Below are positions 1-64,000 of a DNA stretch of 64,000 nucleotides, piece by piece. Position numbers and translations under genes: made by a program. The notes beneath the pieces are model-generated. The model saw nothing but the letters and a program-made list of their open reading frames with translations. It was not told the DNA's origin and searched no databases. The stretch's first letter is position 1. Every line of letters begins with the position of its first letter. Source of the DNA: Desulfosoma sp. Its GTDB lineage: Bacteria > Desulfobacterota > Syntrophobacteria > Syntrophobacterales > DSM-9756. Where the stretch lies: assembly GCA_037481875.1 (NCBI GenBank), contig JBBFKY010000001.1, positions 496,001-560,000 of the forward strand, written 5' to 3'.

Positions 1-736
1 GTTCGTCTCGACCGTCTCCGTCCACGTCGCCCACATCGATGGAGAGAATAGCTTCAGAAAAAGTCTGGCTGCGCCACAGGCCCGGTTGACGCAAAGACCC
101 TTCCGGCGTCACTTCTATAAAGTTCGGGTTGAGATAGGAAACAGCTTGTCCGGGCATGGCGGATTCCGAAAGCAGAAGTTCCGGATGACGTGTGGAGGGG
201 CTCTCGGCGGTGGTGTGTTGGGTAGATGTGGCTGTGGATCGGTTGAAGATTTGACGGTTGACATCTTCGGCGAGCCGGTTCACCGTTGGAATGAGCTGGC
301 TGAGGTTCGGGCTTTGGTAGGGAAGTTGGAGAGGTGTTTCCTTGGATACTGCTGAAACCACCGTGGCATCGAGGCTCACGGCTTCTCCGAGAGCTGTGAC
401 GCTGCCGTAGAGAACGTAGTCGGCTTTAAGACGGTGGGCCAAGCTGCGGGCGGCTTCGACATTTTGAACGGTGGCGGGACTCTTTGCGGCTTCGAGGACA
501 AGGGCTTTGTCAAGCACCTGCACCTTGCCGGGCCAGGCCAATCGAGAACGCAGCATGTCCCAGATGCCGTCTTGAAGGTAGAAGAGCTCTTTGGGGGTGT
601 TCATTTGAAAGGGAATGAGAGCGACGGTTTTTACCTGCTGATCCTGCGCCAAGGCAGGGCAGGCGACAAAAAGGCAGAGAGCAAAAACCGCACGAAGGGA
701 AGCGGCGAATTGCTTGATAAGTGTTATCCTCCTCAT
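1..736 (-). CDS. Secreted protein with FG-GAP-like repeat, partial (C-terminus beyond window)
   Basis: This reading frame runs off the left edge; 245 codons are visible. The start at 736 has a GGAAGG ribosome site 7 nt upstream. Residues 1-30 form a signal peptide ending in PALA, so the product is exported. The next ~150 residues (VALIPFQMNTP..., then LKADYVLYGSVTALGE) resemble the N-terminal part of FlgO/TolB-like periplasmic proteins that assemble an envelope component. The last visible residues, DVGDVDGDGRDE, are a typical calcium-binding FG-GAP/VCBS motif, which predicts a beta-propeller in the missing part. The function is unknown; an envelope or surface role is inferred. The gene stands alone and diverges from the porin pair. 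Confidence 0.7.
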   Translation of the reverse strand, partial: MRRITLIKQFAASLRAVFALCLFVACPALAQDQQVKTVALIPFQMNTPKELFYLQDGIWDMLRSRLAWPGKVQVLDKALVLEAAKSPATVQNVEAARSLAHRLKADYVLYGSVTALGEAVSLDATVVSAVSKETPLQLPYQSPNLSQLIPTVNRLAEDVNRQIFNRSTATSTQHTTAESPSTRHPELLLSESAMPGQAVSYLNPNFIEVTPEGSLRQPGLWRSQTFSEAILSIDVGDVDGDGRDE

Positions 737-863
737 GAAGCACCTTCCTTTAATGGTAAAGAGTGGAGATATGGGGTTCCTGTGCTGCTTTCGTTATGAG
801 ACTAACGACAAAGCGGACCGTCACGCAATAACATTTTTCAGGGCTTCCTTCGAGAATTTTTAT

Positions 864-891
864 TTGACATCTTCCACGACACCATTATAAA
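864..891 (+). promoter_or_regulatory. Sigma70-type promoter of the porin pair
   Basis: A perfect -35 TTGACA (864-869) and a -10 TATAAA (886-891) are separated by 16 bp. The position implies a ~130-nt untranslated leader before the first porin gene. Confidence 0.6.
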
Positions 892-899
892 CACGTTGG

Positions 900-1027
900 T
901 AGCGTCCGCAGAAGGGCGCCGGGGCGACATTCACGGAAAGGGGGTGATGCAAAGGCACAGCGGACAACCGAGGGGCTGAACCAGGGTTAGCTAGTGGAGT
1001 CTTCAACATTTTTTAGGGAGGAAAGAG
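900..1027 (+). promoter_or_regulatory. Structured 5' leader of porin gene; possible GEMM-like riboswitch
   Basis: GTCCGC (906-911) can pair with GCGGAC (959-964), enclosing a hairpin with a GGAA loop. It contains GATGCAAAGGC, close to the GACGCAAAGCC core of the c-di-GMP-I (GEMM) aptamer, and is followed by a second hairpin AACC-AGGGTT. The match is partial, so this is only a candidate regulatory RNA. Confidence 0.25.
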
Positions 1028-2395
1028 ATGAAGAAGAACTTCATCGTGTTTGTGGCGGTTTTAGCGGCTGTGGCTCTCGCCATGCCGGCCTTCGCCGTCG
1101 ATTTCAAGTACGGCGGCTTGTATCGGCTGCGTTGGCAATCCAACGACAATCTGGCCGATGGACAAGACAAGGACAAAGGTCCGGGTTTTGATGACAACGG
1201 GAACTGGTTCGACCAACGTCTGCGCATGCTTTTCACCTTCGTGGCCAGCGAAAACCTCCAGTTGGTGACCCACTGGGAAGCGGATACCCTCTGGGGTCGT
1301 GAATCATCGGGTGCCGGCCGTCACGGTGGTGGGGATATCGGCGCGGACGCCACAAACCTGGAAATGAAGAACGTCTATCTGGAATTCAACGTGCCCAATA
1401 CCCCCATGAGAGCCAAGCTGGGTGTGCAGGGTGCCACTTTCTTGAAGGGCTGGATGTTTGCCGATGACTTTTCGGGTGCCGTGATTTCCACCAAGCTGGA
1501 TCCCGTAAAAGTCACCCTGGGTTATGTGGCGGCTCAAAACAATGATGTCACCACGACCAATGAAAACGTGGATGACCTTTTCCTGGCTTTGGATTATGCC
1601 AACGGTCCGTTCACGGCGACTCTTGTCGGGTGGTACCAATATGCGCATGACACGAACCTGAGTACCTATCCCGAAATGTCGACGGGTACTTTTGTAACCA
1701 GCACCACGGCTGTCACAGACAACAACCTTTTCAATCTCGGTCTCAGCTTGGGCTACAAGACCGACATGATGGTCCTGGGCTTGACCGGTATCAAGAACTT
1801 CGGAAGTTATGATTTGGTCGGCGGCGGCAGCCAGGATTACACAGGCTGGATGCTCGAAGGTATGGCGGACTTCATGTGGGATGCATGGACGTTCCATCTG
1901 GGCGCCTTCTACACCAGCGGCGACGACGACAATGTAGCCGCCTTTGACAACGCTAAGGACTACGACGCCTTTGCGTATGCCCGCGGCGCTTCTTACTACT
2001 GGTCGGAAATCCTTGGCTTAGGTTTGTTGGATGTGAACGTTGCAGGATCGGATCACCTGAATCCCAAACACCAAGGAGCCTACCGCGCGGCGGATATTCC
2101 CTCCAACCTGTGGGCTTTGAATGCTGGGGTTGTCTGGAAGGCCCTGCCTACAACCAAACTCACTCTCAACTACTATTATGTAGCAACCGCTGAGGATGTT
2201 CTTTCGGATGTGTCGAGGGGTAAGGAGGACAATACCGTAGGCCATGAGATCAACCTCTATATAAGCCAGGATCTGGTGGACAAATTGAATCTTACGCTGG
2301 TGGGCGGCTATCTCTTTGCTGAGGATGCCTACACCATCTACAAAGACGACGACGACGCCTACGAGCTGGGTGCTGTGCTCCAGTGGAAGTTCTAA
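1028..2395 (+). CDS. Outer-membrane porin-like beta-barrel protein (tandem copy 1)
   Basis: A 455-residue exported protein. Residues 1-23 are a signal peptide ending MPAFA. The mature protein is rich in alternating aromatic/polar strands, Tyr, Asp and Gly. It ends in LQWKF, with the C-terminal Phe that is typical of barrels recognised by the BAM complex. AGGGAGG lies 7 nt before ATG. The next gene encodes a close paralogue with the same mature start (VDFKYGG) and conserved blocks such as WEADTLWGRE and GGGDIGADATNLEMKNVYL. Similar proteins in deltaproteobacteria are annotated as porins of unknown substrate; passive uptake of small solutes is inferred. A strong promoter suggests high expression. 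Confidence 0.75.
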   Translation: MKKNFIVFVAVLAAVALAMPAFAVDFKYGGLYRLRWQSNDNLADGQDKDKGPGFDDNGNWFDQRLRMLFTFVASENLQLVTHWEADTLWGRESSGAGRHGGGDIGADATNLEMKNVYLEFNVPNTPMRAKLGVQGATFLKGWMFADDFSGAVISTKLDPVKVTLGYVAAQNNDVTTTNENVDDLFLALDYANGPFTATLVGWYQYAHDTNLSTYPEMSTGTFVTSTTAVTDNNLFNLGLSLGYKTDMMVLGLTGIKNFGSYDLVGGGSQDYTGWMLEGMADFMWDAWTFHLGAFYTSGDDDNVAAFDNAKDYDAFAYARGASYYWSEILGLGLLDVNVAGSDHLNPKHQGAYRAADIPSNLWALNAGVVWKALPTTKLTLNYYYVATAEDVLSDVSRGKEDNTVGHEINLYISQDLVDKLNLTLVGGYLFAEDAYTIYKDDDDAYELGAVLQWKF

Positions 2396-2436
2396 TCGCG
2401 CTCTTTGTTGAGCCGAAACGTTCGTAGTAATCTGGG

Positions 2437-2464
2437 ACGCCCGAGAAGATCACCTCTCGGGCGT
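2437..2464 (+). terminator. Hairpin between the two porin genes
   Basis: A 10-bp perfect stem (ACGCCCGAGA with TCTCGGGCGT) and an 8-nt loop lie 41 nt after the first porin stop. No T-run follows, so it may be a partial terminator or an mRNA-stabilising hairpin. Confidence 0.45.
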
Positions 2465-2541
2465 TACAGCTTTCGGCAAAGCAGTCTCGTGAAAAACTTC
2501 CTGGATTTTAAAACCCATCAGGTTACTCTCGGAGGTTCACG

Positions 2542-3879
2542 GTGAATAGACTTGCAGGTTGTTTTTTCGTAATGTTGGTCGCTGTGGCCGTGGCCAATCC
2601 CGCCCATGCCGTGGATTTTAAGTACGGTGGCATGTACTTTATGAGGTGGCAGTCGCAGGATAATCTTACGGATGGAAACGACGATGTGGATGACAACGCC
2701 AATTGGTTCGATCAGCGACTGCGCATGTACTTTACCTTTGTGGGCAGCGAAAAGCTTCGAATCGTCACCAAGTGGGAAGCGGATACCTTGTGGGGTCGAG
2801 AGACGCCTGGCGCAGGGCGTCACGGAGGTGGGGATATCGGCGCCGATGCCACAAACCTGGAGATGAAAAACGTCTACCTTGATTTGGTGGTTCCAGGCAT
2901 TGACGCGACAGCGACGCTCGGCGTTCAGGGAACAGATATTTTGGGGGGTTGGATTTTTTCCGATGATTTTTCCGGAGCTGTGGTCGAAAAAACTTTGGAT
3001 CCGGTGAAAGTGCGCCTGGGCTACATTGCTGGTCAAAACCAAAATGTGACCGATGTTTCGGAAAATATCGACGACTTTTTCTTGGAACTTTCCTACGCTC
3101 AGGGTCCTTTTTCTGCCACTTTGGTCGGATTTTATCAGTCCGCCAACAACAACAAGACGAGTCTCTTTGAGGATTACAACTACGATGAGGCCGTGGACTG
3201 GCTGAACGGGCGAGATGTTTGCAGTAACGACTTGATCGATTTGGGGCTCAATCTTGCCTATACGACCGATGCCGTCAGTGCGTACGTCAATTTTGTCAAG
3301 AATGTCGGCAGTTACGATATCGTAGGCGGGGGTTCCGGAAAGTACAAAGGCTGGATGTTGGAAGGCCGAGCCGAATACACGGTGTCCAATTTTGTTTTGA
3401 GCGCCGGTGGGTTTTTCACCAGTGGGGACAGCAAACTGAATGACAACGATGTCAAAGCGTTTGTCTATCCTCTGGGGCGTTCCTTTTACTGGTCGGAAAT
3501 CTTGGGTCTCGGAACTCTGGATGTCAACGCCGGAGGTCTTGATACTTACAACTCCTATGGCCAAGGTGCTTACTATGCCGCGGATGGTCCATCCAACCTA
3601 TGGATGGTCACTGCCGGATTGAAATGGCAGGCCATGGAAGACACGGCACTAACCTTTAGCTACTACTATATTGGGACTGACGAGAAGGTGGAAAGCGCTC
3701 CAGGGAAGAAAGACGACAGTATCGGGCATGAAATTGACTTCTATTTGGATCAAGGCGTTGTGGATGGCTTGAATCTGAGGTTTGTAGCCGCGTACCTTTT
3801 TGCCGAGGAGGCGTTTAAGACTTCTAAGGACGACGATGACGTCTACGAACTGGGCGCTATGCTGGAATGGTCTTTCTAA
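2542..3879 (+). CDS. Outer-membrane porin-like beta-barrel protein (tandem copy 2)
   Basis: A 445-residue paralogue of the preceding gene. It starts at GTG with GGAGG 6 nt upstream. The signal peptide is residues 1-23 (ending NPAHA) and the C-terminus is LEWSF, a barrel-closing Phe motif. The two proteins are alike along their length: shared VDFKYGG, NWFDQRLRM, WEADTLWGRE, SYYW/SFYWSEILGLG and KDDDDxYELGA. They differ in the loops, as expected for a duplicated porin with diverging external loops. It probably has its own expression level because a hairpin separates the genes. Substrate unknown. Confidence 0.75.
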   Translation: MNRLAGCFFVMLVAVAVANPAHAVDFKYGGMYFMRWQSQDNLTDGNDDVDDNANWFDQRLRMYFTFVGSEKLRIVTKWEADTLWGRETPGAGRHGGGDIGADATNLEMKNVYLDLVVPGIDATATLGVQGTDILGGWIFSDDFSGAVVEKTLDPVKVRLGYIAGQNQNVTDVSENIDDFFLELSYAQGPFSATLVGFYQSANNNKTSLFEDYNYDEAVDWLNGRDVCSNDLIDLGLNLAYTTDAVSAYVNFVKNVGSYDIVGGGSGKYKGWMLEGRAEYTVSNFVLSAGGFFTSGDSKLNDNDVKAFVYPLGRSFYWSEILGLGTLDVNAGGLDTYNSYGQGAYYAADGPSNLWMVTAGLKWQAMEDTALTFSYYYIGTDEKVESAPGKKDDSIGHEIDFYLDQGVVDGLNLRFVAAYLFAEEAFKTSKDDDDVYELGAMLEWSF

Positions 3880-4001
3880 AAATTTAGGTGAGAATTCGCA
3901 GGAGCAAGGCCTTTAATTACCCATTCTTGGAAGGGGCGAGGTGCCGCCTTGCCTCTCCAAAGGCTAGATTGGGCTGTTTCCTGGGAGTGTGTGAGCTTCT
4001 A

Positions 4002-4036
4002 TCCCGGCCTTTGTAAGGCCGGGACGTTCGTTTTTC
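4002..4036 (+). terminator. Terminator-like hairpin downstream of porin pair
   Basis: The 10-bp stem TCCCGGCCTT/AAGGCCGGGA with a 3-nt loop is followed by CGTTCGTTTTTC. It lies ~120 nt after the second porin, inside the gap that also holds a GC-rich repeat (3936-3962). Confidence 0.5.
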
Positions 4037-4178
4037 GGAGCTGGTTGGTTCTCGGACAACCGCTGGACCATGGAGCATCAGACGCTTGGAGGGTCGGACC
4101 GATGGGTCGTCCCCCCACAGAGGCGCCGCGACGTGTCGGCCCAAGAAAGCACCACGTTCGGCCTTTTCAGCAAAATGT

Positions 4179-5342
4179 TCAACGCAAAAACGCCCCGACC
4201 GGCCCGTCTTTTTTCAAAATTTCCTTAGCCCCATCGGCCCCGATTTCTTCCACCTTGCCACCCATGGCGAGAACGCGATCACAAGCGGCCCACACCACGT
4301 CGTCTACATCGTTCAAGGCGTTGGTGCAATAAGGACAGGTCCCGGCGGAAGGCGCATGATCCATAAGAACGTCGCAGGTTGGACAATGCCAACCGGGAAC
4401 TGAAAACCCTACCGGGACGAGGATCTGGTATACGCGGCCTTGGTTCACGGCATTTAGAACCGCGTCGAGCCCGAGGACGGCTTTGGGTGTTTCACTTTGA
4501 GCCTTTCTGGCGGCGGTGATGCATTCGGTGACCAGGTCGTTTTCTCGAGCCGCATCCAGCTCTCCTAGGACTGGAATCACCGTTTCGAGAAGCTCTTTGG
4601 GTTTTGCCGTAACCGAGGCGCGCACCCGGGCAGCGACTCGAGCCAGCACACCTTTGGGGAGAATACGTTTAAGTTCAGCGGTCACGTCTTCCGGCCCTGC
4701 TAGAACCACTCGGTCGATGCTATATTCCTCAATCATGTCATGCAGAGAATCAGCGACTTCCTTAAGAAACCAATGGCTCCAGGTGGCCGCTCGACGTTGA
4801 AAAACCATCTGAGAGCGCATATGATCGGTTCCTGCCGTAACGCGATGGCGAACGGCAGGGGTCTGAAAGGCTTCTTCTACTTCCTCCACTTCTCCCATGG
4901 AAGCGACCAGAAACCGCGCCTTTTCTCGATCTACGACGACGATTGCGGTACGTTCATATTCTTTCCAGGCATCCAGTAAGGGTCGAATATAAGGGCGTCG
5001 TTCATACCAGGCCCCGTTGGGCAGACGCACCGGTAAATCTTCCAGGTACGTGTACCCTTCGGAAACATCGCAAAAAAACACAAGGGTCTTTCCTTTAGGA
5101 ATGTGCAGTCCCACCTGGTTACGAACCCAGTCGGCGTCTTCACGAAAATGTTCCGCGGTTTCGGGATCAGCCAGGGTCGCTTCCAGGTCTTTAAGCATCT
5201 GATCCAGGACGAGCTTGTGAGCTCCGCGTCGATTCGCGCGAACTTGTGGGTCTAGGTTGAGGTAAACACTGAGAATCCAAGAACCTTCAGGAGCATGACG
5301 GCGGGCCAAACTTTCCAGAGAACTGGGATGTAGCGCCTTCAT
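4179..5342 (-). CDS. Bacterial archaeo-eukaryotic release-factor-like (baeRF/Vms1-type) protein
   Basis: A 387-residue cytoplasmic protein. The start at 5342 has AAGGAGG 6 nt upstream; an in-frame codon further up lacks a ribosome site. The N-terminal part (ILSVYLNLDP..., LVFFCDVSEGY, RPYIRPLLDAWKEYERTAIVVVDREKARF) matches baeRF proteins, which resemble the eRF1 peptidyl-tRNA-hydrolysing domain. The middle part (DRVVLAGPEDVTAELKRILP) fits the family's second domain. A four-Cys zinc ribbon (CPTC...CPYC) follows near the C-terminus. Family members are thought to act on stalled ribosomes or peptidyl-tRNA, but few have been tested. It is monocistronic. The family call is fairly sure, the activity is not. 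Confidence 0.7.
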   Translation of the reverse strand: MKALHPSSLESLARRHAPEGSWILSVYLNLDPQVRANRRGAHKLVLDQMLKDLEATLADPETAEHFREDADWVRNQVGLHIPKGKTLVFFCDVSEGYTYLEDLPVRLPNGAWYERRPYIRPLLDAWKEYERTAIVVVDREKARFLVASMGEVEEVEEAFQTPAVRHRVTAGTDHMRSQMVFQRRAATWSHWFLKEVADSLHDMIEEYSIDRVVLAGPEDVTAELKRILPKGVLARVAARVRASVTAKPKELLETVIPVLGELDAARENDLVTECITAARKAQSETPKAVLGLDAVLNAVNQGRVYQILVPVGFSVPGWHCPTCDVLMDHAPSAGTCPYCTNALNDVDDVVWAACDRVLAMGGKVEEIGADGAKEILKKDGPVGAFLR

Positions 5343-5952
5343 GAAGATCCTCCTTGGCTGGTGTGTGCATGCCAAAATCGCCGCTATACGGCAAGGCGGC
5401 ATTCCAGGATGCGGTTGAAGCTTTCATGCAATTGTCGCCTGCCGAGGACGCGCGGTCAAGGACGCATCTAAGGAACCGGAATCGGCGGGGTGCATGAGGA
5501 AATCGGTTCATTGAGGGACAGGAGGCGTTGTGGAGATGAACAAGCTAGTAGGGAAGATGGCAGCAATGGTTTTTGGTGGAAACGTCGGTCCGCCCTTTCA
5601 GGCTTGAGACGCCAATCTTTTTCGTTATCCACAAAGACAAGCGATGGCTTTGCCAGGAGCACGGGGGCTAGGCGTTGCATGAACCTTCCAGAGGCTCACG
5701 TTCCGCGGAAGGGACCCAGTTTCAAGCCTGTGTAGGGGCGAGGCGGCGCCGCGCCTCTAACTTACGGCGTCAAATGCCTTGGTCTTGTCGTTGAAAGGGC
5801 AGGGTCCTAGTGTTATCGAAACCAATGTTTATCAAACAAGTGCCAGCAAACAAATTGGGGGCGCCCCCTCTTGGGAACGCCCCCAACCAATTCACTCGCT
5901 TTTGGGTCAGGTCTCAAGGCATGGGAAGCTCCAAAGATGCGGGACCCAAAGG
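5343..5952. other. Intergenic gap with one GC-rich repeat
   Basis: No gene is seen in 5343-5854. Positions 5732-5760 hold a copy of the GC-rich element (AGGGGCGAGGCGGCGCC) also found near 3940, 27440, 27570 and 41975. The rest looks unremarkable apart from the hairpin at 5855-5886. Confidence 0.5.
5855..5886 (-). terminator. Terminator of the small membrane protein gene
   Basis: TTGGGGGCG (5855-5863) pairs with CGCCCCCAA (5878-5886). Read on the minus strand it is followed by a T-rich tract (TTTGTTTG). It sits ~67 nt past the stop of the gene at 5953. Confidence 0.5.
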
Positions 5953-6150
5953 TCAGGACAGGAATTTTTGCTTGATCTTGTCCCACGGAGCAAAGGCGGC
6001 GAAAAGCCCCGCGGAAATGAGATAAAAAGCGATGATGGATGCGGGAAAGGTCAGATAAAGGAGCGCATACACGGGAAAAAGCACAGCCAAAGAGACCGCG
6101 ATTCGTGCCGCGACTTCCATCCACTTGCTGGTTTCTTGTCTTTCGTCCAT
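5953..6150 (-). CDS. Small two-helix membrane protein, hypothetical
   Basis: A 65-residue protein (start 6150, GGAG 7 nt upstream) with a short charged N-terminus (MDERQETSKW). Two hydrophobic segments follow, about residues 14-31 and 33-50, then a basic tail (WDKIKQKFLS). I do not recognise the family; a small inner-membrane protein is all that can be said. A terminator follows it. It diverges from qmoA, so its promoter region is shared with the qmo promoter region. Confidence 0.5.
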   Translation of the reverse strand: MDERQETSKWMEVAARIAVSLAVLFPVYALLYLTFPASIIAFYLISAGLFAAFAPWDKIKQKFLS

Positions 6151-6385
6151 GGGCGACTCCATCGATGGATAGTGTGATAAAAACAGGGGACTCAGCGTCC
6201 GGTTTTGTTCTCCATTCAATTCGGTCCTCTATTACCCGAGGGGAAGGCAATTTTCAAGGCCCAAAGGCGAAAGCTTCGACCTTTTTTTCACAACATCACC
6301 CAGACCATGGCCTTGACAACCAGGAAGTTCTGAAAAAACGCTGAAGGAAAGAAGGGCAAGCCGTTGAGACTTCCCAAGTTTTTGT

Positions 6386-6414
6386 TTGCTCCTGGCCCTT
6401 GCTTTGTGTATAGT
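6386..6414 (+). promoter_or_regulatory. Candidate promoter of qmoABC
   Basis: A -35 TTGCTC (6386-6391) and a -10 TATAGT (6409-6414) are 17 bp apart, 115 nt upstream of qmoA. The 378-nt gap upstream of qmoA has no gene. Confidence 0.4.
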
Positions 6415-6528
6415 TGCACATGATGCGGCCGGAGCCTATCGACGGAGCCGGTCCTTTCCGGGGAGGCATTCCCTGCCCACGCTCTCGAGGGTTCACGGGA
6501 CATCTTTCATATACCGAGGAGGATGAGC

Positions 6529-7791
6529 ATGGCAAACACGGTGACACAAAGCATCATGGTGGTTGGAGGCGGCATGAGCGGCATGAGTGCCGCCATTGAA
6601 GCCGCCGAGGCAGGCTACGAGGTCTTTTTGGTGGAAAAGAACCCGTACCTGGGGGGGCGTGTGGCCCAGCTGCATCAGTATTTTCCCAAGTTGTGCCCTC
6701 CTTACTGCGGCCTGGAAATCAATTTCCGCCGCATCAAGGACAATCCCAGAGTGAAGGTTTTTACCATGGCGGAGGTGACTCAGATTCGCGGAACGGAAGG
6801 TGATTTTGACGTCACGGTGAAGATCAATCCGCGTTATGTGAATGAGAAATGCACGGGGTGCGGCAAGTGCGCCGAAGCCTGTTCCTTGGAGATCGACAAC
6901 CCCTTCAATTACGGCATGGATACCGTCAAGGCCGCTTATCTTCCTCACGACATGGCCTTTCCCATGCGCTACGTCTTGGATCCCAGCCTGGTCAAAAGCG
7001 CGGAAGCACAAAAGGTCAAAGAAGCCTGCCCGTATGATGCCATTGATCTGAATATGACGGAAAAGATGCTGGAACTCAAGGTAGGAAGCATCGTCTGGGC
7101 TACGGGCTGGAAACCCTATGACATCAGGAAACTGGATAATTACGGCGGGGGCGCCTACGCCAATGTGATCACCAACGTTCAGATGGAGAGACTGGCGGCG
7201 TGGAATGGTCCGACTCAAGGCAAGGTTCTACGTCCTTCCGACGGGCAACCGCCAAAGACCGTGGCTTTCGTCCAGTGTGCCGGATCCCGGGATCAGAACC
7301 ATCTACCGTTTTGTTCCGGCATCTGTTGTCTGGCTTCCTTAAAGCAGGCGACCTATGTTCGAGAACAGATTCCGGAGGCAACCGTTTATTTCTTCTACAT
7401 CGATGTGCGGGCCACAGATCGACTGGAAGATTTTGTCAACCGGGTCAAAGCCGATGACAAGCTGATCTTTTTTAAAGGTAAAGTCGCCAAGATCACCGAA
7501 GACGGCGCCACGAAGAACTTAGTGTGCCGCGTGGAAAACACCATGACCGAAGAACTTCATGAAATCCCGGTGGACCTGGTGGTCCTGGCCACGGGCATGC
7601 AGCCCAACACGTCGGAAGCCCCGGTGCCCACACCGGTTCCCTACGACGAATACGGTTTTGTGGCGTCCATGGACGCCATGCCTGGCATTTACGCCGCGGG
7701 CACGACTCGAACCCCGTGCAATGTGGCCGAATCCGTCGCCGACGGCACGGCAGCCGCTCTCAAAGCCATTCAATCCGTCGTGAGGAGGTAG
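6529..7791 (+). CDS. qmoA: QmoA, quinone-interacting oxidoreductase flavoprotein subunit
   Basis: A 420-residue HdrA-like flavoprotein of the QmoABC complex, which links the menaquinone pool to APS reductase in dissimilatory sulfate reduction. The start is ATG 6529, because GAGGAGG (6516-6522) sits 6 nt before it; the ATG at 6523 abuts that site and is unlikely. The Rossmann FAD motif VVGGGMSGMSA is near residues 11-21. A 4Fe-4S motif CTGCGKCAEAC begins at residue 108, and CAGSRD and CSGICC motifs match HdrA. It is first in a three-gene operon; qmoB starts 4 nt after its stop. The usual upstream neighbours sat/aprBA are absent. Confidence 0.95.
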   Translation: MANTVTQSIMVVGGGMSGMSAAIEAAEAGYEVFLVEKNPYLGGRVAQLHQYFPKLCPPYCGLEINFRRIKDNPRVKVFTMAEVTQIRGTEGDFDVTVKINPRYVNEKCTGCGKCAEACSLEIDNPFNYGMDTVKAAYLPHDMAFPMRYVLDPSLVKSAEAQKVKEACPYDAIDLNMTEKMLELKVGSIVWATGWKPYDIRKLDNYGGGAYANVITNVQMERLAAWNGPTQGKVLRPSDGQPPKTVAFVQCAGSRDQNHLPFCSGICCLASLKQATYVREQIPEATVYFFYIDVRATDRLEDFVNRVKADDKLIFFKGKVAKITEDGATKNLVCRVENTMTEELHEIPVDLVVLATGMQPNTSEAPVPTPVPYDEYGFVASMDAMPGIYAAGTTRTPCNVAESVADGTAAALKAIQSVVRR

Positions 7792-7795
7792 CTCA

Positions 7796-10036
7796 ATGGA
7801 TAAGAAGCTTGCCACGTATATTTGTACCGGTTGCGGCATCGGCGATGCCCTGGACATAGAGCAGCTGTCCAAGGTGGCTCAAAAGGAATGCAAAGCCGCC
7901 TTGGTGAAAACCCATGCTTGCCTGTGTAGCCAAGAAGGCGTCGACATGCTGAAGGCGGATATTCAAAATGAAGGCGTTAACTGCCTCATGATCGCCGCCT
8001 GTTCTCCGCGTGTCATGTACGATGTGTTTCGTTTTGAAGGATGCTTGGTGGATCGCGTGAATCTGAGGGAGCAGGTGGCGTGGAGCCAAAAGCCCGGCGA
8101 TGAAGACACGCAGATGATGGCCGAAGATTATCTGCGCATGTCCGCGGCCAAGATCGGCAAGATGGATCCTCCGGAGCCGTACAAGCCTGAAGAGGAAATC
8201 TCAAAGGATATTCTCATCGTGGGCGGCGGTGTGGCTGGCATGACGGCGGCCAAGGAAGTGTCAAAGGCCGGTTACAAAGCCGTGCTGGTGGAAAAAGAAA
8301 AGCAGCTTGGTGGTTTTCAGCGATCGGTGACCAAGATCGCCACCTTCCCCTACAAGGGGATCAAAGACAATGATGTGGAAAGCCTCATTCAGGAGGTAAC
8401 CAAAGACAGTAACATCACCGTTTACACGGGTGCCAAGATTCAAAAGACCGAAGGAGGCCCCGGTGTTTTCAAGGTGACCATCGCTCAAAACGGTGCCACT
8501 AAGGAGCACAAAGTGGGGGCCATCGTCATGGCCGCCGGGTGGAAGCCGTATGACGCCACGCAATTGGATCCCAAGCTGGGCTATGGGCAATCGCCCAACA
8601 TCATCACCAATGTTCAGTTTGAAGAAATGGTCCAGGCCGGCGGAGTAAAGCGGCCCAGTGACGGAGCCGGCGTGCAGAATGTGGCTTTTCTGCAGTGTGC
8701 CGGCCAGCGTGACCCAGAAAAGCTCCCCTACTGTTCTTCGGTGTGTTGCACCACAAGCCTTAAACAGGCTATTTACATCAAACAAACCAATCCCGACGCC
8801 AATGTGTACATCGTGTTCAAAGAAATGCGAACACCGGGTCAGGCCGAAGACCTTTATCGAAAGGCCCAGGAAGAAGGTGTCATTTTTATTCGAAGCCAGG
8901 ATCCTCAGGTGAAAGCTTCCGGCGCGGGAGTCTCGGTGGAAGCCTTGGACGACTTGTTGGGAGAAACGGTCCTGCTGGAGGATTTGGATCTGGTGGTGTT
9001 GGCCACAGGCATGGTGCCGGTGACGGCTTTCGGCGAAGACTACGCCCAGGTGCGGGCACGCATGCGAGGGGCGGAGACGGAACAGAAGAAGGAAGAGGAA
9101 GAGCTGGAAGTTCCTCAAGACGCCATTCTGGTCTCGGACATTCTCAATTTGGAATACCGTCAGGGACCGGAACTTCCCGGATTGCGTTACGGTTTTCCGG
9201 ACTCCCATTTTATCTGTTTCCCTTATGAGACGAGGCGAACCGGTATCTACGCGGCGGGCTGTGTGCGTCGCCCCATGGGTGTTGCAGCGGCTTTTGAAGA
9301 CGGCGCCGGCGCGGCCATGAAGGCCATTCAATGTGTGGAATTGGTCAGCCAAGGAAAGGCCGTGCATCCTCGAGCCGGGGATATGAGTTTCCCTGAATTT
9401 TTCATGCAGCGCTGCACGCAGTGTAAACGGTGTACGGAAGAGTGCCCGTTCGGCGCCATTAACGAAGATGAAAAGGGCAACCCGCTGCCGCAACCCACGC
9501 GCTGCCGACGATGCGGTGTCTGTATGGGAGCTTGCCCGGAGCGAATCATTTCGTTCAAGAACTACTCTGTGGGCATGATCGGCGACATGATCAAATCCAT
9601 CGAAGTCCCCGAGGAAGACGAAGAAAAGCCACGCATCATCGTGCTCGCTTGCGAAAACGATGCCTATCCGGCGCTGGATATGGTAGGGCTTCGTCGGATG
9701 AACTACAACGCGTGGGTGCGGGTGATTCCCATGCGCTGTCTGGGTTCCATGAACCTTATCTTCATCGCCGATGCCCTGTCTAAAGGCATTGACGGGGTTC
9801 TGCTGTTGGGCTGCAAATACGGGGACGACTACCAATGCCACTTTGTGAAGGGTTCCGAATTGGCCAACATCCGTTTGAGCAAGGTCAAGGAGACGTTGGA
9901 TCGTCTTGTTCTTGAATCCGATCGCGTGCGATTCGAAACGGTGGCCATTTCCGATTACGACAAGCTGCCCAAGATTTTAGACGATTTTGCGGAAACTCTC
10001 GAAGGCGTGGGGCCGAACCCCTACAAGGGATTCTAA
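7796..10036 (+). CDS. qmoB: QmoB, HdrA/MvhD-like subunit of quinone-interacting oxidoreductase
   Basis: A 746-residue cytoplasmic FAD and Fe-S protein, the second Qmo subunit. The N-terminus has a CTGCGIGD motif and the HdrA-type block CSPRVMYDVFRFEGC. The FAD-binding motif VGGGVAGMTAA is around residue 142. Two ferredoxin-type clusters follow near residues 540-580 (CTQCKRCTEECP and CRRCGVCMGACP). The C-terminal ~140 residues (VLACENDAYPALDM, LLGCKYGDDYQCHFVKGS) form an MvhD-like domain. AGGAGG lies 8 nt before ATG. Known Qmo biology assigns it to electron transfer between QmoC and APS reductase, possibly by flavin bifurcation or confurcation. Confidence 0.95.
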   Translation: MDKKLATYICTGCGIGDALDIEQLSKVAQKECKAALVKTHACLCSQEGVDMLKADIQNEGVNCLMIAACSPRVMYDVFRFEGCLVDRVNLREQVAWSQKPGDEDTQMMAEDYLRMSAAKIGKMDPPEPYKPEEEISKDILIVGGGVAGMTAAKEVSKAGYKAVLVEKEKQLGGFQRSVTKIATFPYKGIKDNDVESLIQEVTKDSNITVYTGAKIQKTEGGPGVFKVTIAQNGATKEHKVGAIVMAAGWKPYDATQLDPKLGYGQSPNIITNVQFEEMVQAGGVKRPSDGAGVQNVAFLQCAGQRDPEKLPYCSSVCCTTSLKQAIYIKQTNPDANVYIVFKEMRTPGQAEDLYRKAQEEGVIFIRSQDPQVKASGAGVSVEALDDLLGETVLLEDLDLVVLATGMVPVTAFGEDYAQVRARMRGAETEQKKEEEELEVPQDAILVSDILNLEYRQGPELPGLRYGFPDSHFICFPYETRRTGIYAAGCVRRPMGVAAAFEDGAGAAMKAIQCVELVSQGKAVHPRAGDMSFPEFFMQRCTQCKRCTEECPFGAINEDEKGNPLPQPTRCRRCGVCMGACPERIISFKNYSVGMIGDMIKSIEVPEEDEEKPRIIVLACENDAYPALDMVGLRRMNYNAWVRVIPMRCLGSMNLIFIADALSKGIDGVLLLGCKYGDDYQCHFVKGSELANIRLSKVKETLDRLVLESDRVRFETVAISDYDKLPKILDDFAETLEGVGPNPYKGF

Positions 10037-10077
10037 AGGGAACGCCGTAAGGACAAGGAAAGCGAGGAGGCTTGAGG

Positions 10078-11295
10078 ATGAGTATCAAGGTGGATCCGAA
10101 TTTGATGAAGGATCTGAAGCACTTCGGGTTGAAAGACGCCAGCAAGTGCTTCCATTGCGGGAACTGCACCGCCGTGTGCCCGCTTTCGGAAACGGGGACG
10201 CCCTTCCCGCGTAAATTGGTCAAGTACGCCCAGATGGGGTTAAAGGACAAGATTTTGACATCCTCGGAGCCGTGGCTGTGCTATTACTGCGGTAACTGCT
10301 CCGACAATTGCCCTCGAGGTGCCGATCCCGGCGAGACCATGATGGCCTTGCGTCGATACCTCACCAGCCAGTACGACTGGACGGGTTTTTCCAGAAAGTT
10401 TTACACGTCCGAAAAGTTCGAAATCATGGCCGTGATTGTCACGGGCTTGATCGTCGGGGTGCTGATGCTGCTCATTCACGGTGAATTCGACTGGCAGCAT
10501 GCCTCATTGGAGAAGGCATGGCCGGCTCACGGGATGGAAATCGCCGACCTTATCATGGCGTCCATCCTATCATTTTTCCTTCTCACCAACGTCTATCGGT
10601 TCATGAAATTCACCATGGGGGATCTCCTCACCAAAATCCCTTTGCGCATTTATGCCAGTCAAGCCAAGGAGCTGGTGCTTCATTTTCTCACCCAAAAGCG
10701 ATGGGCCAAATGCGAAGACAGGACCCAGTGGGTGATTCACTTGCTCATGATGACCGGTTACACAACGGCATTCATTTTGGTCGCCGTGCTTTTGGCCGGA
10801 GGACTTGCTGTTTTGGGACTCACCTGGGAACCGCTGCGTTTTCAGCGACCCTACGATCCGGTTTTGGGAAGGGATATTGAGTATTCCCTGTTCCATCCCA
10901 TTCGTCTTTTGGGCTACTATGCCACCATCGCCATCCTCATCGGAGCCACCTACGCCCTTATCGGCCGTTTTCGAAAGAGCAAAGCCCCTTACAAGAATTC
11001 CCACGGTACGGACTGGATGTTCCTGGTTCTCCTGGAGCTGACGGTCATTACGGGGATTTCAGTGCATATTTTGCGGCTACTGGACATTCCATTCGCTACG
11101 TACGCCATGTACATTCTTCACCTGATGATCGCCGTTCCCATGCTGGTCCTGGAGGTGCCCTTCTCCAAGTGGTCCCATTTGGCTTATCGACCTATGGCGG
11201 CCTACTTGAAAGGGGTAAGAGAGAGATATTTTGAGGAATTAAAGAGCCGGGAAGGGGAAGCGCCAGCCAAGGAACCTGCCGCGGCAGAAGCCTAG
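10078..11295 (+). CDS. qmoC: QmoC, membrane subunit with HdrC and cytochrome b domains
   Basis: A 405-residue fusion of an HdrC-like iron-sulfur domain and an HdrE/NarI-like membrane domain. It anchors the Qmo complex and takes electrons from menaquinol. The start is ATG 10078, 7 nt after GAGGAGG; a TTG 6 nt upstream is less likely. Cys24/27/30/34 (CFHCGNCTAVCP) and a second CYYCGNCSDNCP ligate two 4Fe-4S clusters. From about residue 115 there are five or six hydrophobic segments with several His residues for heme b. The tail is charged. It ends the operon; a palindromic repeat follows 50 nt downstream and may terminate transcription. Confidence 0.95.
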   Translation: MSIKVDPNLMKDLKHFGLKDASKCFHCGNCTAVCPLSETGTPFPRKLVKYAQMGLKDKILTSSEPWLCYYCGNCSDNCPRGADPGETMMALRRYLTSQYDWTGFSRKFYTSEKFEIMAVIVTGLIVGVLMLLIHGEFDWQHASLEKAWPAHGMEIADLIMASILSFFLLTNVYRFMKFTMGDLLTKIPLRIYASQAKELVLHFLTQKRWAKCEDRTQWVIHLLMMTGYTTAFILVAVLLAGGLAVLGLTWEPLRFQRPYDPVLGRDIEYSLFHPIRLLGYYATIAILIGATYALIGRFRKSKAPYKNSHGTDWMFLVLLELTVITGISVHILRLLDIPFATYAMYILHLMIAVPMLVLEVPFSKWSHLAYRPMAAYLKGVRERYFEELKSREGEAPAKEPAAAEA

Positions 11296-11342
11296 AAGGA
11301 GGCGGGGCGGACGGCTCTCAGAGGCAGCCCCTCTAGAAATCT

Positions 11343-11371
11343 GTAAGGGCGGACCTATGGGTCCGCCCTAC
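11343..11371. repeat. Palindromic GGCGGACC repeat after qmoC
   Basis: AGGGCGGACC (11346-11355), loop TATG, GGTCCGCCCT (11360-11369). This 10-bp hairpin belongs to the GTAGGGGCGGAC...GTCCGCCC family seen again at 4093-4117, 50110-50220 and 58530-58800. It may double as the qmo terminator. Confidence 0.6.
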
Positions 11372-11522
11372 ACCTTCTTGAGCACGGGTTTTTATACTTG
11401 CCGCGCCAAACCTCGCCTATATCCTTCAAAGAGACCTATCTTTTCCCGTGGGGCGGGTCTTCGGGTTGCTTCTCATGCGAGCGGAACAGCCCCGCCTTTC
11501 GGGGTCCCACGCAGCTGGTCTA

Positions 11523-12953
11523 TTACGAAAAGCTCTGAAAAAAAGCACGATTGGGTGCAAACATTTTTCCAGGGTTCATAATATCGTGAGGGTCCAAGGC
11601 GTGCTTGATGCGTATCATGGCTTCAAAGGCTCCAGGGTGAACCTCCCATTGAAAAAAGCAGCTCTTGGTAAGGCCGATGCCATGTTCTCCTGAAAGCGTT
11701 CCTCCGAGACGAAGGACTTCCTGGAAAAGTTCTTCCACAGCCTTTTCGGCGCGGGCCATTTCCTGCGGGTTGGAGCGATCCACCATGATGTTGGTATGAA
11801 TATTCCCGTCCCCGGCATGTCCAAAGCTCACGATAACCAAATCATATTTTCGAGCCAGGGTCTGGTTGAATTTGATGAGATCGGCGATACGGGAACGTGG
11901 AACGGTGACGTCTTCGTTGATCTTTCCGGAGCGAATACGACCCAAGGCCGGGGATATGGCACGTCGAGTGGCCCAGAGTTTATCTCTTTCCTGTGGACTT
12001 TTGGCCACCGAGACCCGGAAGGCTTCGTGTTGGCGAAAAATGTCTTCCATGGTAGCCATGTGACGGGGAAGGACTTCAGGGGGGCCGTCCACTTCGGCTA
12101 TTAGCATGCCTTCAGCCTGTTCGGGAATTTCTAACGATGAGTATTTCGAGACGGCGCGAAGAGTGGCTGCATCGAGCAACTCGAGACAGGTCGGAATGAT
12201 GCGCGCTTGAAGAACAGCGACGACGGCATGGGCTGCGTCTTCAATTCTGGCAAAAACGGCTGAAACCGTCATGACGGCTTCCGGTGCCGGAATGAGACGG
12301 AGAACAATCTTGGTGATAATACCCAAGGTCCCTTCGGAACCGATGAGAAGACGAGTAAGATCATAGCCGACGACACCTTTCATGGTCCGTGTTCCCGTGG
12401 TGATCAATTCTCCTGTGGGCAACACGGCTTCCAGCCCCAGCACATAATCCCTTGTGACACCGTACTTGACGGCTCGAGGTCCACCGGCGCATGTGGCCAC
12501 GTTGCCGCCGATCGTTGAAAATTCTAAACTTGCCGGATCCGGGGGGTAAAAAAGCCCATATTGGGCCACCGTTTTTTGAAAAACCCCTGTGACCACAGCC
12601 GGTTCCACCACGGCGACCATGTCTTCGGGATGAATTTCCAGAATCCGGTTCAGCCGGGCCAGGGAAAGGACCACACCACCTCGATCGGGCACCGCACCTC
12701 CCACCATGCCGCTTCCGGCACCACGCGGGTAAATGGGAAAACGCCATCGATTGGCTAAGCGGACCACTTCTGAGATTTGGCAAGCGTTCGCAGGAAAAAC
12801 GACGGCTTGGGGAAGGGCGGTGAGCTTGCTGGCGTCGTAGCCGTAGCTAACGCGATCTTCCAAAGCCGTCAGAACATGATCCTCTCCTACGATTTCTCGA
12901 AGACTTTGCAGAGCTTCCTGAGGTAAGGAAGAAGATTGACATCTGGTTTTCAC
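11523..12953 (-). CDS. glcD: GlcD-like FAD-binding oxidase (glycolate/D-lactate dehydrogenase family)
   Basis: A 476-residue FAD-linked 2-hydroxyacid dehydrogenase. The N-terminal PCMH-type FAD domain has YPRGAGSGMVGGAVP and TIGGNVATCAGG, where the FAD pyrophosphate binds. The C-terminal domain has GHAGDGNIHTNI and GEHGIGLTKS, the catalytic His signatures of GlcD/DLD proteins. Length is normal for the family. It oxidises glycolate, D-lactate or a related 2-hydroxyacid and would pass electrons to a partner such as an Fe-S protein or quinone. No glcF/glcE-like partner lies beside it. It converges on qmoC. The exact substrate cannot be read from sequence. Confidence 0.85.
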   Translation of the reverse strand: MKTRCQSSSLPQEALQSLREIVGEDHVLTALEDRVSYGYDASKLTALPQAVVFPANACQISEVVRLANRWRFPIYPRGAGSGMVGGAVPDRGGVVLSLARLNRILEIHPEDMVAVVEPAVVTGVFQKTVAQYGLFYPPDPASLEFSTIGGNVATCAGGPRAVKYGVTRDYVLGLEAVLPTGELITTGTRTMKGVVGYDLTRLLIGSEGTLGIITKIVLRLIPAPEAVMTVSAVFARIEDAAHAVVAVLQARIIPTCLELLDAATLRAVSKYSSLEIPEQAEGMLIAEVDGPPEVLPRHMATMEDIFRQHEAFRVSVAKSPQERDKLWATRRAISPALGRIRSGKINEDVTVPRSRIADLIKFNQTLARKYDLVIVSFGHAGDGNIHTNIMVDRSNPQEMARAEKAVEELFQEVLRLGGTLSGEHGIGLTKSCFFQWEVHPGAFEAMIRIKHALDPHDIMNPGKMFAPNRAFFQSFS

Positions 12954-13095
12954 TGGGGCCGCCTTTCCGCTCTATGGTCTCCACATGTTAACGTTGGTTT
13001 CATAGCACAATAATATAAACGGCCGAAGGGAGTCCATGGGACATTGCGGCAAAGTGGTGGGAATAAGGCTATGAAGGGAAGGGAAAAGATAAGAC
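12954..13095. other. Divergent intergenic region
   Basis: 142 nt between the diverging GlcD-like and CrtC/AttH-like genes. It is AT-rich around 13003-13020 (CACAATAATATAAAC), where promoters may lie; nothing else is seen. Confidence 0.4.
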
Positions 13096-14460
13096 ATGGG
13101 CTATAGGAGCTCATTCAAGAGTGTCAAATTGGGCTGGTTTCGGCACCTTAAGGACTTGAAATTCGAGTACGCAAGATCCGGAATCTCAAGTTCTCGGACA
13201 GGCTCCATAGGAGCTTGTACGACGTTGAGAGAAGGCCATGGTTCTCTTGGCAGCGCGGGCCACCGGCCCGCTCAAGATGCGGACTGGACGCCTGCGCTTC
13301 CCAGAAAAAAACCGTTCTCGAAAAAGCTTTTAGGAAGACGACTCAGGATAGCGCTTTTGTGCTTAATGCTGTGCGGTTGGGAGTGGGCGTGGGCTCAAGA
13401 CACAACGCCGGCCTTTCTCAAGGTGAGCGGACCTTGCGGTCTGCGTTTTCCTGAAGATCATGGCGCCCATGAAGGGTATCGCACCGAGTGGTGGTACTAT
13501 ACCGGTAATGTGCGAACGGAGGCGGGTCGATTGTTTGGGTTTCAATTGACTTTTTTCCGATACCAAATGGTTCCCACAGCAGCCAACGAAAAGCGGCCCG
13601 ATACGGTGTCTCCATGGCGCACAAACCAGATGTACTTTGCTCACGCCGCTCTGAGTGACGTGGAAAAAGGGCGCTTTCTTTACGAAGAGAAAGCTCTGCG
13701 TGGAGCGGCGGGTCTCGCTGGTGCGGAAATGACCGAAGAAGGCATTCGGGTTTGGGTGCATCCTTGGACGGCGCGCCTCGGGCCGAACCATCATGAGCTT
13801 CTGGCGGAGGCGAGCCGTTTTTCGTTACATCTTCGTCTTGAGCCCCAAAAGCCGCTTGTGCTGCATGGCATCGAAGGCTACAGCGTCAAGGGATCCAGCC
13901 CGGATCGTGCCAGTTGTTACTATTCGTGGACACGACTCCAAGTGCAAGGAACAGTGCGCACAGAAAATGAAGTTCTCCCTGTGACGGGTTATGCCTGGAT
14001 GGATCATGAATACAGTTCCGAACCCTTGGAGCCGGGTCTTCAGGGCTGGGACTGGTTCAGCCTGCAGCTTGACGACGGCACAGAATTCATGCTTTTCGGG
14101 CTGCGCCAAAAGGATGGAAGCTGGCATGGCGCATCCAGCGGCACCTTTGTGGAGGCTTCGGGAGCGGCACGCCATGTGGGTCGAGACGAGGTTGTCGTGG
14201 AAGTTCTTTCGACATGGAAAAGTCCTCGATCCAAAGCCGTCTACCCTTCAGCATGGCGACTTCAGGTGCCTAGTCTTGCATTGGATCTTCGCATTCGTCC
14301 CAACTTGGCCGATCAGGAGTTGGAAACCCCGGCCAGCACAGGTGTCACCTATTGGGAGGGTTCCATATCCTTTGAGGGCACTCGACAGGGAAAATCCGTG
14401 CGAGGCTTAGGCTACGTGGAACTCACGGGCTACGCCCGCCCCTTTGACGCTCCTTTGTAA
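13096..14460 (+). CDS. Secreted lipocalin-like (CrtC/AttH domain) protein with uncertain start
   Basis: The open frame has 454 codons, but only the part from about codon 76 looks like the real protein: a signal peptide (KKLLGRRLRIALL...WAWAQ), then a mature domain with YRTEWWYYTGNV, the hallmark of CrtC/AttH lipocalin-like proteins, and YAWMDHEYSSE. A likely true start is TTG 13357 (AGGA 8 nt upstream) or an unseen upstream codon. The 13133-13320 stretch resembles the dispersed intergenic repeat family (GGCCCGCTCA...CTTCCCAGAAAA), which suggests an insertion that blurred the 5' end. Family members are periplasmic or surface lipid/terpenoid-binding proteins, some being hydratases. Here it is without its usual ABC-transporter partner. 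Function unproven. Confidence 0.6.
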   Translation: MGYRSSFKSVKLGWFRHLKDLKFEYARSGISSSRTGSIGACTTLREGHGSLGSAGHRPAQDADWTPALPRKKPFSKKLLGRRLRIALLCLMLCGWEWAWAQDTTPAFLKVSGPCGLRFPEDHGAHEGYRTEWWYYTGNVRTEAGRLFGFQLTFFRYQMVPTAANEKRPDTVSPWRTNQMYFAHAALSDVEKGRFLYEEKALRGAAGLAGAEMTEEGIRVWVHPWTARLGPNHHELLAEASRFSLHLRLEPQKPLVLHGIEGYSVKGSSPDRASCYYSWTRLQVQGTVRTENEVLPVTGYAWMDHEYSSEPLEPGLQGWDWFSLQLDDGTEFMLFGLRQKDGSWHGASSGTFVEASGAARHVGRDEVVVEVLSTWKSPRSKAVYPSAWRLQVPSLALDLRIRPNLADQELETPASTGVTYWEGSISFEGTRQGKSVRGLGYVELTGYARPFDAPL

Positions 14461-14464
14461 AAAC

Positions 14465-14845
14465 TTAACGGACACTCATGCATCTCTTTTTGGTTCCCCT
14501 ACCATATGTTGGCGCAATTCCGCGGACATCCGCCGGCCCCGTTCCAGAAAGGCACTGAACCATGAGCCGATAAGGTTCTTGGGATGCGAGAGCCACAAGC
14601 TCCACGCACATTTTGATAAACTCCGCGCCAGTGCTCGGGACCTTTACCCCGCCAATGGAAATAAGCCTCTGACACACATCGATTATGGCTTCTATGGCGA
14701 CCTGCAAGCTTTTTTCAACCGCCGGCCGAATACACCAATCGTTCTGCGAATTGGCGATTGTCAAGGGCTCAAGCGTTCGAAGTGCCTTCACAACTCGTTC
14801 GATCAGGAGCAGTTTGAGGTGAATGGCCCCTTTCGTGATCGGCAT
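14465..14845 (-). pseudogene. HepT-like (DUF86) antitoxin/toxin-family gene, C-terminus lost
   Basis: From ATG 14845 (GGAAGG 8 nt upstream) the product reads as a HepT/DUF86 protein: LLLIERVVKALRTLEPL, then PAVEKSLQVAIEAIIDVCQRLIS, typical of helices 1-3 of that family. It continues to ALASQEPYRLM. Where the conserved R-x4-6-H-x-Y motif should follow, the sequence changes to an unrelated tail (VQCLSGTGPADVRG...). The nucleotidyltransferase (MntA) partner is not seen on either side. It is therefore probably a truncated remnant of a HepT-MntA module. The start and family call are inferred from pattern recall. Confidence 0.5.
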
Positions 14846-15485
14846 GGGCTTGGCCTTCCCGGCTTCGATTTTCACAGCTTTTCATCAATTTACTCGAAAT
14901 TGAATGCTTGTGACGATCTTCCTGCCGGCGCGTGCCATTCGCCCACACAGATTCCGAGCTATAGGCACGGTTCTTCTAAAAGCTACTTTCAGGCCCACAG
15001 GGGCGGAATAAGTCTCGTCCCTTTGCGTTCACACGATCCATAGCCGAAATGGCCGTTGTGGGTTTTCAAATAGATTCTTAGGCCATGACCGAAAGGTTTA
15101 TTTAGCGCCAGGAAAAAGCAGCCGTTCGATGATAGAAAGACGGCAATGTGCCGCTTCACCCCTTGAAGCGTGTATATTAAAATTTTTCCTCAAAAAGCGA
15201 GTGTGCCGGCCGCACAGATGGCGAGCCGGAGGCACGCGTTTCCAGGAAAGAATCCTTCTTTTCATAAGCTTGTTGCCCTGTAGGACCCTTTCCTTATCCT
15301 TGTCCGGACTCTTGACTTTCACCTTTTTTTCACCTTACCATAACAAAGCCGGAATGCCGTAGGCGTTTGGGTGAGAGAGCCTCCGGCGAAACCCTCAATG
15401 TGTCGGTCGGTTCTGAGTCATTTTAGTCATCTCCGGCGAACCCTTGAGGTAAGGGCGCCGTAAGGAGGCGCCGGGAGCATGGATT
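14846..15485. other. Intergenic gap before imuB
   Basis: No convincing gene. Positions 15205-15250 resemble part of the dispersed GC-rich repeat (GCCGGCCGCACAGATGG ... CACGCGTTTCCAGGAAAG). A -35-like TTGACT lies at 15312-15317 with a poor -10. This gap is where imuA would be expected if the cassette were complete. Confidence 0.4.
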
Positions 15486-16682
15486 ATGGAAAGGGCGGTG
15501 CTGCATCTTCATGTTCCCGACTTTTGTGCGGTGTTGGAAGAACTGCGGGATCCGTCTCGAAGACGCCGCCCCTTGGTGGTGGCCGATGCCGGCGGACGGG
15601 CTGTGGTGTTGGCGGCGAACGCTTTGGCACGTGGAGAAGGAATTCAAGAAGGCATGCCAAGAGCAGTGGCTGTACGGCGTTGCCGCGCTTTACAGGTGGT
15701 ACCCCCGGATCGATCTTTTTATCGGCAGGTGCATGAAATCGTCGTTCGGGACCTCATGGTCTTTTCTCCAGTGGTGGAAGCAGGCGCCTTGGGACGCTAC
15801 TTCGTGGATCTTTCAGGAACCCGACGTTTGTGGGGACCTGCGACAGACACGGCCTGCCGGGTGGAAGAAGAGATGTTACGGCGCCGTTGCCTGCCGACCC
15901 GTGCGGGTCTCGCAGCAAACAAGCTCGTCAGCCAGGTGGCTGCCGAATGCGTGAATGTGGGGGATGTGAGCCAAGTGTTTCCGGGAGGAGAAAAGACCTT
16001 TTTGCAGGGCCTTCCTGTAGAAGCCTTGCCGGGCCTTGGGTTCAAAACGGCGAATCAGCTCATGGATTTAAACATTCGTCGAGTGGGCCAGTTGGCGGCC
16101 CTGAGTCCCGAGATGCTTTTGCCCGTTTTCGGCAATCATGCTTCGCGGTTGGTGAAGCTGGCTCGCGGTGAAGATTCTCTACCGGTGGTTCCGTCGGAAA
16201 AGGACACCGCCTTGAAACTGGTGCACGAACTGGAACGGGATGAAATCGACTGGAATAAAATCGATGCCGTGCTTTTAAGGCTTGTGGAAGAGGGTGGCTG
16301 GATGCTTAGACGTCGCAACCGAATTCCTGGTCGTCTTCTTTTGGAAGTGCGTTATGCCGACGGCGTGGAAGCTCAGGGTTCTCAGGACATAAGGCTTTGT
16401 GGACAGGTGCTGGATCGAGTCCTTTTTCAGACGGTTCGCGTGCTCGCTCGATCGGTCTGTCAAAGACGTGTGGCTTTGCGGCGCCTTGCTGTCACGTGGA
16501 CTCGGTTCTCTCTGCCTGTACGGCAGTTGGTTTTGTTTCCCGAAACAGGACTCTTGCAGGATCGAGAACAACGGATTCAGACGGCTCTGGATACCGTGCG
16601 AAGCCGCTACGGACATCATGCTCTTGTCTGGGCCGTGGCATGCGACGGGCATTCAAGATCCGTGGGGCGATCGTCGGGATGA
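15486..16682 (+). CDS. imuB: ImuB-like Y-family DNA polymerase homologue
   Basis: A 398-residue Y-family protein. It keeps the fold markers (VVADAGGRAVVLAAN, LAANKLVSQVAAE, the helix-hairpin-helix region LPGLGFKTANQLMDLNIRRVGQLAAL and a little-finger domain). It lacks the catalytic acids: the DxD of active polymerases is LHLHVPDF here, and the SxDE motif reads VDLSGTRR. Loss of these residues defines ImuB, a non-catalytic adaptor that tethers DnaE2 to the beta clamp during translesion synthesis. The ATG has GGGAG 8 nt upstream. dnaE2 starts 3 nt after its stop, so the two are co-translated. SOS induction is likely from family knowledge, but no LexA box was identified. Confidence 0.75.
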   Translation: MERAVLHLHVPDFCAVLEELRDPSRRRRPLVVADAGGRAVVLAANALARGEGIQEGMPRAVAVRRCRALQVVPPDRSFYRQVHEIVVRDLMVFSPVVEAGALGRYFVDLSGTRRLWGPATDTACRVEEEMLRRRCLPTRAGLAANKLVSQVAAECVNVGDVSQVFPGGEKTFLQGLPVEALPGLGFKTANQLMDLNIRRVGQLAALSPEMLLPVFGNHASRLVKLARGEDSLPVVPSEKDTALKLVHELERDEIDWNKIDAVLLRLVEEGGWMLRRRNRIPGRLLLEVRYADGVEAQGSQDIRLCGQVLDRVLFQTVRVLARSVCQRRVALRRLAVTWTRFSLPVRQLVLFPETGLLQDREQRIQTALDTVRSRYGHHALVWAVACDGHSRSVGRSSG

Positions 16683-16685
16683 CAT

Positions 16686-19600
16686 ATGTTGTGGGTAGTC
16701 CATACTTTTTATTCTTTCATGCGAGGAGTGAGTTCTCCCGAAGTTTTGTGTCAAAGAGCGGCGGAGCGGGGGCACAAGGCGGTGCTTTGCGCCGATCGCA
16801 ACGGCTTTTACGGTCTGGTGCGTTTCCTGAACGCTGCCCGTCGCTACGGTGTGGATCCGGTTGTGGGGGTGCACCTCGTCCATGAAGGACGCCACGTGGT
16901 GGCCATAGCCAAAGATCCCAAAGGCTATGAAAGCCTTTGTGTTCTGACGTCTCGGCTTCATATGGATTCCAGTTTTTCCCTGGAAGGGGACTGTGCCGGT
17001 CAAGGGGATCATGTGGTGGTGGTCAGTGCCGACGAAAAATTCCTGCGATCCGTTCATCCCCACGTGGAAACCTATGCGGCCGTGCTTCCTGGACCCGCGG
17101 GACGTCAAACATTGCGCTTGGCTAAGGAAATGGGGATTCTTTCGGTAGCCGTCTATCCGGTCTATTTTGCCGACCCGGAAGATTTTTCCCTCCATCGGCT
17201 GGTGCGTGCTATCGACACCAACAGCACTTTAAGCACTTTGAATCCTCGAGAACTGGCTTCTTCGCAGGCTTGGCTGAAACCGGCTGAAGAGGGTTTGCGT
17301 CATTTTCCGCACTGTCCGGAAGCCGTGGCCGAAGCCGAAGCCCTCATAAACCGATGCTTCAAAGGCTGGAACCGTTTTGAAACCGTTTTTCCTCATTACG
17401 GAAACGGCTCTGAAGATCTTTTGCATGAGCTGATTCGGCGGTGTGAAGAGGGGATACGGCGGCGTTATGGACACAGCTTTCCCGAGCTGGAAAAACGGCT
17501 TGCTGCGGAATTGGAACTCATTGATGCCAAGGGTTACGTGGATTATTTTCTGGTGGTGGCCGACATTGTGGGGCGTCGTCCCATCCATTGTGGTCGAGGC
17601 AGTGCCGCGGCCAGTCTGGTCAGTTATCTTTTGGGCATCACCCATGTGGATCCGCTGAGACACAAGCTGGTTTTTGAACGGTTTCTTAACCCTCATCGCC
17701 AGGACCATCCCGACATCGATGTGGACTTTCCATGGGATGAACGGGATGCTCTTTTGGAAGAGGTGGAAAATTTCTACGGGTCCGAACGGTTTGCCATGGT
17801 GGCGAACCATGTGGGATTTGGAGCGCGCGCGGCGGTGCGGGAAACGGCCAAGGTGTACGGCATGCCTGCCGCCGCCATCGCGGAAATATCCCGACGTTTG
17901 AACGGATGGACACGACCGGAAGACATTCACCGAAGGATTCGGTCTCATCCGGCTTTTCTCGGTTTTTCCTTGGATCCACCTTGGCCTGAAATTCTTCAAC
18001 TGGCTGCTCGACTGGAAGGGCTTCCGCGACATGTGTCCGTTCATTGTGGGGGTATAGTTCTGGCTCCGGACCGCGTGGATCGTCGAGTGCCTGTGCAACG
18101 GGCAACCAAAGGGGTACGCATCATTCAGTGGGACAAGGATCAGGCGGAAGAAGGGGGCTTAGTCAAGATCGATCTTTTGGGGAACCGTTCCCTTAGCGTG
18201 ATTCGAGATGCTTTGGAAATGGTGGCGGAAAATACGGGGCGTCGATTGGATTACGCCGCTTTGAACCCCTTGGACGATCCACAAACCCAAGCTTTGCTGG
18301 CTCGAGGGGATACCATGGGGGTGTTTTACGTAGAATCCCCCGCCATGCGGCAACTCCAGCAGAAAACACGACGTGGGGACTTTGAACATTTGGTGATCCA
18401 TTCTTCCATCATTCGGCCTGCTGCCAACCGATACATCCACGCCTACATCGAGCGATTGCATGGAAAGCCCTATGAACCTTTGCATCCCGATCTTAAGGAC
18501 CTGTTGGAAGAAACCTACGGGATTTTGGTGTATCAGGAACACGTGGTTCTCTGCGCCATGGCACTGGCCGGATTTCAGTGGGCGGAAGCCGACGGATTGC
18601 GTAAGGTTTTGAGCAAGAAGAGCAAGGAACAGATCGAGGATTATCGGCGGCGCTTTGAAGAGGGATGTCGACGTCGCGGGGTGAGTGAGGATGTGGTGCA
18701 AGCTCTTTGGGAAATGTTCACATCCTTTGCCGGTTATTCCTTTTGCAAACCCCATTCGGCATCCTATGCTTTGGTGAGTTTCAAGTCGGCGTGGCTCAAG
18801 GTGCATTATCCCGCCGAATTCATGGCCGCGGTCGTGGCCAACGGAGGGGGCTACTACACGAGTTTTGCCTATCTTTCCGAAGCGCGGCGCATGGGTTTGC
18901 AGGTCTTGGGACCGGATGTGAACGAGAGCCGATGGAAGTGTTGGGGTAAGGGGCGTACCCTTCGATTAGGATTGCAGATGCTTCAAAACGTTCGTCGGGA
19001 CACCTTGGAGCGGCTTTTGGAAGAACGGACTCGAAACGGCCCCTTTGTCTCTTTGGACGATTTGTTCGATCGGGTGTCCTTAAGCCTCCAGGATGCTTTG
19101 ATTCTGGCCAAAAGCGGTGCCTTGGACACCTTGGCCGAACCGTGGCCCCGGGGTCAGCTTTTATGGTGGATTCATGCTCGATGCGCCCCTTGCGGCTCGA
19201 GACAAATCTTGGCGTGCGCTCATCGGTTATCTTCAAGGGAAAAGGGCTCTCGAACGCGGGACCCGAGCAACAGAGCTGTCGGGTTTTCCAGCGGGGATCG
19301 AGCCATGCCTTTCTTGAAATTTCCAGGAGCCCACAGAAACCTTGTGCCCAATCTGCCCCCTCCAGAGGCGCCTCTGTTATGGCGTCATGAACAGGAAGCC
19401 TTGGGTTTTGTGCTTTCCGTTCATCCTTTGATATGCCATGAAGCGGCGTACCGTAAACGGCCCAGGCCATGGGTTCGAGCCAAAGAGCTGCCGCAACGGG
19501 TCGGCAAAACATTGTGGCTTAAAGGATGGCCCATAACCCGTAAAGAAGTGGTGACACAGCAAGGGGATCCCATGGCTTTCGTTTCTTTTGAAGACGAGAC

Positions 19601-19751
19601 GGCCATTTATGAAACGGTTTTTTTCCCCGATGCGTACCGTCGTTTCTGCCAAACTTTGGGTTGGGAAAGGCCTTATGCTCTGAGAGGGACGGTGGAAGAA
19701 TCCTTTGGGGCCGTAAGCCTTTCCGTCTCTCACCTGGAACCCGTGGCATGA
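16686..19751 (+). CDS. dnaE2: DnaE2 (ImuC) error-prone DNA polymerase III alpha-like subunit
   Basis: A 1021-residue C-family polymerase, shorter than replicative DnaE (~1160). In order: a PHP domain (VHTFYSFMRGVSSPEVL, with one His of the usual HxH pair replaced), the polymerase core with CGRGSAAASLVSYLLGIT and PDIDVDFPWDERD, the fingers region (LRKVLSKKSKEQIEDY, FAGYSFCKPHSASYALVS), an HhH part and an OB fold (MAFVSFEDETAIYETVFFP). This is the polymerase of the ImuB-DnaE2 mutasome that copies past damage with low fidelity. It forms an operon with imuB. imuA is not present in the window. The partial PHP active site suggests no exonuclease activity. Confidence 0.85.
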   Translation: MLWVVHTFYSFMRGVSSPEVLCQRAAERGHKAVLCADRNGFYGLVRFLNAARRYGVDPVVGVHLVHEGRHVVAIAKDPKGYESLCVLTSRLHMDSSFSLEGDCAGQGDHVVVVSADEKFLRSVHPHVETYAAVLPGPAGRQTLRLAKEMGILSVAVYPVYFADPEDFSLHRLVRAIDTNSTLSTLNPRELASSQAWLKPAEEGLRHFPHCPEAVAEAEALINRCFKGWNRFETVFPHYGNGSEDLLHELIRRCEEGIRRRYGHSFPELEKRLAAELELIDAKGYVDYFLVVADIVGRRPIHCGRGSAAASLVSYLLGITHVDPLRHKLVFERFLNPHRQDHPDIDVDFPWDERDALLEEVENFYGSERFAMVANHVGFGARAAVRETAKVYGMPAAAIAEISRRLNGWTRPEDIHRRIRSHPAFLGFSLDPPWPEILQLAARLEGLPRHVSVHCGGIVLAPDRVDRRVPVQRATKGVRIIQWDKDQAEEGGLVKIDLLGNRSLSVIRDALEMVAENTGRRLDYAALNPLDDPQTQALLARGDTMGVFYVESPAMRQLQQKTRRGDFEHLVIHSSIIRPAANRYIHAYIERLHGKPYEPLHPDLKDLLEETYGILVYQEHVVLCAMALAGFQWAEADGLRKVLSKKSKEQIEDYRRRFEEGCRRRGVSEDVVQALWEMFTSFAGYSFCKPHSASYALVSFKSAWLKVHYPAEFMAAVVANGGGYYTSFAYLSEARRMGLQVLGPDVNESRWKCWGKGRTLRLGLQMLQNVRRDTLERLLEERTRNGPFVSLDDLFDRVSLSLQDALILAKSGALDTLAEPWPRGQLLWWIHARCAPCGSRQILACAHRLSSREKGSRTRDPSNRAVGFSSGDRAMPFLKFPGAHRNLVPNLPPPEAPLLWRHEQEALGFVLSVHPLICHEAAYRKRPRPWVRAKELPQRVGKTLWLKGWPITRKEVVTQQGDPMAFVSFEDETAIYETVFFPDAYRRFCQTLGWERPYALRGTVEESFGAVSLSVSHLEPVA

Positions 19752-20327
19752 AACACTGATGACTCTTCTGAAAAATTCAAACCACGACGTCTAAAGATCT
19801 CGGGCACGATTTGAATCTTGAGTTGAATGACCAAAAACGGCGGGAACAGGAAAAAAACCATACCTGACAACCCCTTCAAGAACTGCCCTCGTACCCCTGA
19901 CTGCGTGTCGTGCACCGCATTCGATCCTTCACAAAGTATCGCTCCTTTGCTTTTTCGTGTCTCGGCGTCCGAAATGGGGGATGAGCCGTGAAAAGCGATC
20001 CTGTCGCTGAAAAAAACCAAAATTGTCGAACAGACATCCGTGTATCTTCAACCCGAATGCAGAACGCGGCTTGGGTTCGTCAACGATGTGGAGTTTTTTT
20101 GGATTGAGACGACAAAACGCTTCATATGCGTTCCGCTTCTCGAATCGGTTACCGGGAACTAAAGGTGAACCGTAAGCGGCTGGAATTCATCACAAAGCCG
20201 CTTCAAACGGCGATAGGTTTCATGGAAGGTGAATTTTAGGCACGACATAAGTGGATCTCGTCAAAGAGCAGCCGGTTGCCAGGAATTCATTACACTTTTC
20301 CAAAGGAAAAGAAGCATGAAAGGCAGC
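19752..20327. other. Intergenic gap after dnaE2
   Basis: About 575 nt with no recognisable gene; several short open frames on both strands show no family features. TTTTCCTTTGGAAAAG near 20296 is a small palindrome. Confidence 0.4.
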
Positions 20328-20438
20328 TTAAGACTCTTTTTTCTGAAAATTCAAGGCATACCTTTGCACAGTGGCATCATCCACACAGTTTTCAAGGATT
20401 TCCGCATCCAGATCGTCTGGGTTTTTTAGAGCTTTCAT
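20328..20438 (-). CDS. Putative tiny ORF (36 aa), second of an overlapping pair
   Basis: It reads MKALKNPDDLDAEILENC... and ends QKKES. Its ATG overlaps the stop of the preceding 24-codon ORF (ATGA), an arrangement typical of translational coupling. No family recognised. It could be a remnant of a longer gene. Confidence 0.25.
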   Translation of the reverse strand: MKALKNPDDLDAEILENCVDDATVQRYALNFQKKES

Positions 20439-20509
20439 TGGACAAAAAATTCATTTTCGGCTCGGTTCTGCACTCGAACCAACAGTTGACTTCTCTTGAG
20501 TTCGCTCAT
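20435..20509 (-). CDS. Putative tiny ORF (24 aa) with strong ribosome site
   Basis: It reads MSELKRSQLLVRVQNRAENE and four more residues. AGGAGG lies 5 nt before ATG, as good as any gene in the window. The short length makes it doubtful as a protein; it may be a leader peptide or a gene remnant. Confidence 0.25.
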   Translation of the reverse strand: MSELKRSQLLVRVQNRAENEFFVQ

Positions 20510-20548
20510 GGCACCCTCCTGAACCGCAAACAACGTCGAAAATCAAAA

Positions 20549-20573
20549 GCCCACCCTGGAGGTGGGGCCTTTC
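20549..20573. terminator. Hairpin with T-rich flanks
   Basis: CCCACC pairs with GGTGGG around CTGGA, flanked by AAAAG and CCTTT. It may terminate transcription in either direction between the small ORFs and the gene at 20883. The rest of 20510-20882 shows nothing. Confidence 0.4.
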
Positions 20574-20882
20574 TGCATAAGAAAAGTTCTTTTTCGATTC
20601 CAAGGAATCAGTCTACCCACCAGCGAAAGGCTGAAGCTTGGTTGCGTCGTCGATACAATTCTTCAGTTCCTCAGGACTCGTCTTCGGGGGCTTCTTAAGG
20701 ACATCTCCAGGACAAACAACCATTTCCCGCCTTGTCTTTGCGCTTTGAAGGGATGGGCTGAAGAAAGCCATGTGTTGGGACTGAATATGAAGATAGGGGA
20801 ACGGTGTGGGCTCGTTCCCCCTTTGGTCTCACAAAGGCGACGATATGTTGATGAATCTCAGGGTCTTATACTCCTTGGTTCT

Positions 20883-21176
20883 TTACGGCTCGCAGTAGAT
20901 GGGTTCTCCCATTTCCTTGAACGAGAAATTATAAAAAACATTATGGCCGTTGTAGTCCAGAACGCGCAAGTCATCCGTTTGATTGAGATCGCCGAGCACG
21001 ATGTTGTACTGAAGACCGTACTTTTGTTTGACCTTTTCCAGAGGCAGCTCGCGTGCGATGAACTTCTTGATCCCCTTGGCGCTGAGCTTTTCAATGAATT
21101 TGGGATCCTGAAAGGAATCATAACTGGTGAGGATCAGTATGGGGCCTGTGCCTGTAAAAACGATTCCGGCTTTCAT
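20883..21176 (-). CDS. Conserved hypothetical protein (97 aa)
   Basis: A cytoplasmic protein (MKAGIVFTGTGPILILTSY..., ending FSFKEMGEPIYCEP). AAGGAGG lies 7 nt before ATG. I recall very similar short proteins in other sulfate reducers and deltaproteobacteria, so it is probably a real conserved gene, but I know no function. Secondary structure looks mixed alpha/beta (strands ILILTSY and YNIVLGDL; helices DPKFIEKLSAKGIKKFI). It is alone on its strand, with a divergent gene at 21402. Confidence 0.6.
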   Translation of the reverse strand: MKAGIVFTGTGPILILTSYDSFQDPKFIEKLSAKGIKKFIARELPLEKVKQKYGLQYNIVLGDLNQTDDLRVLDYNGHNVFYNFSFKEMGEPIYCEP

Positions 21177-21401
21177 GATAACACCTCCTTGTCTGACCTA
21201 AGGTTCAACAGCCGCTCAAACCAGGGCCCCTCTGCCCTTCGGCTTGTGCGTGCAAAGCCTCGGTCGTGCATGAGCATTGACAAAGAGTTGAGAGATATGG
21301 AAAAGGTCGCCCGAAACTCTGAGGCTTTGATTCATTTATAACCCCGTCCGTCTTCGGGCGACAAGGACTCGGGGTATCCACGGGGCATTTGGGAGGTGCA
21401 C

Positions 21402-21734
21402 ATGAAACAATATGTGATTGATCAGCTGCGGGAATCGGACTACGATCGTATTCGAGACTATCTGACGGCCCACGCGGAATCGGCGGCCATGGAAGGCATC
21501 TACTATGTGGACCTTCCCGATGCGTTATATACGGAGCTTCAAAAAAACCACGATCACTGCCAACCTTACTACTTTGCCGTAAACCTCACTCGAAAACAGG
21601 TGGGTTTTGAATGGCTCATTCGAAGCCGAAAGAGTCTGCGCTGTGCATGCATCGGCTACGCCACGCAGGCTCAGCGCGATTACATTATCGAATACGCCGA
21701 CGGCATGCTGGACAGATTGCGAATCAGGCTTTAA
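21402..21734 (+). CDS. Conserved hypothetical protein (110 aa)
   Basis: A small soluble protein. The start is ATG 21402 (GGGAGG 6 nt upstream), not the GTG two codons earlier. The sequence runs MKQYVIDQLRESDYDRIRDYL, has the block YYFAVNLTRKQVGFEWLIRSRKSLRCACIGYA, and ends DGMLDRLRIRL. I do not recognise a named domain. The next gene starts 25 nt after its stop on the same strand, so they probably share an mRNA. Confidence 0.55.
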   Translation: MKQYVIDQLRESDYDRIRDYLTAHAESAAMEGIYYVDLPDALYTELQKNHDHCQPYYFAVNLTRKQVGFEWLIRSRKSLRCACIGYATQAQRDYIIEYADGMLDRLRIRL

Positions 21735-21759
21735 CGGCCGAAGGCTGAAGGAATTGGGG

Positions 21760-22662
21760 GTGAAGGTTTTTCACGAAGGTTCCACGCCGTACCTTGTGCC
21801 CACCGAACACCCATGGACAGTCTTGCAAAAGCTTCCCGTACAAGGCCGAAAAGGGCTCTGTGTTGCGGGAAGCGGTGATATTCCGGTCTATTTTTCATCC
21901 TTTGAACCCGATTCTCTAACGGTGGTGGATGTATCGATCCAGGCCTGTGCCTTGACAGAGCTCAAGAAAGCCGCCTATCGGCGTTTGAACCGTCAGGAGT
22001 TTTGTGAATTTTTCTTTCACGGCATTCCCGAAGCGAACAAGTTGTGGACGACCCTTTGGGGCTTAGATCCCCCGACATCCACCCAAAGATTCGCTTTGTA
22101 CGGCAAGCTTCGAGAAGAAATCAGCTTCGAGGCGCAGCAATTTCTCGATACGCTGATTTTACGTGATTCCGACCTAAAGAACCCTTTCACGGCTTTCCTG
22201 CGTCCGACAGACAGATTTCACCTGGGACTGCTGCCTTGTTTGAAAAGCGATGCCTTCTACCGTTTGTGGGTTCAAGGAGCACACCGTCCTTTTTCCATCA
22301 TCGCCTCTTCGCTTGAAGATTTCCTAATTTCCACAAACGAGGCTTTTCACATCATCTACACGTCGAACATTGTGGAATACCTGAGAGCTTTTCATGTGAT
22401 GCATTTCGGTCTGGGATCCTTTCGAAAATTCATGGTTTCCTTCTGGCAGGCGCTGCACCGTGTTTTGATTCCCAAAGGCTTCGCGGCGTTTTATGTATGC
22501 CAGGGAATTGAAACTCAAAACTTTAGACGTCTTGTGAAAGAGCTCGCCCCGCCGACCTTCATGGAGTATAAGACCCAATTTGTGCCCATAGCCCTTCGGC
22601 CGCCGCTGCTTGCCGGTGCCGTGTGGCGCCATGTGGTGGTGCTCTTTCAAAAACATCCTTGA
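21760..22662 (+). CDS. DUF3419/BtaA-like SAM-dependent protein
   Basis: A 300-residue protein starting at GTG 21760 (AAGGA 7 nt upstream). The block KGLCVAGSGDIPVYFSSF...LTVVDVSIQACALTELKKAAYRRLNRQEFCEFFFHGIPE matches the SAM-binding region of DUF3419 proteins, the group that includes BtaA (SAM:diacylglycerol 3-amino-3-carboxypropyl transferase, for betaine lipids). The C-terminal part has IIYTSNIVEYLR and FAAFYVCQGIE, as in that family. Whether it makes betaine lipid or acts on another acceptor is unknown; no BtaB partner lies nearby. Co-transcribed with the 110-aa gene. Confidence 0.5.
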   Translation: MKVFHEGSTPYLVPTEHPWTVLQKLPVQGRKGLCVAGSGDIPVYFSSFEPDSLTVVDVSIQACALTELKKAAYRRLNRQEFCEFFFHGIPEANKLWTTLWGLDPPTSTQRFALYGKLREEISFEAQQFLDTLILRDSDLKNPFTAFLRPTDRFHLGLLPCLKSDAFYRLWVQGAHRPFSIIASSLEDFLISTNEAFHIIYTSNIVEYLRAFHVMHFGLGSFRKFMVSFWQALHRVLIPKGFAAFYVCQGIETQNFRRLVKELAPPTFMEYKTQFVPIALRPPLLAGAVWRHVVVLFQKHP

Positions 22663-22740
22663 AAGAGGGAAAATCGGACACCGAAGGCTGAACCCATGAA
22701 GGTTTCGTGAAGAGACAAAATGATACTGGAGTCAAAGACA

Positions 22741-23238
22741 ATGGCTCGAGAGCGCAAAGAATTGATGCTTGAAGCTTTCCTTGGGGAAGCCAGAGCCCAT
22801 TTTCGGCTTTTGGCTTACGCTCGAAAGGCGGACGAAGAAGGCTATCCTCAGATCGCTCGCCTGTTTCGTGCCATTGCCGAAGCGGAAAGGGTTCATGCCG
22901 GAAATCATGCATCCCTTTTGGATGAGGTGCGGTCCACCGAAGAAAACTTACAAGCAGCTTTTGCGTCTGAATCTTTTGTAAACCAGGTGGCCTACCCAAA
23001 ACTTCTCAAGGAAGCTTGGGCTCTCGATGACAAAGCGGCCATCTGGTTTCTCACCTCCGCACGCAATGCCGAAGAACGACACGCCAAGCTGTACAAGATG
23101 GCTCTGCTACACCTGATTTCCGACCGTAGCCCTGCATACTTCGTGTGTCAAAATTGCGGATGGGTGACAGAAGATGCGGCGCCGGACCAATGCCCCAACT
23201 GTGGAAGGTCTTCGGAAAGCTTTTCACAGGTCTCATGA
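22741..23238 (+). CDS. rbr: Rubrerythrin
   Basis: A 165-residue peroxide-reducing di-iron protein of anaerobes. The start is ATG 22741 (GGAG 9 nt upstream); an ATG 21 nt earlier is weaker. The ferritin-like domain shows the Glu ligands in AFLGEARAHFRL, AIAEAERVHAGNH and NAEERHAKLYK. The C-terminal rubredoxin-type centre has CQNCGW and CPNCGRSS. It reduces hydrogen peroxide to water with electrons from rubredoxin or NADH-linked donors and is cytoplasmic. It is followed by trmI on the same strand after 74 nt. Confidence 0.9.
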   Translation: MARERKELMLEAFLGEARAHFRLLAYARKADEEGYPQIARLFRAIAEAERVHAGNHASLLDEVRSTEENLQAAFASESFVNQVAYPKLLKEAWALDDKAAIWFLTSARNAEERHAKLYKMALLHLISDRSPAYFVCQNCGWVTEDAAPDQCPNCGRSSESFSQVS

Positions 23239-23312
23239 GGGGCGACTCGGCGGACCTGGGTATGAACCTTTAGAAGACGCAGAGCCAAGGAAGAAAGGAC
23301 AGGCAAGGATTC

Positions 23313-24137
23313 ATGAGCGCGTTTCAACCGGGAGAACTGGTGCTTCTCACATCACAGAAAGGCAAGACCTGGCTTGTTCGAGCAGGGTCAGGATCCTTTT
23401 CGTCGCATCTGGGAAACGTGGATCTTCAGGACGTGGTCGGTCGTCAGGAAGGCGAATTTCTGGAAACGCATCAAGGAGCCAAAGTCTTTCTCTTTCGTCC
23501 GTCCCTTGGAGACTACATCCACAAGCTCAAAAGGCGAACGCAAGTCATTTATCCTAAAGACATCGGAGCTTTTTTGGTTTACGGCGATATTCGCCCGGGC
23601 GATGTGGTGTTGGAATCCGGCATCGGCTCAGGAGCTCTCACCTTGGCGTTGCTTCGAGCCGTTGGTCCTACGGGGCGGGTCATTTCGGTGGAAATTCGAC
23701 CTGAATTTGCTCAACTGGCTCGGAAAAACATCGAAGTCTTTTTTGGAGAAGCACCGAAAAACCACACGCTTCTTGTGGCGGATGTCACAGCCCTACCTTT
23801 GGTCGCACCGGTGGATCGCGTGGTCTTGGACCTTCCCGAACCCTGGCACGCTGTGGAAGCGGTCTCCGCCTGCCTGCGCACGGGAGGGCTTCTCGTTTCT
23901 TTGAGCCCCCAGGTGGCCCAGGTTCAGATGGTCTGCCAGGAATTGAAACGTCATGGCTATGTCAATGTGACCACCTTTGAACTGCTGAAACGTAATTGGA
24001 AAATCGATGCTCGACGTGCCAGACCTGAGGACCGAATGATCGGCCATACGGGTTTCATCACGGTGGCGAAGAAGATTGTCCGCACGTTGGAGGAGGTTCC
24101 GACGATTCGAGACCCCGAAGCTCCCGTACCGACGTAA
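23313..24137 (+). CDS. trmI: tRNA (adenine-58-N1)-methyltransferase TrmI
   Basis: A 274-residue SAM-dependent enzyme that methylates A58 in the T-loop of tRNA. An N-terminal small beta domain (LVLLTSQKGKTWLVRAG) is followed by a Rossmann domain: motif I VLESGIGSGALTLALLRAVG, VISVEIRPEFAQLARKNI, and the substrate-site motif VLDLPEPWHAVE. Near its end it has RPEDRMIGHTGFITVAKK, as in TrmI proteins. Length is normal. Its last 80 nt overlap the end of the convergent feoB-associated gene. Confidence 0.9.
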   Translation: MSAFQPGELVLLTSQKGKTWLVRAGSGSFSSHLGNVDLQDVVGRQEGEFLETHQGAKVFLFRPSLGDYIHKLKRRTQVIYPKDIGAFLVYGDIRPGDVVLESGIGSGALTLALLRAVGPTGRVISVEIRPEFAQLARKNIEVFFGEAPKNHTLLVADVTALPLVAPVDRVVLDLPEPWHAVEAVSACLRTGGLLVSLSPQVAQVQMVCQELKRHGYVNVTTFELLKRNWKIDARRARPEDRMIGHTGFITVAKKIVRTLEEVPTIRDPEAPVPT

Positions 24138-24261
24138 GGGAGCAGGATCCGGAACAGCCGGAGCAATGAGAAGTTTCACCTCGAAACGTCTTGATGAAAT
24201 GACGCACCACGACCACAAAACCTGCCGCCACGAAAATGCCCACAACGAGATGCTGCCACAT
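24058..24261 (-). CDS. FeoB-associated Cys-rich membrane protein
   Basis: A 67-residue protein with one N-terminal membrane helix (MWQHLVVGIFVAAGFVVVV), a basic stretch and a Cys cluster CSGCSGSC, the mark of FeoB-associated Cys-rich proteins. The start is ATG 24261 with AAGGAG 9 nt upstream; an upstream GTG would lie inside that ribosome site. It lies 27 nt after feoB in the same operon and probably assists ferrous-iron passage or FeoB assembly. The C-terminal part overlaps trmI by 80 nt on the other strand, an unusually long convergent overlap. Confidence 0.7.
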   Translation of the reverse strand: MWQHLVVGIFVAAGFVVVVRHFIKTFRGETSHCSGCSGSCSLTSVRELRGLESSEPPPTCGQSSSPP

Positions 24262-24288
24262 GACGGAGAACTCCTTTTTCACATGAGG

Positions 24289-26529
24289 CTAGGAACCCAG
24301 GCCCAGCAATCGACCGCCTTGGTAGACGGCCGTGGCTACCACAAAGGCCACCGTGGTGTTGAAAACCATGGAAAACACGCCCCATTTCCAGGAGCCGGAT
24401 TCCTTAATAATGCATGTCACTGTCACAAAACACGGCGAATACAACATGATGAAAACCATGGCCGAAAAGGCCACCAAGGGATTCCAGTGAGGGTCCCGAC
24501 GCAGCCTTTCACTAAGGCTAAGACTTTCTTCCACATCCAGTTCCCCCAGAGAATACGCCGTGCCCAAAGTGGAAATGATGACTTCCTTGGCGGCGAAACC
24601 ACCCACCAAGGCCACGTTGGTTCTCCAATCAAATCCGCACCAACGCGTCACCTTCTCAAGAGCCGTGCCCATTTTCCCGGCAAAGGAGGCTTTGAGGGCT
24701 TCAGAAGCCTCTTCTTTGTCGATGGCCAGCAGTTGTGCTCGAACTTCCTGCAGGGAGGCCGGTAAGGCCTGCTCTTCCCCCGATGCCAACCGAGTCCTGT
24801 CTTCTTCTGATAACCTTTCCAGAACGGCTTGGCGGGCCGCTTCAAGGCGGGCTTTTTCCGATTCCGGAAGGCCGGGGTAGGTCATCAAGGCCCACAAAAC
24901 CACAGATATGGCCACAATGACGGTGCCTGCCTTTCGAATGTATTGCCAGATGCGTTCCCACGTATGAATCATGAGCCCTTTAAAAGTAGGAATGCGATAG
25001 GGTGGAAGTTCCAAGAGAAAGGGACTGCTGGGGCCTCGAAGGATAGTCAGTCGAATAATCTTGGCCAACACTAAAGCAAAGACCCAGGCCAATAGGGTGA
25101 GAAGAAAGAGCATTTGGGCACGGTTTTGAGTAAAAAAAGCGGCGATCAACATGGCCAGGACGGGAACCTTGGCACCGCAGTTCATGAAAGGTGCGGTTAA
25201 AAGTGTGGCGAGGCGTTCCCGAGATGTGCGCAATGTTCGGGTGGCCATCACACCCGGCACCGCACAGCCTCCGGCGATCCCTCCTGAAATGATAAAGGCC
25301 ATAAAAGAACTTCCGTGCAGGCCGAAGATCCGAAACACTCGATCCAACATGTAAGCGGCCCGAGCGAGATATCCCGTGTCTTCCAAAAAGGCGATGGCCA
25401 AAAACATGAAAAAGATCAAAGGGACAAAGCCCATGACACCGCCCACACCATCGATGATGCCGGAAACCAAAAGAGATTGCAGAGGCCCTTCCGGCGTGAC
25501 CTTTTCCGCCCAGCGGCCTAAAGCCCCGAAAGCCGCTTCAAACCACTGCACGGGTAACTCGCTGTAAGTAAATGTGAATTCATAGACGGCATAAAGCACT
25601 GCCACCATGACGATAGGGCCGAAGAAACGGTTGGTGAGCACTCGATCGATCTGATCGGAAAGGTGCAAGCGATTGCCTTTGAGGCGCTGTTCCACCACTC
25701 CGTCCTTAAGCAAAGCGGCGATGAAACCGTAACGATGATCGGCGATGATGGCTTCCGGGTAACTGTCGAGGGTTTTTTGAATGTGTTCGGTAAGCTTTCC
25801 CGCCATGGCTTCCAGGACCTCGGAAACCTTGGCATCCTTTGCCCGCCCTCTCGACTTCACTTGCTCGTCTTCTTCCAGATACTTCAAAGCCGTCCAGCGA
25901 GCCGGATACAGGTCGGTAAGGAACTGATGGTCCACAATGATTTTTTCCATTTCCTTCAGGACGGGATCCACATCGGGCCCATAGGAGATATGAAGCGGTT
26001 CCCAACGACGCCCCGATAAAGCCGTCTCTACTGCGGTCTGAATAAGGTTTTCCTTACCCTCGCCACGGCGTGCCACCGTCGGCACCACCGGAACACCCAA
26101 TCGTTTGGAAAGTTCTTCCGCGTGGATGCGCATCCCTCGCCCTTCGGCCACATCCATCATGTTGAGCGCCACCACCACGGGGACTCCTAGTTCCAGAAGC
26201 TGCAGCGTGAGGTAAAGGTTGCGGTCCAGGTTGGAAGCGTCCACGATGTTAATCACCACTTCCGGTCGCTCATGAACAAGGAAATCCCGAGCGACAAGTT
26301 CTTCCAAAGAATAGGCCGTCAGGGAATAGGTACCCGGCAGATCCACCAGCCGAATCTGTCGGCCGTTTAAGGAATAAAGGCCTTCCTTTTTTTCCACGGT
26401 GATGCCCGGATAATTGCCCACGTGCTGGCGGGCGCCGGTGATGGCGTTGAAAAGTGTGGTCTTGCCGCAGTTGGGATTGCCCGCAAGAGCAAAGAGGTGT
26501 TCCGTGGATTCTCGAGGTGCTTTATTCAT
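24289..26529 (-). CDS. feoB: FeoB ferrous iron transporter
   Basis: A 746-residue inner-membrane Fe2+ importer. The N-terminal G domain has G1 GNPNCGKTTLFNAITG, the switch region GNYPGITVEKKEG, G3 DLPGTYSL and G4 NMMD. A helical GDI domain follows, then the membrane part with two Gate (nucleoside-recognition) domains, the FeoB core and the signature GGIAGGCAVPGVMATRTL. Length is normal. Its ATG overlaps the feoA stop (ATGA), so translation is coupled. Expression is probably repressed by iron through the box upstream of feoA. Confidence 0.95.
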   Translation of the reverse strand: MNKAPRESTEHLFALAGNPNCGKTTLFNAITGARQHVGNYPGITVEKKEGLYSLNGRQIRLVDLPGTYSLTAYSLEELVARDFLVHERPEVVINIVDASNLDRNLYLTLQLLELGVPVVVALNMMDVAEGRGMRIHAEELSKRLGVPVVPTVARRGEGKENLIQTAVETALSGRRWEPLHISYGPDVDPVLKEMEKIIVDHQFLTDLYPARWTALKYLEEDEQVKSRGRAKDAKVSEVLEAMAGKLTEHIQKTLDSYPEAIIADHRYGFIAALLKDGVVEQRLKGNRLHLSDQIDRVLTNRFFGPIVMVAVLYAVYEFTFTYSELPVQWFEAAFGALGRWAEKVTPEGPLQSLLVSGIIDGVGGVMGFVPLIFFMFLAIAFLEDTGYLARAAYMLDRVFRIFGLHGSSFMAFIISGGIAGGCAVPGVMATRTLRTSRERLATLLTAPFMNCGAKVPVLAMLIAAFFTQNRAQMLFLLTLLAWVFALVLAKIIRLTILRGPSSPFLLELPPYRIPTFKGLMIHTWERIWQYIRKAGTVIVAISVVLWALMTYPGLPESEKARLEAARQAVLERLSEEDRTRLASGEEQALPASLQEVRAQLLAIDKEEASEALKASFAGKMGTALEKVTRWCGFDWRTNVALVGGFAAKEVIISTLGTAYSLGELDVEESLSLSERLRRDPHWNPLVAFSAMVFIMLYSPCFVTVTCIIKESGSWKWGVFSMVFNTTVAFVVATAVYQGGRLLGLGS

Positions 26530-26768
26530 TGGGATGCCTCCACATCAACCAGAATATAATCCGCCTCATTGTTCCGCAAAGTCAGTGTGAACTGGCGCAC
26601 ACGAATGGCTACAGGGTCCTTGAGGGGCGCTCGACCCTGAACCTGAATGGGTGTTCCCGGAACGAGCCCCATATCTCGAATGCGACGTCCCAATTCGCCG
26701 GTGGCCGTCACTTTCACGATAACTCCTTTCTGCTTGGGTTCCATGTGGCGCAAAAGCACCGTGGGCAT
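26526..26768 (-). CDS. feoA: FeoA, iron transport accessory protein
   Basis: An 80-residue SH3-like cytoplasmic protein (GELGRRIRDMGLVPGTPIQVQGRAPLKDPVAIRVRQFTLTLRNNEADYI), typical FeoA that binds and modulates FeoB. AAAGGAAT precedes ATG at 26768. Its stop overlaps the feoB start. Upstream are a DtxR-like iron box (26787-26805) and a terminator that isolates it from the second feoA. Confidence 0.9.
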   Translation of the reverse strand: MPTVLLRHMEPKQKGVIVKVTATGELGRRIRDMGLVPGTPIQVQGRAPLKDPVAIRVRQFTLTLRNNEADYILVDVEASQ

Positions 26769-26786
26769 AGGATTCCTTTCTTTTAA

Positions 26787-26805
26787 TTAGGGGAACCTAA
26801 CTTTA
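26787..26805 (-). promoter_or_regulatory. DtxR/IdeR-like iron box upstream of feoAB
   Basis: TTAGG-GGAA-CCTAA is a perfect 5+5 inverted repeat followed by CTTTA, 14 of 19 matches to the DtxR/IdeR consensus (my count). It lies 19-37 nt before feoA. The same motif precedes the second feoA. Confidence 0.55.
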
Positions 26806-26811
26806 AGAGCC

Positions 26812-26838
26812 GAAAAAGAGCGGCTCATGAGCCGCTCT
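26812..26838 (-). terminator. Terminator between the two feoA units
   Basis: A perfect palindrome AGAGCGGCTC-AT-GAGCCGCTCT (26817-26838) is followed, on the minus strand, by TTTTTCG. It ends the transcript of the distal feoA gene. Confidence 0.75.
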
Positions 26839-26873
26839 GTAAAAACGCTCTTGGGGCTTGATGTGTCAAGAAA

Positions 26874-27170
26874 TCAGGTTGGACCGCCGCATACCAAAAT
26901 TTTGTTACTCACACCGGCTCCCAGACTCAGCGTGCTTCCATGCACCTTCACAAGACAAGGGCGATCACAGCCGGCACACAGCACTTCCAGTTCCGCTCCC
27001 GGATATATCCCCAGGGCCGCCATGCGGGCACAGAGATTTCTTCCGCCTTCGATGCGTTGGACCAAAAGACGCTTTCCAGACGGAGCCTGGGAAAGGGGAA
27101 AGACCGGACCCGGACATACCTTATCGCGAGCACATGGAGAATCACAACGTGTCATAGACCACCACCTCAT
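26874..27170 (-). CDS. feoA: Second FeoA-domain protein
   Basis: A 98-residue protein. The N-terminal ~30 residues carry Cys (MTRCDSPCARDKVCPGP); then comes a FeoA SH3-like domain (GGRNLCARMAALGIYPGAELEVLCAGCDRPCLVKVHGSTLSLGAGVSNKILV). The ATG at 27170 has AGGAG 5 nt upstream; an ATG at 27155 is an alternative. Extra Cys residues could bind iron or a cluster. It is a separate transcription unit next to feoAB, with its own iron box and terminator. It may be a second modulator of FeoB. Confidence 0.75.
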   Translation of the reverse strand: MRWWSMTRCDSPCARDKVCPGPVFPLSQAPSGKRLLVQRIEGGRNLCARMAALGIYPGAELEVLCAGCDRPCLVKVHGSTLSLGAGVSNKILVCGGPT

Positions 27171-27198
27171 CGTCGCTCCTTTCTGATTTGAGCAAATC

Positions 27199-27228
27199 TT
27201 AGGTAAGCCAAACTTTGGTCCCTGTCAA
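27199..27228 (-). promoter_or_regulatory. Promoter with iron box upstream of second feoA
   Basis: On the minus strand the -35 TTGACA (27223-27228) is 17 bp from a TACCTA -10-like site. Overlapping it is TTAGGTAAGCCAAACTTTG (27199-27217, + strand), which shares TTAGG..A.CC.AACTTT with the box before feoAB. Repressor occlusion of RNA polymerase is inferred. Confidence 0.55.
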
Positions 27229-27674
27229 GAGAAATCAAAAAAGAAGGATTTATGGGTGGGTTGAAGGCGAGCCCTCGCTGACGCTGCATGGAGATTTGAC
27301 CGTAGAAAACCTTAGGCCGGGATTGTCCTAAAAGCTCTATGATTTCATAATAAAAAAGGCCTGATGCGGGAAATCTGACGTGACTTAGGAGCTTGTCCAA
27401 GAACGCCCCATGACCGCTGCATCGCAAGCCGTTTTGCGGTAGGGGCGAGGCGCCGCCTCGCCCCTACAAACCCGAAACCGGGCTGTTGCCTGGAAGCACA
27501 AGCCCTTTGGCCCGCTCATTGAGGCCGGCGGGGCGCGCGTTTCCAAGAAAAGACACAGTTTCAGGCAGTTAAGGGCGAGGCGCCGCTCGCCCCTGCCTTG
27601 AAATGCCATGAAAGACCTTGGTAAAGCCATTATTCGGTCTGGTTCTTAATATTTTTCAGAGGCAGGAAGAATCC
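27229..27674. repeat. Intergenic gap with GC-rich palindromic repeats
   Basis: No gene. AGGGGCGAGGCGCCGCCTCGCCCCT (27441-27465) is a near-perfect palindrome; a second arm pair GGGCGAGGCGCCGCTCGCCC occurs at ~27569-27588. Between them lies GGCCCGCTCATTG...CGCGTTTCCAAGAAAAGACACAG, related to pieces at 13270-13310, 15205-15250 and 41895-41960. CTTGTCCAAGAACG at 27393 resembles ends of the same family. Confidence 0.6.
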
Positions 27675-29801
27675 ATGGGAGACAAGAGGGATTGTCGATC
27701 CTTCACTGAAAGGTTGAATGAAGCTGTAGACGAGGGAGCCTGGCATGAGGTTCGAGATCTTTTTCAAAACCTTGGAGCTCGAGCTTTGTCAGGGCTTAGC
27801 GAACAAACGTGGGAACTTATCTTAGACATTTTTTTTTGGCGAAAGGCATGTGAGAATTTTTCGTCGCCGAATCCGACGAAAGACTTGGTGGAACGTAAAG
27901 TCCGAAAGCTTCTTTCCGTTCCGCCTCGGTTTTTGGAAAGGAAGAGTTACCCTTTGGCCTCCGTTCTCAGGCTTGGAAACCCTATGCCTGAACCTTTTCG
28001 TAGAAGGGATTCACGGCAAACATGGAAAAAACACGTCAGGCATCTTCGTCGGCAGGTCTTGGAAAGAAACGGATCTCGGCAAACCCCTATGCCCTCTGAA
28101 CACAAGGGTATGGAAACCCAAAACTATGTGACCCTGCGGGATTTGGCTTTTCTGTGGTCTCCTGGTTTTCAGTTCAAACGCCTGAATTTCCGACAAGGCC
28201 GATTCCTTCATGTGGGACGACTCCTGAAAGCCCCCGAACCGTTCCATTTTCCCACATCACGGCGCCTTAGATGGTCCGAAGGAAATTCAAAGCGTTCTTT
28301 CGAGGATGCAGACCCCGCTCTTACCTTGAAAGACGATCATGTCGCAGTCCGTCCGGTTCCCGGGAAGGATTTGGAAGAGCATGGCTCCTTGTGGAAGGGA
28401 AGTTCCTTACGAGAGCCACGGAACGTTGTGTGGGGAGTGTTGGGGTGGCGAGGAAACCGATTCCTTGCAAGACTTGTGGAAGCGACGGCGGAAGAATGGC
28501 GCCGCGTGCGTGATCTGGCCTTTTCCCTCAGCAGGGCTCGACGCCGCGTGGTCTTGTCCCTGCATAATGCTTCGGCGGCGGCCTGTAGCGGCTGGGCGTT
28601 TGACCCGGTGGACGTTCTCCACGACGATCCGCGTCATAGTAATGCCTTTGTTCGAGAAGTTTCAGGCTCACTTCAGCGGCTTGGGCGGAACCGGCATGAC
28701 GACCTGAAAGCTTGTCCGAGAACGAGAAAAGGCAGTGGCTTTTGGAGGAGCGCTAGCCTTCGGGCCGCCATTTATGAGGGCCGGACCCCCGCGGTCCCAA
28801 GTGAAAATCCATTCTCGGACGGCTCTTTAGACGTGGATCTGGTGCAAAAGCTTTGGCGGGCTTGGGAACGTCGTCTTGTTTATCCAAAGGCACTTCACGT
28901 GCTGTGGGAAGCATCGGCTCGAACGGCTTTGGGCTTTGAAATGCTTTTTCAGGAAGCGGTGCAAGCCCTGGATGGGCTCTTGGAATTTAGATCCCCAAGT
29001 GACCTTGTGGGAAAAATTCCTTTGGCCTGGAGCGGCTGGGTCAGCCCTCATCAGCAACTGTGCTGGCAGGACATTTCCTGCTGGTGGCGGGAAAAGCGAC
29101 GCTTATGGCTTCCTGGTTTCAGCATTTTGAAAACCTGTCTAGAAAAAGGGCAGGCCTGGTTGGAGACCGGTCGGCTGGAAGCCTGTGTGGTGCCATGGAT
29201 CGACAAATTTTTCATGTCGTCTCAAAGGGATAGGGATGCATCCTATCTGGCGCTTTTCATGGAATGGTTGCACAAGGAAGACCTTTCCCCCATTGTTCTT
29301 TTGTGGGAAGACACGACTCGATGTCGTCATCCCAGCCTGGCCGTGGCGTTAGAAAGGTCTTGGAGCCCTGAGGCGTTTCAGGGGATTGGAGTCTTCGGCA
29401 ACGGGGCTTGTTCACGCCGGAATGCGAAAACCTTTCTGATGAGGGAAGCCGAACCGAAGCGACTTTACGTGCTGAGACCTTTCGACGATACGCATGCGCC
29501 TCAAACCTTGGAATCGGTCCTGTCCGGGCGAGTTTCGGAGAAAACCTTTTTCGATTCCTACGATTCCTCGTGGAAAGACGGCACCTATGCGCTCTATGCA
29601 GGGACACAAGCAGCTTTTCTGACATCCATCGCCACAGATGCGGAAATCCTGCCGGCGTGGGTGGTATTTGAGGGTGTGAAGATGCCTTTGGGATGTTTTT
29701 TTCGGCGTATCCTAAGAAGCCTGGTCTTGGGTCGACCTCACGGCACCTTATTTCAACCCAAATGGATGCGTCTTTATGCTCGGTTTGCCAACCTTTTGTG
29801 A
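27675..29801 (+). CDS. Unknown 708-residue protein
   Basis: The start is ATG 27675 (GGAAG 6 nt upstream; the open frame extends 19 codons further up without a ribosome site). The product is basic and rich in Arg and Trp, without a signal peptide, membrane segment or motif I recognise. The N-terminal ~110 residues look helical (FTERLNEAVDEGAWHEVRDLFQNL). The C-terminal part (LYVLRPFDDTHAPQTLESVL, LYARFANLL) is globular. About residues 346-385 (CPRTRKGSGFWRSASLRAA...) are encoded by a stretch resembling the local intergenic repeat, which suggests an in-frame insertion. It is followed by pcm after 91 nt. No function assigned; codon pattern and length support a real gene. Confidence 0.55.
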   Translation: MGDKRDCRSFTERLNEAVDEGAWHEVRDLFQNLGARALSGLSEQTWELILDIFFWRKACENFSSPNPTKDLVERKVRKLLSVPPRFLERKSYPLASVLRLGNPMPEPFRRRDSRQTWKKHVRHLRRQVLERNGSRQTPMPSEHKGMETQNYVTLRDLAFLWSPGFQFKRLNFRQGRFLHVGRLLKAPEPFHFPTSRRLRWSEGNSKRSFEDADPALTLKDDHVAVRPVPGKDLEEHGSLWKGSSLREPRNVVWGVLGWRGNRFLARLVEATAEEWRRVRDLAFSLSRARRRVVLSLHNASAAACSGWAFDPVDVLHDDPRHSNAFVREVSGSLQRLGRNRHDDLKACPRTRKGSGFWRSASLRAAIYEGRTPAVPSENPFSDGSLDVDLVQKLWRAWERRLVYPKALHVLWEASARTALGFEMLFQEAVQALDGLLEFRSPSDLVGKIPLAWSGWVSPHQQLCWQDISCWWREKRRLWLPGFSILKTCLEKGQAWLETGRLEACVVPWIDKFFMSSQRDRDASYLALFMEWLHKEDLSPIVLLWEDTTRCRHPSLAVALERSWSPEAFQGIGVFGNGACSRRNAKTFLMREAEPKRLYVLRPFDDTHAPQTLESVLSGRVSEKTFFDSYDSSWKDGTYALYAGTQAAFLTSIATDAEILPAWVVFEGVKMPLGCFFRRILRSLVLGRPHGTLFQPKWMRLYARFANLL
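28708..28826. repeat. Repeat-like segment inside the 708-codon gene
   Basis: GTCCGAGAA (28714-28722) and its inverse TTCTCGGAC (28812-28820) bound ~90 nt that include GAGAAAAGGC and GAAAATCC. The same landmarks recur near 46448-46520. It is in frame and has no stop. Confidence 0.4.
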
Positions 29802-29892
29802 AGGGTTCAGAGAAAAAGGAATTGACTTGATTTTCAATTAGTTCTAAGCCTTACCGTGCATTTCTTAAGCTAGACACGACACCTGTGGAAAC

Positions 29893-30540
29893 ATGAACAA
29901 CAATTTTCAAAAAGCTCGCGACAAGATGGTGGACACCCAGCTGGTCACACGGGGGATTCATGACCCTCGCGTGTTGGCCGCCATGCGCAAGGTGCCCAGA
30001 CATCTTTTCATCAGTGAAGCTCTCCAGTCTCAAGCCTATGCGGACCATCCCCTGCCCATCGGTGATAAACAGACCATCAGCCAGCCGTACATAGTGGCCC
30101 TCATGACTGAGGCCTTACAGCTTCAAGGGCATGAAAAGGTCCTGGAAATCGGAACAGGTTCCGGCTATCAAACGGCGATCCTCGCGGAACTGGCTCAGAA
30201 GGTATACAGCATCGAGCGGCTACCAAGCCTGTTGCACAAGGCTCGACATGTGCTGGAAAAACTCGGGTACCGCAACGTGGTGTTAAAGGTCGGGGACGGC
30301 ACCATGGGATGGCCTGAGGAAGCTCCTTTCGATGGCATTCTTGTGTCCGCCGGAGCTCCCAAGGTTCCTCAACCCCTGGTGGATCAACTGGCCATGGGCG
30401 GCCGCCTTGTGATTCCCGTGGGGGATCGTCTGAGTCAGGACCTGGTGCTGGTGGAGCGGGTTCCTGAAGGAATTCGCAAAAGCAGCCTGGGTGGTTGCCG
30501 CTTCGTGGATCTTATCGGCAAATGGGGTTGGGAGGAGTAA
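29893..30540 (+). CDS. pcm: Protein-L-isoaspartate O-methyltransferase
   Basis: A 215-residue SAM-dependent repair enzyme for isoaspartyl residues in aged proteins. It shows the family start (MVDTQLVTRGIHDPRVLAAMRKVPRHLFI), the motif around QPYIVALMTEAL, motif I VLEIGTGSGYQTAILAEL, and PFDGILVSAGAPKVPQPLVDQLAMGGRLVIPVG. Length is normal. It is followed after 17 nt by a GAF/GGDEF-like gene on the same strand, probably in the same operon. Confidence 0.95.
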   Translation: MNNNFQKARDKMVDTQLVTRGIHDPRVLAAMRKVPRHLFISEALQSQAYADHPLPIGDKQTISQPYIVALMTEALQLQGHEKVLEIGTGSGYQTAILAELAQKVYSIERLPSLLHKARHVLEKLGYRNVVLKVGDGTMGWPEEAPFDGILVSAGAPKVPQPLVDQLAMGGRLVIPVGDRLSQDLVLVERVPEGIRKSSLGGCRFVDLIGKWGWEE

Positions 30541-30557
30541 GGGGATAAGGGTATTAA

Positions 30558-31721
30558 ATGAGCAGGGCAAAGAGGGAAGAGCTGTCTTCGGGTGACATAG
30601 TCAAGGAAAATAAGCGTCTTCGAGAGGAACTGGAGCGGCTCATTCACACGGCGGCTGCCAACGAAAAGATCTGGCGGCACATGGTGGAAATTGAACGCGT
30701 CTTGTTCCGTACACGCGATTTCGACCGCCTGGCTTCCGAGTTGCTCACGGAAATTCGAGCCCGCTTTGATGTAGACGGCGTGGCCCTGATCCTGACCCAT
30801 CCCGACATCGTGGATCGTTTTTTTCCTGAGCTTTTGAATGGAGCAAACGGTTCCGTTTTGGAAGATGCGGCGGGAACATGTATCCTGACCGTTCAGGAAA
30901 GCGCCTTGTGTTCGAATGCTGCGGAACAAGTGGCAACGCCCATGCTGTTTCAAGGGGAAGAAACCCTTGGAAGGCTCATGGACCGCATACCTTCCTTGCC
31001 GGAAAGCTTTTATCCCATAGGCTCGGCGGCTCTCGTGCCCCTACGGATTCATGACCTCAATTACGGGTTCTTGCTGTTGGCCTGTGCCGATCGCGATCAC
31101 TACCGTCCTGGAGACGGGACCGAGCTTCTGGAACAAATGGGAATCAAAATCGCCTTGTGCATGGAAAACTGCCTGGCCTACGAACGCGTCAAGGATCTTT
31201 CCGATCGAGATGCACCGACGGGGCTATTGAACTTTTTTCAAATTCATAACGTGTTGGAAAGAGAATTTCGCCGAGCCAAAAGGCGTGGTGCGGCCTTGTC
31301 TGTGCTTGCTTTGGATCTGGAATTTGTGGACGAGGCGGCGGAACATGAGGACATGGTGGATCCGGTGCTTCGGCATGTGGGGGAACTGCTGCGCACAACC
31401 TTTCCTGACGGTGAAGGTTTTATCGGCCGGTACGGCAGTGTGGAGTTTCTCGTGGTGTGTCCCTATGCCGATGCCCGGGAAGTTCAGGTTTTGGCTTCAA
31501 AACTTCATGACTTGATTCGGCGTTCCCCTCTGCGTCATGGCCGAACCGTCATCCTGATTCGACCCCGTATCGGCACAGCCACATTGACTCCTGCCATGCA
31601 AAAACCTTATGAGCTTCTGGACGCTGCCCAGAAGGCTCTGTGCCTTCTGAAAACCTTTCAGGCTTCTTTCTTTGCGGCCACCGACCCCAAAAAAGACGAA
31701 GCGTCTCCCCTGGAGAACTGA
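30558..31721 (+). CDS. DUF484/GAF protein with degenerate GGDEF domain
   Basis: A 387-residue cytoplasmic protein. It has an N-terminal coiled coil (ENKRLREELERLI), a GAF-like DUF484 domain (~45-205), then a GGDEF-type domain beginning DRDAPTGLLNFFQIHNVLEREFRRAKRRG. The active loop that should read GGDEF/GGEEF is YGSVEF, so cyclase activity is unlikely; it may sense a ligand or bind a nucleotide. It has no EAL domain. It is downstream of pcm and converges on the flxA end. Confidence 0.7.
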   Translation: MSRAKREELSSGDIVKENKRLREELERLIHTAAANEKIWRHMVEIERVLFRTRDFDRLASELLTEIRARFDVDGVALILTHPDIVDRFFPELLNGANGSVLEDAAGTCILTVQESALCSNAAEQVATPMLFQGEETLGRLMDRIPSLPESFYPIGSAALVPLRIHDLNYGFLLLACADRDHYRPGDGTELLEQMGIKIALCMENCLAYERVKDLSDRDAPTGLLNFFQIHNVLEREFRRAKRRGAALSVLALDLEFVDEAAEHEDMVDPVLRHVGELLRTTFPDGEGFIGRYGSVEFLVVCPYADAREVQVLASKLHDLIRRSPLRHGRTVILIRPRIGTATLTPAMQKPYELLDAAQKALCLLKTFQASFFAATDPKKDEASPLEN

Positions 31722-31754
31722 AAAATTGAAAGGCCGTCGTGCGAGCTTTGCCCA

Positions 31755-32597
31755 TCACAGTTCCGGAGGCATTGCCCGTAAGGCTTTACCGGAAAACACG
31801 GGGCCGTCGACGCACACATAAGTGCTTCCGATATTGCATCGGCCGCATAGGCCGATGCCGCATTTCATACGCCGTTCCAGCGTTGTATAAATCTGATCGT
31901 CTTCGTATCCCAGTTCTTTCAAACCCGCCAAGACAAACTTGATCATGATAGGTGGACCGCATGTGATGGCCACCCTGTTGAACGGATTGGGGGCTTCTTC
32001 GGCCAGAATGGTCGGCACGAATCCGACGCGTTCCGACCATCCAGGAAATTCTCGGTCCACGGTAAGCACCAAATGCACGCCCGCCGCCCGCCATTCGTCG
32101 AATTCGTATCGGTAACAGAGATCTTCCGGAGACCTGGCACCGTAGATCACGGTGATGTCACCGAAATCGGCTCGATTGTCCAACATGGTTAAAAGCAGCG
32201 TGCGAAGAGGCGCCATGCCGATACCGCCTCCGATAAAGAGAATGTCTCGGCCTTTCATGGTGGTGTAGGGAAAGCTGTTTCCTAGGGGAGCGCGGACACC
32301 TACCGTATCCCCCACGTTCAACTGATGCAGGGCTCGGGTGACTTCGCCCGTGCGCATGACACTGAACTGAAGGTATTCTCTGCGGGTGGGGGGTGAATTG
32401 ATGACGAAAGTGGATTCCCCCACTCCAAAAACCGAGATTTGTCCCACCTGTCCCGGCTGAAAGGAAAACTGGGATGCTACAGAAGGATCTTTCCACACAA
32501 GGCGAAAGGTGCGAATGCTGGGAGTCTCTTGAATGATATCGCGAACAACGGCCATCTGTGGCCGGTATGGATGGGTTTTTAAAAGGCTTCTAGTCAT
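31755..32597 (-). CDS. flxA: FlxA, FAD/NAD(P)H-binding flavin oxidoreductase
   Basis: A 280-residue protein of the ferredoxin-NADP reductase/AsrB-HydG type, the NAD(P)H-oxidising part of the FlxABCD-Hdr complex. The start at 32597 has GGAGGAGG 3 nt upstream. The FAD domain has FSFQPGQVGQISVFG; the NAD domain has DILFIGGGIGMAPLRTLLLTML. The C-terminal Cys cluster ERRMKCGIGLCGRCN...YVCVDGPVF binds a 2Fe-2S centre. It is the last gene of an eight-gene operon and overlaps flxB by 8 nt. By family knowledge it passes electrons from NADH to the Fe-S subunits for flavin-based bifurcation at HdrA. Confidence 0.9.
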   Translation of the reverse strand: MTRSLLKTHPYRPQMAVVRDIIQETPSIRTFRLVWKDPSVASQFSFQPGQVGQISVFGVGESTFVINSPPTRREYLQFSVMRTGEVTRALHQLNVGDTVGVRAPLGNSFPYTTMKGRDILFIGGGIGMAPLRTLLLTMLDNRADFGDITVIYGARSPEDLCYRYEFDEWRAAGVHLVLTVDREFPGWSERVGFVPTILAEEAPNPFNRVAITCGPPIMIKFVLAGLKELGYEDDQIYTTLERRMKCGIGLCGRCNIGSTYVCVDGPVFSGKALRAMPPEL

Positions 32598-33669
32598 GAG
32601 CCTCCTCCGTCTCACCCATGGCCCACACAATGGCACGAATATCCATGGCCACGGGACAGTGCCGCAGGCAACGGCCACAGCCGCAGCAGGCGAAGCGGCC
32701 GTATTTTTCGGGAAAATAACTGAACTTATGGCCGATTCGGTTTCGAAACCGTTCGGCCTTGAAGGGACGTGGATTATGCCCGCTGGCTTCCAAGGTGAAA
32801 TGAAAGAACATGCAGGAGTCCCAGGAACGCAGTCGTTCCCCTTGAAAGCCATGAGTCTCGTCGGTGATGGTGAAACAGTAGCAGGTGGGACAGACAAACG
32901 TACACACACCACAACTGAGGCATCGGTGCGTCTGAAAACGCCAGAAAGCCATGTCGGAAAAACGTTTTGAAAAAGATTCGGCCCTTTCGGTCAAGGAATT
33001 CACATGCTCGGTGCTGCGCCGTGCCTTTTCCCGCACATGGTGCGCTTCTTGGGTTTGGGAAGCCGTCGCGGTATTTCCGATGCCTTCCAAAAAGGCTTGT
33101 CCCTTGTCGGTAAGAGCGTGAAGCACATAGCCTTCGTTTATGGGAATCATCTGGACATCGCTTCCCTCGGTATCCGCCGGATGACTGCCTACGCCGCCAC
33201 AAAAGCATGCCGAGTCGGGACCGGAACAGACCATGGAGACCACGATATTTTTCTCACGCCGTGCCTTATAAACAGGATCCACAAAAGGACCCTGAAGAAA
33301 GGAACGGTCAAAAACAAGAAATCCACGGGCGTCACAGGGACGGCATCCAAAGAGGACAGTGGGTTGGATCTCCTTTGTGTCCTCGACAAATGTGGTTTGA
33401 GGCGAAAATTCGCAGGATTCCTTGTCCAGGCGAAATCGCAAAAGCTCTTCCACCTGTGGGAAAAGGACGTTTTTGGCGGACTTGACCGGAAGACGCTGAA
33501 AATCCGGTTCCATGCCTTCCTGAAATGGTTTGAAAGTCACCACATGGGGAAACGAAACGTCCAACGTGGGCACCCAGATTTGCACCTCACGGGCCAACCG
33601 CATGAGGAAGTCTTTAAGATCCCCATGGGAGAGAAAGGATGCGCTTTTCATAGTCATTTTTTGTTCCAT
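32590..33669 (-). CDS. flxB: FlxB, AsrA-like 4Fe-4S subunit
   Basis: A 359-residue protein resembling subunit A of anaerobic sulfite reductase. The start is taken at 33669, 20 nt after the flxC stop; the open frame further upstream overlaps flxC. Cys motifs: an FGCRPCDARGFLVFDR segment, CLSCGVCTFVCPTCYCF, and CCGCGRCLRHCPVAMDI near the C-terminus, giving two 4Fe-4S clusters. It bridges FlxA and HdrA/FlxD in the bifurcating complex. It is cytoplasmic. Confidence 0.85.
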   Translation of the reverse strand: MEQKMTMKSASFLSHGDLKDFLMRLAREVQIWVPTLDVSFPHVVTFKPFQEGMEPDFQRLPVKSAKNVLFPQVEELLRFRLDKESCEFSPQTTFVEDTKEIQPTVLFGCRPCDARGFLVFDRSFLQGPFVDPVYKARREKNIVVSMVCSGPDSACFCGGVGSHPADTEGSDVQMIPINEGYVLHALTDKGQAFLEGIGNTATASQTQEAHHVREKARRSTEHVNSLTERAESFSKRFSDMAFWRFQTHRCLSCGVCTFVCPTCYCFTITDETHGFQGERLRSWDSCMFFHFTLEASGHNPRPFKAERFRNRIGHKFSYFPEKYGRFACCGCGRCLRHCPVAMDIRAIVWAMGETEEAHD

Positions 33670-33689
33670 GTGATTCTCGACACGCGAAT

Positions 33690-34640
33690 TTAGATTCCTT
33701 TGACCGATGCGTCGTAGCTCAGCAAAGGCGGCTGAGCCATTATGTCCGTGCCCGATTCGTAGTTCCAGAGTTCCTGGGCGATTTCGGCTGTTTTTTCTTT
33801 CAACAATCCAATGGGGATTTTCATGGGACAGACCCGTTCGCATTCGCCGCATTCAGTGCATCGGCCCGCCAGATGCAAGGTGTGGATCATGTGGAACAAG
33901 AATTTGTCACGGACAGAATCTTTTTGAGTGACCCACTTTGGGGTGCGTGATTCGGCCAGGCATTGATCCTGACAAACACATAAAGGACAAGCATTACGGC
34001 AGGCGTAGCAACGCAAGCATCGTTCAAGTTCTCGAAGCCAAAAGGTTTTACGGGCTTCCAGGGGTTGACTTTCCAGCGCATGCACATGGGCGAAGGGATC
34101 TTTCGGCGCCGGCCTGGTTATGGGGGGTTCGGCAAGAACGTCATAGATAACGGGATTTGGATATCGGCATCTTTGGCAGCGTCGTGCCAAAACCCTGTCC
34201 AGAGGAATGGGATCCACTCCATCGGTGCAGGTCAGCACGACCATCCCGTCGCCAAAGGACACGTCGAGAATGGGACCGGATCGGGTTTTGGCCGAAAGCA
34301 CAGCGTCTACATCCACTGTGCCGGAGCACGGCAATCCAAAAATGACCAGCCGGTTTCGGTCCACAAAGCCTTCCTGTATGAGCGCCGTCACGGATCGGCT
34401 GTCGCAGCCCTTGACCAGAATACCGATTTTCTTTTCCCCATGGCTTGGGGCTTTCAAAGACTTTGCCAGATAAACGGAAAGATTGGGGGCGCACAGAGGA
34501 TTCCAGATCAGGGAATCCAGGTCGTTGCGGGTATGAAGGAAAGCCGGGACCGCATGGAGCGGGTCGTAACCTTTTTGCCAGCCCAGGACCAAATCCGTTT
34601 GATCCCAGAAAGATTCCACAAGGGTTCTGAGCGAGTTCAT
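33690..34640 (-). CDS. flxC: FlxC, 4Fe-4S electron-transfer subunit
   Basis: A 316-residue protein from ATG 34640 (AGAGG 5 nt upstream). The N-terminal half resembles the coenzyme F420 hydrogenase beta-like fold (GILVKGCDSRSVTALIQEGFV, VIFGLPCSGTVD). The C-terminal half has two ferredoxin-type clusters, CLRCYACRNACPLCVC and CTECGECERVCPM. It belongs to the Flx module next to hdrA. The gap of 58 nt to flxD has no gene. Confidence 0.85.
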   Translation of the reverse strand: MNSLRTLVESFWDQTDLVLGWQKGYDPLHAVPAFLHTRNDLDSLIWNPLCAPNLSVYLAKSLKAPSHGEKKIGILVKGCDSRSVTALIQEGFVDRNRLVIFGLPCSGTVDVDAVLSAKTRSGPILDVSFGDGMVVLTCTDGVDPIPLDRVLARRCQRCRYPNPVIYDVLAEPPITRPAPKDPFAHVHALESQPLEARKTFWLRELERCLRCYACRNACPLCVCQDQCLAESRTPKWVTQKDSVRDKFLFHMIHTLHLAGRCTECGECERVCPMKIPIGLLKEKTAEIAQELWNYESGTDIMAQPPLLSYDASVKGI

Positions 34641-34698
34641 CCTTTCCTCTATACAGGCTCTGTTCAAAGTCATTGGAACTAGCCCTGCTTCAGCGGTG

Positions 34699-35244
34699 TC
34701 AACGAGTAGCAGTCGAGTTCAGGGGCACAGCGAGTTGACACATGCCGGCGTTAGCAAGGTTGCAGCCTGGGGCTGTCATGCTATCACGGGTTTGATGCGG
34801 CAAAGCGCCAAAGCCTGGGTTAGGTCCTAACTCTTCAATGATGGCGGAAAACTCTGTTACCACCTGCTGCCAGCGTTGGCCTTCGGATGCGGACACCCAG
34901 GTGTACCGAAACCGTCTTGGATCTATACCGATGAAAGGTAGGTAACGTTGCACCAGTTCCAGACGGCGTCGAGCATAAAAGTTTCCCACGGCATAGTGGC
35001 AGTCCTTGGGATGACATCCGGAAACCAGAACCCCGTCGGCTCCTTGCGCCAGAGCTTTGATCACAAACAAAGGGTCCATACGTCCCGTGCAGGGTATACG
35101 AATGATGCGCAGATAAGGCGGTTGGCGAAACCGGCACACACCGGCGGTATCCGCTCCGCCGTAAGAACACCAGTTGCAGAGGAATCCCAGAATGCGAAGC
35201 GAAGAATGAGGTTTATCCGCGATGTTCATGGTGTTTTCAAGCAC
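34699..35244 (-). CDS. flxD: FlxD, MvhD-like 2Fe-2S subunit
   Basis: A 181-residue MvhD/FrhD-type protein that hands electrons to HdrA. It starts at GTG 35244 with GGAGG 6 nt upstream, overlapping hdrA by 8 nt. Diagnostic residues: FLCNWCSYGGADTAGV, RIIRIPCTGRMDPLFV and VSGCHPKDCHYAVGN. The Cys residues in these motifs ligate the 2Fe-2S cluster. All are Cys, so it is not the selenocysteine form seen in some relatives. Confidence 0.9.
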   Translation of the reverse strand: MLENTMNIADKPHSSLRILGFLCNWCSYGGADTAGVCRFRQPPYLRIIRIPCTGRMDPLFVIKALAQGADGVLVSGCHPKDCHYAVGNFYARRRLELVQRYLPFIGIDPRRFRYTWVSASEGQRWQQVVTEFSAIIEELGPNPGFGALPHQTRDSMTAPGCNLANAGMCQLAVPLNSTATR

Positions 35245-37195
35245 ACAAAGCCTCCAGTTCGGCCAGGATTTGGTCGTCCGTAAAATGCTTCAGTTGCGCG
35301 GCTTTGGGAGGGCACGTGGCGTTGCAAAGGCCGCAGCCTTGGCAGACCGTATCCAAAACATGAGCTTTTCGAGAACCATCCCGAAGCGTTTTCCATTCGA
35401 TGGCGCCAAAGGGGCACACGGAAAGGCATTTCCCGCATCCGATGCACGCCTTTTCCAGCACACGGGCGGTTTGCGGGTCGGTGGTGATGCTGTCGCGTGC
35501 GAAAAGGGCCAAAACTTTGGCGGCGGCGGCGCTTCCCTGAGCCACCGAGGCTGGAATGTCTTTGGGGCCTTGGCAAGCTCCGGCGAGGTAGATGCCGGCT
35601 GTGTTGGTTTCCACAGGCTTGAGCTTGGGATGACCTTCCATGAAAAAGCCGTAGGGGTCGTAAGAAATACGCAGTTTTTCGGCCAGTTCTTTAGCCCCGT
35701 GAGATGGTTCCATGCCTGTTGCCAAAACGACCAGGTCGGCTTGCACCTCCACTTGAGCTCCGAGAAGCGTGTCGGCGCCTTGCACCACCAAACGATCCCC
35801 TAAGGGATATATCTTACCCACGCGACCTCGAATGTATTGAACTCCGTAGTCTTCCACGGCTCGACGGACGAACTCGTCGTAGTTTTTACCGGGAGCTCGA
35901 ATGTCCATGTAAAACACGTAGCAGCGGACGTCAGGAAGGTGATCTCGAGCCAAGATGGCTTGTTTGGCCATGACCATGCAGCACACTCCGGAACAGTACG
36001 GCCTGTCTACCGATTTGTCCCGGGATCCCACACAGGCGATGAAAACAATGTCCCGAGGTTCTCGTCCGTCCGAAGGGCGCCGAATATGACCTCCAAAGGG
36101 CCCCGAGGCGCTAAGAATGCGTTCGAACTGCATGGTGCTGATCACGTCCGCATAACGTCCGGCGCCGTACTCTCCATAGGCTGCAGAGTTAAAAAGATCG
36201 TAGCCGGTTGCTACAATGACGGCGCCCACATGTTCCGTGATGAAACGATCCTCCATTTCAAAGCGCACAGCACCGACTGGGCAGATTTTTTGGCACACTC
36301 GACATTTGCCCGTCTTGAAATACCGGCATGCGTCCTTAAGGATATGCGCCTTTTTGGGGATGGCTTGAGGAAAGGGAATGCGAATGGCCGAAAGGGTTCC
36401 CAATCCCTCGTTAAAAGAATCGGGGGACTTCTTGGCCGGGCACTTTTCCATGCAAAGCCCGCATCCTGTGCAGGCGTTCCAATCCACGTAGGTCGCTTTT
36501 TGACGTAAGGTGATCGTAAAATTGCCGATGGTGCCGCTTAGGGATTCCACTTCCGTGTAGGTGTGCAGTGTGAGGTTTTCCTTTTGAGCCACATCCACCA
36601 TTTTGGGGCCGAGAATGCATGACGAGCAGTCAATGGTAGGAAAGGTCTTGTCCAGCTTGGCCATTTTGCCGCCGATGGAGGCTTCCCGTTCCACCAAAAC
36701 CACCTCCAGGCCCGCGTCGGCGCAATCCAGAGCCGCTTGAATACCCGCCACGCCCCCACCGATAACCATGACTCTTTTGGTGATGGGAACCTGAGAACCA
36801 AAAAGGGGTTCATTGAGCCTGACTTTGGCCACGGCCATTCGCACGAGATCGATCGCTTTTCGCGTGTTGACCGTCTTGTCCAACCCGATCCAGGAAACAT
36901 GTTCCCGAATGTTGGCCATTTCCAGCATGTAGCGGTTAAGGCCCGCTTTCTCGACGGCCCGTCGAAAAGTCAGTTCATGCATACGAGGGGAACAGGCGGC
37001 GACCACGACGCCTTGGAGTCCATGGTCCTGGATTGCATTTTGGATTTCCTGCTGCCCGGGTTCGGAACAGGTGTAGAGCAGTTCTGTGGCGTAGGCCACA
37101 TCGGGCCATAACGAGGCCTGAGCTGCTACGGCCTGAGTGTCCACGGTGCCGGCGATGTTGGTGCCGCAGCGGCAAACAAAAACACCAATGCGCAT
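35237..37195 (-). CDS. hdrA: HdrA, electron-bifurcating flavoprotein
   Basis: A 652-residue heterodisulfide-reductase-type flavoprotein, the bifurcating centre of the complex. In order: an N-terminal CRCGTNIAG motif, CSPRMHELTFRRAVE, the FAD motif VMVIGGGVAGIQAALDCADAG, TIDCSSCILGPKMVD (proximal cluster ligands), CTGCGLCMEKCP, CRVCQKICPVGA, and two C-terminal ferredoxin clusters CIGCGKCLSVCPFG and CQGCGLCNATCPP. Length is as expected for standalone HdrA. All positions are Cys. In sulfate reducers the Flx-Hdr complex couples NADH oxidation to reduction of ferredoxin and a thiol/disulfide carrier such as DsrC. Confidence 0.95.
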   Translation of the reverse strand: MRIGVFVCRCGTNIAGTVDTQAVAAQASLWPDVAYATELLYTCSEPGQQEIQNAIQDHGLQGVVVAACSPRMHELTFRRAVEKAGLNRYMLEMANIREHVSWIGLDKTVNTRKAIDLVRMAVAKVRLNEPLFGSQVPITKRVMVIGGGVAGIQAALDCADAGLEVVLVEREASIGGKMAKLDKTFPTIDCSSCILGPKMVDVAQKENLTLHTYTEVESLSGTIGNFTITLRQKATYVDWNACTGCGLCMEKCPAKKSPDSFNEGLGTLSAIRIPFPQAIPKKAHILKDACRYFKTGKCRVCQKICPVGAVRFEMEDRFITEHVGAVIVATGYDLFNSAAYGEYGAGRYADVISTMQFERILSASGPFGGHIRRPSDGREPRDIVFIACVGSRDKSVDRPYCSGVCCMVMAKQAILARDHLPDVRCYVFYMDIRAPGKNYDEFVRRAVEDYGVQYIRGRVGKIYPLGDRLVVQGADTLLGAQVEVQADLVVLATGMEPSHGAKELAEKLRISYDPYGFFMEGHPKLKPVETNTAGIYLAGACQGPKDIPASVAQGSAAAAKVLALFARDSITTDPQTARVLEKACIGCGKCLSVCPFGAIEWKTLRDGSRKAHVLDTVCQGCGLCNATCPPKAAQLKHFTDDQILAELEALCA

Positions 37196-37275
37196 GAGTG
37201 TTCCCTCAGTTCAGCGTCCAACTGTGTGCGATAAGGCTATTGGAGTCCGATTCAAGCAAAGAACAGACAACCGAT

Positions 37276-38184
37276 TCATGCCACAAACGTGTCTTGTGAA
37301 GGCGAGGTTTGCTCTTTCAAACGTGCCGCAAGGACCTTATATGGAGACACCGCCAGCTTGTCCAACCCCAGATCCTCCTCGGCAAGCCCTAAAGCCCACC
37401 CGATGACCTGGGTCAGGTAAAGAACCGGCAGATTGAATCGACGTCCCAGCGCCTTTTCCGCCTGAGCCTGTCTTAGATCCAAGTTCTGTTGGCACAAAGG
37501 GCAAGCCACGACAATCGCTTCGGCCCCCATACTTTGTGCCATGTCCAAAAGACGCCCCGAAAGGCGCGCTACCACGTCGCTTCGAGTCATCCCCGATGTG
37601 GCGCCGCAGCACTCGGTCTTGAAAGGAAAATCAGGCACGGAACATCCCAGGGCTTTCAAAAGCAGATCCATGGAAACGGGGTTTTCCGGATCGTCAAACT
37701 GGGCTGAATCCTGGGGGCGTGTTAACAAACATCCGTAGTAGGGCACAACCGAAACCCCATCCAAAGGCCGTTGCACAGCTTGAGCCAGAAGCTCCGGCCC
37801 TACCGTCTCATAAAGCAGCTGAAGCACGGAAATGGCGCGAACTCTGCCCGCGTATGGGAGCCCGAGAGCTTTTTGAAAAGCTTCGGGGCCGAAAGCATGA
37901 ACCTTGATAGCCCCTTTGAGGGCCTTCAGGCAGCCCGGGCAAGGGGTCATGATGGTTTCCAGACCGGCTTTTTGGGCCAGAACCAGATTACGTCCGGCAA
38001 GGGTCGCCGAGAGCATGGGGTCATATAAGGATGCCGGCGTAGAGCCGCAGCAGTTCCAATCTTCCAGTTCCGCTAGTTGAAGGCCGAGCGCATTGCAAAC
38101 GGTTCGTGTGGACAGATCGTACTCTGCAGCCAAGCCTTCCAGAGAGCATCCGGGATAGTAAGCAACGGGCTTGCTCATGGCCAT
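37276..38184 (-). CDS. hdrB: HdrB, CCG-domain heterodisulfide reductase subunit
   Basis: A 302-residue protein with two CCG domains (YYPGCSLEGLAAEY...NCCGSTPASL and PYYGCLLTRP...ECCGATSGMT), each binding a non-cubane 4Fe-4S cluster at the disulfide site. MTPCPGCLKALKG and VVACPLCQQNLD complete the two motifs. It acts in the cytoplasm on a disulfide (heterodisulfide in methanogens, probably the DsrC trisulfide or disulfide here). hdrC lies 25 nt upstream and hdrA 80 nt downstream. Confidence 0.95.
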   Translation of the reverse strand: MAMSKPVAYYPGCSLEGLAAEYDLSTRTVCNALGLQLAELEDWNCCGSTPASLYDPMLSATLAGRNLVLAQKAGLETIMTPCPGCLKALKGAIKVHAFGPEAFQKALGLPYAGRVRAISVLQLLYETVGPELLAQAVQRPLDGVSVVPYYGCLLTRPQDSAQFDDPENPVSMDLLLKALGCSVPDFPFKTECCGATSGMTRSDVVARLSGRLLDMAQSMGAEAIVVACPLCQQNLDLRQAQAEKALGRRFNLPVLYLTQVIGWALGLAEEDLGLDKLAVSPYKVLAARLKEQTSPSQDTFVA

Positions 38185-38209
38185 CCATCACCTATGGAGG
38201 AAAAGACGC

Positions 38210-38776
38210 TCAAAAAATTTTTGAAAAACGTTTCACCAAAGCCGCTACCTGGCGTCGGCCTTGAATACGATGAGGAACGAAGCTCAACTTTCCAGTTTTC
38301 AGCAGCTGAGGCGCCAAGTCCAAATCCGCAAGCACGGTTCCGGAGCGAACCTTGTAAGTGGCGAGAAGGCCCATTTCATAAACGCGCCCAAAGAGGGCTA
38401 CCGATCGCATGAATTCTTCGGAAAAGCGCCTGAGGTTTTTATCGGCCACATAGCCGTTTTCCAGGGCCATGATGCGAAGAGTAGCCATGACACGGGCCAC
38501 ATCGAGGGTACAAGGGCATCGCACCGTGCAGGCCTGACATTGGCCGCATATCCAGATAGCTCGGCACTGAAGCACGGTGTCCTTTTGTCCTAGTTGTACC
38601 AGGCGCATAACCTGGTTGATGGGAAAGTCATAATCCCCCGTAAAAGCGCAACTGGCGGTGCAATTGCCGCACTGGTAACATCGAGAAATGCTTTGGCCGC
38701 TGAGATCTTCCACTCGGCGCCCAAAATCAGGGTCGCTCTCCGCTTGAATTTTCAAAGTGTTCCGGCCGTTTTTCAT
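38210..38776 (-). CDS. hdrC: HdrC, 4Fe-4S subunit of heterodisulfide reductase
   Basis: A 188-residue protein with two ferredoxin-type motifs, CYQCGNCTASC and CGQCQACTVRCPC, linking HdrA to HdrB. The rest is helical (VMRLVQLGQKDTVLQCRAIWICGQC). It follows a GAF-domain gene by 9 nt, which argues for a single mRNA. It is soluble; no membrane segment. Confidence 0.92.
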   Translation of the reverse strand: MKNGRNTLKIQAESDPDFGRRVEDLSGQSISRCYQCGNCTASCAFTGDYDFPINQVMRLVQLGQKDTVLQCRAIWICGQCQACTVRCPCTLDVARVMATLRIMALENGYVADKNLRRFSEEFMRSVALFGRVYEMGLLATYKVRSGTVLADLDLAPQLLKTGKLSFVPHRIQGRRQVAALVKRFSKIF

Positions 38777-38785
38777 GGTCGCCCC

Positions 38786-39835
38786 TCAGCGGCTGCTTCC
38801 TTCGTAGCCGAACTCGATCAGTAGCTGCTGGTATTCGTATTTGACGCGCTGATACATACGGGCATTTTCAATGGCCATGGCACACTGTTGGGCAATGGCG
38901 GCCGCGAATTGGATTTCCAAGTCGTGAAAAGGTGGGCGTTCTCCTGTCAGGATACGCAGCACACCGATAACCTTGCCTCGCACCTGCAACGGTATGGAGA
39001 GAATCTTTCGAATGCCTTCCTCGATGACTTCGCTTCGGTATTGTATGCGAGGGTCCGTGTACACGTCTTCGATGACCACAATGCGTCCCGCCATGTTTTC
39101 CGCGATGCTCTTGGCCGCATCGACAGGTCCTTTCTTGAGAAAACGTTCGCTCAGGCCATAAGCCTGGGCCAAGTACAAGGTGTTGGTCTTCGTGTCCAAA
39201 AGGCGCACAGTGGTGCCCAAAACCCCCATGACCTGGGTGATCTTGGTCACGACCAGCTCCAAAACCTTGTTGATGGTAAGCGTAGAATTAATGGCGTGAG
39301 AAATTTCCTGAAAACTGGAAAGATAACGTCGTTCCCGTTCGATGATGTCTTCCAGCTTACGTTCCCAGACTAATGTGACGATGCCACGACCGGCTAAAGC
39401 TTCTGCGAACTGGATTTCTTCCTTGGTGAACCTTCGAGGTTCAGGGGCAAACAAGGCCACCATGCCCACAGATTGCTGTTCCACGTCCAAGGGAACAACC
39501 GCGGCGGCACGGACACCTTCCAGAAGCAAAGCCTCAAAGTCTTCACCGTCGTTGGCTAGACGAAGATCTTCAATCTGTATCACCTGTTGAGGCACGGAAG
39601 CACAAAGGCTTTCATCCTTGGGCTTGGAAAAGAGATAGGTTTCGCTGAGCCCGTAGCCTGCCACCAGTTCCAAACGAGAGCGATTCCTGCCGTAAGCCTT
39701 GATGACCGCCCCTTTGAGAGCGAGAGACTCCGTCAGGCGTCGCGTGATAAGGTTCATGACATCGGCGGCTTCCACACCGTCACACAGGGCACGGCTGACC
39801 TCGACAAAGGGCTTGAGAACGCTTGCCACATCCAT
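38786..39835 (-). CDS. Double-GAF-domain sensor protein, first gene of the hdr-flx operon
   Basis: A 349-residue cytoplasmic protein (start 39835, AAGGA 9 nt upstream). There are two GAF domains, about residues 10-170 (GYGLSETYLFSKPKDES...AAAVVPLDVEQQSVGMVALF) and 190-335 (TKITQVMGVLGTTVRLLDTKTNTLYLAQAYGLS...ILSIPLQVRGKVIGVLRIL), with no output domain. The second matches GAF proteins found beside hdr genes in sulfate reducers. It could sense a redox or small ligand and control the complex, but this is inference. A leader terminator lies upstream. Confidence 0.8.
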   Translation of the reverse strand: MDVASVLKPFVEVSRALCDGVEAADVMNLITRRLTESLALKGAVIKAYGRNRSRLELVAGYGLSETYLFSKPKDESLCASVPQQVIQIEDLRLANDGEDFEALLLEGVRAAAVVPLDVEQQSVGMVALFAPEPRRFTKEEIQFAEALAGRGIVTLVWERKLEDIIERERRYLSSFQEISHAINSTLTINKVLELVVTKITQVMGVLGTTVRLLDTKTNTLYLAQAYGLSERFLKKGPVDAAKSIAENMAGRIVVIEDVYTDPRIQYRSEVIEEGIRKILSIPLQVRGKVIGVLRILTGERPPFHDLEIQFAAAIAQQCAMAIENARMYQRVKYEYQQLLIEFGYEGSSR

Positions 39836-39881
39836 AGCGGCTTTCCTTGCTCCTTGCAGCATCGCTCGAAGGGAAGAAAAA

Positions 39882-39905
39882 GCCCCTCGAAACCTTTCGA
39901 GAGGC
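39882..39905 (-). terminator. Leader terminator/attenuator before the GAF-hdr-flx operon
   Basis: On the minus strand GCCTCTCGAAA-GG-TTTCGAGGGGC forms an 11-bp stem, followed by TTTTTCTTCCC. It sits between the promoter at 39936-39965 and the start codon at 39835. Confidence 0.6.
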
Positions 39906-39935
39906 TACTGAACGGTGATTCATTACAGGGGCGCC

Positions 39936-39965
39936 AATCTAGACGAACACTGTCGGTGCTGTCAA
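39936..39965 (-). promoter_or_regulatory. Promoter of the GAF-hdr-flx operon
   Basis: The minus-strand -35 is TTGACA (39960-39965) and the -10 is TAGATT (39936-39941), 18 bp apart. Transcription would start near 39929, ~95 nt before the first gene, and pass through the hairpin at 39882-39905. Confidence 0.5.
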
Positions 39966-39984
39966 CTCCTTTGCGTATCCTTTG

Positions 39985-40500
39985 TCGAGCCCTTGGGCTG
40001 AATTCGTGGACGATGCGGGCCACCAGAATCTTGCAGGTCGCCGATTCTCCCAAAAGGAGCCTCGACACCTTGCTCGGAGTCACCTTCTGAATGAGGCTCT
40101 GAAGGTTCAACATGGGCGGGCTCGGACCGATCATGAAAAAATCGTTGTCTTTTTCCGAGACCTCTAGGCGAAGGTCCAGATTTTCTCGGTGGAGGTCGTT
40201 TTCCTTTGCGGGCACTTGCATATTAACGTCAAAACCTGGGCGATGATGGCCGAAACGATGCTGAAAAAGCGGATATCCTCTTGAAAAGTCACCCCATGCC
40301 AGAAAAGGCGATCCAAACTGAGAACTCCCGAGGTACGCCCATGCAGAATCACCGGCACGCCGACAAAAGCGATCTGATCCTTTTGGATGGATCGGGATCC
40401 GGTTTTGTTCAGGAAAGAGGGGTTCGAGGCTGATGTTCGGGATCACAAAAGGCAAAATATCGAGAGAAAAACTCTTGCGGCACAAACTTGTCCGCTGAAA
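39985..40500 (-). pseudogene. Decayed NifA/sigma54-type regulator (GAF plus start of AAA+)
   Basis: Minus-strand fragments in two frames spell a NifA-like regulator: VPVILHGRTSGVLSLDRLF and FQEDIRFFSIVSAIIAQVL (end of a GAF domain), then, in another frame, FMIGPSPPMLNLQSLIQKVTPSK and LLLGESATCKILVARIVHE, an AAA+ start with a ruined Walker A (GESATCKI for GESGTGKE). The sequence stops matching after SPRAR; the rest of the AAA+ domain and the DNA-binding domain are absent. At least two frameshifts and a truncation. It lies just upstream of the GAF-hdr-flx operon, which it may once have regulated. Confidence 0.65.
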
Positions 40501-40624
40501 GGAAGTCAGGAGCGTACACTCAGGTTTACTGTTTGGATTACAAAAGAGCCTTGGGTGATATCTTTTTGTACCCCTTCAGAGAAAGCTCACAAGCAGGCTG
40601 GTTTCACGGCCCGGGTGAATTAAG

Positions 40625-41551
40625 CTAATCAAGAAGGCGTTTCAGGGACTCCTGGAATTCATCGAGGGAGCGAACCCTTAGAGCTTTCTTGAAAAGGATT
40701 TTCAAAGCATCCACCTCTTGGATCCTTCGAAGACAACGCAGGACGTCTTTGGGAACATCCTGAAACCGTGCATCCAGGGTTTCTAAAATATGTTCCCTCG
40801 TGGCCTCCAACGTTCCCTGCTGCATTCCCCGCTCTAATCCCTGCTCTAATCCCTGCTCTAATCCCTGTTGTCTTCCGCGTTCTATCCCCGAACGGAGACC
40901 CTCTTCATAGCCTTCCTTCTTGATCAGTTCATAGGCATAGGATTCCGTCATAATATCCCTCCTGCGATCCAGCAATTTCCTGGGTAAATCCTTGTCCACC
41001 AAGCCTGAAAGGAGTGCCATGCCGGTCAAAAGATCCGCCTTGTCGCTTCGTTTGAGCTGTGATTCGTAGATGACCTCTTCGGCCATTTGAAAAACTTCGG
41101 AGCCTCCCCGCATGAGCCCAACAAAAGGCATGAGGCACGGATTTCCTGATTCCAGCACCTTTCGAGCGTCCATAGCCGCAAGGGAAATGACCCGAAACCG
41201 GTAGTGAATGAAGTCGTTCTCAAAGGATTCCACCACGTTTCCGCTGGGAACGAGAAGCATCACTGCGGGATAGACCGTAAGACCCGTTTTCAAGCGGTAG
41301 CGAACATCGTATTCCAAAAGCTTCAAGGGGACTTGGGGTTCCCACCGGCTTTGAACTTCCAGGAGAACAATAAAGACACGCCCGTCGGACGTGTGCACCC
41401 GAATGGGGAAATCGCTCCGCCTGACCGTAGCCGTTTCCTGAGGAAGTTCCAAGAGCTCAGATTCCGCCACATCCAGTCCAAGAAAATATTCCAGCGCGGC
41501 CTGCCGGCAGTGGGCCAAAACAACCTTTACGGCCGCATCGTAGCCACCCAT
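40625..41551 (-). CDS. Rpn/YhgA-like PD-(D/E)XK nuclease-family protein
   Basis: A 308-residue protein of the recombination-promoting nuclease/putative transposase group. The start is 41551 (AAGGAG 6 nt upstream). The N-terminal domain has DFPIRVHTSDGRVFIVLLEVQSRWEP, with the E-x-Q form of the PD-(D/E)XK core, then LLEYDVRYRLKTGLTVYPAVMLLVP. The C-terminal part has a flexible run with GLEQ repeats encoded by a 12-bp tandem repeat, then LETLDARFQDVPKDVLRCL, as usual in the family. Members are mobile or stress-linked DNases. It is isolated. The number of 12-bp units may vary among strains. Confidence 0.75.
   Translation of the reverse strand: MGGYDAAVKVVLAHCRQAALEYFLGLDVAESELLELPQETATVRRSDFPIRVHTSDGRVFIVLLEVQSRWEPQVPLKLLEYDVRYRLKTGLTVYPAVMLLVPSGNVVESFENDFIHYRFRVISLAAMDARKVLESGNPCLMPFVGLMRGGSEVFQMAEEVIYESQLKRSDKADLLTGMALLSGLVDKDLPRKLLDRRRDIMTESYAYELIKKEGYEEGLRSGIERGRQQGLEQGLEQGLERGMQQGTLEATREHILETLDARFQDVPKDVLRCLRRIQEVDALKILFKKALRVRSLDEFQESLKRLLD
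40831..40866. repeat. 12-bp tandem repeat in the Rpn-like gene
   Basis: GCTCTAATCCCT occurs three times head to tail (40831, 40843, 40855), encoding GLEQ-type repeats. The unit is a multiple of three, so copy changes keep the frame. Confidence 0.85.
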
Positions 41552-42047
41552 GGCGGACTCCTTACCCAAGTTTCCTGCTACCCTCTCAAATTACCATAGT
41601 CCTGTGGGATAGCAAACCACGTGATCCTTTGAAAGAACACGCCGTGATGAAGGATAGGGTTCAGACAAAGATGGCGGCGGTTGTGGGCCGTCTCGCCAGG
41701 AATTGACAAGGTTTGAGAGCGAGAACTCTTTTTCTGAGGCGGCGAACCGAGAAAATCAACGCCCCTTCGAGAAGCACCTGGTTTGTGGCAGTTCCCAAAG
41801 CGAGTTATATAAAACGCCTTTGTAGGCCTGTAGGGCTACGGTGCGGCACGATCCTATGCCTTAAGTCGCCGGTTCATCCGGAAGCAAGGGTGTCCCGCTC
41901 CCACAATGAGCGGATCAGTGGCCCGCGCCCCCAAGAAAAGAGACAGTCTCGGGTTAGTAGTTTGGGGGGGCGAAGTGGGCCTCGCTCCTGCTTCGAAAAA
42001 ACATTAAAGACGAAACTTTGAAAATTAGGACACGCCACTTTCTCGAT
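41552..42047. repeat. Intergenic gap with dispersed repeat pieces
   Basis: No gene is seen. Positions 41890-41960 (CCCGCTCCCACAATGAGCGG...GGCCCGCGCCCCCAAGAAAAGAGACAG) and 41970-42010 (GGGGGGGCGAAGTGGGCCTCGC...GACGAAACTTTG) resemble the units at 27490-27610. Confidence 0.5.
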
Positions 42048-42398
42048 TTAGAAATTAAAAACCTTGGCCTCAGCCGCCAACTTGATCAAAAGGGGTCCAC
42101 CTTCCAGGGCCATGTTGGCATAGAATTTGGCTTCGTCTACCTGACGAGCCTTAGCACATGGGATTCAGACATAGATCGGGATTTCGTTTTCCACAAGGTA
42201 GGGCAGGTAGTCGTTGACACAATCCCCGGTGGCGGTTTTGATGGTGTAATCCCGCGTCGTGTCCGCCCACAGAACTCCTGAATCGATCAGAAACACATCC
42301 ACCTTGTGCCCTTGGGAATGGGCGATCTTGGCGAACTGAAAACAACGAGCGGCCGCGTCGATTTCGTCGCGGCTCAAGACGAAAAGAAAGTTGGCCAT
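42048..42398 (-). CDS. DsrE-like protein with in-frame UGA (probable selenoprotein)
   Basis: From ATG 42398 (GGAGGAGG just upstream) the frame runs 77 codons, meets UGA at 42165-42167, and continues without another stop to TAA at 42048-42050. The total is 116 residues, normal for DsrE-like sulfur-relay proteins. The first part is MANFLFVLSRDEIDAAARCF...DYLPYLVENEIPIYV; after the UGA comes IPCAKARQVDEAKFY...LLIKLAAEAKVFNF, the usual DsrE end. Sec78 takes the place of the first Cys of the CxxC pair (U-I-P-C). A SECIS-like hairpin (42129-42150) follows. The role is probably redox or persulfide transfer; exact partner unknown. Annotation stopping at the UGA would call it a truncated gene. Confidence 0.75.
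42129..42150 (-). promoter_or_regulatory. SECIS-like hairpin for the DsrE selenoprotein
   Basis: On the minus strand GGCTCGTC, loop AGGTA, GACG-A-AGCC: an 8-bp stem with one bulge, loop beginning 22 nt after the UGA. A GGU in the apical loop and this distance fit the bacterial SECIS model. Confidence 0.6.
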
Positions 42399-42921
42399 TG
42401 CCCTCCTCCTTTGGTGCGTGAACGGGGAAAAGAAAAGGCTCACAAACTTGAATAAACATAGTTTAAGTGTCCTACACGATCAAGAGGAAAAAGCGATGCA
42501 CGTGCCTAATCATTATCGGTCCGTTCTATGGATTGAAAAAGCATGCCGTTACATGCCATGACGATCCAGATTCAGCCCTATTCTTCGAGGGTTCGGCTTC
42601 GATGCGTCTTAAAAATGCGGTTCGACGATCAGGTCACACTCTGGTTTTCGTTGGAGAGCGAAGGATTAGCCTGGCTCGTCACGCTGGCGAGACACCTGCA
42701 TTTCCAGGGAATTCTGCGATTTGATGCTCATAGGAAGCACGGCGCTCCCTGCCCCTCTTGAACGGCCTTGCCCGGAGATCCGGCATGATGTGTTCCAGGG
42801 TGAAATACCACTCGGGCAGGTGCGGGAAATGTCTTGCCTTCAGCGAAGGCTTTAGGTTTCATTTGCAGGGTTGGTTTTCAACCGTTTTTTATATTGAAGG
42901 AGGAACCTGAAAGTCTGTTCA
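42399..42921. other. Intergenic gap
   Basis: No gene recognised. An inverted repeat CTCGTCA-CGC-TGGCGAG near 42675-42692 resembles REP-type hairpins. Short open frames here have no ribosome site or family features. Confidence 0.4.
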
Positions 42922-42999
42922 TGGTCGGGACGGGCGGATTTGAACCGCCGACCCCCTGCTCCCAAGGCAGGTGCGCTGACCAGTCTGCGCTACGCCCCG
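42922..42999 (-). tRNA. tRNA-Pro (UGG anticodon)
   Basis: The cloverleaf folds on the minus strand: acceptor CGGGGCG/CGTCCCG, D stem GCGC/GCGC, anticodon arm CCTGC-CTTGGGA-GCAGG with anticodon TGG, T arm GGCGG-TTCAAAT-CCGCC, discriminator A and an encoded CCA end. Confidence 0.95.
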
Positions 43000-43132
43000 A
43001 CGATTTCCCGAGTAAGCAGGATTGGCTCGCTGCGTATCATAGCGTTTGGCGAAATGCAAGACGATTGGCGGTTTACCAAGAAGGAGTGTCCTTTTTTCGC
43101 GACTACCGTAGGCGAGGAGGCGTGAAGAATCG

Positions 43133-43537
43133 ATGAAAGATGTGTGCGAACAGGTAGCGCGACGAACCCGGCAAGTTCCCGCCGTTCAATGGTTGGGCAT
43201 TCAGGTGCTGAAGGCTTACGCCGGCAAAGCGAGCGTGCGCCTTCCCTATCAGGCTCACATGTGCAATTCTCGAGGCATGGTACACGGAGGCCTTGTGAGT
43301 ACTCTGGCGGATTTTGCAGGAGCCATGGCCCTGCTTTCCCTTTTGGAGGAAAAGGACTTCACGCCCACCATTGAAATGAGTTTAAACTTTCTGGAACCCG
43401 CACGTTCGGATCTTACGGCCGAAGCCGAGGTCCTTAAATGCGGCTCGCGGGTCGGTACGGCCTATGTGCAGGTTCGAGATGCCGAAGGATGTCTCGCGGC
43501 GGTGGCTCTTGTGAGCTACGCCATTTCCAGGACCTGA
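43133..43537 (+). CDS. PaaI-family hotdog thioesterase
   Basis: A 134-residue single hotdog-domain acyl-CoA thioesterase. It has the family signature SRGMVHGGLVSTLADFAGAMAL (HGG motif with the catalytic Asp on the long helix), followed by TIEMSLNFLEPARSDLTAEAEVLKCGSRVGTAYVQV. Length is typical of PaaI/YdiI proteins. GGAGG lies ~11 nt before ATG. It probably hydrolyses aryl- or acyl-CoA esters; the substrate is not readable. Followed by the PFK gene after 45 nt, perhaps co-transcribed. Confidence 0.85.
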   Translation: MKDVCEQVARRTRQVPAVQWLGIQVLKAYAGKASVRLPYQAHMCNSRGMVHGGLVSTLADFAGAMALLSLLEEKDFTPTIEMSLNFLEPARSDLTAEAEVLKCGSRVGTAYVQVRDAEGCLAAVALVSYAISRT

Positions 43538-43582
43538 AGCCCTTTGTCCCTGTTGTGAGCCATCGGGAACCAGGAGGAAATC

Positions 43583-45808
43583 ATGGAACGAAGCCTCGCG
43601 GTGATGACCAGCGGCGGCGATGCGCCGGGCATGAATGCCGGAGTGCGCGCCGTGGTGCGGCGAGCCTTGGATTGTGGGTTCAAAGTTTACGGCGTCTTTA
43701 ACGGCTATGAGGGATTGGTGGCCGGAGGCGATGCCATACGACCTTTAGGGTGGAACGACGTCGGGGGTATTTTGCCTCGAGGCGGCACATTTCTAGGGAC
43801 GGCACGATCGGAGAGATTCCGGACCCGTGAAGGCAGACGACAAGCCGTGCGGCATCTTGTAGCCCTGAGGGTGAACGCTCTGGTGGTCATCGGCGGGGAC
43901 GGATCTTTGATGGGAGCCCACGTACTGGCTGATGAGTGGCCGTCGCATCTGGAAGATTTGCAAAAGGAAGGGCTGCTCGGCGCATCTGAGGCGGTCCCTG
44001 CGTCTCTAAGTGTCGTCGGTCTTCCCGGATCCATCGACAACGACCTTTACGGCACGGACATGTCCATCGGCGTGGACACGGCTTTGAATCATATCGTGCA
44101 TGCCATCGACGATCTCACATCCACCGCGGCTTCCCATCAGCGCACCTTCGTGGTGGAAACAATGGGACGCCACTGCGGCTACCTGGCTCTCATGGGCGCT
44201 CTTGGCGGAGGTGCCTCTTGGGTCCTGGTCCCTGAAGAGGAGCTGGATCTGCGCTGGCACCAAAAGATGACAAGGGCCATCGAAAGGGCGCGGGCCATCG
44301 GACGTCCCCACCAGATGGTGGTGGTGGCGGAAGGAGCACGTCATCCAGATGGATTGCCCATTCGCACGGAGGAACTCAAAAAGATTTTGGCTGATCGGTT
44401 GGGCATCGATGTGCGTTTGACCGTCTTGGGTCATGTGCAGCGAGGTGGTGCTCCGTCGGCTTTTGATCGTATTTTGGCCACCCGTTTGGGGGTTGCCGCC
44501 GTAGATGCTTTGGTCCAGGCGGGCGATCAGCCTCTACGGCACATGATCGGTTTGCAGAAAAACCGGGTGGTCATGACACCTTTAGTGGAAGTGGTGGAAA
44601 AAAGTCAGGCAGTGGGCAACCAAATCGACCAGGGCCACTACCAGGAAGCTCAAAAACTGCGTGGGGAAAGCTTTAGGCGGACCCTCGAACTCATCAAGAC
44701 TCTGACCCGCATCGAACCGGCAGCCGCCACCCATGGCGACGGCTCCGTGGCCATTCTCACAGGAGGCGCCGATTCGCCGGGGATGAACACGGCCGTGAGT
44801 ATCGCCGCCCGCTGCCTCATGAACGAAGGCTTTTCCGTCATAGGCGTGCGCGATGCCTTTTGGGGCCTCATTCGCGGGGAATTCATGCCCTTGGAGTGGA
44901 ATGAGTTGACATCGTGGGTGAACCGTCCCAGTTCTGAATTGGGGACCATGCGTCACAGCCTGAGCGATGAGGACGTTCATCGCGTGGCTGAAACCATCGA
45001 AAAGCACCATATTCGGGGCTTGATCGCCATCGGTGGTTTAGGAACCTACATGAACGTGGCCAAGCTCATGGAACGTGCGCCCGAACTCAAGCCTTTATTC
45101 ATTCCTATTGTCCTTGTTCCCGCAACCATCGACAACAACCTTCCGGGCACCGAATTCACCATCGGCGGAGACACCGCTCTGAACAACATCGTTCAGGCCC
45201 TGGACAAGATACGCCACACGGCAGGAGCCACCAAGCGGACCTTTGTGGTGGAAGTGATGGGTCGTCAATCGGGGTATTTGGCCTTGATGGCGGCTTTGGC
45301 GTCGGGAGCCGAAAAAGCCTATCTTCCGGAAAAAGGGATCAGGTTGGCTGAATTGAATGAGGATGTAGCCCTGCTTCGAGAAAGCTTTCAGTGCGGCAAG
45401 AGAATGGTTATTTATCTTCGTAACGAAAATGCTTCAAAGCATTACACCACCGATTTCATCAGCCGGCTTTTGGAGGAGGAAAGCCACGGGCTGTATCAGG
45501 TGCGCACCGCTATTCTTGGGCATTTGCAGCGGGGCGGCGTGCCCTCGGCCTTTGACCGCATTCTGGCGAGCCGCATGGGATCGGCGGCGGCTCGAGAAAT
45601 GAGCTCTATGCTGCGTCAGGATCGACGTGACGTACTGGTTCTGGGGCAGAGAGGCGGGGGGCTTGAAGTATCACCTTTGAAGCAGGTGCTTGAAGAGATG
45701 GATATCGAGCAGGGACGCCCCAAGCACCAATGGTTTCTGGAGCTGACCGCCACGGCCGAAGCGCTGGCCAAGCATGCTCCTCAATGTGCCACAATCGGTT
45801 CGGAGTGA
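43583..45808 (+). CDS. pfkA: Fused double 6-phosphofructokinase
   Basis: A 741-residue protein made of two tandem PFK domains, twice the usual bacterial length of ~320. First half: MTSGGDAPGMNAGVRA, IGGDGSLMGA, PGSIDNDLYGTDMSIGVDTALN and TVLGHVQRGGAPSAFDR, all catalytic residues present; Gly after GGD points to ATP rather than PPi use. Second half: LTGGADSPGMNTAVSI, then IGGLGTYMNV (the metal-binding Asp of GGDG is Leu) and PATIDNNLPGTEFTIGGDTALN (second Asp is Asn), so it is probably regulatory. This mirrors eukaryotic PFK. AGGAGG precedes ATG. The Slp gene follows immediately. Confidence 0.88.
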   Translation: MERSLAVMTSGGDAPGMNAGVRAVVRRALDCGFKVYGVFNGYEGLVAGGDAIRPLGWNDVGGILPRGGTFLGTARSERFRTREGRRQAVRHLVALRVNALVVIGGDGSLMGAHVLADEWPSHLEDLQKEGLLGASEAVPASLSVVGLPGSIDNDLYGTDMSIGVDTALNHIVHAIDDLTSTAASHQRTFVVETMGRHCGYLALMGALGGGASWVLVPEEELDLRWHQKMTRAIERARAIGRPHQMVVVAEGARHPDGLPIRTEELKKILADRLGIDVRLTVLGHVQRGGAPSAFDRILATRLGVAAVDALVQAGDQPLRHMIGLQKNRVVMTPLVEVVEKSQAVGNQIDQGHYQEAQKLRGESFRRTLELIKTLTRIEPAAATHGDGSVAILTGGADSPGMNTAVSIAARCLMNEGFSVIGVRDAFWGLIRGEFMPLEWNELTSWVNRPSSELGTMRHSLSDEDVHRVAETIEKHHIRGLIAIGGLGTYMNVAKLMERAPELKPLFIPIVLVPATIDNNLPGTEFTIGGDTALNNIVQALDKIRHTAGATKRTFVVEVMGRQSGYLALMAALASGAEKAYLPEKGIRLAELNEDVALLRESFQCGKRMVIYLRNENASKHYTTDFISRLLEEESHGLYQVRTAILGHLQRGGVPSAFDRILASRMGSAAAREMSSMLRQDRRDVLVLGQRGGGLEVSPLKQVLEEMDIEQGRPKHQWFLELTATAEALAKHAPQCATIGSE

Positions 45809-45812
45809 GGTC

Positions 45813-46355
45813 ATGACGAGGAAAAAAATCCGATGGCTTCTTGGATGTTGCAGCGCCCTGGGGCTTCTCGCCGGGTGCGCTCATGTGATCTCTCCCGAGG
45901 TGCGGCAACAAGCGGCCATGAACCTGACCTTGGAAGAAGTTCGGCGAAATCCTGACTTTTACAAGGGCCAGGTGGTGATTTGGAGCGGAAAGATTCTTGC
46001 CGGGGAAAACAAGAGTGACGGTACGTGGCTTGAAATTTTGGAACTTCCGGCGGACCGGCAAGGAAAGCCGTCCAGCACGACCCGATCCGGAGGCCGCTTC
46101 TTGGCGAAAGAATCCAGGTTTCTGGACACCGCTCTCTACGCCCCTAACCGGCTGATTACAGTGGCGGGAACCATTTCAGGCAAGGAACAAAGGTTTGTTG
46201 GCGACGTGCCGTATGTCTATCCCGTAGTCACTATCATGGAAATGCATCTATGGCCTGAAGAACCTCTCATTGTTCGGGATCCCTATGGCGATTCTTGCTA
46301 CCATCACCCTCCCATCTGGTGGCGGTTCTATTTCGGCCATGGTTGGTGTTGGTGA
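45813..46355 (+). CDS. slp: Slp-family outer-membrane lipoprotein
   Basis: A 180-residue lipoprotein, start ATG 45813, 4 nt after the PFK stop. The lipobox LLAGC at residues ~19-23 directs lipidation. The body has MNLTLEEVRRNPDFYKGQVVIWSGKILA and LITVAGTISGKEQRFVGDVPYVYPVVTIMEMHLWPEE, matching Slp/YeaY proteins (starvation- or acid-linked outer-membrane lipoproteins). The end is rich in His/Trp (WWRFYFGHGWCW). Function in this organism is unknown. Confidence 0.8.
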   Translation: MTRKKIRWLLGCCSALGLLAGCAHVISPEVRQQAAMNLTLEEVRRNPDFYKGQVVIWSGKILAGENKSDGTWLEILELPADRQGKPSSTTRSGGRFLAKESRFLDTALYAPNRLITVAGTISGKEQRFVGDVPYVYPVVTIMEMHLWPEEPLIVRDPYGDSCYHHPPIWWRFYFGHGWCW

Positions 46356-46537
46356 CAATCCCGAAAATTTCTTTGAGAATTCACCCATAGTCACTTCGCC
46401 AAGGCCATGTATGGTTGTTGTGACGAAGCATGCTTCGACCCCGGAGCGTGTCCGAGAAGGAGAAAAGGCCGATGGTTTGCCTGGGCGCCCGGGCCTCCGC
46501 CCGTGCTCCCAGCGAAAATCTTTTGTCTGACAGTTTC
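46356..46537. repeat. Gap with a repeat-family copy
   Basis: GTGTCCGAGAAGGAGAAAAGGC (46447-46468) followed by GGGCGCCCGGGCCTCCGCCC and CCCAGCGAAAATC resembles the segment inside the 708-codon gene and pieces at 13190-13310. Confidence 0.5.
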
Positions 46538-48607
46538 TCAAACGGGCACAAGGCGACACGGCAAAGCCCGTACCCAGGGGGTGGCCATGATGGGATCTGT
46601 TCGATCCACCCCCGTCACCATATTAAGATTCGCCGTGTCCCACCCGCGCATGGGATCGTCGGTCTTTTCCGGAAACCACCATCCAAAATCCGCTAACACC
46701 ACTGGGTGTTGCAAGGCGTCCGTGAGATGGGCCCGTTGCGTAATGCGCCCGTGCATGGTTTCAATGAACACTTGTTGTCCTTCCGAGATGCCAAGCTGCG
46801 AGGCCGTGGCGTGAGGAATCCACACAGTGGGTTCAGGGTGACGATTTCTTAGAGTTTCCAAGTGTCGATAGGCCGAATGAAAGAAATGCTTGGGCTTTCG
46901 GCTTGTCAAAAGCAAAGGAAAATCATTGGACAAAGCCGCAGGATCTTCAGCGGCGGGAAGAGGCCGAAATCCCCATTTTTCTAAAAGATTCGAACGTAAT
47001 TCCACCTTGCCCGAAGGCGTCTTGAAACCTCTGGCTTCGTAGCTACGGAAAAGTCTGGGGCCGAACAAGACGCCTTTTTCGCAAAATTCTCGATACGACA
47101 GCCCGGAAGGGGCCAGAATGGCATCCAAAATGTCTGATTCTTTCGCCCAGAAACGATCCCCAAAACCTATCCTCTTAGCCCATTCGGTAATGATCCATAG
47201 ATCGGAACGGCACTCTTCGGGAGGATCCACCAATTTGGGCCGTGCCGTAATAAAACCGTGAGGCAGGCCATAATGGCCGATGTCATCGTATTCCATGGGC
47301 AAGGCCACGGGGAGCACAAGATCCGCCAGGGCGGCCGTGGGCGTCATCACCTGATCGGCTACGGCAAGAAAATCCAAAGATTCTAGAGCCTTTTTGACGC
47401 TTGGGGCTTCCATGTAACTGAGCAGAGGGTTTGTCCCCTGCACATATAGACAGCGAATGGGGTAGGGGGATTGGTTTAGAATGGAGCGTACCACCATCCA
47501 GCTGGGCACGGAAATAAGGCGCGGAATGATGCGGTGGTAGTGGTTCAGAAGTTTCTTTGGTCGATCTGGAAAATCATCCAGAGCGATCATGTCCTTCAGG
47601 GGCATGAGCCGCGGCATTTCCGCACGAATGTTCCCGCCTGGTTCCTCAAGGTTACCGGTGACGGCCATGAGATGGACCAGAGCTCGGCACGTGTCGGCGC
47701 TTTTGGGAGTCTGTTCCACGGCGTTGCCCCACTGAAGGCAGGCTGGCCGACTCTGGGCGTAAAGTCGAGCCGCCGCGATGATCTTTTCCGCAGGGACCCA
47801 ACATCCCGCCGCAACCCGTTGGGGTGTGTAAGGCTTGATGGCTTCTCGAAGGTCTTCAAAGCCTACGGTCCATTTTTCCACAAATTCTCGATCATAAAGA
47901 CCTTCTTCCACGATCACGTGCAAAAAGCCCATGGCTAAAAGATCATCGGTTCCCGGGCGAATCTGAAGCCAGATATCGGCTTTTTCCGCAAGGGATGTTC
48001 GTAACGGATCCACGACCACCAACCGAGCCCCCTGTTTCAAGCAGGCATGCAGGTGGCCTCCCAACACCCCTTCCTCGTTGGTGGCCGGCGGATTGCTTCC
48101 CCAAAGCAAAACACAACGGGACGGACCGTCCAGGTCGGCTACCGGAAAAAAGCCGCAAGTCACCAAGGCCATTTGTTCCCGAGGCATGTGGCACACGTGC
48201 TGGCTTCCCGCCATGTTGGGACATCGAAGAAGGTTGGCCAAACGAAGAAGCAGGAAGAATTCCGGTCCTTTGGGAGCTCCTTGAGCGAAAGCGAGACTTT
48301 CCGGACCCATCCTCTGGAGGGCGTGGGAAAAATGCTGTGCCAGAAGATCCAGGGCCTGGTCCCAAGAAATGGTTTCCCAAAGGCCGGAACCTCGAGGCCC
48401 GTTTCGGCGAAGCGGTTTTGTGAGCCGTAGCGGGCTTTCCAGACGGTCCTTTGCCGAAAGCCCTTTTCGGCAGTGCCAACCGTGGCTGAAAGGATCGTCG
48501 GGGTCGGGGAGCACTTTGTGAAGGCGGCCGTCTTGCACCAAAACTTTGAGGCCGCAGCCCCCGTGGTCGAAGCGGGCACAATGGGTTCGAAACCATTCCT
48601 GAGCCAT
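46538..48607 (-). CDS. Molybdopterin oxidoreductase (bis-MGD, acetylene hydratase/phenylacetyl-CoA oxidoreductase-like)
   Basis: A 689-residue DMSO-reductase-family protein without a Tat signal, so it is cytoplasmic. The N-terminal cluster site is HCARFDHGGCGLKV, with a further Cys 28 residues on (GWHCRKG): spacing C-x3-D-x3-C-x27-C, so an Asp occupies the place of one ligand. Family marks follow: LLWGSNPPATNEEG, HVCHMPRE (possible Mo-ligating Cys), VAVADQVMTPTA-like region, LLLTSRKPKHFFHS and the MGD-binding end. No Fe-S or membrane partner lies adjacent, unusual for a respiratory enzyme. The start has GGAGGA upstream. The substrate is not determined. Confidence 0.8.
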   Translation of the reverse strand: MAQEWFRTHCARFDHGGCGLKVLVQDGRLHKVLPDPDDPFSHGWHCRKGLSAKDRLESPLRLTKPLRRNGPRGSGLWETISWDQALDLLAQHFSHALQRMGPESLAFAQGAPKGPEFFLLLRLANLLRCPNMAGSQHVCHMPREQMALVTCGFFPVADLDGPSRCVLLWGSNPPATNEEGVLGGHLHACLKQGARLVVVDPLRTSLAEKADIWLQIRPGTDDLLAMGFLHVIVEEGLYDREFVEKWTVGFEDLREAIKPYTPQRVAAGCWVPAEKIIAAARLYAQSRPACLQWGNAVEQTPKSADTCRALVHLMAVTGNLEEPGGNIRAEMPRLMPLKDMIALDDFPDRPKKLLNHYHRIIPRLISVPSWMVVRSILNQSPYPIRCLYVQGTNPLLSYMEAPSVKKALESLDFLAVADQVMTPTAALADLVLPVALPMEYDDIGHYGLPHGFITARPKLVDPPEECRSDLWIITEWAKRIGFGDRFWAKESDILDAILAPSGLSYREFCEKGVLFGPRLFRSYEARGFKTPSGKVELRSNLLEKWGFRPLPAAEDPAALSNDFPLLLTSRKPKHFFHSAYRHLETLRNRHPEPTVWIPHATASQLGISEGQQVFIETMHGRITQRAHLTDALQHPVVLADFGWWFPEKTDDPMRGWDTANLNMVTGVDRTDPIMATPWVRALPCRLVPV

Positions 48608-48631
48608 GGGTTCCTCCTGGGTGGCACAGCG

Positions 48632-48976
48632 TCACAGGTTCAATTCTTGTCGAGCTTTTTTAAGAAGATCATTGAGTTCCAAAGAACCGTGCGCAACTTT
48701 TTCTAAAACTTCCGCTACCTGAGCCAGCCCATCCGATTGAGCGTGCTGTGCCCATCGGCGATAGGACACCGCGTGGTCTTCGTTATGATGAATCCAGTGC
48801 TCCAGCATTTTGGCCAGCTTTTCCTTCATGGAAAGGGCACTGGGTTCCTGATCGCCCTTTGGATCGTGACCTTCGTGATGATTGTGACGTCCTTCGGGCG
48901 TGACGTCGCGATGCTGGTGGTCATGGCTGTGAGGATGCTTGTGTTTGGAGCCTGAAGCATCGTGATGATGACCCAT
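48632..48976 (-). CDS. His-rich small protein with C-terminal helical domain
   Basis: A 114-residue protein (start 48976, AAGGAGG 6 nt upstream). Residues 1-45 are a metal-binding His-rich tail (MGHHHDASGSKHKHPHSHDH and more). Residues ~50-114 are a helical domain with HWIHHNEDHAVSYRRWAQHA, which I recall as a small conserved domain linked to metal-handling proteins. It may store or hand over nickel or cobalt; this is inference. It is downstream of the DUF4198 gene (23 nt) on the same strand, so they probably form an operon. Confidence 0.6.
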   Translation of the reverse strand: MGHHHDASGSKHKHPHSHDHQHRDVTPEGRHNHHEGHDPKGDQEPSALSMKEKLAKMLEHWIHHNEDHAVSYRRWAQHAQSDGLAQVAEVLEKVAHGSLELNDLLKKARQELNL

Positions 48977-48999
48977 GGGTTTCCTCCTTGGATGCGCAA

Positions 49000-49809
49000 T
49001 CATTTCATGTCCGTGGTGTGTACCCAAAAGACGGCTCCAATCTCCACGGGCTTGGGTTTTCCGTCTTTTTTCAGTTTCCAGGAAGCTTCGTTGAGGGCCG
49101 CGAAACCCCACCAGCCTGCACGGGGCATGGCATAGGTGAACACACCGTTTTTGTCCGCCTTCACCACCTGAGTCACATACGGATCGGAAGGCGGCACCAC
49201 CTTGGATGGATTGTCCGAAGATTCATTCAGGTATTCCACTTCCACTTCGGCATAAGGGACAGGTTTTCCTTTTAGGAGCACGCGACCGGTAAAGACGTTT
49301 CCGGTCCATAGCCCGTAGGGCCGAGTCAAGGGGACGATTTCTGTTTCTAAGCCTATGGGCTCATCCCAGCCTTCCTCAAGCCCTAAAGCTTGAACGCACA
49401 CCTTCGTGTAGTGCACGATGAATTTGTCTTCCGCGGGTTCCCAGTGTGGATCCGGCTCCATGAAGAAAACGTAGTTTCCCGGCTTACGCACCGTGTAGGT
49501 GGTTTCCCAGTACGTGAAGTCCTTGTCCTGGTCAGAGGCGCGGCCTTTGCGCGGTTGTAAAGATGCGGTGAGGTCCGTTTTCTGGCCGTTATGAAAGAAG
49601 CCGAACCTTTTAGGTTTGGCCATTTCCATGTAATGGCCTTCCATGGGATGAAGGAATTTGGCCTGTATCGTAAGCGTCTTGGCATCTTCCGCCGTAACGA
49701 TGTCATCGGAGGGAAGAATCAGGCCGAAGTGGGCTGAAACGGAGCTTGCGCTAAAGAATCCCACAAACAAGGCGGCGACGAAGACCGAGAGAAACCTGGG
49801 ATGTTTCAT
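49000..49809 (-). CDS. DUF4198 periplasmic protein (NikK-like nickel/cobalt uptake component)
   Basis: A 269-residue exported protein: start 49809 (AAGGAGG 5 nt upstream), signal peptide residues 1-26 ending VSAHF. The mature chain begins HFGLILPSDDIV, with an N-terminal His that is common in DUF4198 metal-binding proteins, and continues with TLTIQAKFLHPMEG, a beta-sandwich, and ends FWVHTTDMK. In deltaproteobacteria DUF4198 proteins serve as extra components (NikK) of energy-coupling Ni/Co transporters. No NikMNQO genes lie next to it here; the His-rich gene does. The role is inferred. Confidence 0.7.
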   Translation of the reverse strand: MKHPRFLSVFVAALFVGFFSASSVSAHFGLILPSDDIVTAEDAKTLTIQAKFLHPMEGHYMEMAKPKRFGFFHNGQKTDLTASLQPRKGRASDQDKDFTYWETTYTVRKPGNYVFFMEPDPHWEPAEDKFIVHYTKVCVQALGLEEGWDEPIGLETEIVPLTRPYGLWTGNVFTGRVLLKGKPVPYAEVEVEYLNESSDNPSKVVPPSDPYVTQVVKADKNGVFTYAMPRAGWWGFAALNEASWKLKKDGKPKPVEIGAVFWVHTTDMK

Positions 49810-50318
49810 GACAACCTCCTTTTGTTCTGAGTGTTTGGAGCTATGCTTGAACGGCAAGTTGTTTCATGTGCGGTCTTCGTGACCGGAGGTAGACAGGGCC
49901 ATGTCCATGCTCTTAGGCATGTTAGGGCCGTCGTGATGAGGGAAATATTCCCAAGCGTCCTCGGCTGGGTTCGAAAGGTTTCAACCTTTCATTGCCGATT
50001 CAATGTGAAGGAAAAGACAAACCTTGTCAAGGCGCGCCTAAAGGTCCTTGAAACCATGAACACCGTGAAAGGGTAAATTTAAGGGTTCGGCCCGTGCTTT
50101 CGTAGGGGTATACCAATGTATCCGCCCCGCCCTCCTAGGAAAGGATAGTCGATATGTGGCGTGTCGACCGTTGCGCCTATGCAGGGATTTACCGGTCAGT
50201 GGTGACCTGGGTCATTGAGGCGGACACACGGGTTCGAGCCCAAGGTTCACGGTGCGTAGAGATTTGTGTTACAGTGCACCACCGAGTTTCCATGTTGCCG
50301 AACTGAAGGGAAAACCCC
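49810..50318. other. Intergenic region between DUF4198 gene and TusA-like gene
   Basis: No gene. CATGC-TCTTAG-GCATG (49906-49921) is an inverted repeat that could be a regulator site for the DUF4198 unit. GACAA-ACC-TTGTC (50016-50028) overlaps a minus-strand TTGACA. At 50090-50220 are GC-rich repeat pieces (GTATCCGCCCCGCC and GGCGGACACACGGG). Confidence 0.4.
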
Positions 50319-50612
50319 ATGGATAAGACCAAACAAGAAATGGGCCGACCATGGAACCATGAAGTTGTGGCCGACTACCGAAACGACTGTTGAGCCGGGT
50401 TTTTGGACGTAAGTTTACGTCTGAGATTCGTGCGGCCCGGACAAAGCTTTCGATTCCTCATCACCGCAGAGCAGAGGTCAAAAATGGAGCGAGTTATCGC
50501 TCACAACGGAGGCAAGATCCTGCAGTCTCTGGAAACGATTGACGGTGTCGAAATGACCGTCACCACAGGTCTTGCCCCTGAACCCCGTCCATCGGTAGAG
50601 AGTCAACCTTAA
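50319..50612 (+). CDS. TusA-like protein with in-frame UGA (probable selenoprotein)
   Basis: The frame starts at ATG 50319 with AAGGG 8 nt upstream. It meets UGA at codon 25 (50391-50393) and then runs to TAA at 50612, 97 residues in all. Around the UGA: EVVADYRNDC-U-AGFLDVSLRLRFVRPGQSFRFLI. This lines up with TusA/SirA proteins (LDARGLNCPLPVLKTRKALKELKPG), the Cys-Sec pair taking the place of the CP motif. The segment after the UGA has the TusA ending GGKILQSLETIDGVEMTV. Starting at the TTG 50403 would leave no ribosome site. A hairpin (50406-50421) follows as a possible SECIS. A sulfur or selenium relay role is inferred. Upstream of the cobalamin riboswitch. Confidence 0.65.
50406..50421 (+). 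promoter_or_regulatory. Possible SECIS hairpin of the TusA-like gene
   Basis: GACGTA, loop AGTT, TACGTC: a 6-bp stem whose loop starts 18 nt after the UGA and has G as second nucleotide, within the bacterial SECIS model. Weaker than the DsrE hairpin. Confidence 0.4.
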
Positions 50613-50624
50613 GAAAATTTTCGC

Positions 50625-50653
50625 TTGACAAGGATGGCTTTCTAGCGCTAGCA
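50625..50653 (+). promoter_or_regulatory. Candidate promoter for the cobalamin-regulated genes
   Basis: A consensus -35 TTGACA (50625-50630) precedes a weak -10 (around 50648-50653). The spacing to the riboswitch start suits it. Confidence 0.35.
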
Positions 50654-50671
50654 GAAAGCTACAATTCGTTC

Positions 50672-50890
50672 AAGCGATCAGGTGCTTGCTGCTTAATAGG
50701 GAATCCCGTGAAAATCGGGAGCGGTCCCGCCGCTGTGAACGGGGACGGAGCCTGCGGAAAGCCACTGGCGACGGAGAGTCGTCGGGAAGGTGCAGGTAAC
50801 CGGTGGATCCGTGAGCCAGAAGACCTGCCTGATCCTGAGGAAACGCGGCACGGGTGGATGCCGAAACGTTTCCGTGTGAGGACCAAGTGA
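50672..50890 (+). ncRNA. Cobalamin (B12) riboswitch
   Basis: Conserved blocks occur in order: GGTGCTTGC, TTAATAGGGAATC, the CGGTCCCGCCGCTGTGA core, GCCACTGG (50761-50768), GGGAAGG, and the B12 box GAGCCAGAAGACCTGCCTGA (50813-50832), followed by GAAACG and a 3' stem. This places the downstream small gene and cbiK under cobalamin repression. The expression platform is the terminator at 50901-50936. Confidence 0.93.
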
Positions 50891-50900
50891 AACTGGGTGC

Positions 50901-50936
50901 AATCCTTAGGGCCAAGGGCTCTAAGGATTTTTTTTT
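50901..50936 (+). terminator. Riboswitch expression-platform terminator
   Basis: AATCCTTAG (50901-50909) pairs with CTAAGGATT (50921-50929), with an inner GCC/GGC, followed by a run of Ts to 50936. It would stop transcription when cobalamin is bound. Confidence 0.8.
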
Positions 50937-51055
50937 GGGAAAAAGGCGGCCCACCTTTTTCTCGGCACCACCCTCCTCATCGTTCCTTTCACCCTTTGAC
51001 CGTCCGGAGCCCCGCTCATGCCGGCTCCGGGCGCCTCTCAAAACGGAGGAGCAAC

Positions 51056-51304
51056 ATGAAAAGAGGCCTGATTGTCTATGTGACCGGAGGCGGAGAACTT
51101 TACGAAGACAGCTGGGGATCCTATGCGTGCATGGATCGGTTCGGCGCCGATGTGGTGGCTGTTGCACACACGGAGTTTGACATCGCTGAAAACTGGTGGC
51201 GCATGGTCACTCGCGGTATGCAGGAAATTCTCTGTGTCCGAGCGCAGGTGGACAGCGAACTTGGCATGTCCATTATCGGGGATCCGCTTCGTATCTGCGG
51301 CTGA
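51056..51304 (+). CDS. Small conserved protein under cobalamin riboswitch
   Basis: An 82-residue cytoplasmic protein. ATG 51056 has GGAGGAG 4 nt upstream. Sequence landmarks: GLIVYVTGGGELYEDSWGSYACMDRFGADVVAV, AENWWRMVTRGMQEILCVRAQV, ending GDPLRICG. I recall similar short proteins next to B12-related genes in deltaproteobacteria but no function. It lies directly after the riboswitch and 49 nt before cbiK, so it is very probably cobalamin-repressed and linked to cobalt or corrinoid metabolism. Confidence 0.65.
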   Translation: MKRGLIVYVTGGGELYEDSWGSYACMDRFGADVVAVAHTEFDIAENWWRMVTRGMQEILCVRAQVDSELGMSIIGDPLRICG

Positions 51305-51353
51305 AAAAAGTTTTTCAGGTGACACGCTTTACATGGGATGGGAGGAATAGTTT

Positions 51354-52271
51354 ATGATGACACGGTTCCTGGGAAATGCATTTTCTTTTCTGGGCATGCT
51401 GGTTGTGCTGTCGGTGGTTTTGGGAAGCGTGGGGGCGGGGACGGCTATGGGAAAACAGAAATCCGGACAAGAAGTGAAACCTGTCATCCTTGTGGTGGCT
51501 TTTGGAACAAGTGTGCCGGAAGCTCAAAAAGCCTATGACGCCATCGACCAGCAGATCGCAAAAGCTTTTCCATCCATGGAAAAGCGCTGGGCCTACACCT
51601 CCAGCATTATTCGAAAAAAACTTCGATCTCAGGGAACATTCATTGATTCTCCGGAAACGGCCTTAGCCAAACTCATGGAGGACGGCTACACGCACGTCGC
51701 CGTCATGTCCCTGCATGTGATTCCGGGAGCTGAATTTCATGATCTTTACATGAACGCCCGCCTGTTCACGCAAATGGCGGGCGGCTTTAAGAAGGTCACT
51801 TTCGCTCGCCCCTTGCTTTCATCAGCCGAGGACATGCTTGAAACGGTACGGGCGATGGCTGAAAGTGTGCCTTCCGAACGTCGGCCTGAAGAACCAGTGA
51901 TTTTCATGGGGCATGGAAGTGAACATCATCCCGCGGACACGGTCTATGTGGCCATGGAGGCCTATTTTAGAAAACACGATAAAAACATGTTCCTTGCCAC
52001 CGTCGACGGCTCTCCCACCTTTGACGAGGTTCTGGCTGGCTTGCAAAACCGTGGCGTGAAGAAAGCCTATCTTGTTCCCTTTATGGTCGTGGCCGGCGAT
52101 CATGCTCGCAACGACATGGCAGGGGATGATCCCGACAGTTGGAAATCTCAACTGGCGGCCAAAGGCATCAAGGCCGTTCCCGTTTTTCGCGGCATGGGAG
52201 AAATTCCGGCAGTGGTCAATATTTGGATTCGTCACCTGCGCTCTGCCGTGGACGCTTTGGGAATACCGTAA
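51354..52271 (+). CDS. cbiK: CbiK, exported sirohydrochlorin cobaltochelatase
   Basis: A 305-residue class II chelatase that inserts Co2+ into sirohydrochlorin in anaerobic B12 synthesis. The first ~32 residues are a signal peptide (hydrophobic, ending GTAMG), so this is the periplasmic form (CbiK-P) known in Desulfovibrio. Catalytic and metal residues: VAFGTSVPEAQKAYDAI, VIPGAEFHD, IFMGHGSEHHPADTVY (His ligands) and VVAGDHARNDMAGDD. GGAGG lies 8 nt before ATG. The role outside the cytoplasm is debated (heme transport or metal delivery). Regulated by the upstream B12 riboswitch. Its last 40 nt overlap a convergent gene. Confidence 0.92.
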   Translation: MMTRFLGNAFSFLGMLVVLSVVLGSVGAGTAMGKQKSGQEVKPVILVVAFGTSVPEAQKAYDAIDQQIAKAFPSMEKRWAYTSSIIRKKLRSQGTFIDSPETALAKLMEDGYTHVAVMSLHVIPGAEFHDLYMNARLFTQMAGGFKKVTFARPLLSSAEDMLETVRAMAESVPSERRPEEPVIFMGHGSEHHPADTVYVAMEAYFRKHDKNMFLATVDGSPTFDEVLAGLQNRGVKKAYLVPFMVVAGDHARNDMAGDDPDSWKSQLAAKGIKAVPVFRGMGEIPAVVNIWIRHLRSAVDALGIP

Positions 52272-53017
52272 CTGCAGGGCACGTTCGCCACGCATTTCCC
52301 GCAGACGTCCACCAAGGGAAGATCGTTGTAATGACGATCATTTTCCAAAAGTTGGGCGTAACAGCGATGTCGGTCCAGACCGTCGGCGGTGAGCGCGCCG
52401 TAAACGCAGCGACGCACACATACCTCGCAGGTATGGCCGGATTTGGCGAGGCAATACTCCGCGGGTTGGCGTGGTGTCGGCTCTATGGGCTTGGATGTCA
52501 CCAGGCTTCCTAGTCGGCCGCACGCCCCCTGTTCCGTAATAAGCTGATGGTGGATTCCAAAAGTTCCCAATCCGGCGATGTAGCCGAGGTGCTTATGAGA
52601 CCACCGGCTCACCAATCGTTTTTCGTCGAAATTGTGCGTCGCCGGCGTCACGGCGCTCTCGTAGCCTTCTTGGGCCAGACGATCGTGCATAGCCGACGAA
52701 ATTTCGGCGATCAAAGCGTTGGTGGCCACGTAGGCTTCGGCCCAGGATCGAGCCGCGTAGGGTTTTTCCTTATGATTTTCCTTGGCAAGGCTTTCTTGAA
52801 AAGGAAGAAAAAATACGATCACGGAAACGGCGTTGGCAAGCAGGTCTTGAGGCAAGGCGTGATCGGGTGTGGTCACGAGCCGAAGTTTTTCAAAAAGAGG
52901 ATCATGAACGTGAGCGATCCCGACACATGCCGGAAGCCTCCAATAGGAACGGCCGCCATGACGGTCGGCCCAAAGCTGGATTCGGTCTTCAATGATTTGA
53001 TGCCATTCTGACCTCAT
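52232..53017 (-). CDS. QueG-like 4Fe-4S protein
   Basis: A 261-residue protein with an N-terminal region like epoxyqueuosine reductase-related proteins (PLFEKLRLVTTPDHALPQDLL, AVSVIVFFLPF) and HKHLGYIAGLGTFGIHHQLIT. Two C-terminal Cys motifs follow, CEVCVRRCVYGA and CGKCVANVPCS, for 4Fe-4S clusters. It is shorter than true QueG (~350 residues) and lacks the HEAT end. Some relatives use cobalamin, which makes its place beside cbiK notable, but nothing shows it binds a corrinoid. It converges on cbiK with a 40-nt overlap. Confidence 0.65.
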   Translation of the reverse strand: MRSEWHQIIEDRIQLWADRHGGRSYWRLPACVGIAHVHDPLFEKLRLVTTPDHALPQDLLANAVSVIVFFLPFQESLAKENHKEKPYAARSWAEAYVATNALIAEISSAMHDRLAQEGYESAVTPATHNFDEKRLVSRWSHKHLGYIAGLGTFGIHHQLITEQGACGRLGSLVTSKPIEPTPRQPAEYCLAKSGHTCEVCVRRCVYGALTADGLDRHRCYAQLLENDRHYNDLPLVDVCGKCVANVPCSYGIPKASTAERR

Positions 53018-53154
53018 GGGAATCCCCCTATGGAAGATGCGTCACACAAAACCGCCGGTTTTTTCCTCCATTGCGTTCGCTGGATCAAGCCTTTAGAATG
53101 CAAGAGTCTTGGAAAGCGAAAATGTGAAATGTCCGAAGAAGCTTTGGTGTTTGC

Positions 53155-53649
53155 ATGGCGAAGGATTTTTCCGGTTCTTTGTCCGAGGCATCCCGTGCGG
53201 ATCGAACAGCGCGCCGATGGGATCTTGTGGTGACTGTTTCCATGGCGCTCCTGCTGCTCATACCCATCCCCTTCGTTCAGTTTCGATCCTGGCCTGAAAG
53301 ACGCCTGATTTTGGAACGTCCTGTGCTCCCCTGGAGTTCTTTTCGCCTATGCTACCGGCCTCTGGATACGGATCAGCCTGTGGTGGAGCAGTACCGATTT
53401 GACCGTTCAGGCCGCTTGAACCCGCCCTTGGCACCCGGTGTTTTTCCCATGGTCCTGGAATCTCGTGAACCCCCTATGCTGCAATGGCAGAAGCATCCGG
53501 AAATGGGACTGCAGGATCTTCATACCCAGGCAAGCTTTTTGGATATCACCGTCCGATGGCAGCCCGTGCTGGCCTATCCTTTGAGAATGCTTAAGGACGC
53601 ATGGAAGGATCATCCTTTGGGATCCCAAGGAGGGGGAGCCAGGCGATAG
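53155..53649 (+). CDS. Membrane-anchored hypothetical protein, possibly DUF1850-like
   Basis: A 164-residue protein with a charged start, one membrane helix (LVVTVSMALLLLIPIPFVQF, ~24-43) and an external domain (FRLCYRPLDTDQPVVEQYRFDRSGRL...). This loosely resembles DUF1850 proteins that accompany TRAP transporters, but the match is weak and no transporter is near. The ribosome site is poor; the start could be elsewhere. The 3' end overlaps the convergent TPR gene by 40 nt. Confidence 0.45.
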   Translation: MAKDFSGSLSEASRADRTARRWDLVVTVSMALLLLIPIPFVQFRSWPERRLILERPVLPWSSFRLCYRPLDTDQPVVEQYRFDRSGRLNPPLAPGVFPMVLESREPPMLQWQKHPEMGLQDLHTQASFLDITVRWQPVLAYPLRMLKDAWKDHPLGSQGGGARR

Positions 53650-54164
53650 ATCACTCGAATTCTTTCCGGATTGACCCCTTCATCCAAAAGGGCCACGATA
53701 CGTCGAAGACTGCGCCTGAGTCTATAAAGGGCGGCGTAAGAAGCCATCAAGTCGAAAGGGGCTCGGTTCATCTTGGGATAAGCCTTTTCAAAGACTTTCA
53801 AAGCTTCATCCAATCGTGCCAACCCCTGGCGATAGTCGTTTTCCAACATGGAGACGGAAACGAGGTTGCTCAAAAGGCCAAAACACAGGACGGAATCGTC
53901 GGCACACACTTCCAGGCCTTCTTGAAGAAGGTTTCGAGCCTTCTCCGTGGCGTGATGATGCAGGTAAAGATAGCCCAGATCCCGACAGAGGCGGCCTTGA
54001 AGATCCCGAAAACCATGGCGCCTCGCCAGATCCAAAGCCTGCTGATAATAACGAATGGCTTTGATGAAATGACGATGGCTGCAGGCCTGATCCCCTTGAT
54101 GCATCCAGATCAAAACTTGATCTCGATCCGGCTGCCGGTCCGGGGGGTCATGAGGAGGGTTCAC
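53610..54164 (-). CDS. TPR-repeat protein
   Basis: A 184-residue soluble protein made of tetratricopeptide repeats (IKAIRYYQQALDLARRHG, LCRDLGYLYLHHHATEKARNLLQEGLEV, LARLDEALKVFEKAYPKMN). It starts at GTG 54164 (AAGGAG 7 nt upstream). TPRs mediate protein-protein binding; the partner is unknown. It follows the flippase-like gene by 16 nt and is probably co-transcribed. Confidence 0.7.
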   Translation of the reverse strand: MNPPHDPPDRQPDRDQVLIWMHQGDQACSHRHFIKAIRYYQQALDLARRHGFRDLQGRLCRDLGYLYLHHHATEKARNLLQEGLEVCADDSVLCFGLLSNLVSVSMLENDYRQGLARLDEALKVFEKAYPKMNRAPFDLMASYAALYRLRRSLRRIVALLDEGVNPERIRVIYRLAPPPWDPKG

Positions 54165-54180
54165 CGAAGAACTCCTTGAT

Positions 54181-55218
54181 TCATGCGGGCTCGTGAAGCT
54201 GTAGATAGGGAAATACGTGTCGGCTCACCAGAAAACTCACAGCCAAAGGCAGCCAATAGTAGGCGAACCGATACAAGAGCACGGCCAAAAGAGCTTGGTT
54301 GTAGTCTTTACCCAAAAGATAAAAGGCCCCGGCCATGGACCCTTCCATCATTCCAAGGGAAACGGGCGTGATGGAAAACAACCCGGCAAAGATTCCGACA
54401 GAAAACCCTACGGCCAGTTCGTTCAAAGATACGGCACATCCGACGGCTTTGAAGGAGAACTTGAGACACAAAAACATGAACAACCAGTCTAAGGCCGCGT
54501 AGACAACAGGCCCTGCAAGCCGAGAGGTGTTCTGCAACACTAGCGTCATGCTTTCATCAAAATTCTGAAAAAACACTTCCGCCTTCTTGGGAAAAATCCA
54601 TTGAGGTTTTTTAAGGATCAAGGCGAACCGATGAAAAGCTCGAAGGCTCAAGTCCCACATTCGACGACGAAAGGTAGGGCTGATGAGAATCTGAAAGGTA
54701 ACCCAGGTGAAGAGCAAAGCGAACCCCATCACCAGGACGGCTATTCCCAATTGTTTGGCGTGAAGCTGCGTGTGTCCGTAAAGATAAAAAAAACCGAGAT
54801 AGATCAAAAGAACGGCGACGGTATTGGTCAAGAATCCATGGACCATGGAAATGCTCAGGGTGCGGCTGGCGGGGATGCGTTGTTGGCTGAGAAGGTAGAC
54901 TTTCAAGGCAAGACCGCTAAGTCCGCCGACGGGCATGAGGTAGTTAACGCAGCAGGAAACAAGGGAGAGGGAAAGGACCAACCCCATAGGACGGCGATGA
55001 TCCAGGGTTTTCAGCAGCTCAAAAAGCACCATGCCCATGAATACATAACTGACCACACTGGCTCCGAGGGCTGTCACGGCCCACAATGGCTCAATTTCAC
55101 TAAGCCTTTTGGACAGAACGGGAAAATCCGCTTGCCAGATGACAAAAGTAAAAAGAGCACCCCCCACGAGGGTGGCGATCCATAAGCGGATGCGACGACG
55201 CGCAAGCACACTCACCAT
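54181..55218 (-). CDS. Lysylphosphatidylglycerol synthase TM/YbhN-type flippase-like protein
   Basis: A 345-residue polytopic inner-membrane protein with ~8 hydrophobic segments. Landmarks: VSYVFMGMVLFELLKTLDHRRPMGLVLSLSLVSCCVNYLMPVGGLSGLALKVYLLSQQ and ITPVSLGMMEGSMAGAFYLLG, typical of the UPF0104/LPG-synthase transmembrane family. GAGGAG precedes ATG. Members move or modify lipids; the aminoacyl-transferase domain of MprF is absent, so only the membrane part is present. Confidence 0.8.
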   Translation of the reverse strand: MVSVLARRRIRLWIATLVGGALFTFVIWQADFPVLSKRLSEIEPLWAVTALGASVVSYVFMGMVLFELLKTLDHRRPMGLVLSLSLVSCCVNYLMPVGGLSGLALKVYLLSQQRIPASRTLSISMVHGFLTNTVAVLLIYLGFFYLYGHTQLHAKQLGIAVLVMGFALLFTWVTFQILISPTFRRRMWDLSLRAFHRFALILKKPQWIFPKKAEVFFQNFDESMTLVLQNTSRLAGPVVYAALDWLFMFLCLKFSFKAVGCAVSLNELAVGFSVGIFAGLFSITPVSLGMMEGSMAGAFYLLGKDYNQALLAVLLYRFAYYWLPLAVSFLVSRHVFPYLQLHEPA

Positions 55219-55451
55219 GGGCTCCTCAAAGTCGACACATGTCTCAGCACACTCCCCCTCTTACCAAAGCTGCAAGTCTCAGAAAAGTCGATCTTTAAGG
55301 TTCCTTGGAAGGATGTTCGAAAAGACTCCGGCTGTCTTGTCGATCACGGCTTCAAAAATTCGAGATATTCATGCTTGCGAAAGAAGCCTATTCGACGTTA
55401 CTCACGGGTAACAACTAAGGGTATGAAAAAAGAATAAGAGGTCGGGATCCC
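55219..55451. other. Divergent intergenic region
   Basis: 233 nt between divergent genes. GACTCCGGC-TGTC-type symmetry near 55324-55345 is seen, but no clear promoter was identified. Confidence 0.3.
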
Positions 55452-56321
55452 ATGGCAGCGAAACACCATGAATATTCCCCCGAAGAAGTGCTTGCCATGG
55501 TGGGAACCATTCCCACCTTTCCCAACGCCGTCTCTCAGCTCATGAAACAGCTCAAAGATCCGGACACCGACCTCGATGAGATTGCTTCCACGATTTCCGG
55601 AGATCCCGGCTTGTGCGTCCAGGTGTTGCGCATGGCCAATTCCCCCTTATACAGACCCGGGTTCTCTTCACCGATAACCCTGAGCATTTTCCGGGCTGTA
55701 CAGTTGCTAGGGCGAAAGGTCATGGTATCCGCTGTTTTGAGCCATGCCCTGCGAGGCATGATTCGCCATTCGTCCCTGGCGGAAAAACTGCTTTGGGAAC
55801 ACGCCATAGCGTGTGCTGTCATCACCGCCGAAGTCGTCCGTCTCATGGGATCCAAGAACGTAGAAACCGCCTACGTGTGCGGGCTTTTACACGACGTTGG
55901 TAAGATGATCATGTGCCTAAAGTTTCCGGGAGACATGCACGCCATTTTGGAAGACCAGTACAACCAGCCTTTGGACGAAGACTCGGTCCTTTCTTCCGTG
56001 GCCATGGAAAGAGAACGTCTTGGTATCGACCATAGCCGCGTCGGTGCCGTGTGCCTCAATGTCTGGCAGTGCGGCGAGGAAGCCGCCGTCGCCTCTGCCT
56101 ATCACCACCGCCCAAAAGATGCCGGAGGAAGGTCTGTCTGGCCCGCCGTGGTCCGCCTGGCTGACCTTTTCTCCCATAAAATGGAATACGGCCCCATTCG
56201 TCGCCCTCTGATGGATCTCGGGCCCCTGGAAAGAGCCCTACGTCTTGACCGTTCCCAAATGGGTCAATACTTGGAACGCTGGCGTAGCAAGATTGAGGAA
56301 ACCCTCCTCACCTTTTCTTAA
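55452..56321 (+). CDS. HDOD-domain signalling protein
   Basis: A 289-residue protein of the HD-related output domain group: FPNAVSQLMKQLKDPDTDLDEIASTISGDPGLCVQVLRMANSPLYRPGF...SIFRAVQLLGRKVMVSAVL, then HAIACAVITAEVVRLMG and YVCGLLHDVGKMIM. The HD pair (LLHDVGK) is retained, so some phosphohydrolase potential cannot be excluded. HDOD proteins work in regulation and stress signalling; no sensor or GGDEF domain is fused. GAGG lies ~11 nt before ATG. Monocistronic. Confidence 0.85.
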   Translation: MAAKHHEYSPEEVLAMVGTIPTFPNAVSQLMKQLKDPDTDLDEIASTISGDPGLCVQVLRMANSPLYRPGFSSPITLSIFRAVQLLGRKVMVSAVLSHALRGMIRHSSLAEKLLWEHAIACAVITAEVVRLMGSKNVETAYVCGLLHDVGKMIMCLKFPGDMHAILEDQYNQPLDEDSVLSSVAMERERLGIDHSRVGAVCLNVWQCGEEAAVASAYHHRPKDAGGRSVWPAVVRLADLFSHKMEYGPIRRPLMDLGPLERALRLDRSQMGQYLERWRSKIEETLLTFS

Positions 56322-56386
56322 AGGGCTCCCTTAGGGCACGCCGACTCGCCATCTCCTTCAAACCGATCGATCCCGAGGGCAAGCTC

Positions 56387-56415
56387 ATAGAAAAAGGCCC
56401 TTTCGGGCCTTCTAT
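56387..56415 (-). terminator. Terminator of tRNA-Gly (bidirectional)
   Basis: AAGGCCC, loop TTTC, GGGCCTT (56394-56411), flanked by ATAG/CTAT. Read on the minus strand it ends in TTTTTCTATG just past the tRNA. Confidence 0.65.
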
Positions 56416-56427
56416 GAAACGGCTGTC

Positions 56428-56504
56428 TGGAGCGGGAGACGGGCTTCGAACCCGCGACCCTCAGCTTGGAAGGCTGATGCTCTAGCCAGCTGAGCTACTC
56501 CCGC
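56428..56504 (-). tRNA. tRNA-Gly (UCC anticodon)
   Basis: Minus-strand cloverleaf: acceptor GCGGGAG/CTCCCGC, D stem GCTC/GAGC, anticodon arm TCAGC-CTTCCAA-GCTGA (anticodon TCC), T arm GCGGG-TTCGAAG-CCCGT, discriminator T and encoded CCA. Confidence 0.95.
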
Positions 56505-56664
56505 TCGACATGTTCTTTTTAGCATAGCCTTTCATGCGTTTTCAACGAGAATTTTGTCTTGCTTTTTGACCCAGAAAGTGGGATTCGATGTCATGAAACA
56601 ATGTTTGCCCTTCAGGTTGGGTTCAGGGGAGCGCCTTTGTTTTTTGACGCTGAGAGGAGGTCCC

Positions 56665-57660
56665 ATGGAAAAGTATTTTCGAGAGTTCATGGATCAGGTG
56701 AACATGTTGGCCGTATTTAAGGCTCGACGTGTGCTGCAGCGTGTCCTGCCTCCAACCCTTTTGGCCCGTTATGAAAGGCTTTCTGCGGACTTGGGGGCGG
56801 ATATTTATATAAAACATGAAAACCATTTGCCCACCAATTCCTTTAAAGTACGTGGCGCTGTGAATTTTATGGCCCATGTCACTCCGGAGATTGAGCGCTC
56901 GGGCATTGTGGTGGCGACTCGAGGCAACCACGGCATGGCGGTGGCTTGGGCGGCTCGAGAGAAGGGCATCTTTTGCAATGTGGTAGTGCCTGAAGGCAAT
57001 GATCCGGAAATCAACGCCGAGATTACCTCTTATGGGGCGCAGCTCATTGTCAAGGGGGCTGACTTTTACGAAGCCCAGGATTACTGCGAGGAGTTGGCGG
57101 AAAATGCCGGCTACTATTATCTCAGACAGGGTAACGATCCCCACTTGATCACCGGCACGGCGGTTATGGGTTTGGAGATTTTTGAAGAACTGCCGGAGGT
57201 GGAGGTAATCCTTATGCCTATTGGAGGCGGCACGGGGTGTGCGGCTCTGGCCACGGTGATTCGCGGCATCAATCCCAACGTGGAGCTCATCGGGGTGCAG
57301 GCCCAGAACGTGCCTTCCTTTTACGAATCATGGAAGCGTAAAGAAAAAGTCACGGTGCCTTCGGCGCACACCGTCGCGGATGGGCTGGCGGCTCGATCGG
57401 TTTTTGAGGTTCCCTTTTTGCTTCTAAAAGATGTCGTCAGCGATGTGGTGTTGCTGACGGAAGAGGAGCTCATCGATGGGGTGCGGCTGGCTTTGCGCTA
57501 CACCCACAATCTGGCGGAAGTGGCCGGAGCGGCGGCTCTAGCGGCGGCTTACAAGATTCGAGAACGTCTTGCAGGTAAAAAAGTTGTGGTGGTCATGACG
57601 GGTGGCAACATGACTTACGGAAAGCTGGAAAAGATACTGGCCGAACACGGGGCTGGATGA
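56665..57660 (+). CDS. ilvA: Threonine/serine dehydratase (PLP-dependent)
   Basis: A 331-residue fold-type II PLP enzyme; start ATG 56665 (GAGGAGG 5 nt upstream; the open frame extends 37 codons further without a ribosome site). The PLP lysine is in PTNSFKVRGAVNFM, substrate and phosphate loops in ATRGNHGMAVAWAA and PIGGGTGCAALATVI. No C-terminal ACT-like regulatory domain, so it is the short, catabolic type (TdcB-like) or unregulated IlvA. It deaminates threonine to 2-oxobutyrate. Monocistronic. Confidence 0.82.
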   Translation: MEKYFREFMDQVNMLAVFKARRVLQRVLPPTLLARYERLSADLGADIYIKHENHLPTNSFKVRGAVNFMAHVTPEIERSGIVVATRGNHGMAVAWAAREKGIFCNVVVPEGNDPEINAEITSYGAQLIVKGADFYEAQDYCEELAENAGYYYLRQGNDPHLITGTAVMGLEIFEELPEVEVILMPIGGGTGCAALATVIRGINPNVELIGVQAQNVPSFYESWKRKEKVTVPSAHTVADGLAARSVFEVPFLLLKDVVSDVVLLTEEELIDGVRLALRYTHNLAEVAGAAALAAAYKIRERLAGKKVVVVMTGGNMTYGKLEKILAEHGAG

Positions 57661-57777
57661 CCCTCAAAAACGTGGCGTCAAGAAAGAAGGCGCGGCGCAA
57701 TTCCTCGGTATTTTGAAGGGGGTAGGGTCTTTTCAGTCAGGTTCCAGGTTCCGGGCAAGATCCTTTCATGATAGGGT

Positions 57778-58332
57778 TTAGGCTGCCGAGCGGCCTTCCA
57801 GCACCACTTTGTCCGCACCGTCCTTTTCTTCCAGGTAGACGTTCACTTGTTGATCGGGTCGAGTTTTCAGCTCCAGACCCACGAAATGGGCACAGATGGG
57901 CAATTCTCGATGGCCGCGATCCACCAAAGCGGCCACGCGAACCCTTTTCGGCCGACCGTAATCCATGAGGGCATCCAGAGCTGCGCGAATGGTCCGCCCG
58001 GTAAAAAGGACGTCATCGACCAGGACGATGTCTTTGTCTTCCAAGGAAAAAGGAAGCACTGTGGCACGTACCTTTGGTTGAATGTGTAGTCGGGACCAGT
58101 CGTCACGGTAGAGATTAATGTCCAGGGTCCCAATGGGCACGTTAAGGCCGTATTTCTTTTGCAAAATCTTCCCTAAACGCCGTGCCAGAAAGACTCCTCT
58201 CGTGTGGATTCCCACAAGGGCCAAAATGGAAGGGTCATCGGCTTCCTGATAAATGTCCTGAGCGATGCGCTCGAGAGCTCGACTCATCGCGTCGGTTTCC
58301 ATAACCACATGATCGTGTGCCTGTGCTTCCAT
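57778..58332 (-). CDS. pyrR: PyrR, pyrimidine regulatory protein/uracil phosphoribosyltransferase
   Basis: A 184-residue PRTase (start 58332, AGGAAAG 3 nt upstream). The PRPP loop VLVDDVLFTGRTIRAALD and the N-terminal SRALERIAQDIYQ and GIHTRGVFLARRLGKIL regions are PyrR-type. It binds pyrimidine mRNA leaders in some bacteria and has weak uracil phosphoribosyltransferase activity. A hairpin with a T-run lies ~34 nt upstream in its own leader, suggesting attenuation. No other pyr genes are in the window. Confidence 0.88.
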   Translation of the reverse strand: MEAQAHDHVVMETDAMSRALERIAQDIYQEADDPSILALVGIHTRGVFLARRLGKILQKKYGLNVPIGTLDINLYRDDWSRLHIQPKVRATVLPFSLEDKDIVLVDDVLFTGRTIRAALDALMDYGRPKRVRVAALVDRGHRELPICAHFVGLELKTRPDQQVNVYLEEKDGADKVVLEGRSAA

Positions 58333-58365
58333 GAACTTTCCTGCCGTACCGTATGGAGTGGAAAG

Positions 58366-58389
58366 AAAAAAGGCGCCTTTTTCGGCACC
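58366..58389 (-). terminator. Leader terminator of pyrR (candidate attenuator)
   Basis: On the minus strand GGTGCC, loop GAAAAA, GGCGCC, then TTTTTTC. A 6-bp stem with a T-run between the pyrR start and the gene-free region upstream. Confidence 0.6.
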
Positions 58390-58479
58390 CGTGGCGCGCA
58401 AACAATAAATGCATGTTCACCTTTAACTTAGGAAAGATCGACACCCTTGTCAATCATTTCGAAAGCCCACAATGCGGAG

Positions 58480-58900
58480 AAAATATTAAGCCTGAAGCCG
58501 GCGGATTACGGGGGCTCGAGGGCGGACACCTCGGTCCGCACCACAGAGGTCTGTGGTGACCCATGGCCTATGGGGGCGTCCCGGCGGGGTGGATTCATGC
58601 GGCGCGGCAAAACCCTGTAGGGGCGCCCGGGTGTGTGCGCTCCAAAAACCTGCCTCGGTGCGATGTCTTTTTCGGCGGACACATCGGTCCGCTCCTACAC
58701 GATGTGGACAAAAGGTGCACAAAGGATGGTCTGAGGGGGAACCCATTGGCATGGCCCCAGTTTAGAATCCTCTGGGCGGCCCGGTGTGTCCGCCCCAAAA
58801 CTCCTGGGTTAAACCGATTCCCCGGTGAGCCTCGAAACGCGTATGATGCCCGTCAGAAGGGTGCAGGCCGCTTCTTGACGAGGGAATCAAACCTCTGGTA
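58480..58900. repeat. Cluster of GC-rich palindromic repeats
   Basis: GGGCGGACACCTCGGTCCGC (58519-58538), GGCGGACACATCGGTCCGC (58674-58692), GGGCGCCCGGGTGTGTGCGCTCC and GGCGGCCCGGTGTGTCCGCCCC, plus CCACAGAGG-T-CTGTGG. No gene seen in 58390-58982. Confidence 0.65.
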
Positions 58901-58982
58901 AGGGGCTGCGAACACCAACCGCGTGCACCGCTGCGCAGGTAGTCAAGCCATTGAAGGCTTTGCTTGAAAAAGGAGATGTTCC

Positions 58983-59669
58983 ATGGGGGCAAAGAAGATC
59001 AAGGTTCGAAAAAAAGACACGGAAAAAGCCGAAGAGATTTTGAGCGTCACCCAGCGCGTGCTGGAATGGGGGAGGCGTCATGTCACGGTTTTGTTAGGCG
59101 CCGTTGCAGGGCTTTTGTGTGTGCTTGTTCTGTCCTGGGCCGTCGGGGCGTATTCGGACATGAAAGAACGTCGAGCCCAGAGGGAACTGGCCGGTCTTTG
59201 GAGAGAGACCGAGGTGCTGGATATCAAGGATACGGCCGCCTTGCAGGAGCACCTGACCCGTTTGCAATCGGTTGCGGAAAAACATCGAGGAACTTCGGCT
59301 GCGGCCGCAGCGGCCGTCACGATGACAAGGTTGCTTTTTGAAAACGGCCGATATGAGGAAGCCCTCCAGTGGTCTGAAAGGGCCGCCAAAGGCTTTTCCA
59401 AAGATGCGACGGTGGAGTTGCTCTTGGACTACGGCCGCCTGATGTGCCTGGAAGCTTTGGGCCGGGTGGATGAGGCTCTGGCGGGCTGGGGGGCTCTGGC
59501 GGACAAGGCGGAAGGAGGCCTCAAGCGCGAAGCCCTCTGGCATCAAGCCCGTCTGGCCGCCGCCAAGGGGGATCGTGAAAAAGCCGGGCAACTTTATGAC
59601 GCGGCCCTTGAGGTCAAGGGGTTTTACCCGGAAGATGCCTTCCTGAAGGCGGAAAAGGGTCGCCTCTAA
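58983..59669 (+). CDS. Membrane-anchored TPR protein (YfgM-like)
   Basis: A 228-residue protein: a basic start, one membrane helix (VTVLLGAVAGLLCVLVLSWAVGAY, ~38-61), then a periplasmic TPR_21-like region (LAGLWRETEVLDIKDTAAL, ALQWSERAAKGF, EALWHQARLAAAKGDREKAGQLYDAAL). The plan matches YfgM/TPR_21 proteins that sit at the Sec translocon or BAM partners. ATG has GGAG 7 nt upstream. Alone in its unit; a repeat-rich gap precedes it. Confidence 0.65.
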   Translation: MGAKKIKVRKKDTEKAEEILSVTQRVLEWGRRHVTVLLGAVAGLLCVLVLSWAVGAYSDMKERRAQRELAGLWRETEVLDIKDTAALQEHLTRLQSVAEKHRGTSAAAAAAVTMTRLLFENGRYEEALQWSERAAKGFSKDATVELLLDYGRLMCLEALGRVDEALAGWGALADKAEGGLKREALWHQARLAAAKGDREKAGQLYDAALEVKGFYPEDAFLKAEKGRL

Positions 59670-59997
59670 GGATGTTTCGTTCGAGACCCCAGAATGAGCC
59701 GTACCAGGCTGTGCCATTTTACCGTCCACCTGCAGAAAAGGCTCTTGGTGAGTGCTTGGGATGGGTTTTGCCTTGACATGGAACGCTGCCTTGGGTAAGG
59801 GACGCTGGTGAGTATCAAGTACGACAGGGTCTGAGAGCGGCCTGCACCACAAAGGATAAGAGCGATCATGAAACGGTTCTTTCGCTTCGGCTTTATCGGC
59901 GGTGATGGGGGCTTCTTTTTTAGGAAGTCTGCCCATGGCCGAGCGGGGTAGGCGGAAAGAGCCGAAAGCTGAAAGCCTCGCCGAAGCGTGAAAGCCA

Positions 59998-60032
59998 GCC
60001 ATGGGTAGACGAAAACGGAACCCATGGCTTTT
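59998..60032 (+). terminator. Terminator hairpin 1
   Basis: GCCATGGGT (59998-60006) pairs with ACCCATGGC (60020-60028), followed by TTTT. Ends whatever transcript leaves the YfgM-like gene. Confidence 0.6.
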
Positions 60033-60041
60033 ATGTTTTTC

Positions 60042-60076
60042 AAAGCCGTGGGTTTCTTGAAACCTGCGGCTTTTTT
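60042..60076 (+). terminator. Terminator hairpin 2
   Basis: AAAGCCG-TGGGTTTC and GAAACC-TGCGGCTTT form a long stem with a run of six Ts. A second terminator ~60 nt before paaK. Confidence 0.75.
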
Positions 60077-60135
60077 ATTGGCAACTTTTCAGACAGATGC
60101 GCACAGCATTGAGACCACAAGGAGGACAGATTGCG

Positions 60136-61437
60136 ATGATCTACGACATGGAATACGAAACCCTACCGCGAGAGGCTTTGGAGGCCATTCAGTTAAGGCG
60201 TTTGCAGACCACACTGCAGCGCGTGTACGCTACGGTTCCTTTTTACAGAAGGCGCTTTGATGAAGTGGGGTTCAAGCCTTCGGACCTCAGGAGTCTTGAA
60301 GATTTAAGGCGTGTCCCTTTCACGACCAAACAGGACCTTCGAGACAATTATCCTTACGGGCTTTTTGCGGTCCCCATGGAAAACGTGGTGCGCATTCATG
60401 CCTCTTCAGGCACCACAGGAAAGCCTACCGTTGTCGGCTATACGGCTCGAGACATCGAAACCTGGGCCACACTTATGGCGCGATCCCTTTCCGCCGCCGG
60501 GGCTACTCGAGGCGACATCATTCACAATGCCTATGGTTACGGCTTGTTCACCGGAGGTCTAGGGGTTCATTACGGAGCGGAAAAGCTGGGCGCTTCGGTG
60601 ATTCCTATCTCCGGTGGAAACACCAAACGCCAGATCATGATCATGAAGGATTTCGGAGCCACCATACTTACATGCACTCCGTCTTACGCTCTGCATTTGG
60701 CCGAAGTTGCTCACGAAATGGGTGTGGATTTCAAAGACCTCAAGTTCAAAGCGGGTCTTTTCGGTGCGGAACCTTGGTCGGAAAAGATGCGCGAGGAAAT
60801 TGAAAGAAAACTTCATTTGAGTGCCCTGGACATCTACGGCCTTAGTGAAGTTATCGGCCCTGGTGTGGCCGTGGAATGTTTGGAAGCCAAAGCGGGTTTA
60901 CACATCTTTGAAGACCATTTCATTCCAGAAATCATTGATCCCAATACAGGAGAGGTGTTGCCGCCTGGATCGACGGGTGAGCTTGTCTTCACCTCCATCA
61001 CCAAGGAAGCTTTTCCCGTGATTCGTTACCGGACTCGGGACATCACCAGCCTGAACACGGAACCCTGTCTTTGTGGTCGCACTTTTGTGCGCATGAACCG
61101 TGTGAGCGGTCGAAGCGATGACATGCTCATTATACGGGGCGTGAACGTCTTTCCATCCCAGATTGAAAGTGTGCTCATGGAAATCCAGGGGGTTGAACCC
61201 CATTATCAGCTCGTTGTGGACCGTGAGGACAATTTGGACAAGCTGACGGTTCTTGTGGAAGTGGGCGAGTCCGCTTTTTCGGACAAGGTGAAAACCCTTC
61301 AGGATCTGGAAAAGCTCATCACCAAGAATATCAAGGAGTATCTTGGTGTGTCTGCCAAAGTGAAACTGGTGGAACCCAAGACCATCGCTCGAAGCGAAGG
61401 CAAGGCTGTTCGAGTGATCGATAATCGGAAACTGTAA
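60136..61437 (+). CDS. paaK: Phenylacetate-CoA ligase
   Basis: A 433-residue AMP-forming ligase of PaaK type. Start ATG 60136 with GGAGG 10 nt upstream. The P-loop [53 protein letters not shown] and the hinge [20 protein letters not shown] are present. Length is standard. It activates phenylacetate or related aryl acids to CoA thioesters. It is grouped with an ACT-domain gene and a Liv transporter, an arrangement common in anaerobes that ferment aromatic and branched amino acids. The next gene starts after 26 nt. Confidence 0.92.
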
Positions 61438-61463
61438 TGGGCCGTAAAGAAAGGAGGCCGAGC

Positions 61464-61895
61464 ATGAGAGTGGAACAGATTTCGGTTTTTTTGGAAAACA
61501 AGGCAGGGCGCCTGGCGGAAGTGACTCGAGTTTTGTCGGAAGCCGGCGTGAACATTCGAGCCCTGTCTCTGGCGGACACCTCAGATTTCGGAATCTTGCG
61601 CCTCATCGTCAACGACAACGAAAAGGCCAAGGAGGCTTTGAAGGCCAACGGTTTCACCGTGGGCAAAACAGACGTGGTCGCTGTGGAAGTGGAAGATCGA
61701 CCTGGAGGGTTGCACAGGATTTTGGACATTCTAAGAAAGGCGGGCATCAACGTGGAATACATGTACGCCTTTGTGCAGCAAAGCGGCGACAATGCCGTGA
61801 TCATCTTCCGCTTTGATAATTTGGACGAAGCTGTTCGTGTGCTCACGGACAACGGCGTCACCGTGATCAACGGCAGCAAGGTCTACACCATGTAG
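61464..61895 (+). CDS. Tandem ACT-domain protein
   Basis: A 143-residue protein; start ATG 61464 (AGGAGG 6 nt upstream). It has two ACT domains, ~4-70 ([32 protein letters not shown]) and ~72-143 ([27 protein letters not shown]). ACT domains bind amino acids. It regularly accompanies phenylacetate-CoA ligase and is likely an amino-acid sensor for that pathway. In the paaK operon. Confidence 0.88.
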
Positions 61896-61991
61896 CGGTC
61901 GGTGCAGGGACTTCGCACTCTTGCCGGCATCGGCGAGGGGTGAAGAAGTCATCGTTGAACGGGACAAGAGCAGGACACAGGAGGAAGAGCG

Positions 61992-63152
61992 ATGAAAGGC
62001 AAGGCAAGACCGTGGATTTCTTGGATGGCGGCCGCAGCGGTGATGCTGGCATGGATGGCGGGGCCGAAGACTCTCTTTGGCGCCGAGCCGTACAAGATCG
62101 GAGGAGTTTTTTCCATCACGGGCTCTTCCTCTTTTCTCGGAGATCCCGAGAAGAAAAGCCTCGAGATGGCCGTCGATGAAATCAATGCACGAGGCGGCAT
62201 TGACGGACGACCGGTGGAAGCTGTCATCTACGATACGGAAGGCGATCCTACAAAGGCGGTCCTGGCCGTCAACAAGCTCATCAGCAAAGACAATGTGCTG
62301 GCCATTATCGGCCCCAGCCTGACCCCCACCACCTTGGCTGTGATACCCATTGTGGAACGAGTTCAGGTGCCGCTCATCAGTTGCGCTGCGGGGATTCAAA
62401 TCGTGGAACCCGTCAAACCCTACGTGTTCAAAACGGCCCAAAGCGATGTTCTGGCAGTGGCCACCATTTACAAGCACATGCAAAAACATGGCATTAAAAA
62501 GATCGGCATTCTGTCTGTGACCAACGCCTTTGGAGTGAGCGGTCGAGATCAGCTGGTCAAGCAAGCACCCGAGTACGGCATCACCATTGTCAAGGAAGAA
62601 GCTTACGGCGCCAACGATACAGACATGACGGCTCAGCTGACGAAGATTAAAGGAGAAAATCCTGATGCCGTGGTCTGCTGGGGCACCAATCCCGGACCTG
62701 CCGTGGTGGCCAAAAACATGCGCCAGCTGGGTCTTACTTTTCCGCTTTATCAGAGCCATGGGGTGGCTTCTCCCAAGTTCATTGAACTAGCCGGGGAAGC
62801 TGCCGAAGGGATTCGCCTGCCCACCGGAAAAATTCTCGTGGCCGATCTCCTGCCGGACTCCGATCCGCAAAAAGTCGTGCTGACTGCATACATCACCGAA
62901 TACAACAAGCGTTATGGAGGCGGCGTTTCAGGTTTTGGAGGTTACGCCTATGACGCCATGCAGATACTAGCCAAGGCCCTTCAGGGGACCGGTGGGGACA
63001 AGGCCAAGATTCGCGACAATCTAGAAAAGATTTCCAACCATGTGGGGATCAGCGGCATCTTTAACATGACGCCTCAGGATCATAACGGCTTGGGGCCCGA
63101 AGCCTTTGTCATGGTTGAAATTCGCAATGGCACATGGAAACTTGTGGACTAA
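61992..63152 (+). CDS. livJ: LivJ/LivK-like ABC transporter substrate-binding protein
   Basis: A 386-residue exported binding protein of the branched-chain amino-acid/amide type (HAAT family). Signal peptide residues 1-30 (ending LFGAE). The mature region has IGGVFSITGSSSFLGDPEKKSLEMAVDEINARGGIDGRPVEAVIYDTEGDP and two periplasmic lobes. GGAGGAAG lies 6 nt before ATG. It captures branched-chain or aromatic amino acids or aryl acids for the LivHMGF permease; the permease gene follows after 24 nt. Confidence 0.9.
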   Translation: MKGKARPWISWMAAAAVMLAWMAGPKTLFGAEPYKIGGVFSITGSSSFLGDPEKKSLEMAVDEINARGGIDGRPVEAVIYDTEGDPTKAVLAVNKLISKDNVLAIIGPSLTPTTLAVIPIVERVQVPLISCAAGIQIVEPVKPYVFKTAQSDVLAVATIYKHMQKHGIKKIGILSVTNAFGVSGRDQLVKQAPEYGITIVKEEAYGANDTDMTAQLTKIKGENPDAVVCWGTNPGPAVVAKNMRQLGLTFPLYQSHGVASPKFIELAGEAAEGIRLPTGKILVADLLPDSDPQKVVLTAYITEYNKRYGGGVSGFGGYAYDAMQILAKALQGTGGDKAKIRDNLEKISNHVGISGIFNMTPQDHNGLGPEAFVMVEIRNGTWKLVD

Positions 63153-63176
63153 AAGGCTAGAGGATACGACCGTTTC

Positions 63177-64000
63177 ATGGGTGAATTCCTTCAGTTTCTC
63201 TTTACAGGCGTCACCACCGGGGCCATCTACGGCTTAATCGCTCTGGGCTTCAATGTGCTCTACAACGCCACGGATCTTGTCAATTTCGCTCAAGGCGAAT
63301 GGGTGATGCTCGGCGGCCTGCTGTTTTACAGCCTGGGCGTATCCTTGGGATGGCCCATGGTGGCAGCTTTTGCCATCGCTGTCCTTCTGGTGGCTCTGTT
63401 GGGGCTTCTCCTGGAAAGAGCGGCGCTTCGGCCGGTCAAGAAACCGGAACCGATCACCCTCATTATTATCACCGTTGGGGCGAGCATCTTTCTTCGAGGA
63501 GTGGCCATGCGTCTGTGGGGTAAGGATCCTTACAGCGTGCCGCCCATCACGGCTTCCGTGGAGCCTGTTCGCCTATGGGGGGCGGCGCTCATGCCCCAGA
63601 GCTTATGGATTTTAGGTGTTGTTGTGGTCCTGATGACGGGCTTGCATCTTTTCACAAAGCGCACCTTGACCGGCAAGGCCATGGAAGCCTGCGCCATTCA
63701 TCGAAACGCCGCATGGATTCTGGGTATTCCCAGTGAACGCATGATCCTTTTGGCTTTCGCTCTAAGTGCGGCCTTGGGGGCTGTCGGTGGCGTCATTATT
63801 GCCCCTATCACCATGCCCAGCTATGACATGGGTACCATGTTAGGGTTGAAAGGGTTCTGTGCGGCCATGCTGGGAGGTCTCGGAAGCCATTGGGGAGCAG
63901 CCTTGGGAGGCGTGCTCTTAGGTGTTCTGGAATCCTTGGGGGTGGGTTATTTCTCTTCGGGCATCAAGGACGCCATTGCGTTTCTCGTGCTCCTGATCAT
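63177..64000 (+). CDS. livH: LivH-like ABC permease, partial (runs off right edge)
   Basis: 274 codons are visible from ATG 63177. The product (FLFTGVTTGAIYGLIALGFNVLYNATDLVNFAQGEWVMLGG, then several hydrophobic segments and KRTLTGKAMEACAIHRNAAWILGI) is a LivH permease. The EAA-type loop is seen near KGFCAAMLGGLGSHWGAALGG. It is the next gene of the liv operon; livM, livG and livF are expected beyond the edge. Confidence 0.9.
   Translation, partial: MGEFLQFLFTGVTTGAIYGLIALGFNVLYNATDLVNFAQGEWVMLGGLLFYSLGVSLGWPMVAAFAIAVLLVALLGLLLERAALRPVKKPEPITLIIITVGASIFLRGVAMRLWGKDPYSVPPITASVEPVRLWGAALMPQSLWILGVVVVLMTGLHLFTKRTLTGKAMEACAIHRNAAWILGIPSERMILLAFALSAALGAVGGVIIAPITMPSYDMGTMLGLKGFCAAMLGGLGSHWGAALGGVLLGVLESLGVGYFSSGIKDAIAFLVLLI

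Follow-up and report, generated by a model that had tools for sequence, protein, structure and literature searches.

An open reading frame on the minus strand of the window, the whole 64,000-nucleotide stretch of Desulfosoma DNA analysed here, carries a TGA codon in frame, which raises the question of whether the protein ends at this codon or continues through it with a selenocysteine (Sec). The frame occupies positions 42048..42398 (-), beginning with an ATG at 42398-42396 and ending with a TAA at 42050-42048, and it encodes 116 amino acids when the TGA is translated as U. The TGA, at 42165..42167 (-), is codon 78 and the only internal stop, and the codon of Cys81 follows at 42156..42158 (-), so that the motif reads U-I-P-C. 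A strong Shine-Dalgarno region, AAAGGAGGAGGG, was read directly in the sequence at 42401..42412 (-), ending at 42401 just before the ATG. The preliminary description had claimed a strong ribosome site and a single in-frame UGA with no further stop before the TAA, and re-reading of the frame gave the same picture. The standard translation (table 11) ends the frame at codon 78. Ordinary annotation thus cuts the gene short and can easily overlook what is a conserved active-site protein in sulfate reducers. The evidence below indicates that the gene very probably encodes a genuine selenoprotein with Sec predicted at codon 78.

A scan of genome contigs found 112 relatives of the protein, of which 80 were kept. 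Codon 78 was TGA in 36 of these homologues and a cysteine codon in 43 (TGC in 29 and TGT in 14), while the last one had TAA; with the window gene, the number of TGA forms rises to 37. None of the 80 homologues contained an internal stop at any other position. In an independent sample, for which 247 genomes of the same phylum were searched with a profile, ten family members had an internal stop, and in all ten it was TGA. The part of the gene past the TGA was compared with three Desulfacinum sequences (91% identity), and codons 79-116 showed a pS of 0.69-0.81 and a pN of only 0.05-0.06, with the similarity vanishing beyond the TAA. The recurrence of the TGA, together with the purifying selection past it, means that translation goes on in frame through the downstream half in many organisms, and judged from these sequences the TGA at codon 78 is not there by chance. 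The proposal that the UGA lies at the first Cys of the family CxxC was also borne out, since the Cys homologues aligned to U78. Random stops or frameshifts in relatives, which would have spoken against a selenoprotein, were absent except for the one TAA, in a metagenome-assembled genome (L091:6232-6234). The hairpin sequence of this homologue was intact. SelA was present in its genome but a search of that genome for tRNA-Sec found none; recoding of the UAA is less likely here than decay of the gene or an error in the assembly.

These data bear directly on the explanation that the TGA is a real stop, leaving a pseudogene or a truncated protein of 77 residues only. The table 11 translation agrees with this explanation, and no selenoprotein is expected to escape termination at its UGA entirely, least of all under low selenium. 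As the whole explanation, however, it was refuted by the low pN/pS downstream and by the alternation of TGA and Cys among homologues without stops elsewhere; the genome also contains the Sec machinery described below, and a true stop is extremely improbable.

A hairpin resembling a bacterial SECIS element was found just 3' of the UGA, at 42129..42150 (-), with its loop AGGUA at 42138-42142. RNAfold placed it at nucleotides 15-36 after the UGA, with an 8-bp stem, one bulged A, and a loop that begins after a spacer of 22 nucleotides, in agreement with the bulged hairpin and GGU loop that had been proposed from the sequence. The folding energy of -11.7 kcal/mol (z -2.1; 5 of 200 shuffled sequences folded as well) is modest evidence by itself, and the comparative evidence is the strong part. 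Among the 37 Sec forms, the codons of the upper stem and loop were frozen, with CGT in 36, CAG in 37, GAC in 37, and GAG in 33, whereas the Cys homologues used several synonymous codons and other residues at the same positions (CGC, AGG, AGA, and others; GAC in 25 and GAT in 18), including K, G, N, Q, or E at position 86. On average, the commonest codon made up a share of 0.88 inside the hairpin region versus 0.58 outside it for the Sec forms, and 0.52 versus 0.55 for the Cys forms. The sequence CAGGT includes the loop's GGU and was present in 36 of the 37 Sec forms; the GGU loop was lost in one homologue that kept the TGA (L039). The stem CGUC/GACG was retained in 32 of 33 sequences, and the lower stem beyond it was not conserved in all homologues. 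Covariation was uninformative because the pairs of the stem are nearly invariant. Bacterial SECIS elements are highly variable, and a search of Rfam with the hairpin returned no match.

The genome from which the window was taken (3.4 Mb, 99.6% complete) contains all of the components looked for, as the check proposed at the outset demanded: SelA (630 bits), SelB (416 bits), SelD (385 bits), and a tRNA-Sec with the anticodon UCA (74.5 bits), which is located 5 kb past the end of the window. The SelD gene itself has an in-frame TGA. The UCA tRNA-Sec was also found in nine of the ten relatives searched; in the tenth (G010, the genome of homologue L059), the matches over the cut-off were a tRNA-Trp and a tRNA-Ser, and no tRNA-Sec was found. 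SelB and Sec-tRNA-Sec(UCA) would then read the UGA of codon 78 as Sec, with the hairpin directing the insertion, and we infer from these computational results that Sec is actually inserted. It is highly unlikely that a suppressor reads the UGA as one of the standard amino acids (Trp or Cys): near-cognate readthrough does occur at UGA codons in general, but the alternative residue in the homologues is Cys only, the codons of the hairpin are frozen in the TGA forms only, and the full Sec system is present.

The protein had been described as DsrE-like across both sides of the UGA, and the Pfam search, run with C substituted for U at residue 78, agreed: the DsrE family PF02635 matched residues 12-116 with an E-value of 1.1e-17 and 64.8 bits (gathering cut-off 22.7). 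The score against TIGR03012, which represents DsrE/TusD proper, was 22.4 bits with an equivalog cut-off of 89.25, and by this measure the protein is not DsrE or TusD proper. The AlphaFold2 model, for which an alignment of 31 rows was used as input, had a pLDDT of 97.4. The nearest solved structures were YchN (1jx7), DsrEFH (2hy5), 3mc3, and other proteins of the DsrE fold. E. coli YchN was the best structural match (TM 0.80) and is likewise a single-domain, stand-alone protein, although only 17% of the residues are identical; YchN is not known to be a selenoprotein. The DsrE of DsrEFH, like TusD, shares the fold (Foldseek E 9e-7, TM 0.73 by query) and the active-site position 78, whereas the protein studied here lies far below the equivalog cut-off, has no dsrF/dsrH neighbors apparent by eye, has Sec in place of Cys, and carries an extra Cys at +3. 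In the model, residue 78 closes the strand 75-78 ahead of the helix 79-84, and U78 was aligned with Cys78 of Allochromatium vinosum DsrE (2hy5), the residue that accepts sulfur in that protein. Cys81, presumably the resolving cysteine, was invariant in the family alignment. The gene dsrA was present in 33 of the 39 genomes that carry the family and in 88 of the 208 others (Fisher p 1e-6, phylogeny not corrected for), and the window genome is among its carriers.

We infer the chemistry, partner, and pathway of the protein from these features; most likely, it works on its own in the cytoplasm as a sulfur carrier or reductase. Sec78, placed where DsrE has its sulfur-accepting cysteine and followed by a Cys at +3, would take up sulfane sulfur or attack a disulfide or persulfide. 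The outcome would be either Sec loaded with sulfur or a selenenylsulfide between Sec78 and Cys81, after which the sulfur would be handed on or the protein would be reset by a thiol reductant. Sulfur transfer as the job of the protein stands at about even probability. The strongest alternative keeps the selenoprotein but makes it a thiol/selenol oxidoreductase with a redox UxxC, and we regard this as quite plausible, if somewhat below even. It would account for the UxxC motif with its invariant Cys81, it agrees with reviews that place the DsrE-like proteins among the redox UxxC selenoproteins (PMC1088965, PMC13188914), and the DsrE gene has no conserved dsrFH or tusBC neighbor; the DsrE/YchN fold, the alignment of Sec with the sulfur-accepting Cys of DsrE, and the association of the family with dsrA-bearing genomes argue against it. 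Among the flanking ORFs, no dsrF/dsrH (tusC/tusB) gene was apparent by eye, and no neighbor was kept across the family, so the attempt to read a function from the gene neighborhood was dropped. A run of HdrC-HdrB-HdrA-MvhD genes, read by eye as a heterodisulfide-reductase-like electron transfer operon, lies downstream of the DsrE gene at 34699-38776 (-) and continues into iron-sulfur and flavin oxidoreductase genes to about 31755.

The orthologs make up a clade that includes the Sec forms and occurs in dsrAB-bearing bacteria. In a maximum-likelihood tree, built on 115 columns with many weak forks and with a rooting that depends on a long outgroup branch, the outgroup branch fell among the Sec-form sequences. 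The fewest changes amount to three Sec-to-Cys events, namely a Cys clade of 41 sequences and the single sequences L043 and L076, and Sec as the ancestral state of the ortholog group is therefore favored on this tree. The SECIS of L043, which has TGC, was still intact, and that of L076 was eroded. The use of a Cys-decoding tRNA-Sec by L043 was considered and rejected: the sole tRNA-Sec over the cut-off in its genome had the anticodon UCA, and the other two matches were a tRNA-Trp and a tRNA-Ser, which makes a recent Sec-to-Cys change the better reading. Distant paralogues with TGA were also found, with the motifs U-I-P-C (L154) and U-A-P-C (L155). Another distant paralogue, L153 (L153:1001-1363), had the motif C-K-A-U, with TGA/Sec at the second motif position (CxxU form), and its motif was followed by a strong GGU-containing hairpin, CUCAUCG-GUCC-CGAUGAG. 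A wider picture is put forward only tentatively: the protein would be an orphan DsrE that belongs to dissimilatory sulfur metabolism and has a selenol as its carrier of sulfane sulfur; Sec would be the original state of the ortholog group, with three or more replacements by Cys, and related paralogues would carry Sec at either cysteine of CxxC (UxxC, and CxxU in L153).

DsrE-like UxxC selenoproteins were catalogued in 2005, 2006, and 2026: two sequences in the Sargasso Sea selenoproteome (PMC1088965), one protein of Desulfovibrio vulgaris (PMC1794560), and an entry in a recent review (WP_014524487.1; PMC13188914). By their descriptions, they share PF02635, UxxC, and a UGA-encoded Sec with a bacterial SECIS, and one of them also comes from a sulfate-reducing deltaproteobacterium. 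These earlier reports mean that the finding is correct but, as a kind, known. Of the “hidden selenoprotein” of the preliminary description, the selenoprotein stood, while “hidden” holds only in a relative sense because the family was already in the literature; the window gene is almost certainly a real and solid new example of it. What goes beyond the published family is an ortholog group with 37 Sec members (the window gene and 36 others), the tree favoring ancestral Sec, and the CxxU paralogue. No description of the ancestral Sec or of the CxxU paralogue was found in the searchable literature, which counts as weak evidence. With so many Sec forms and matching Cys forms of a single short protein, what Sec gains chemically in the handling of sulfur could be tested directly. 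If the selenol does act as the carrier, nature would have provided a series of Sec/Cys exchanges with which to ask why a sulfur relay should employ selenium.

In addition to its ordinary tRNA-Cys (L165), the window genome contains a second tRNA-Sec-like gene (G000:C2:315649-315738, corresponding to L006:1501-1593 and to about 1650-1743 of L158; 54.4 bits in the Rfam search, over the cut-off) with the anticodon GCA, which would thus read Cys codons. Further loci are L124-L127, L166-L168, L170-L180, and L184. In a pattern search of 395 genomes of the phylum, 20 had matches; ARAGORN confirmed the anticodon GCA for most, and a SelB gene mostly adjoined the match. In the window genome and its relatives, the GCA tRNA stands first in a cluster and is followed, in this order, by genes for an MvhD-like protein with CCQWC, a TorD-like protein, and a second SelB. 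The cluster looks like a system dedicated to the insertion of Sec at Cys codons, and the first Cys of the CC in MvhD is the likely target. Insertion of Sec at Cys codons in nature has already been reported, according to the citation of Mukai 2016 in PMC8124441. When the mvhD gene beside the GCA tRNA-Sec was examined for a SECIS, no clear common hairpin emerged. In the 'Nitrospiraceae' genome UBA9159 (L163:1740-2338), a GCA tRNA-Sec (61.6 bits) lies directly 5' of an AhpD-like gene with the CxxC-type motif CSPRC, an arrangement that suggests a different target for the recoding of Cys codons.
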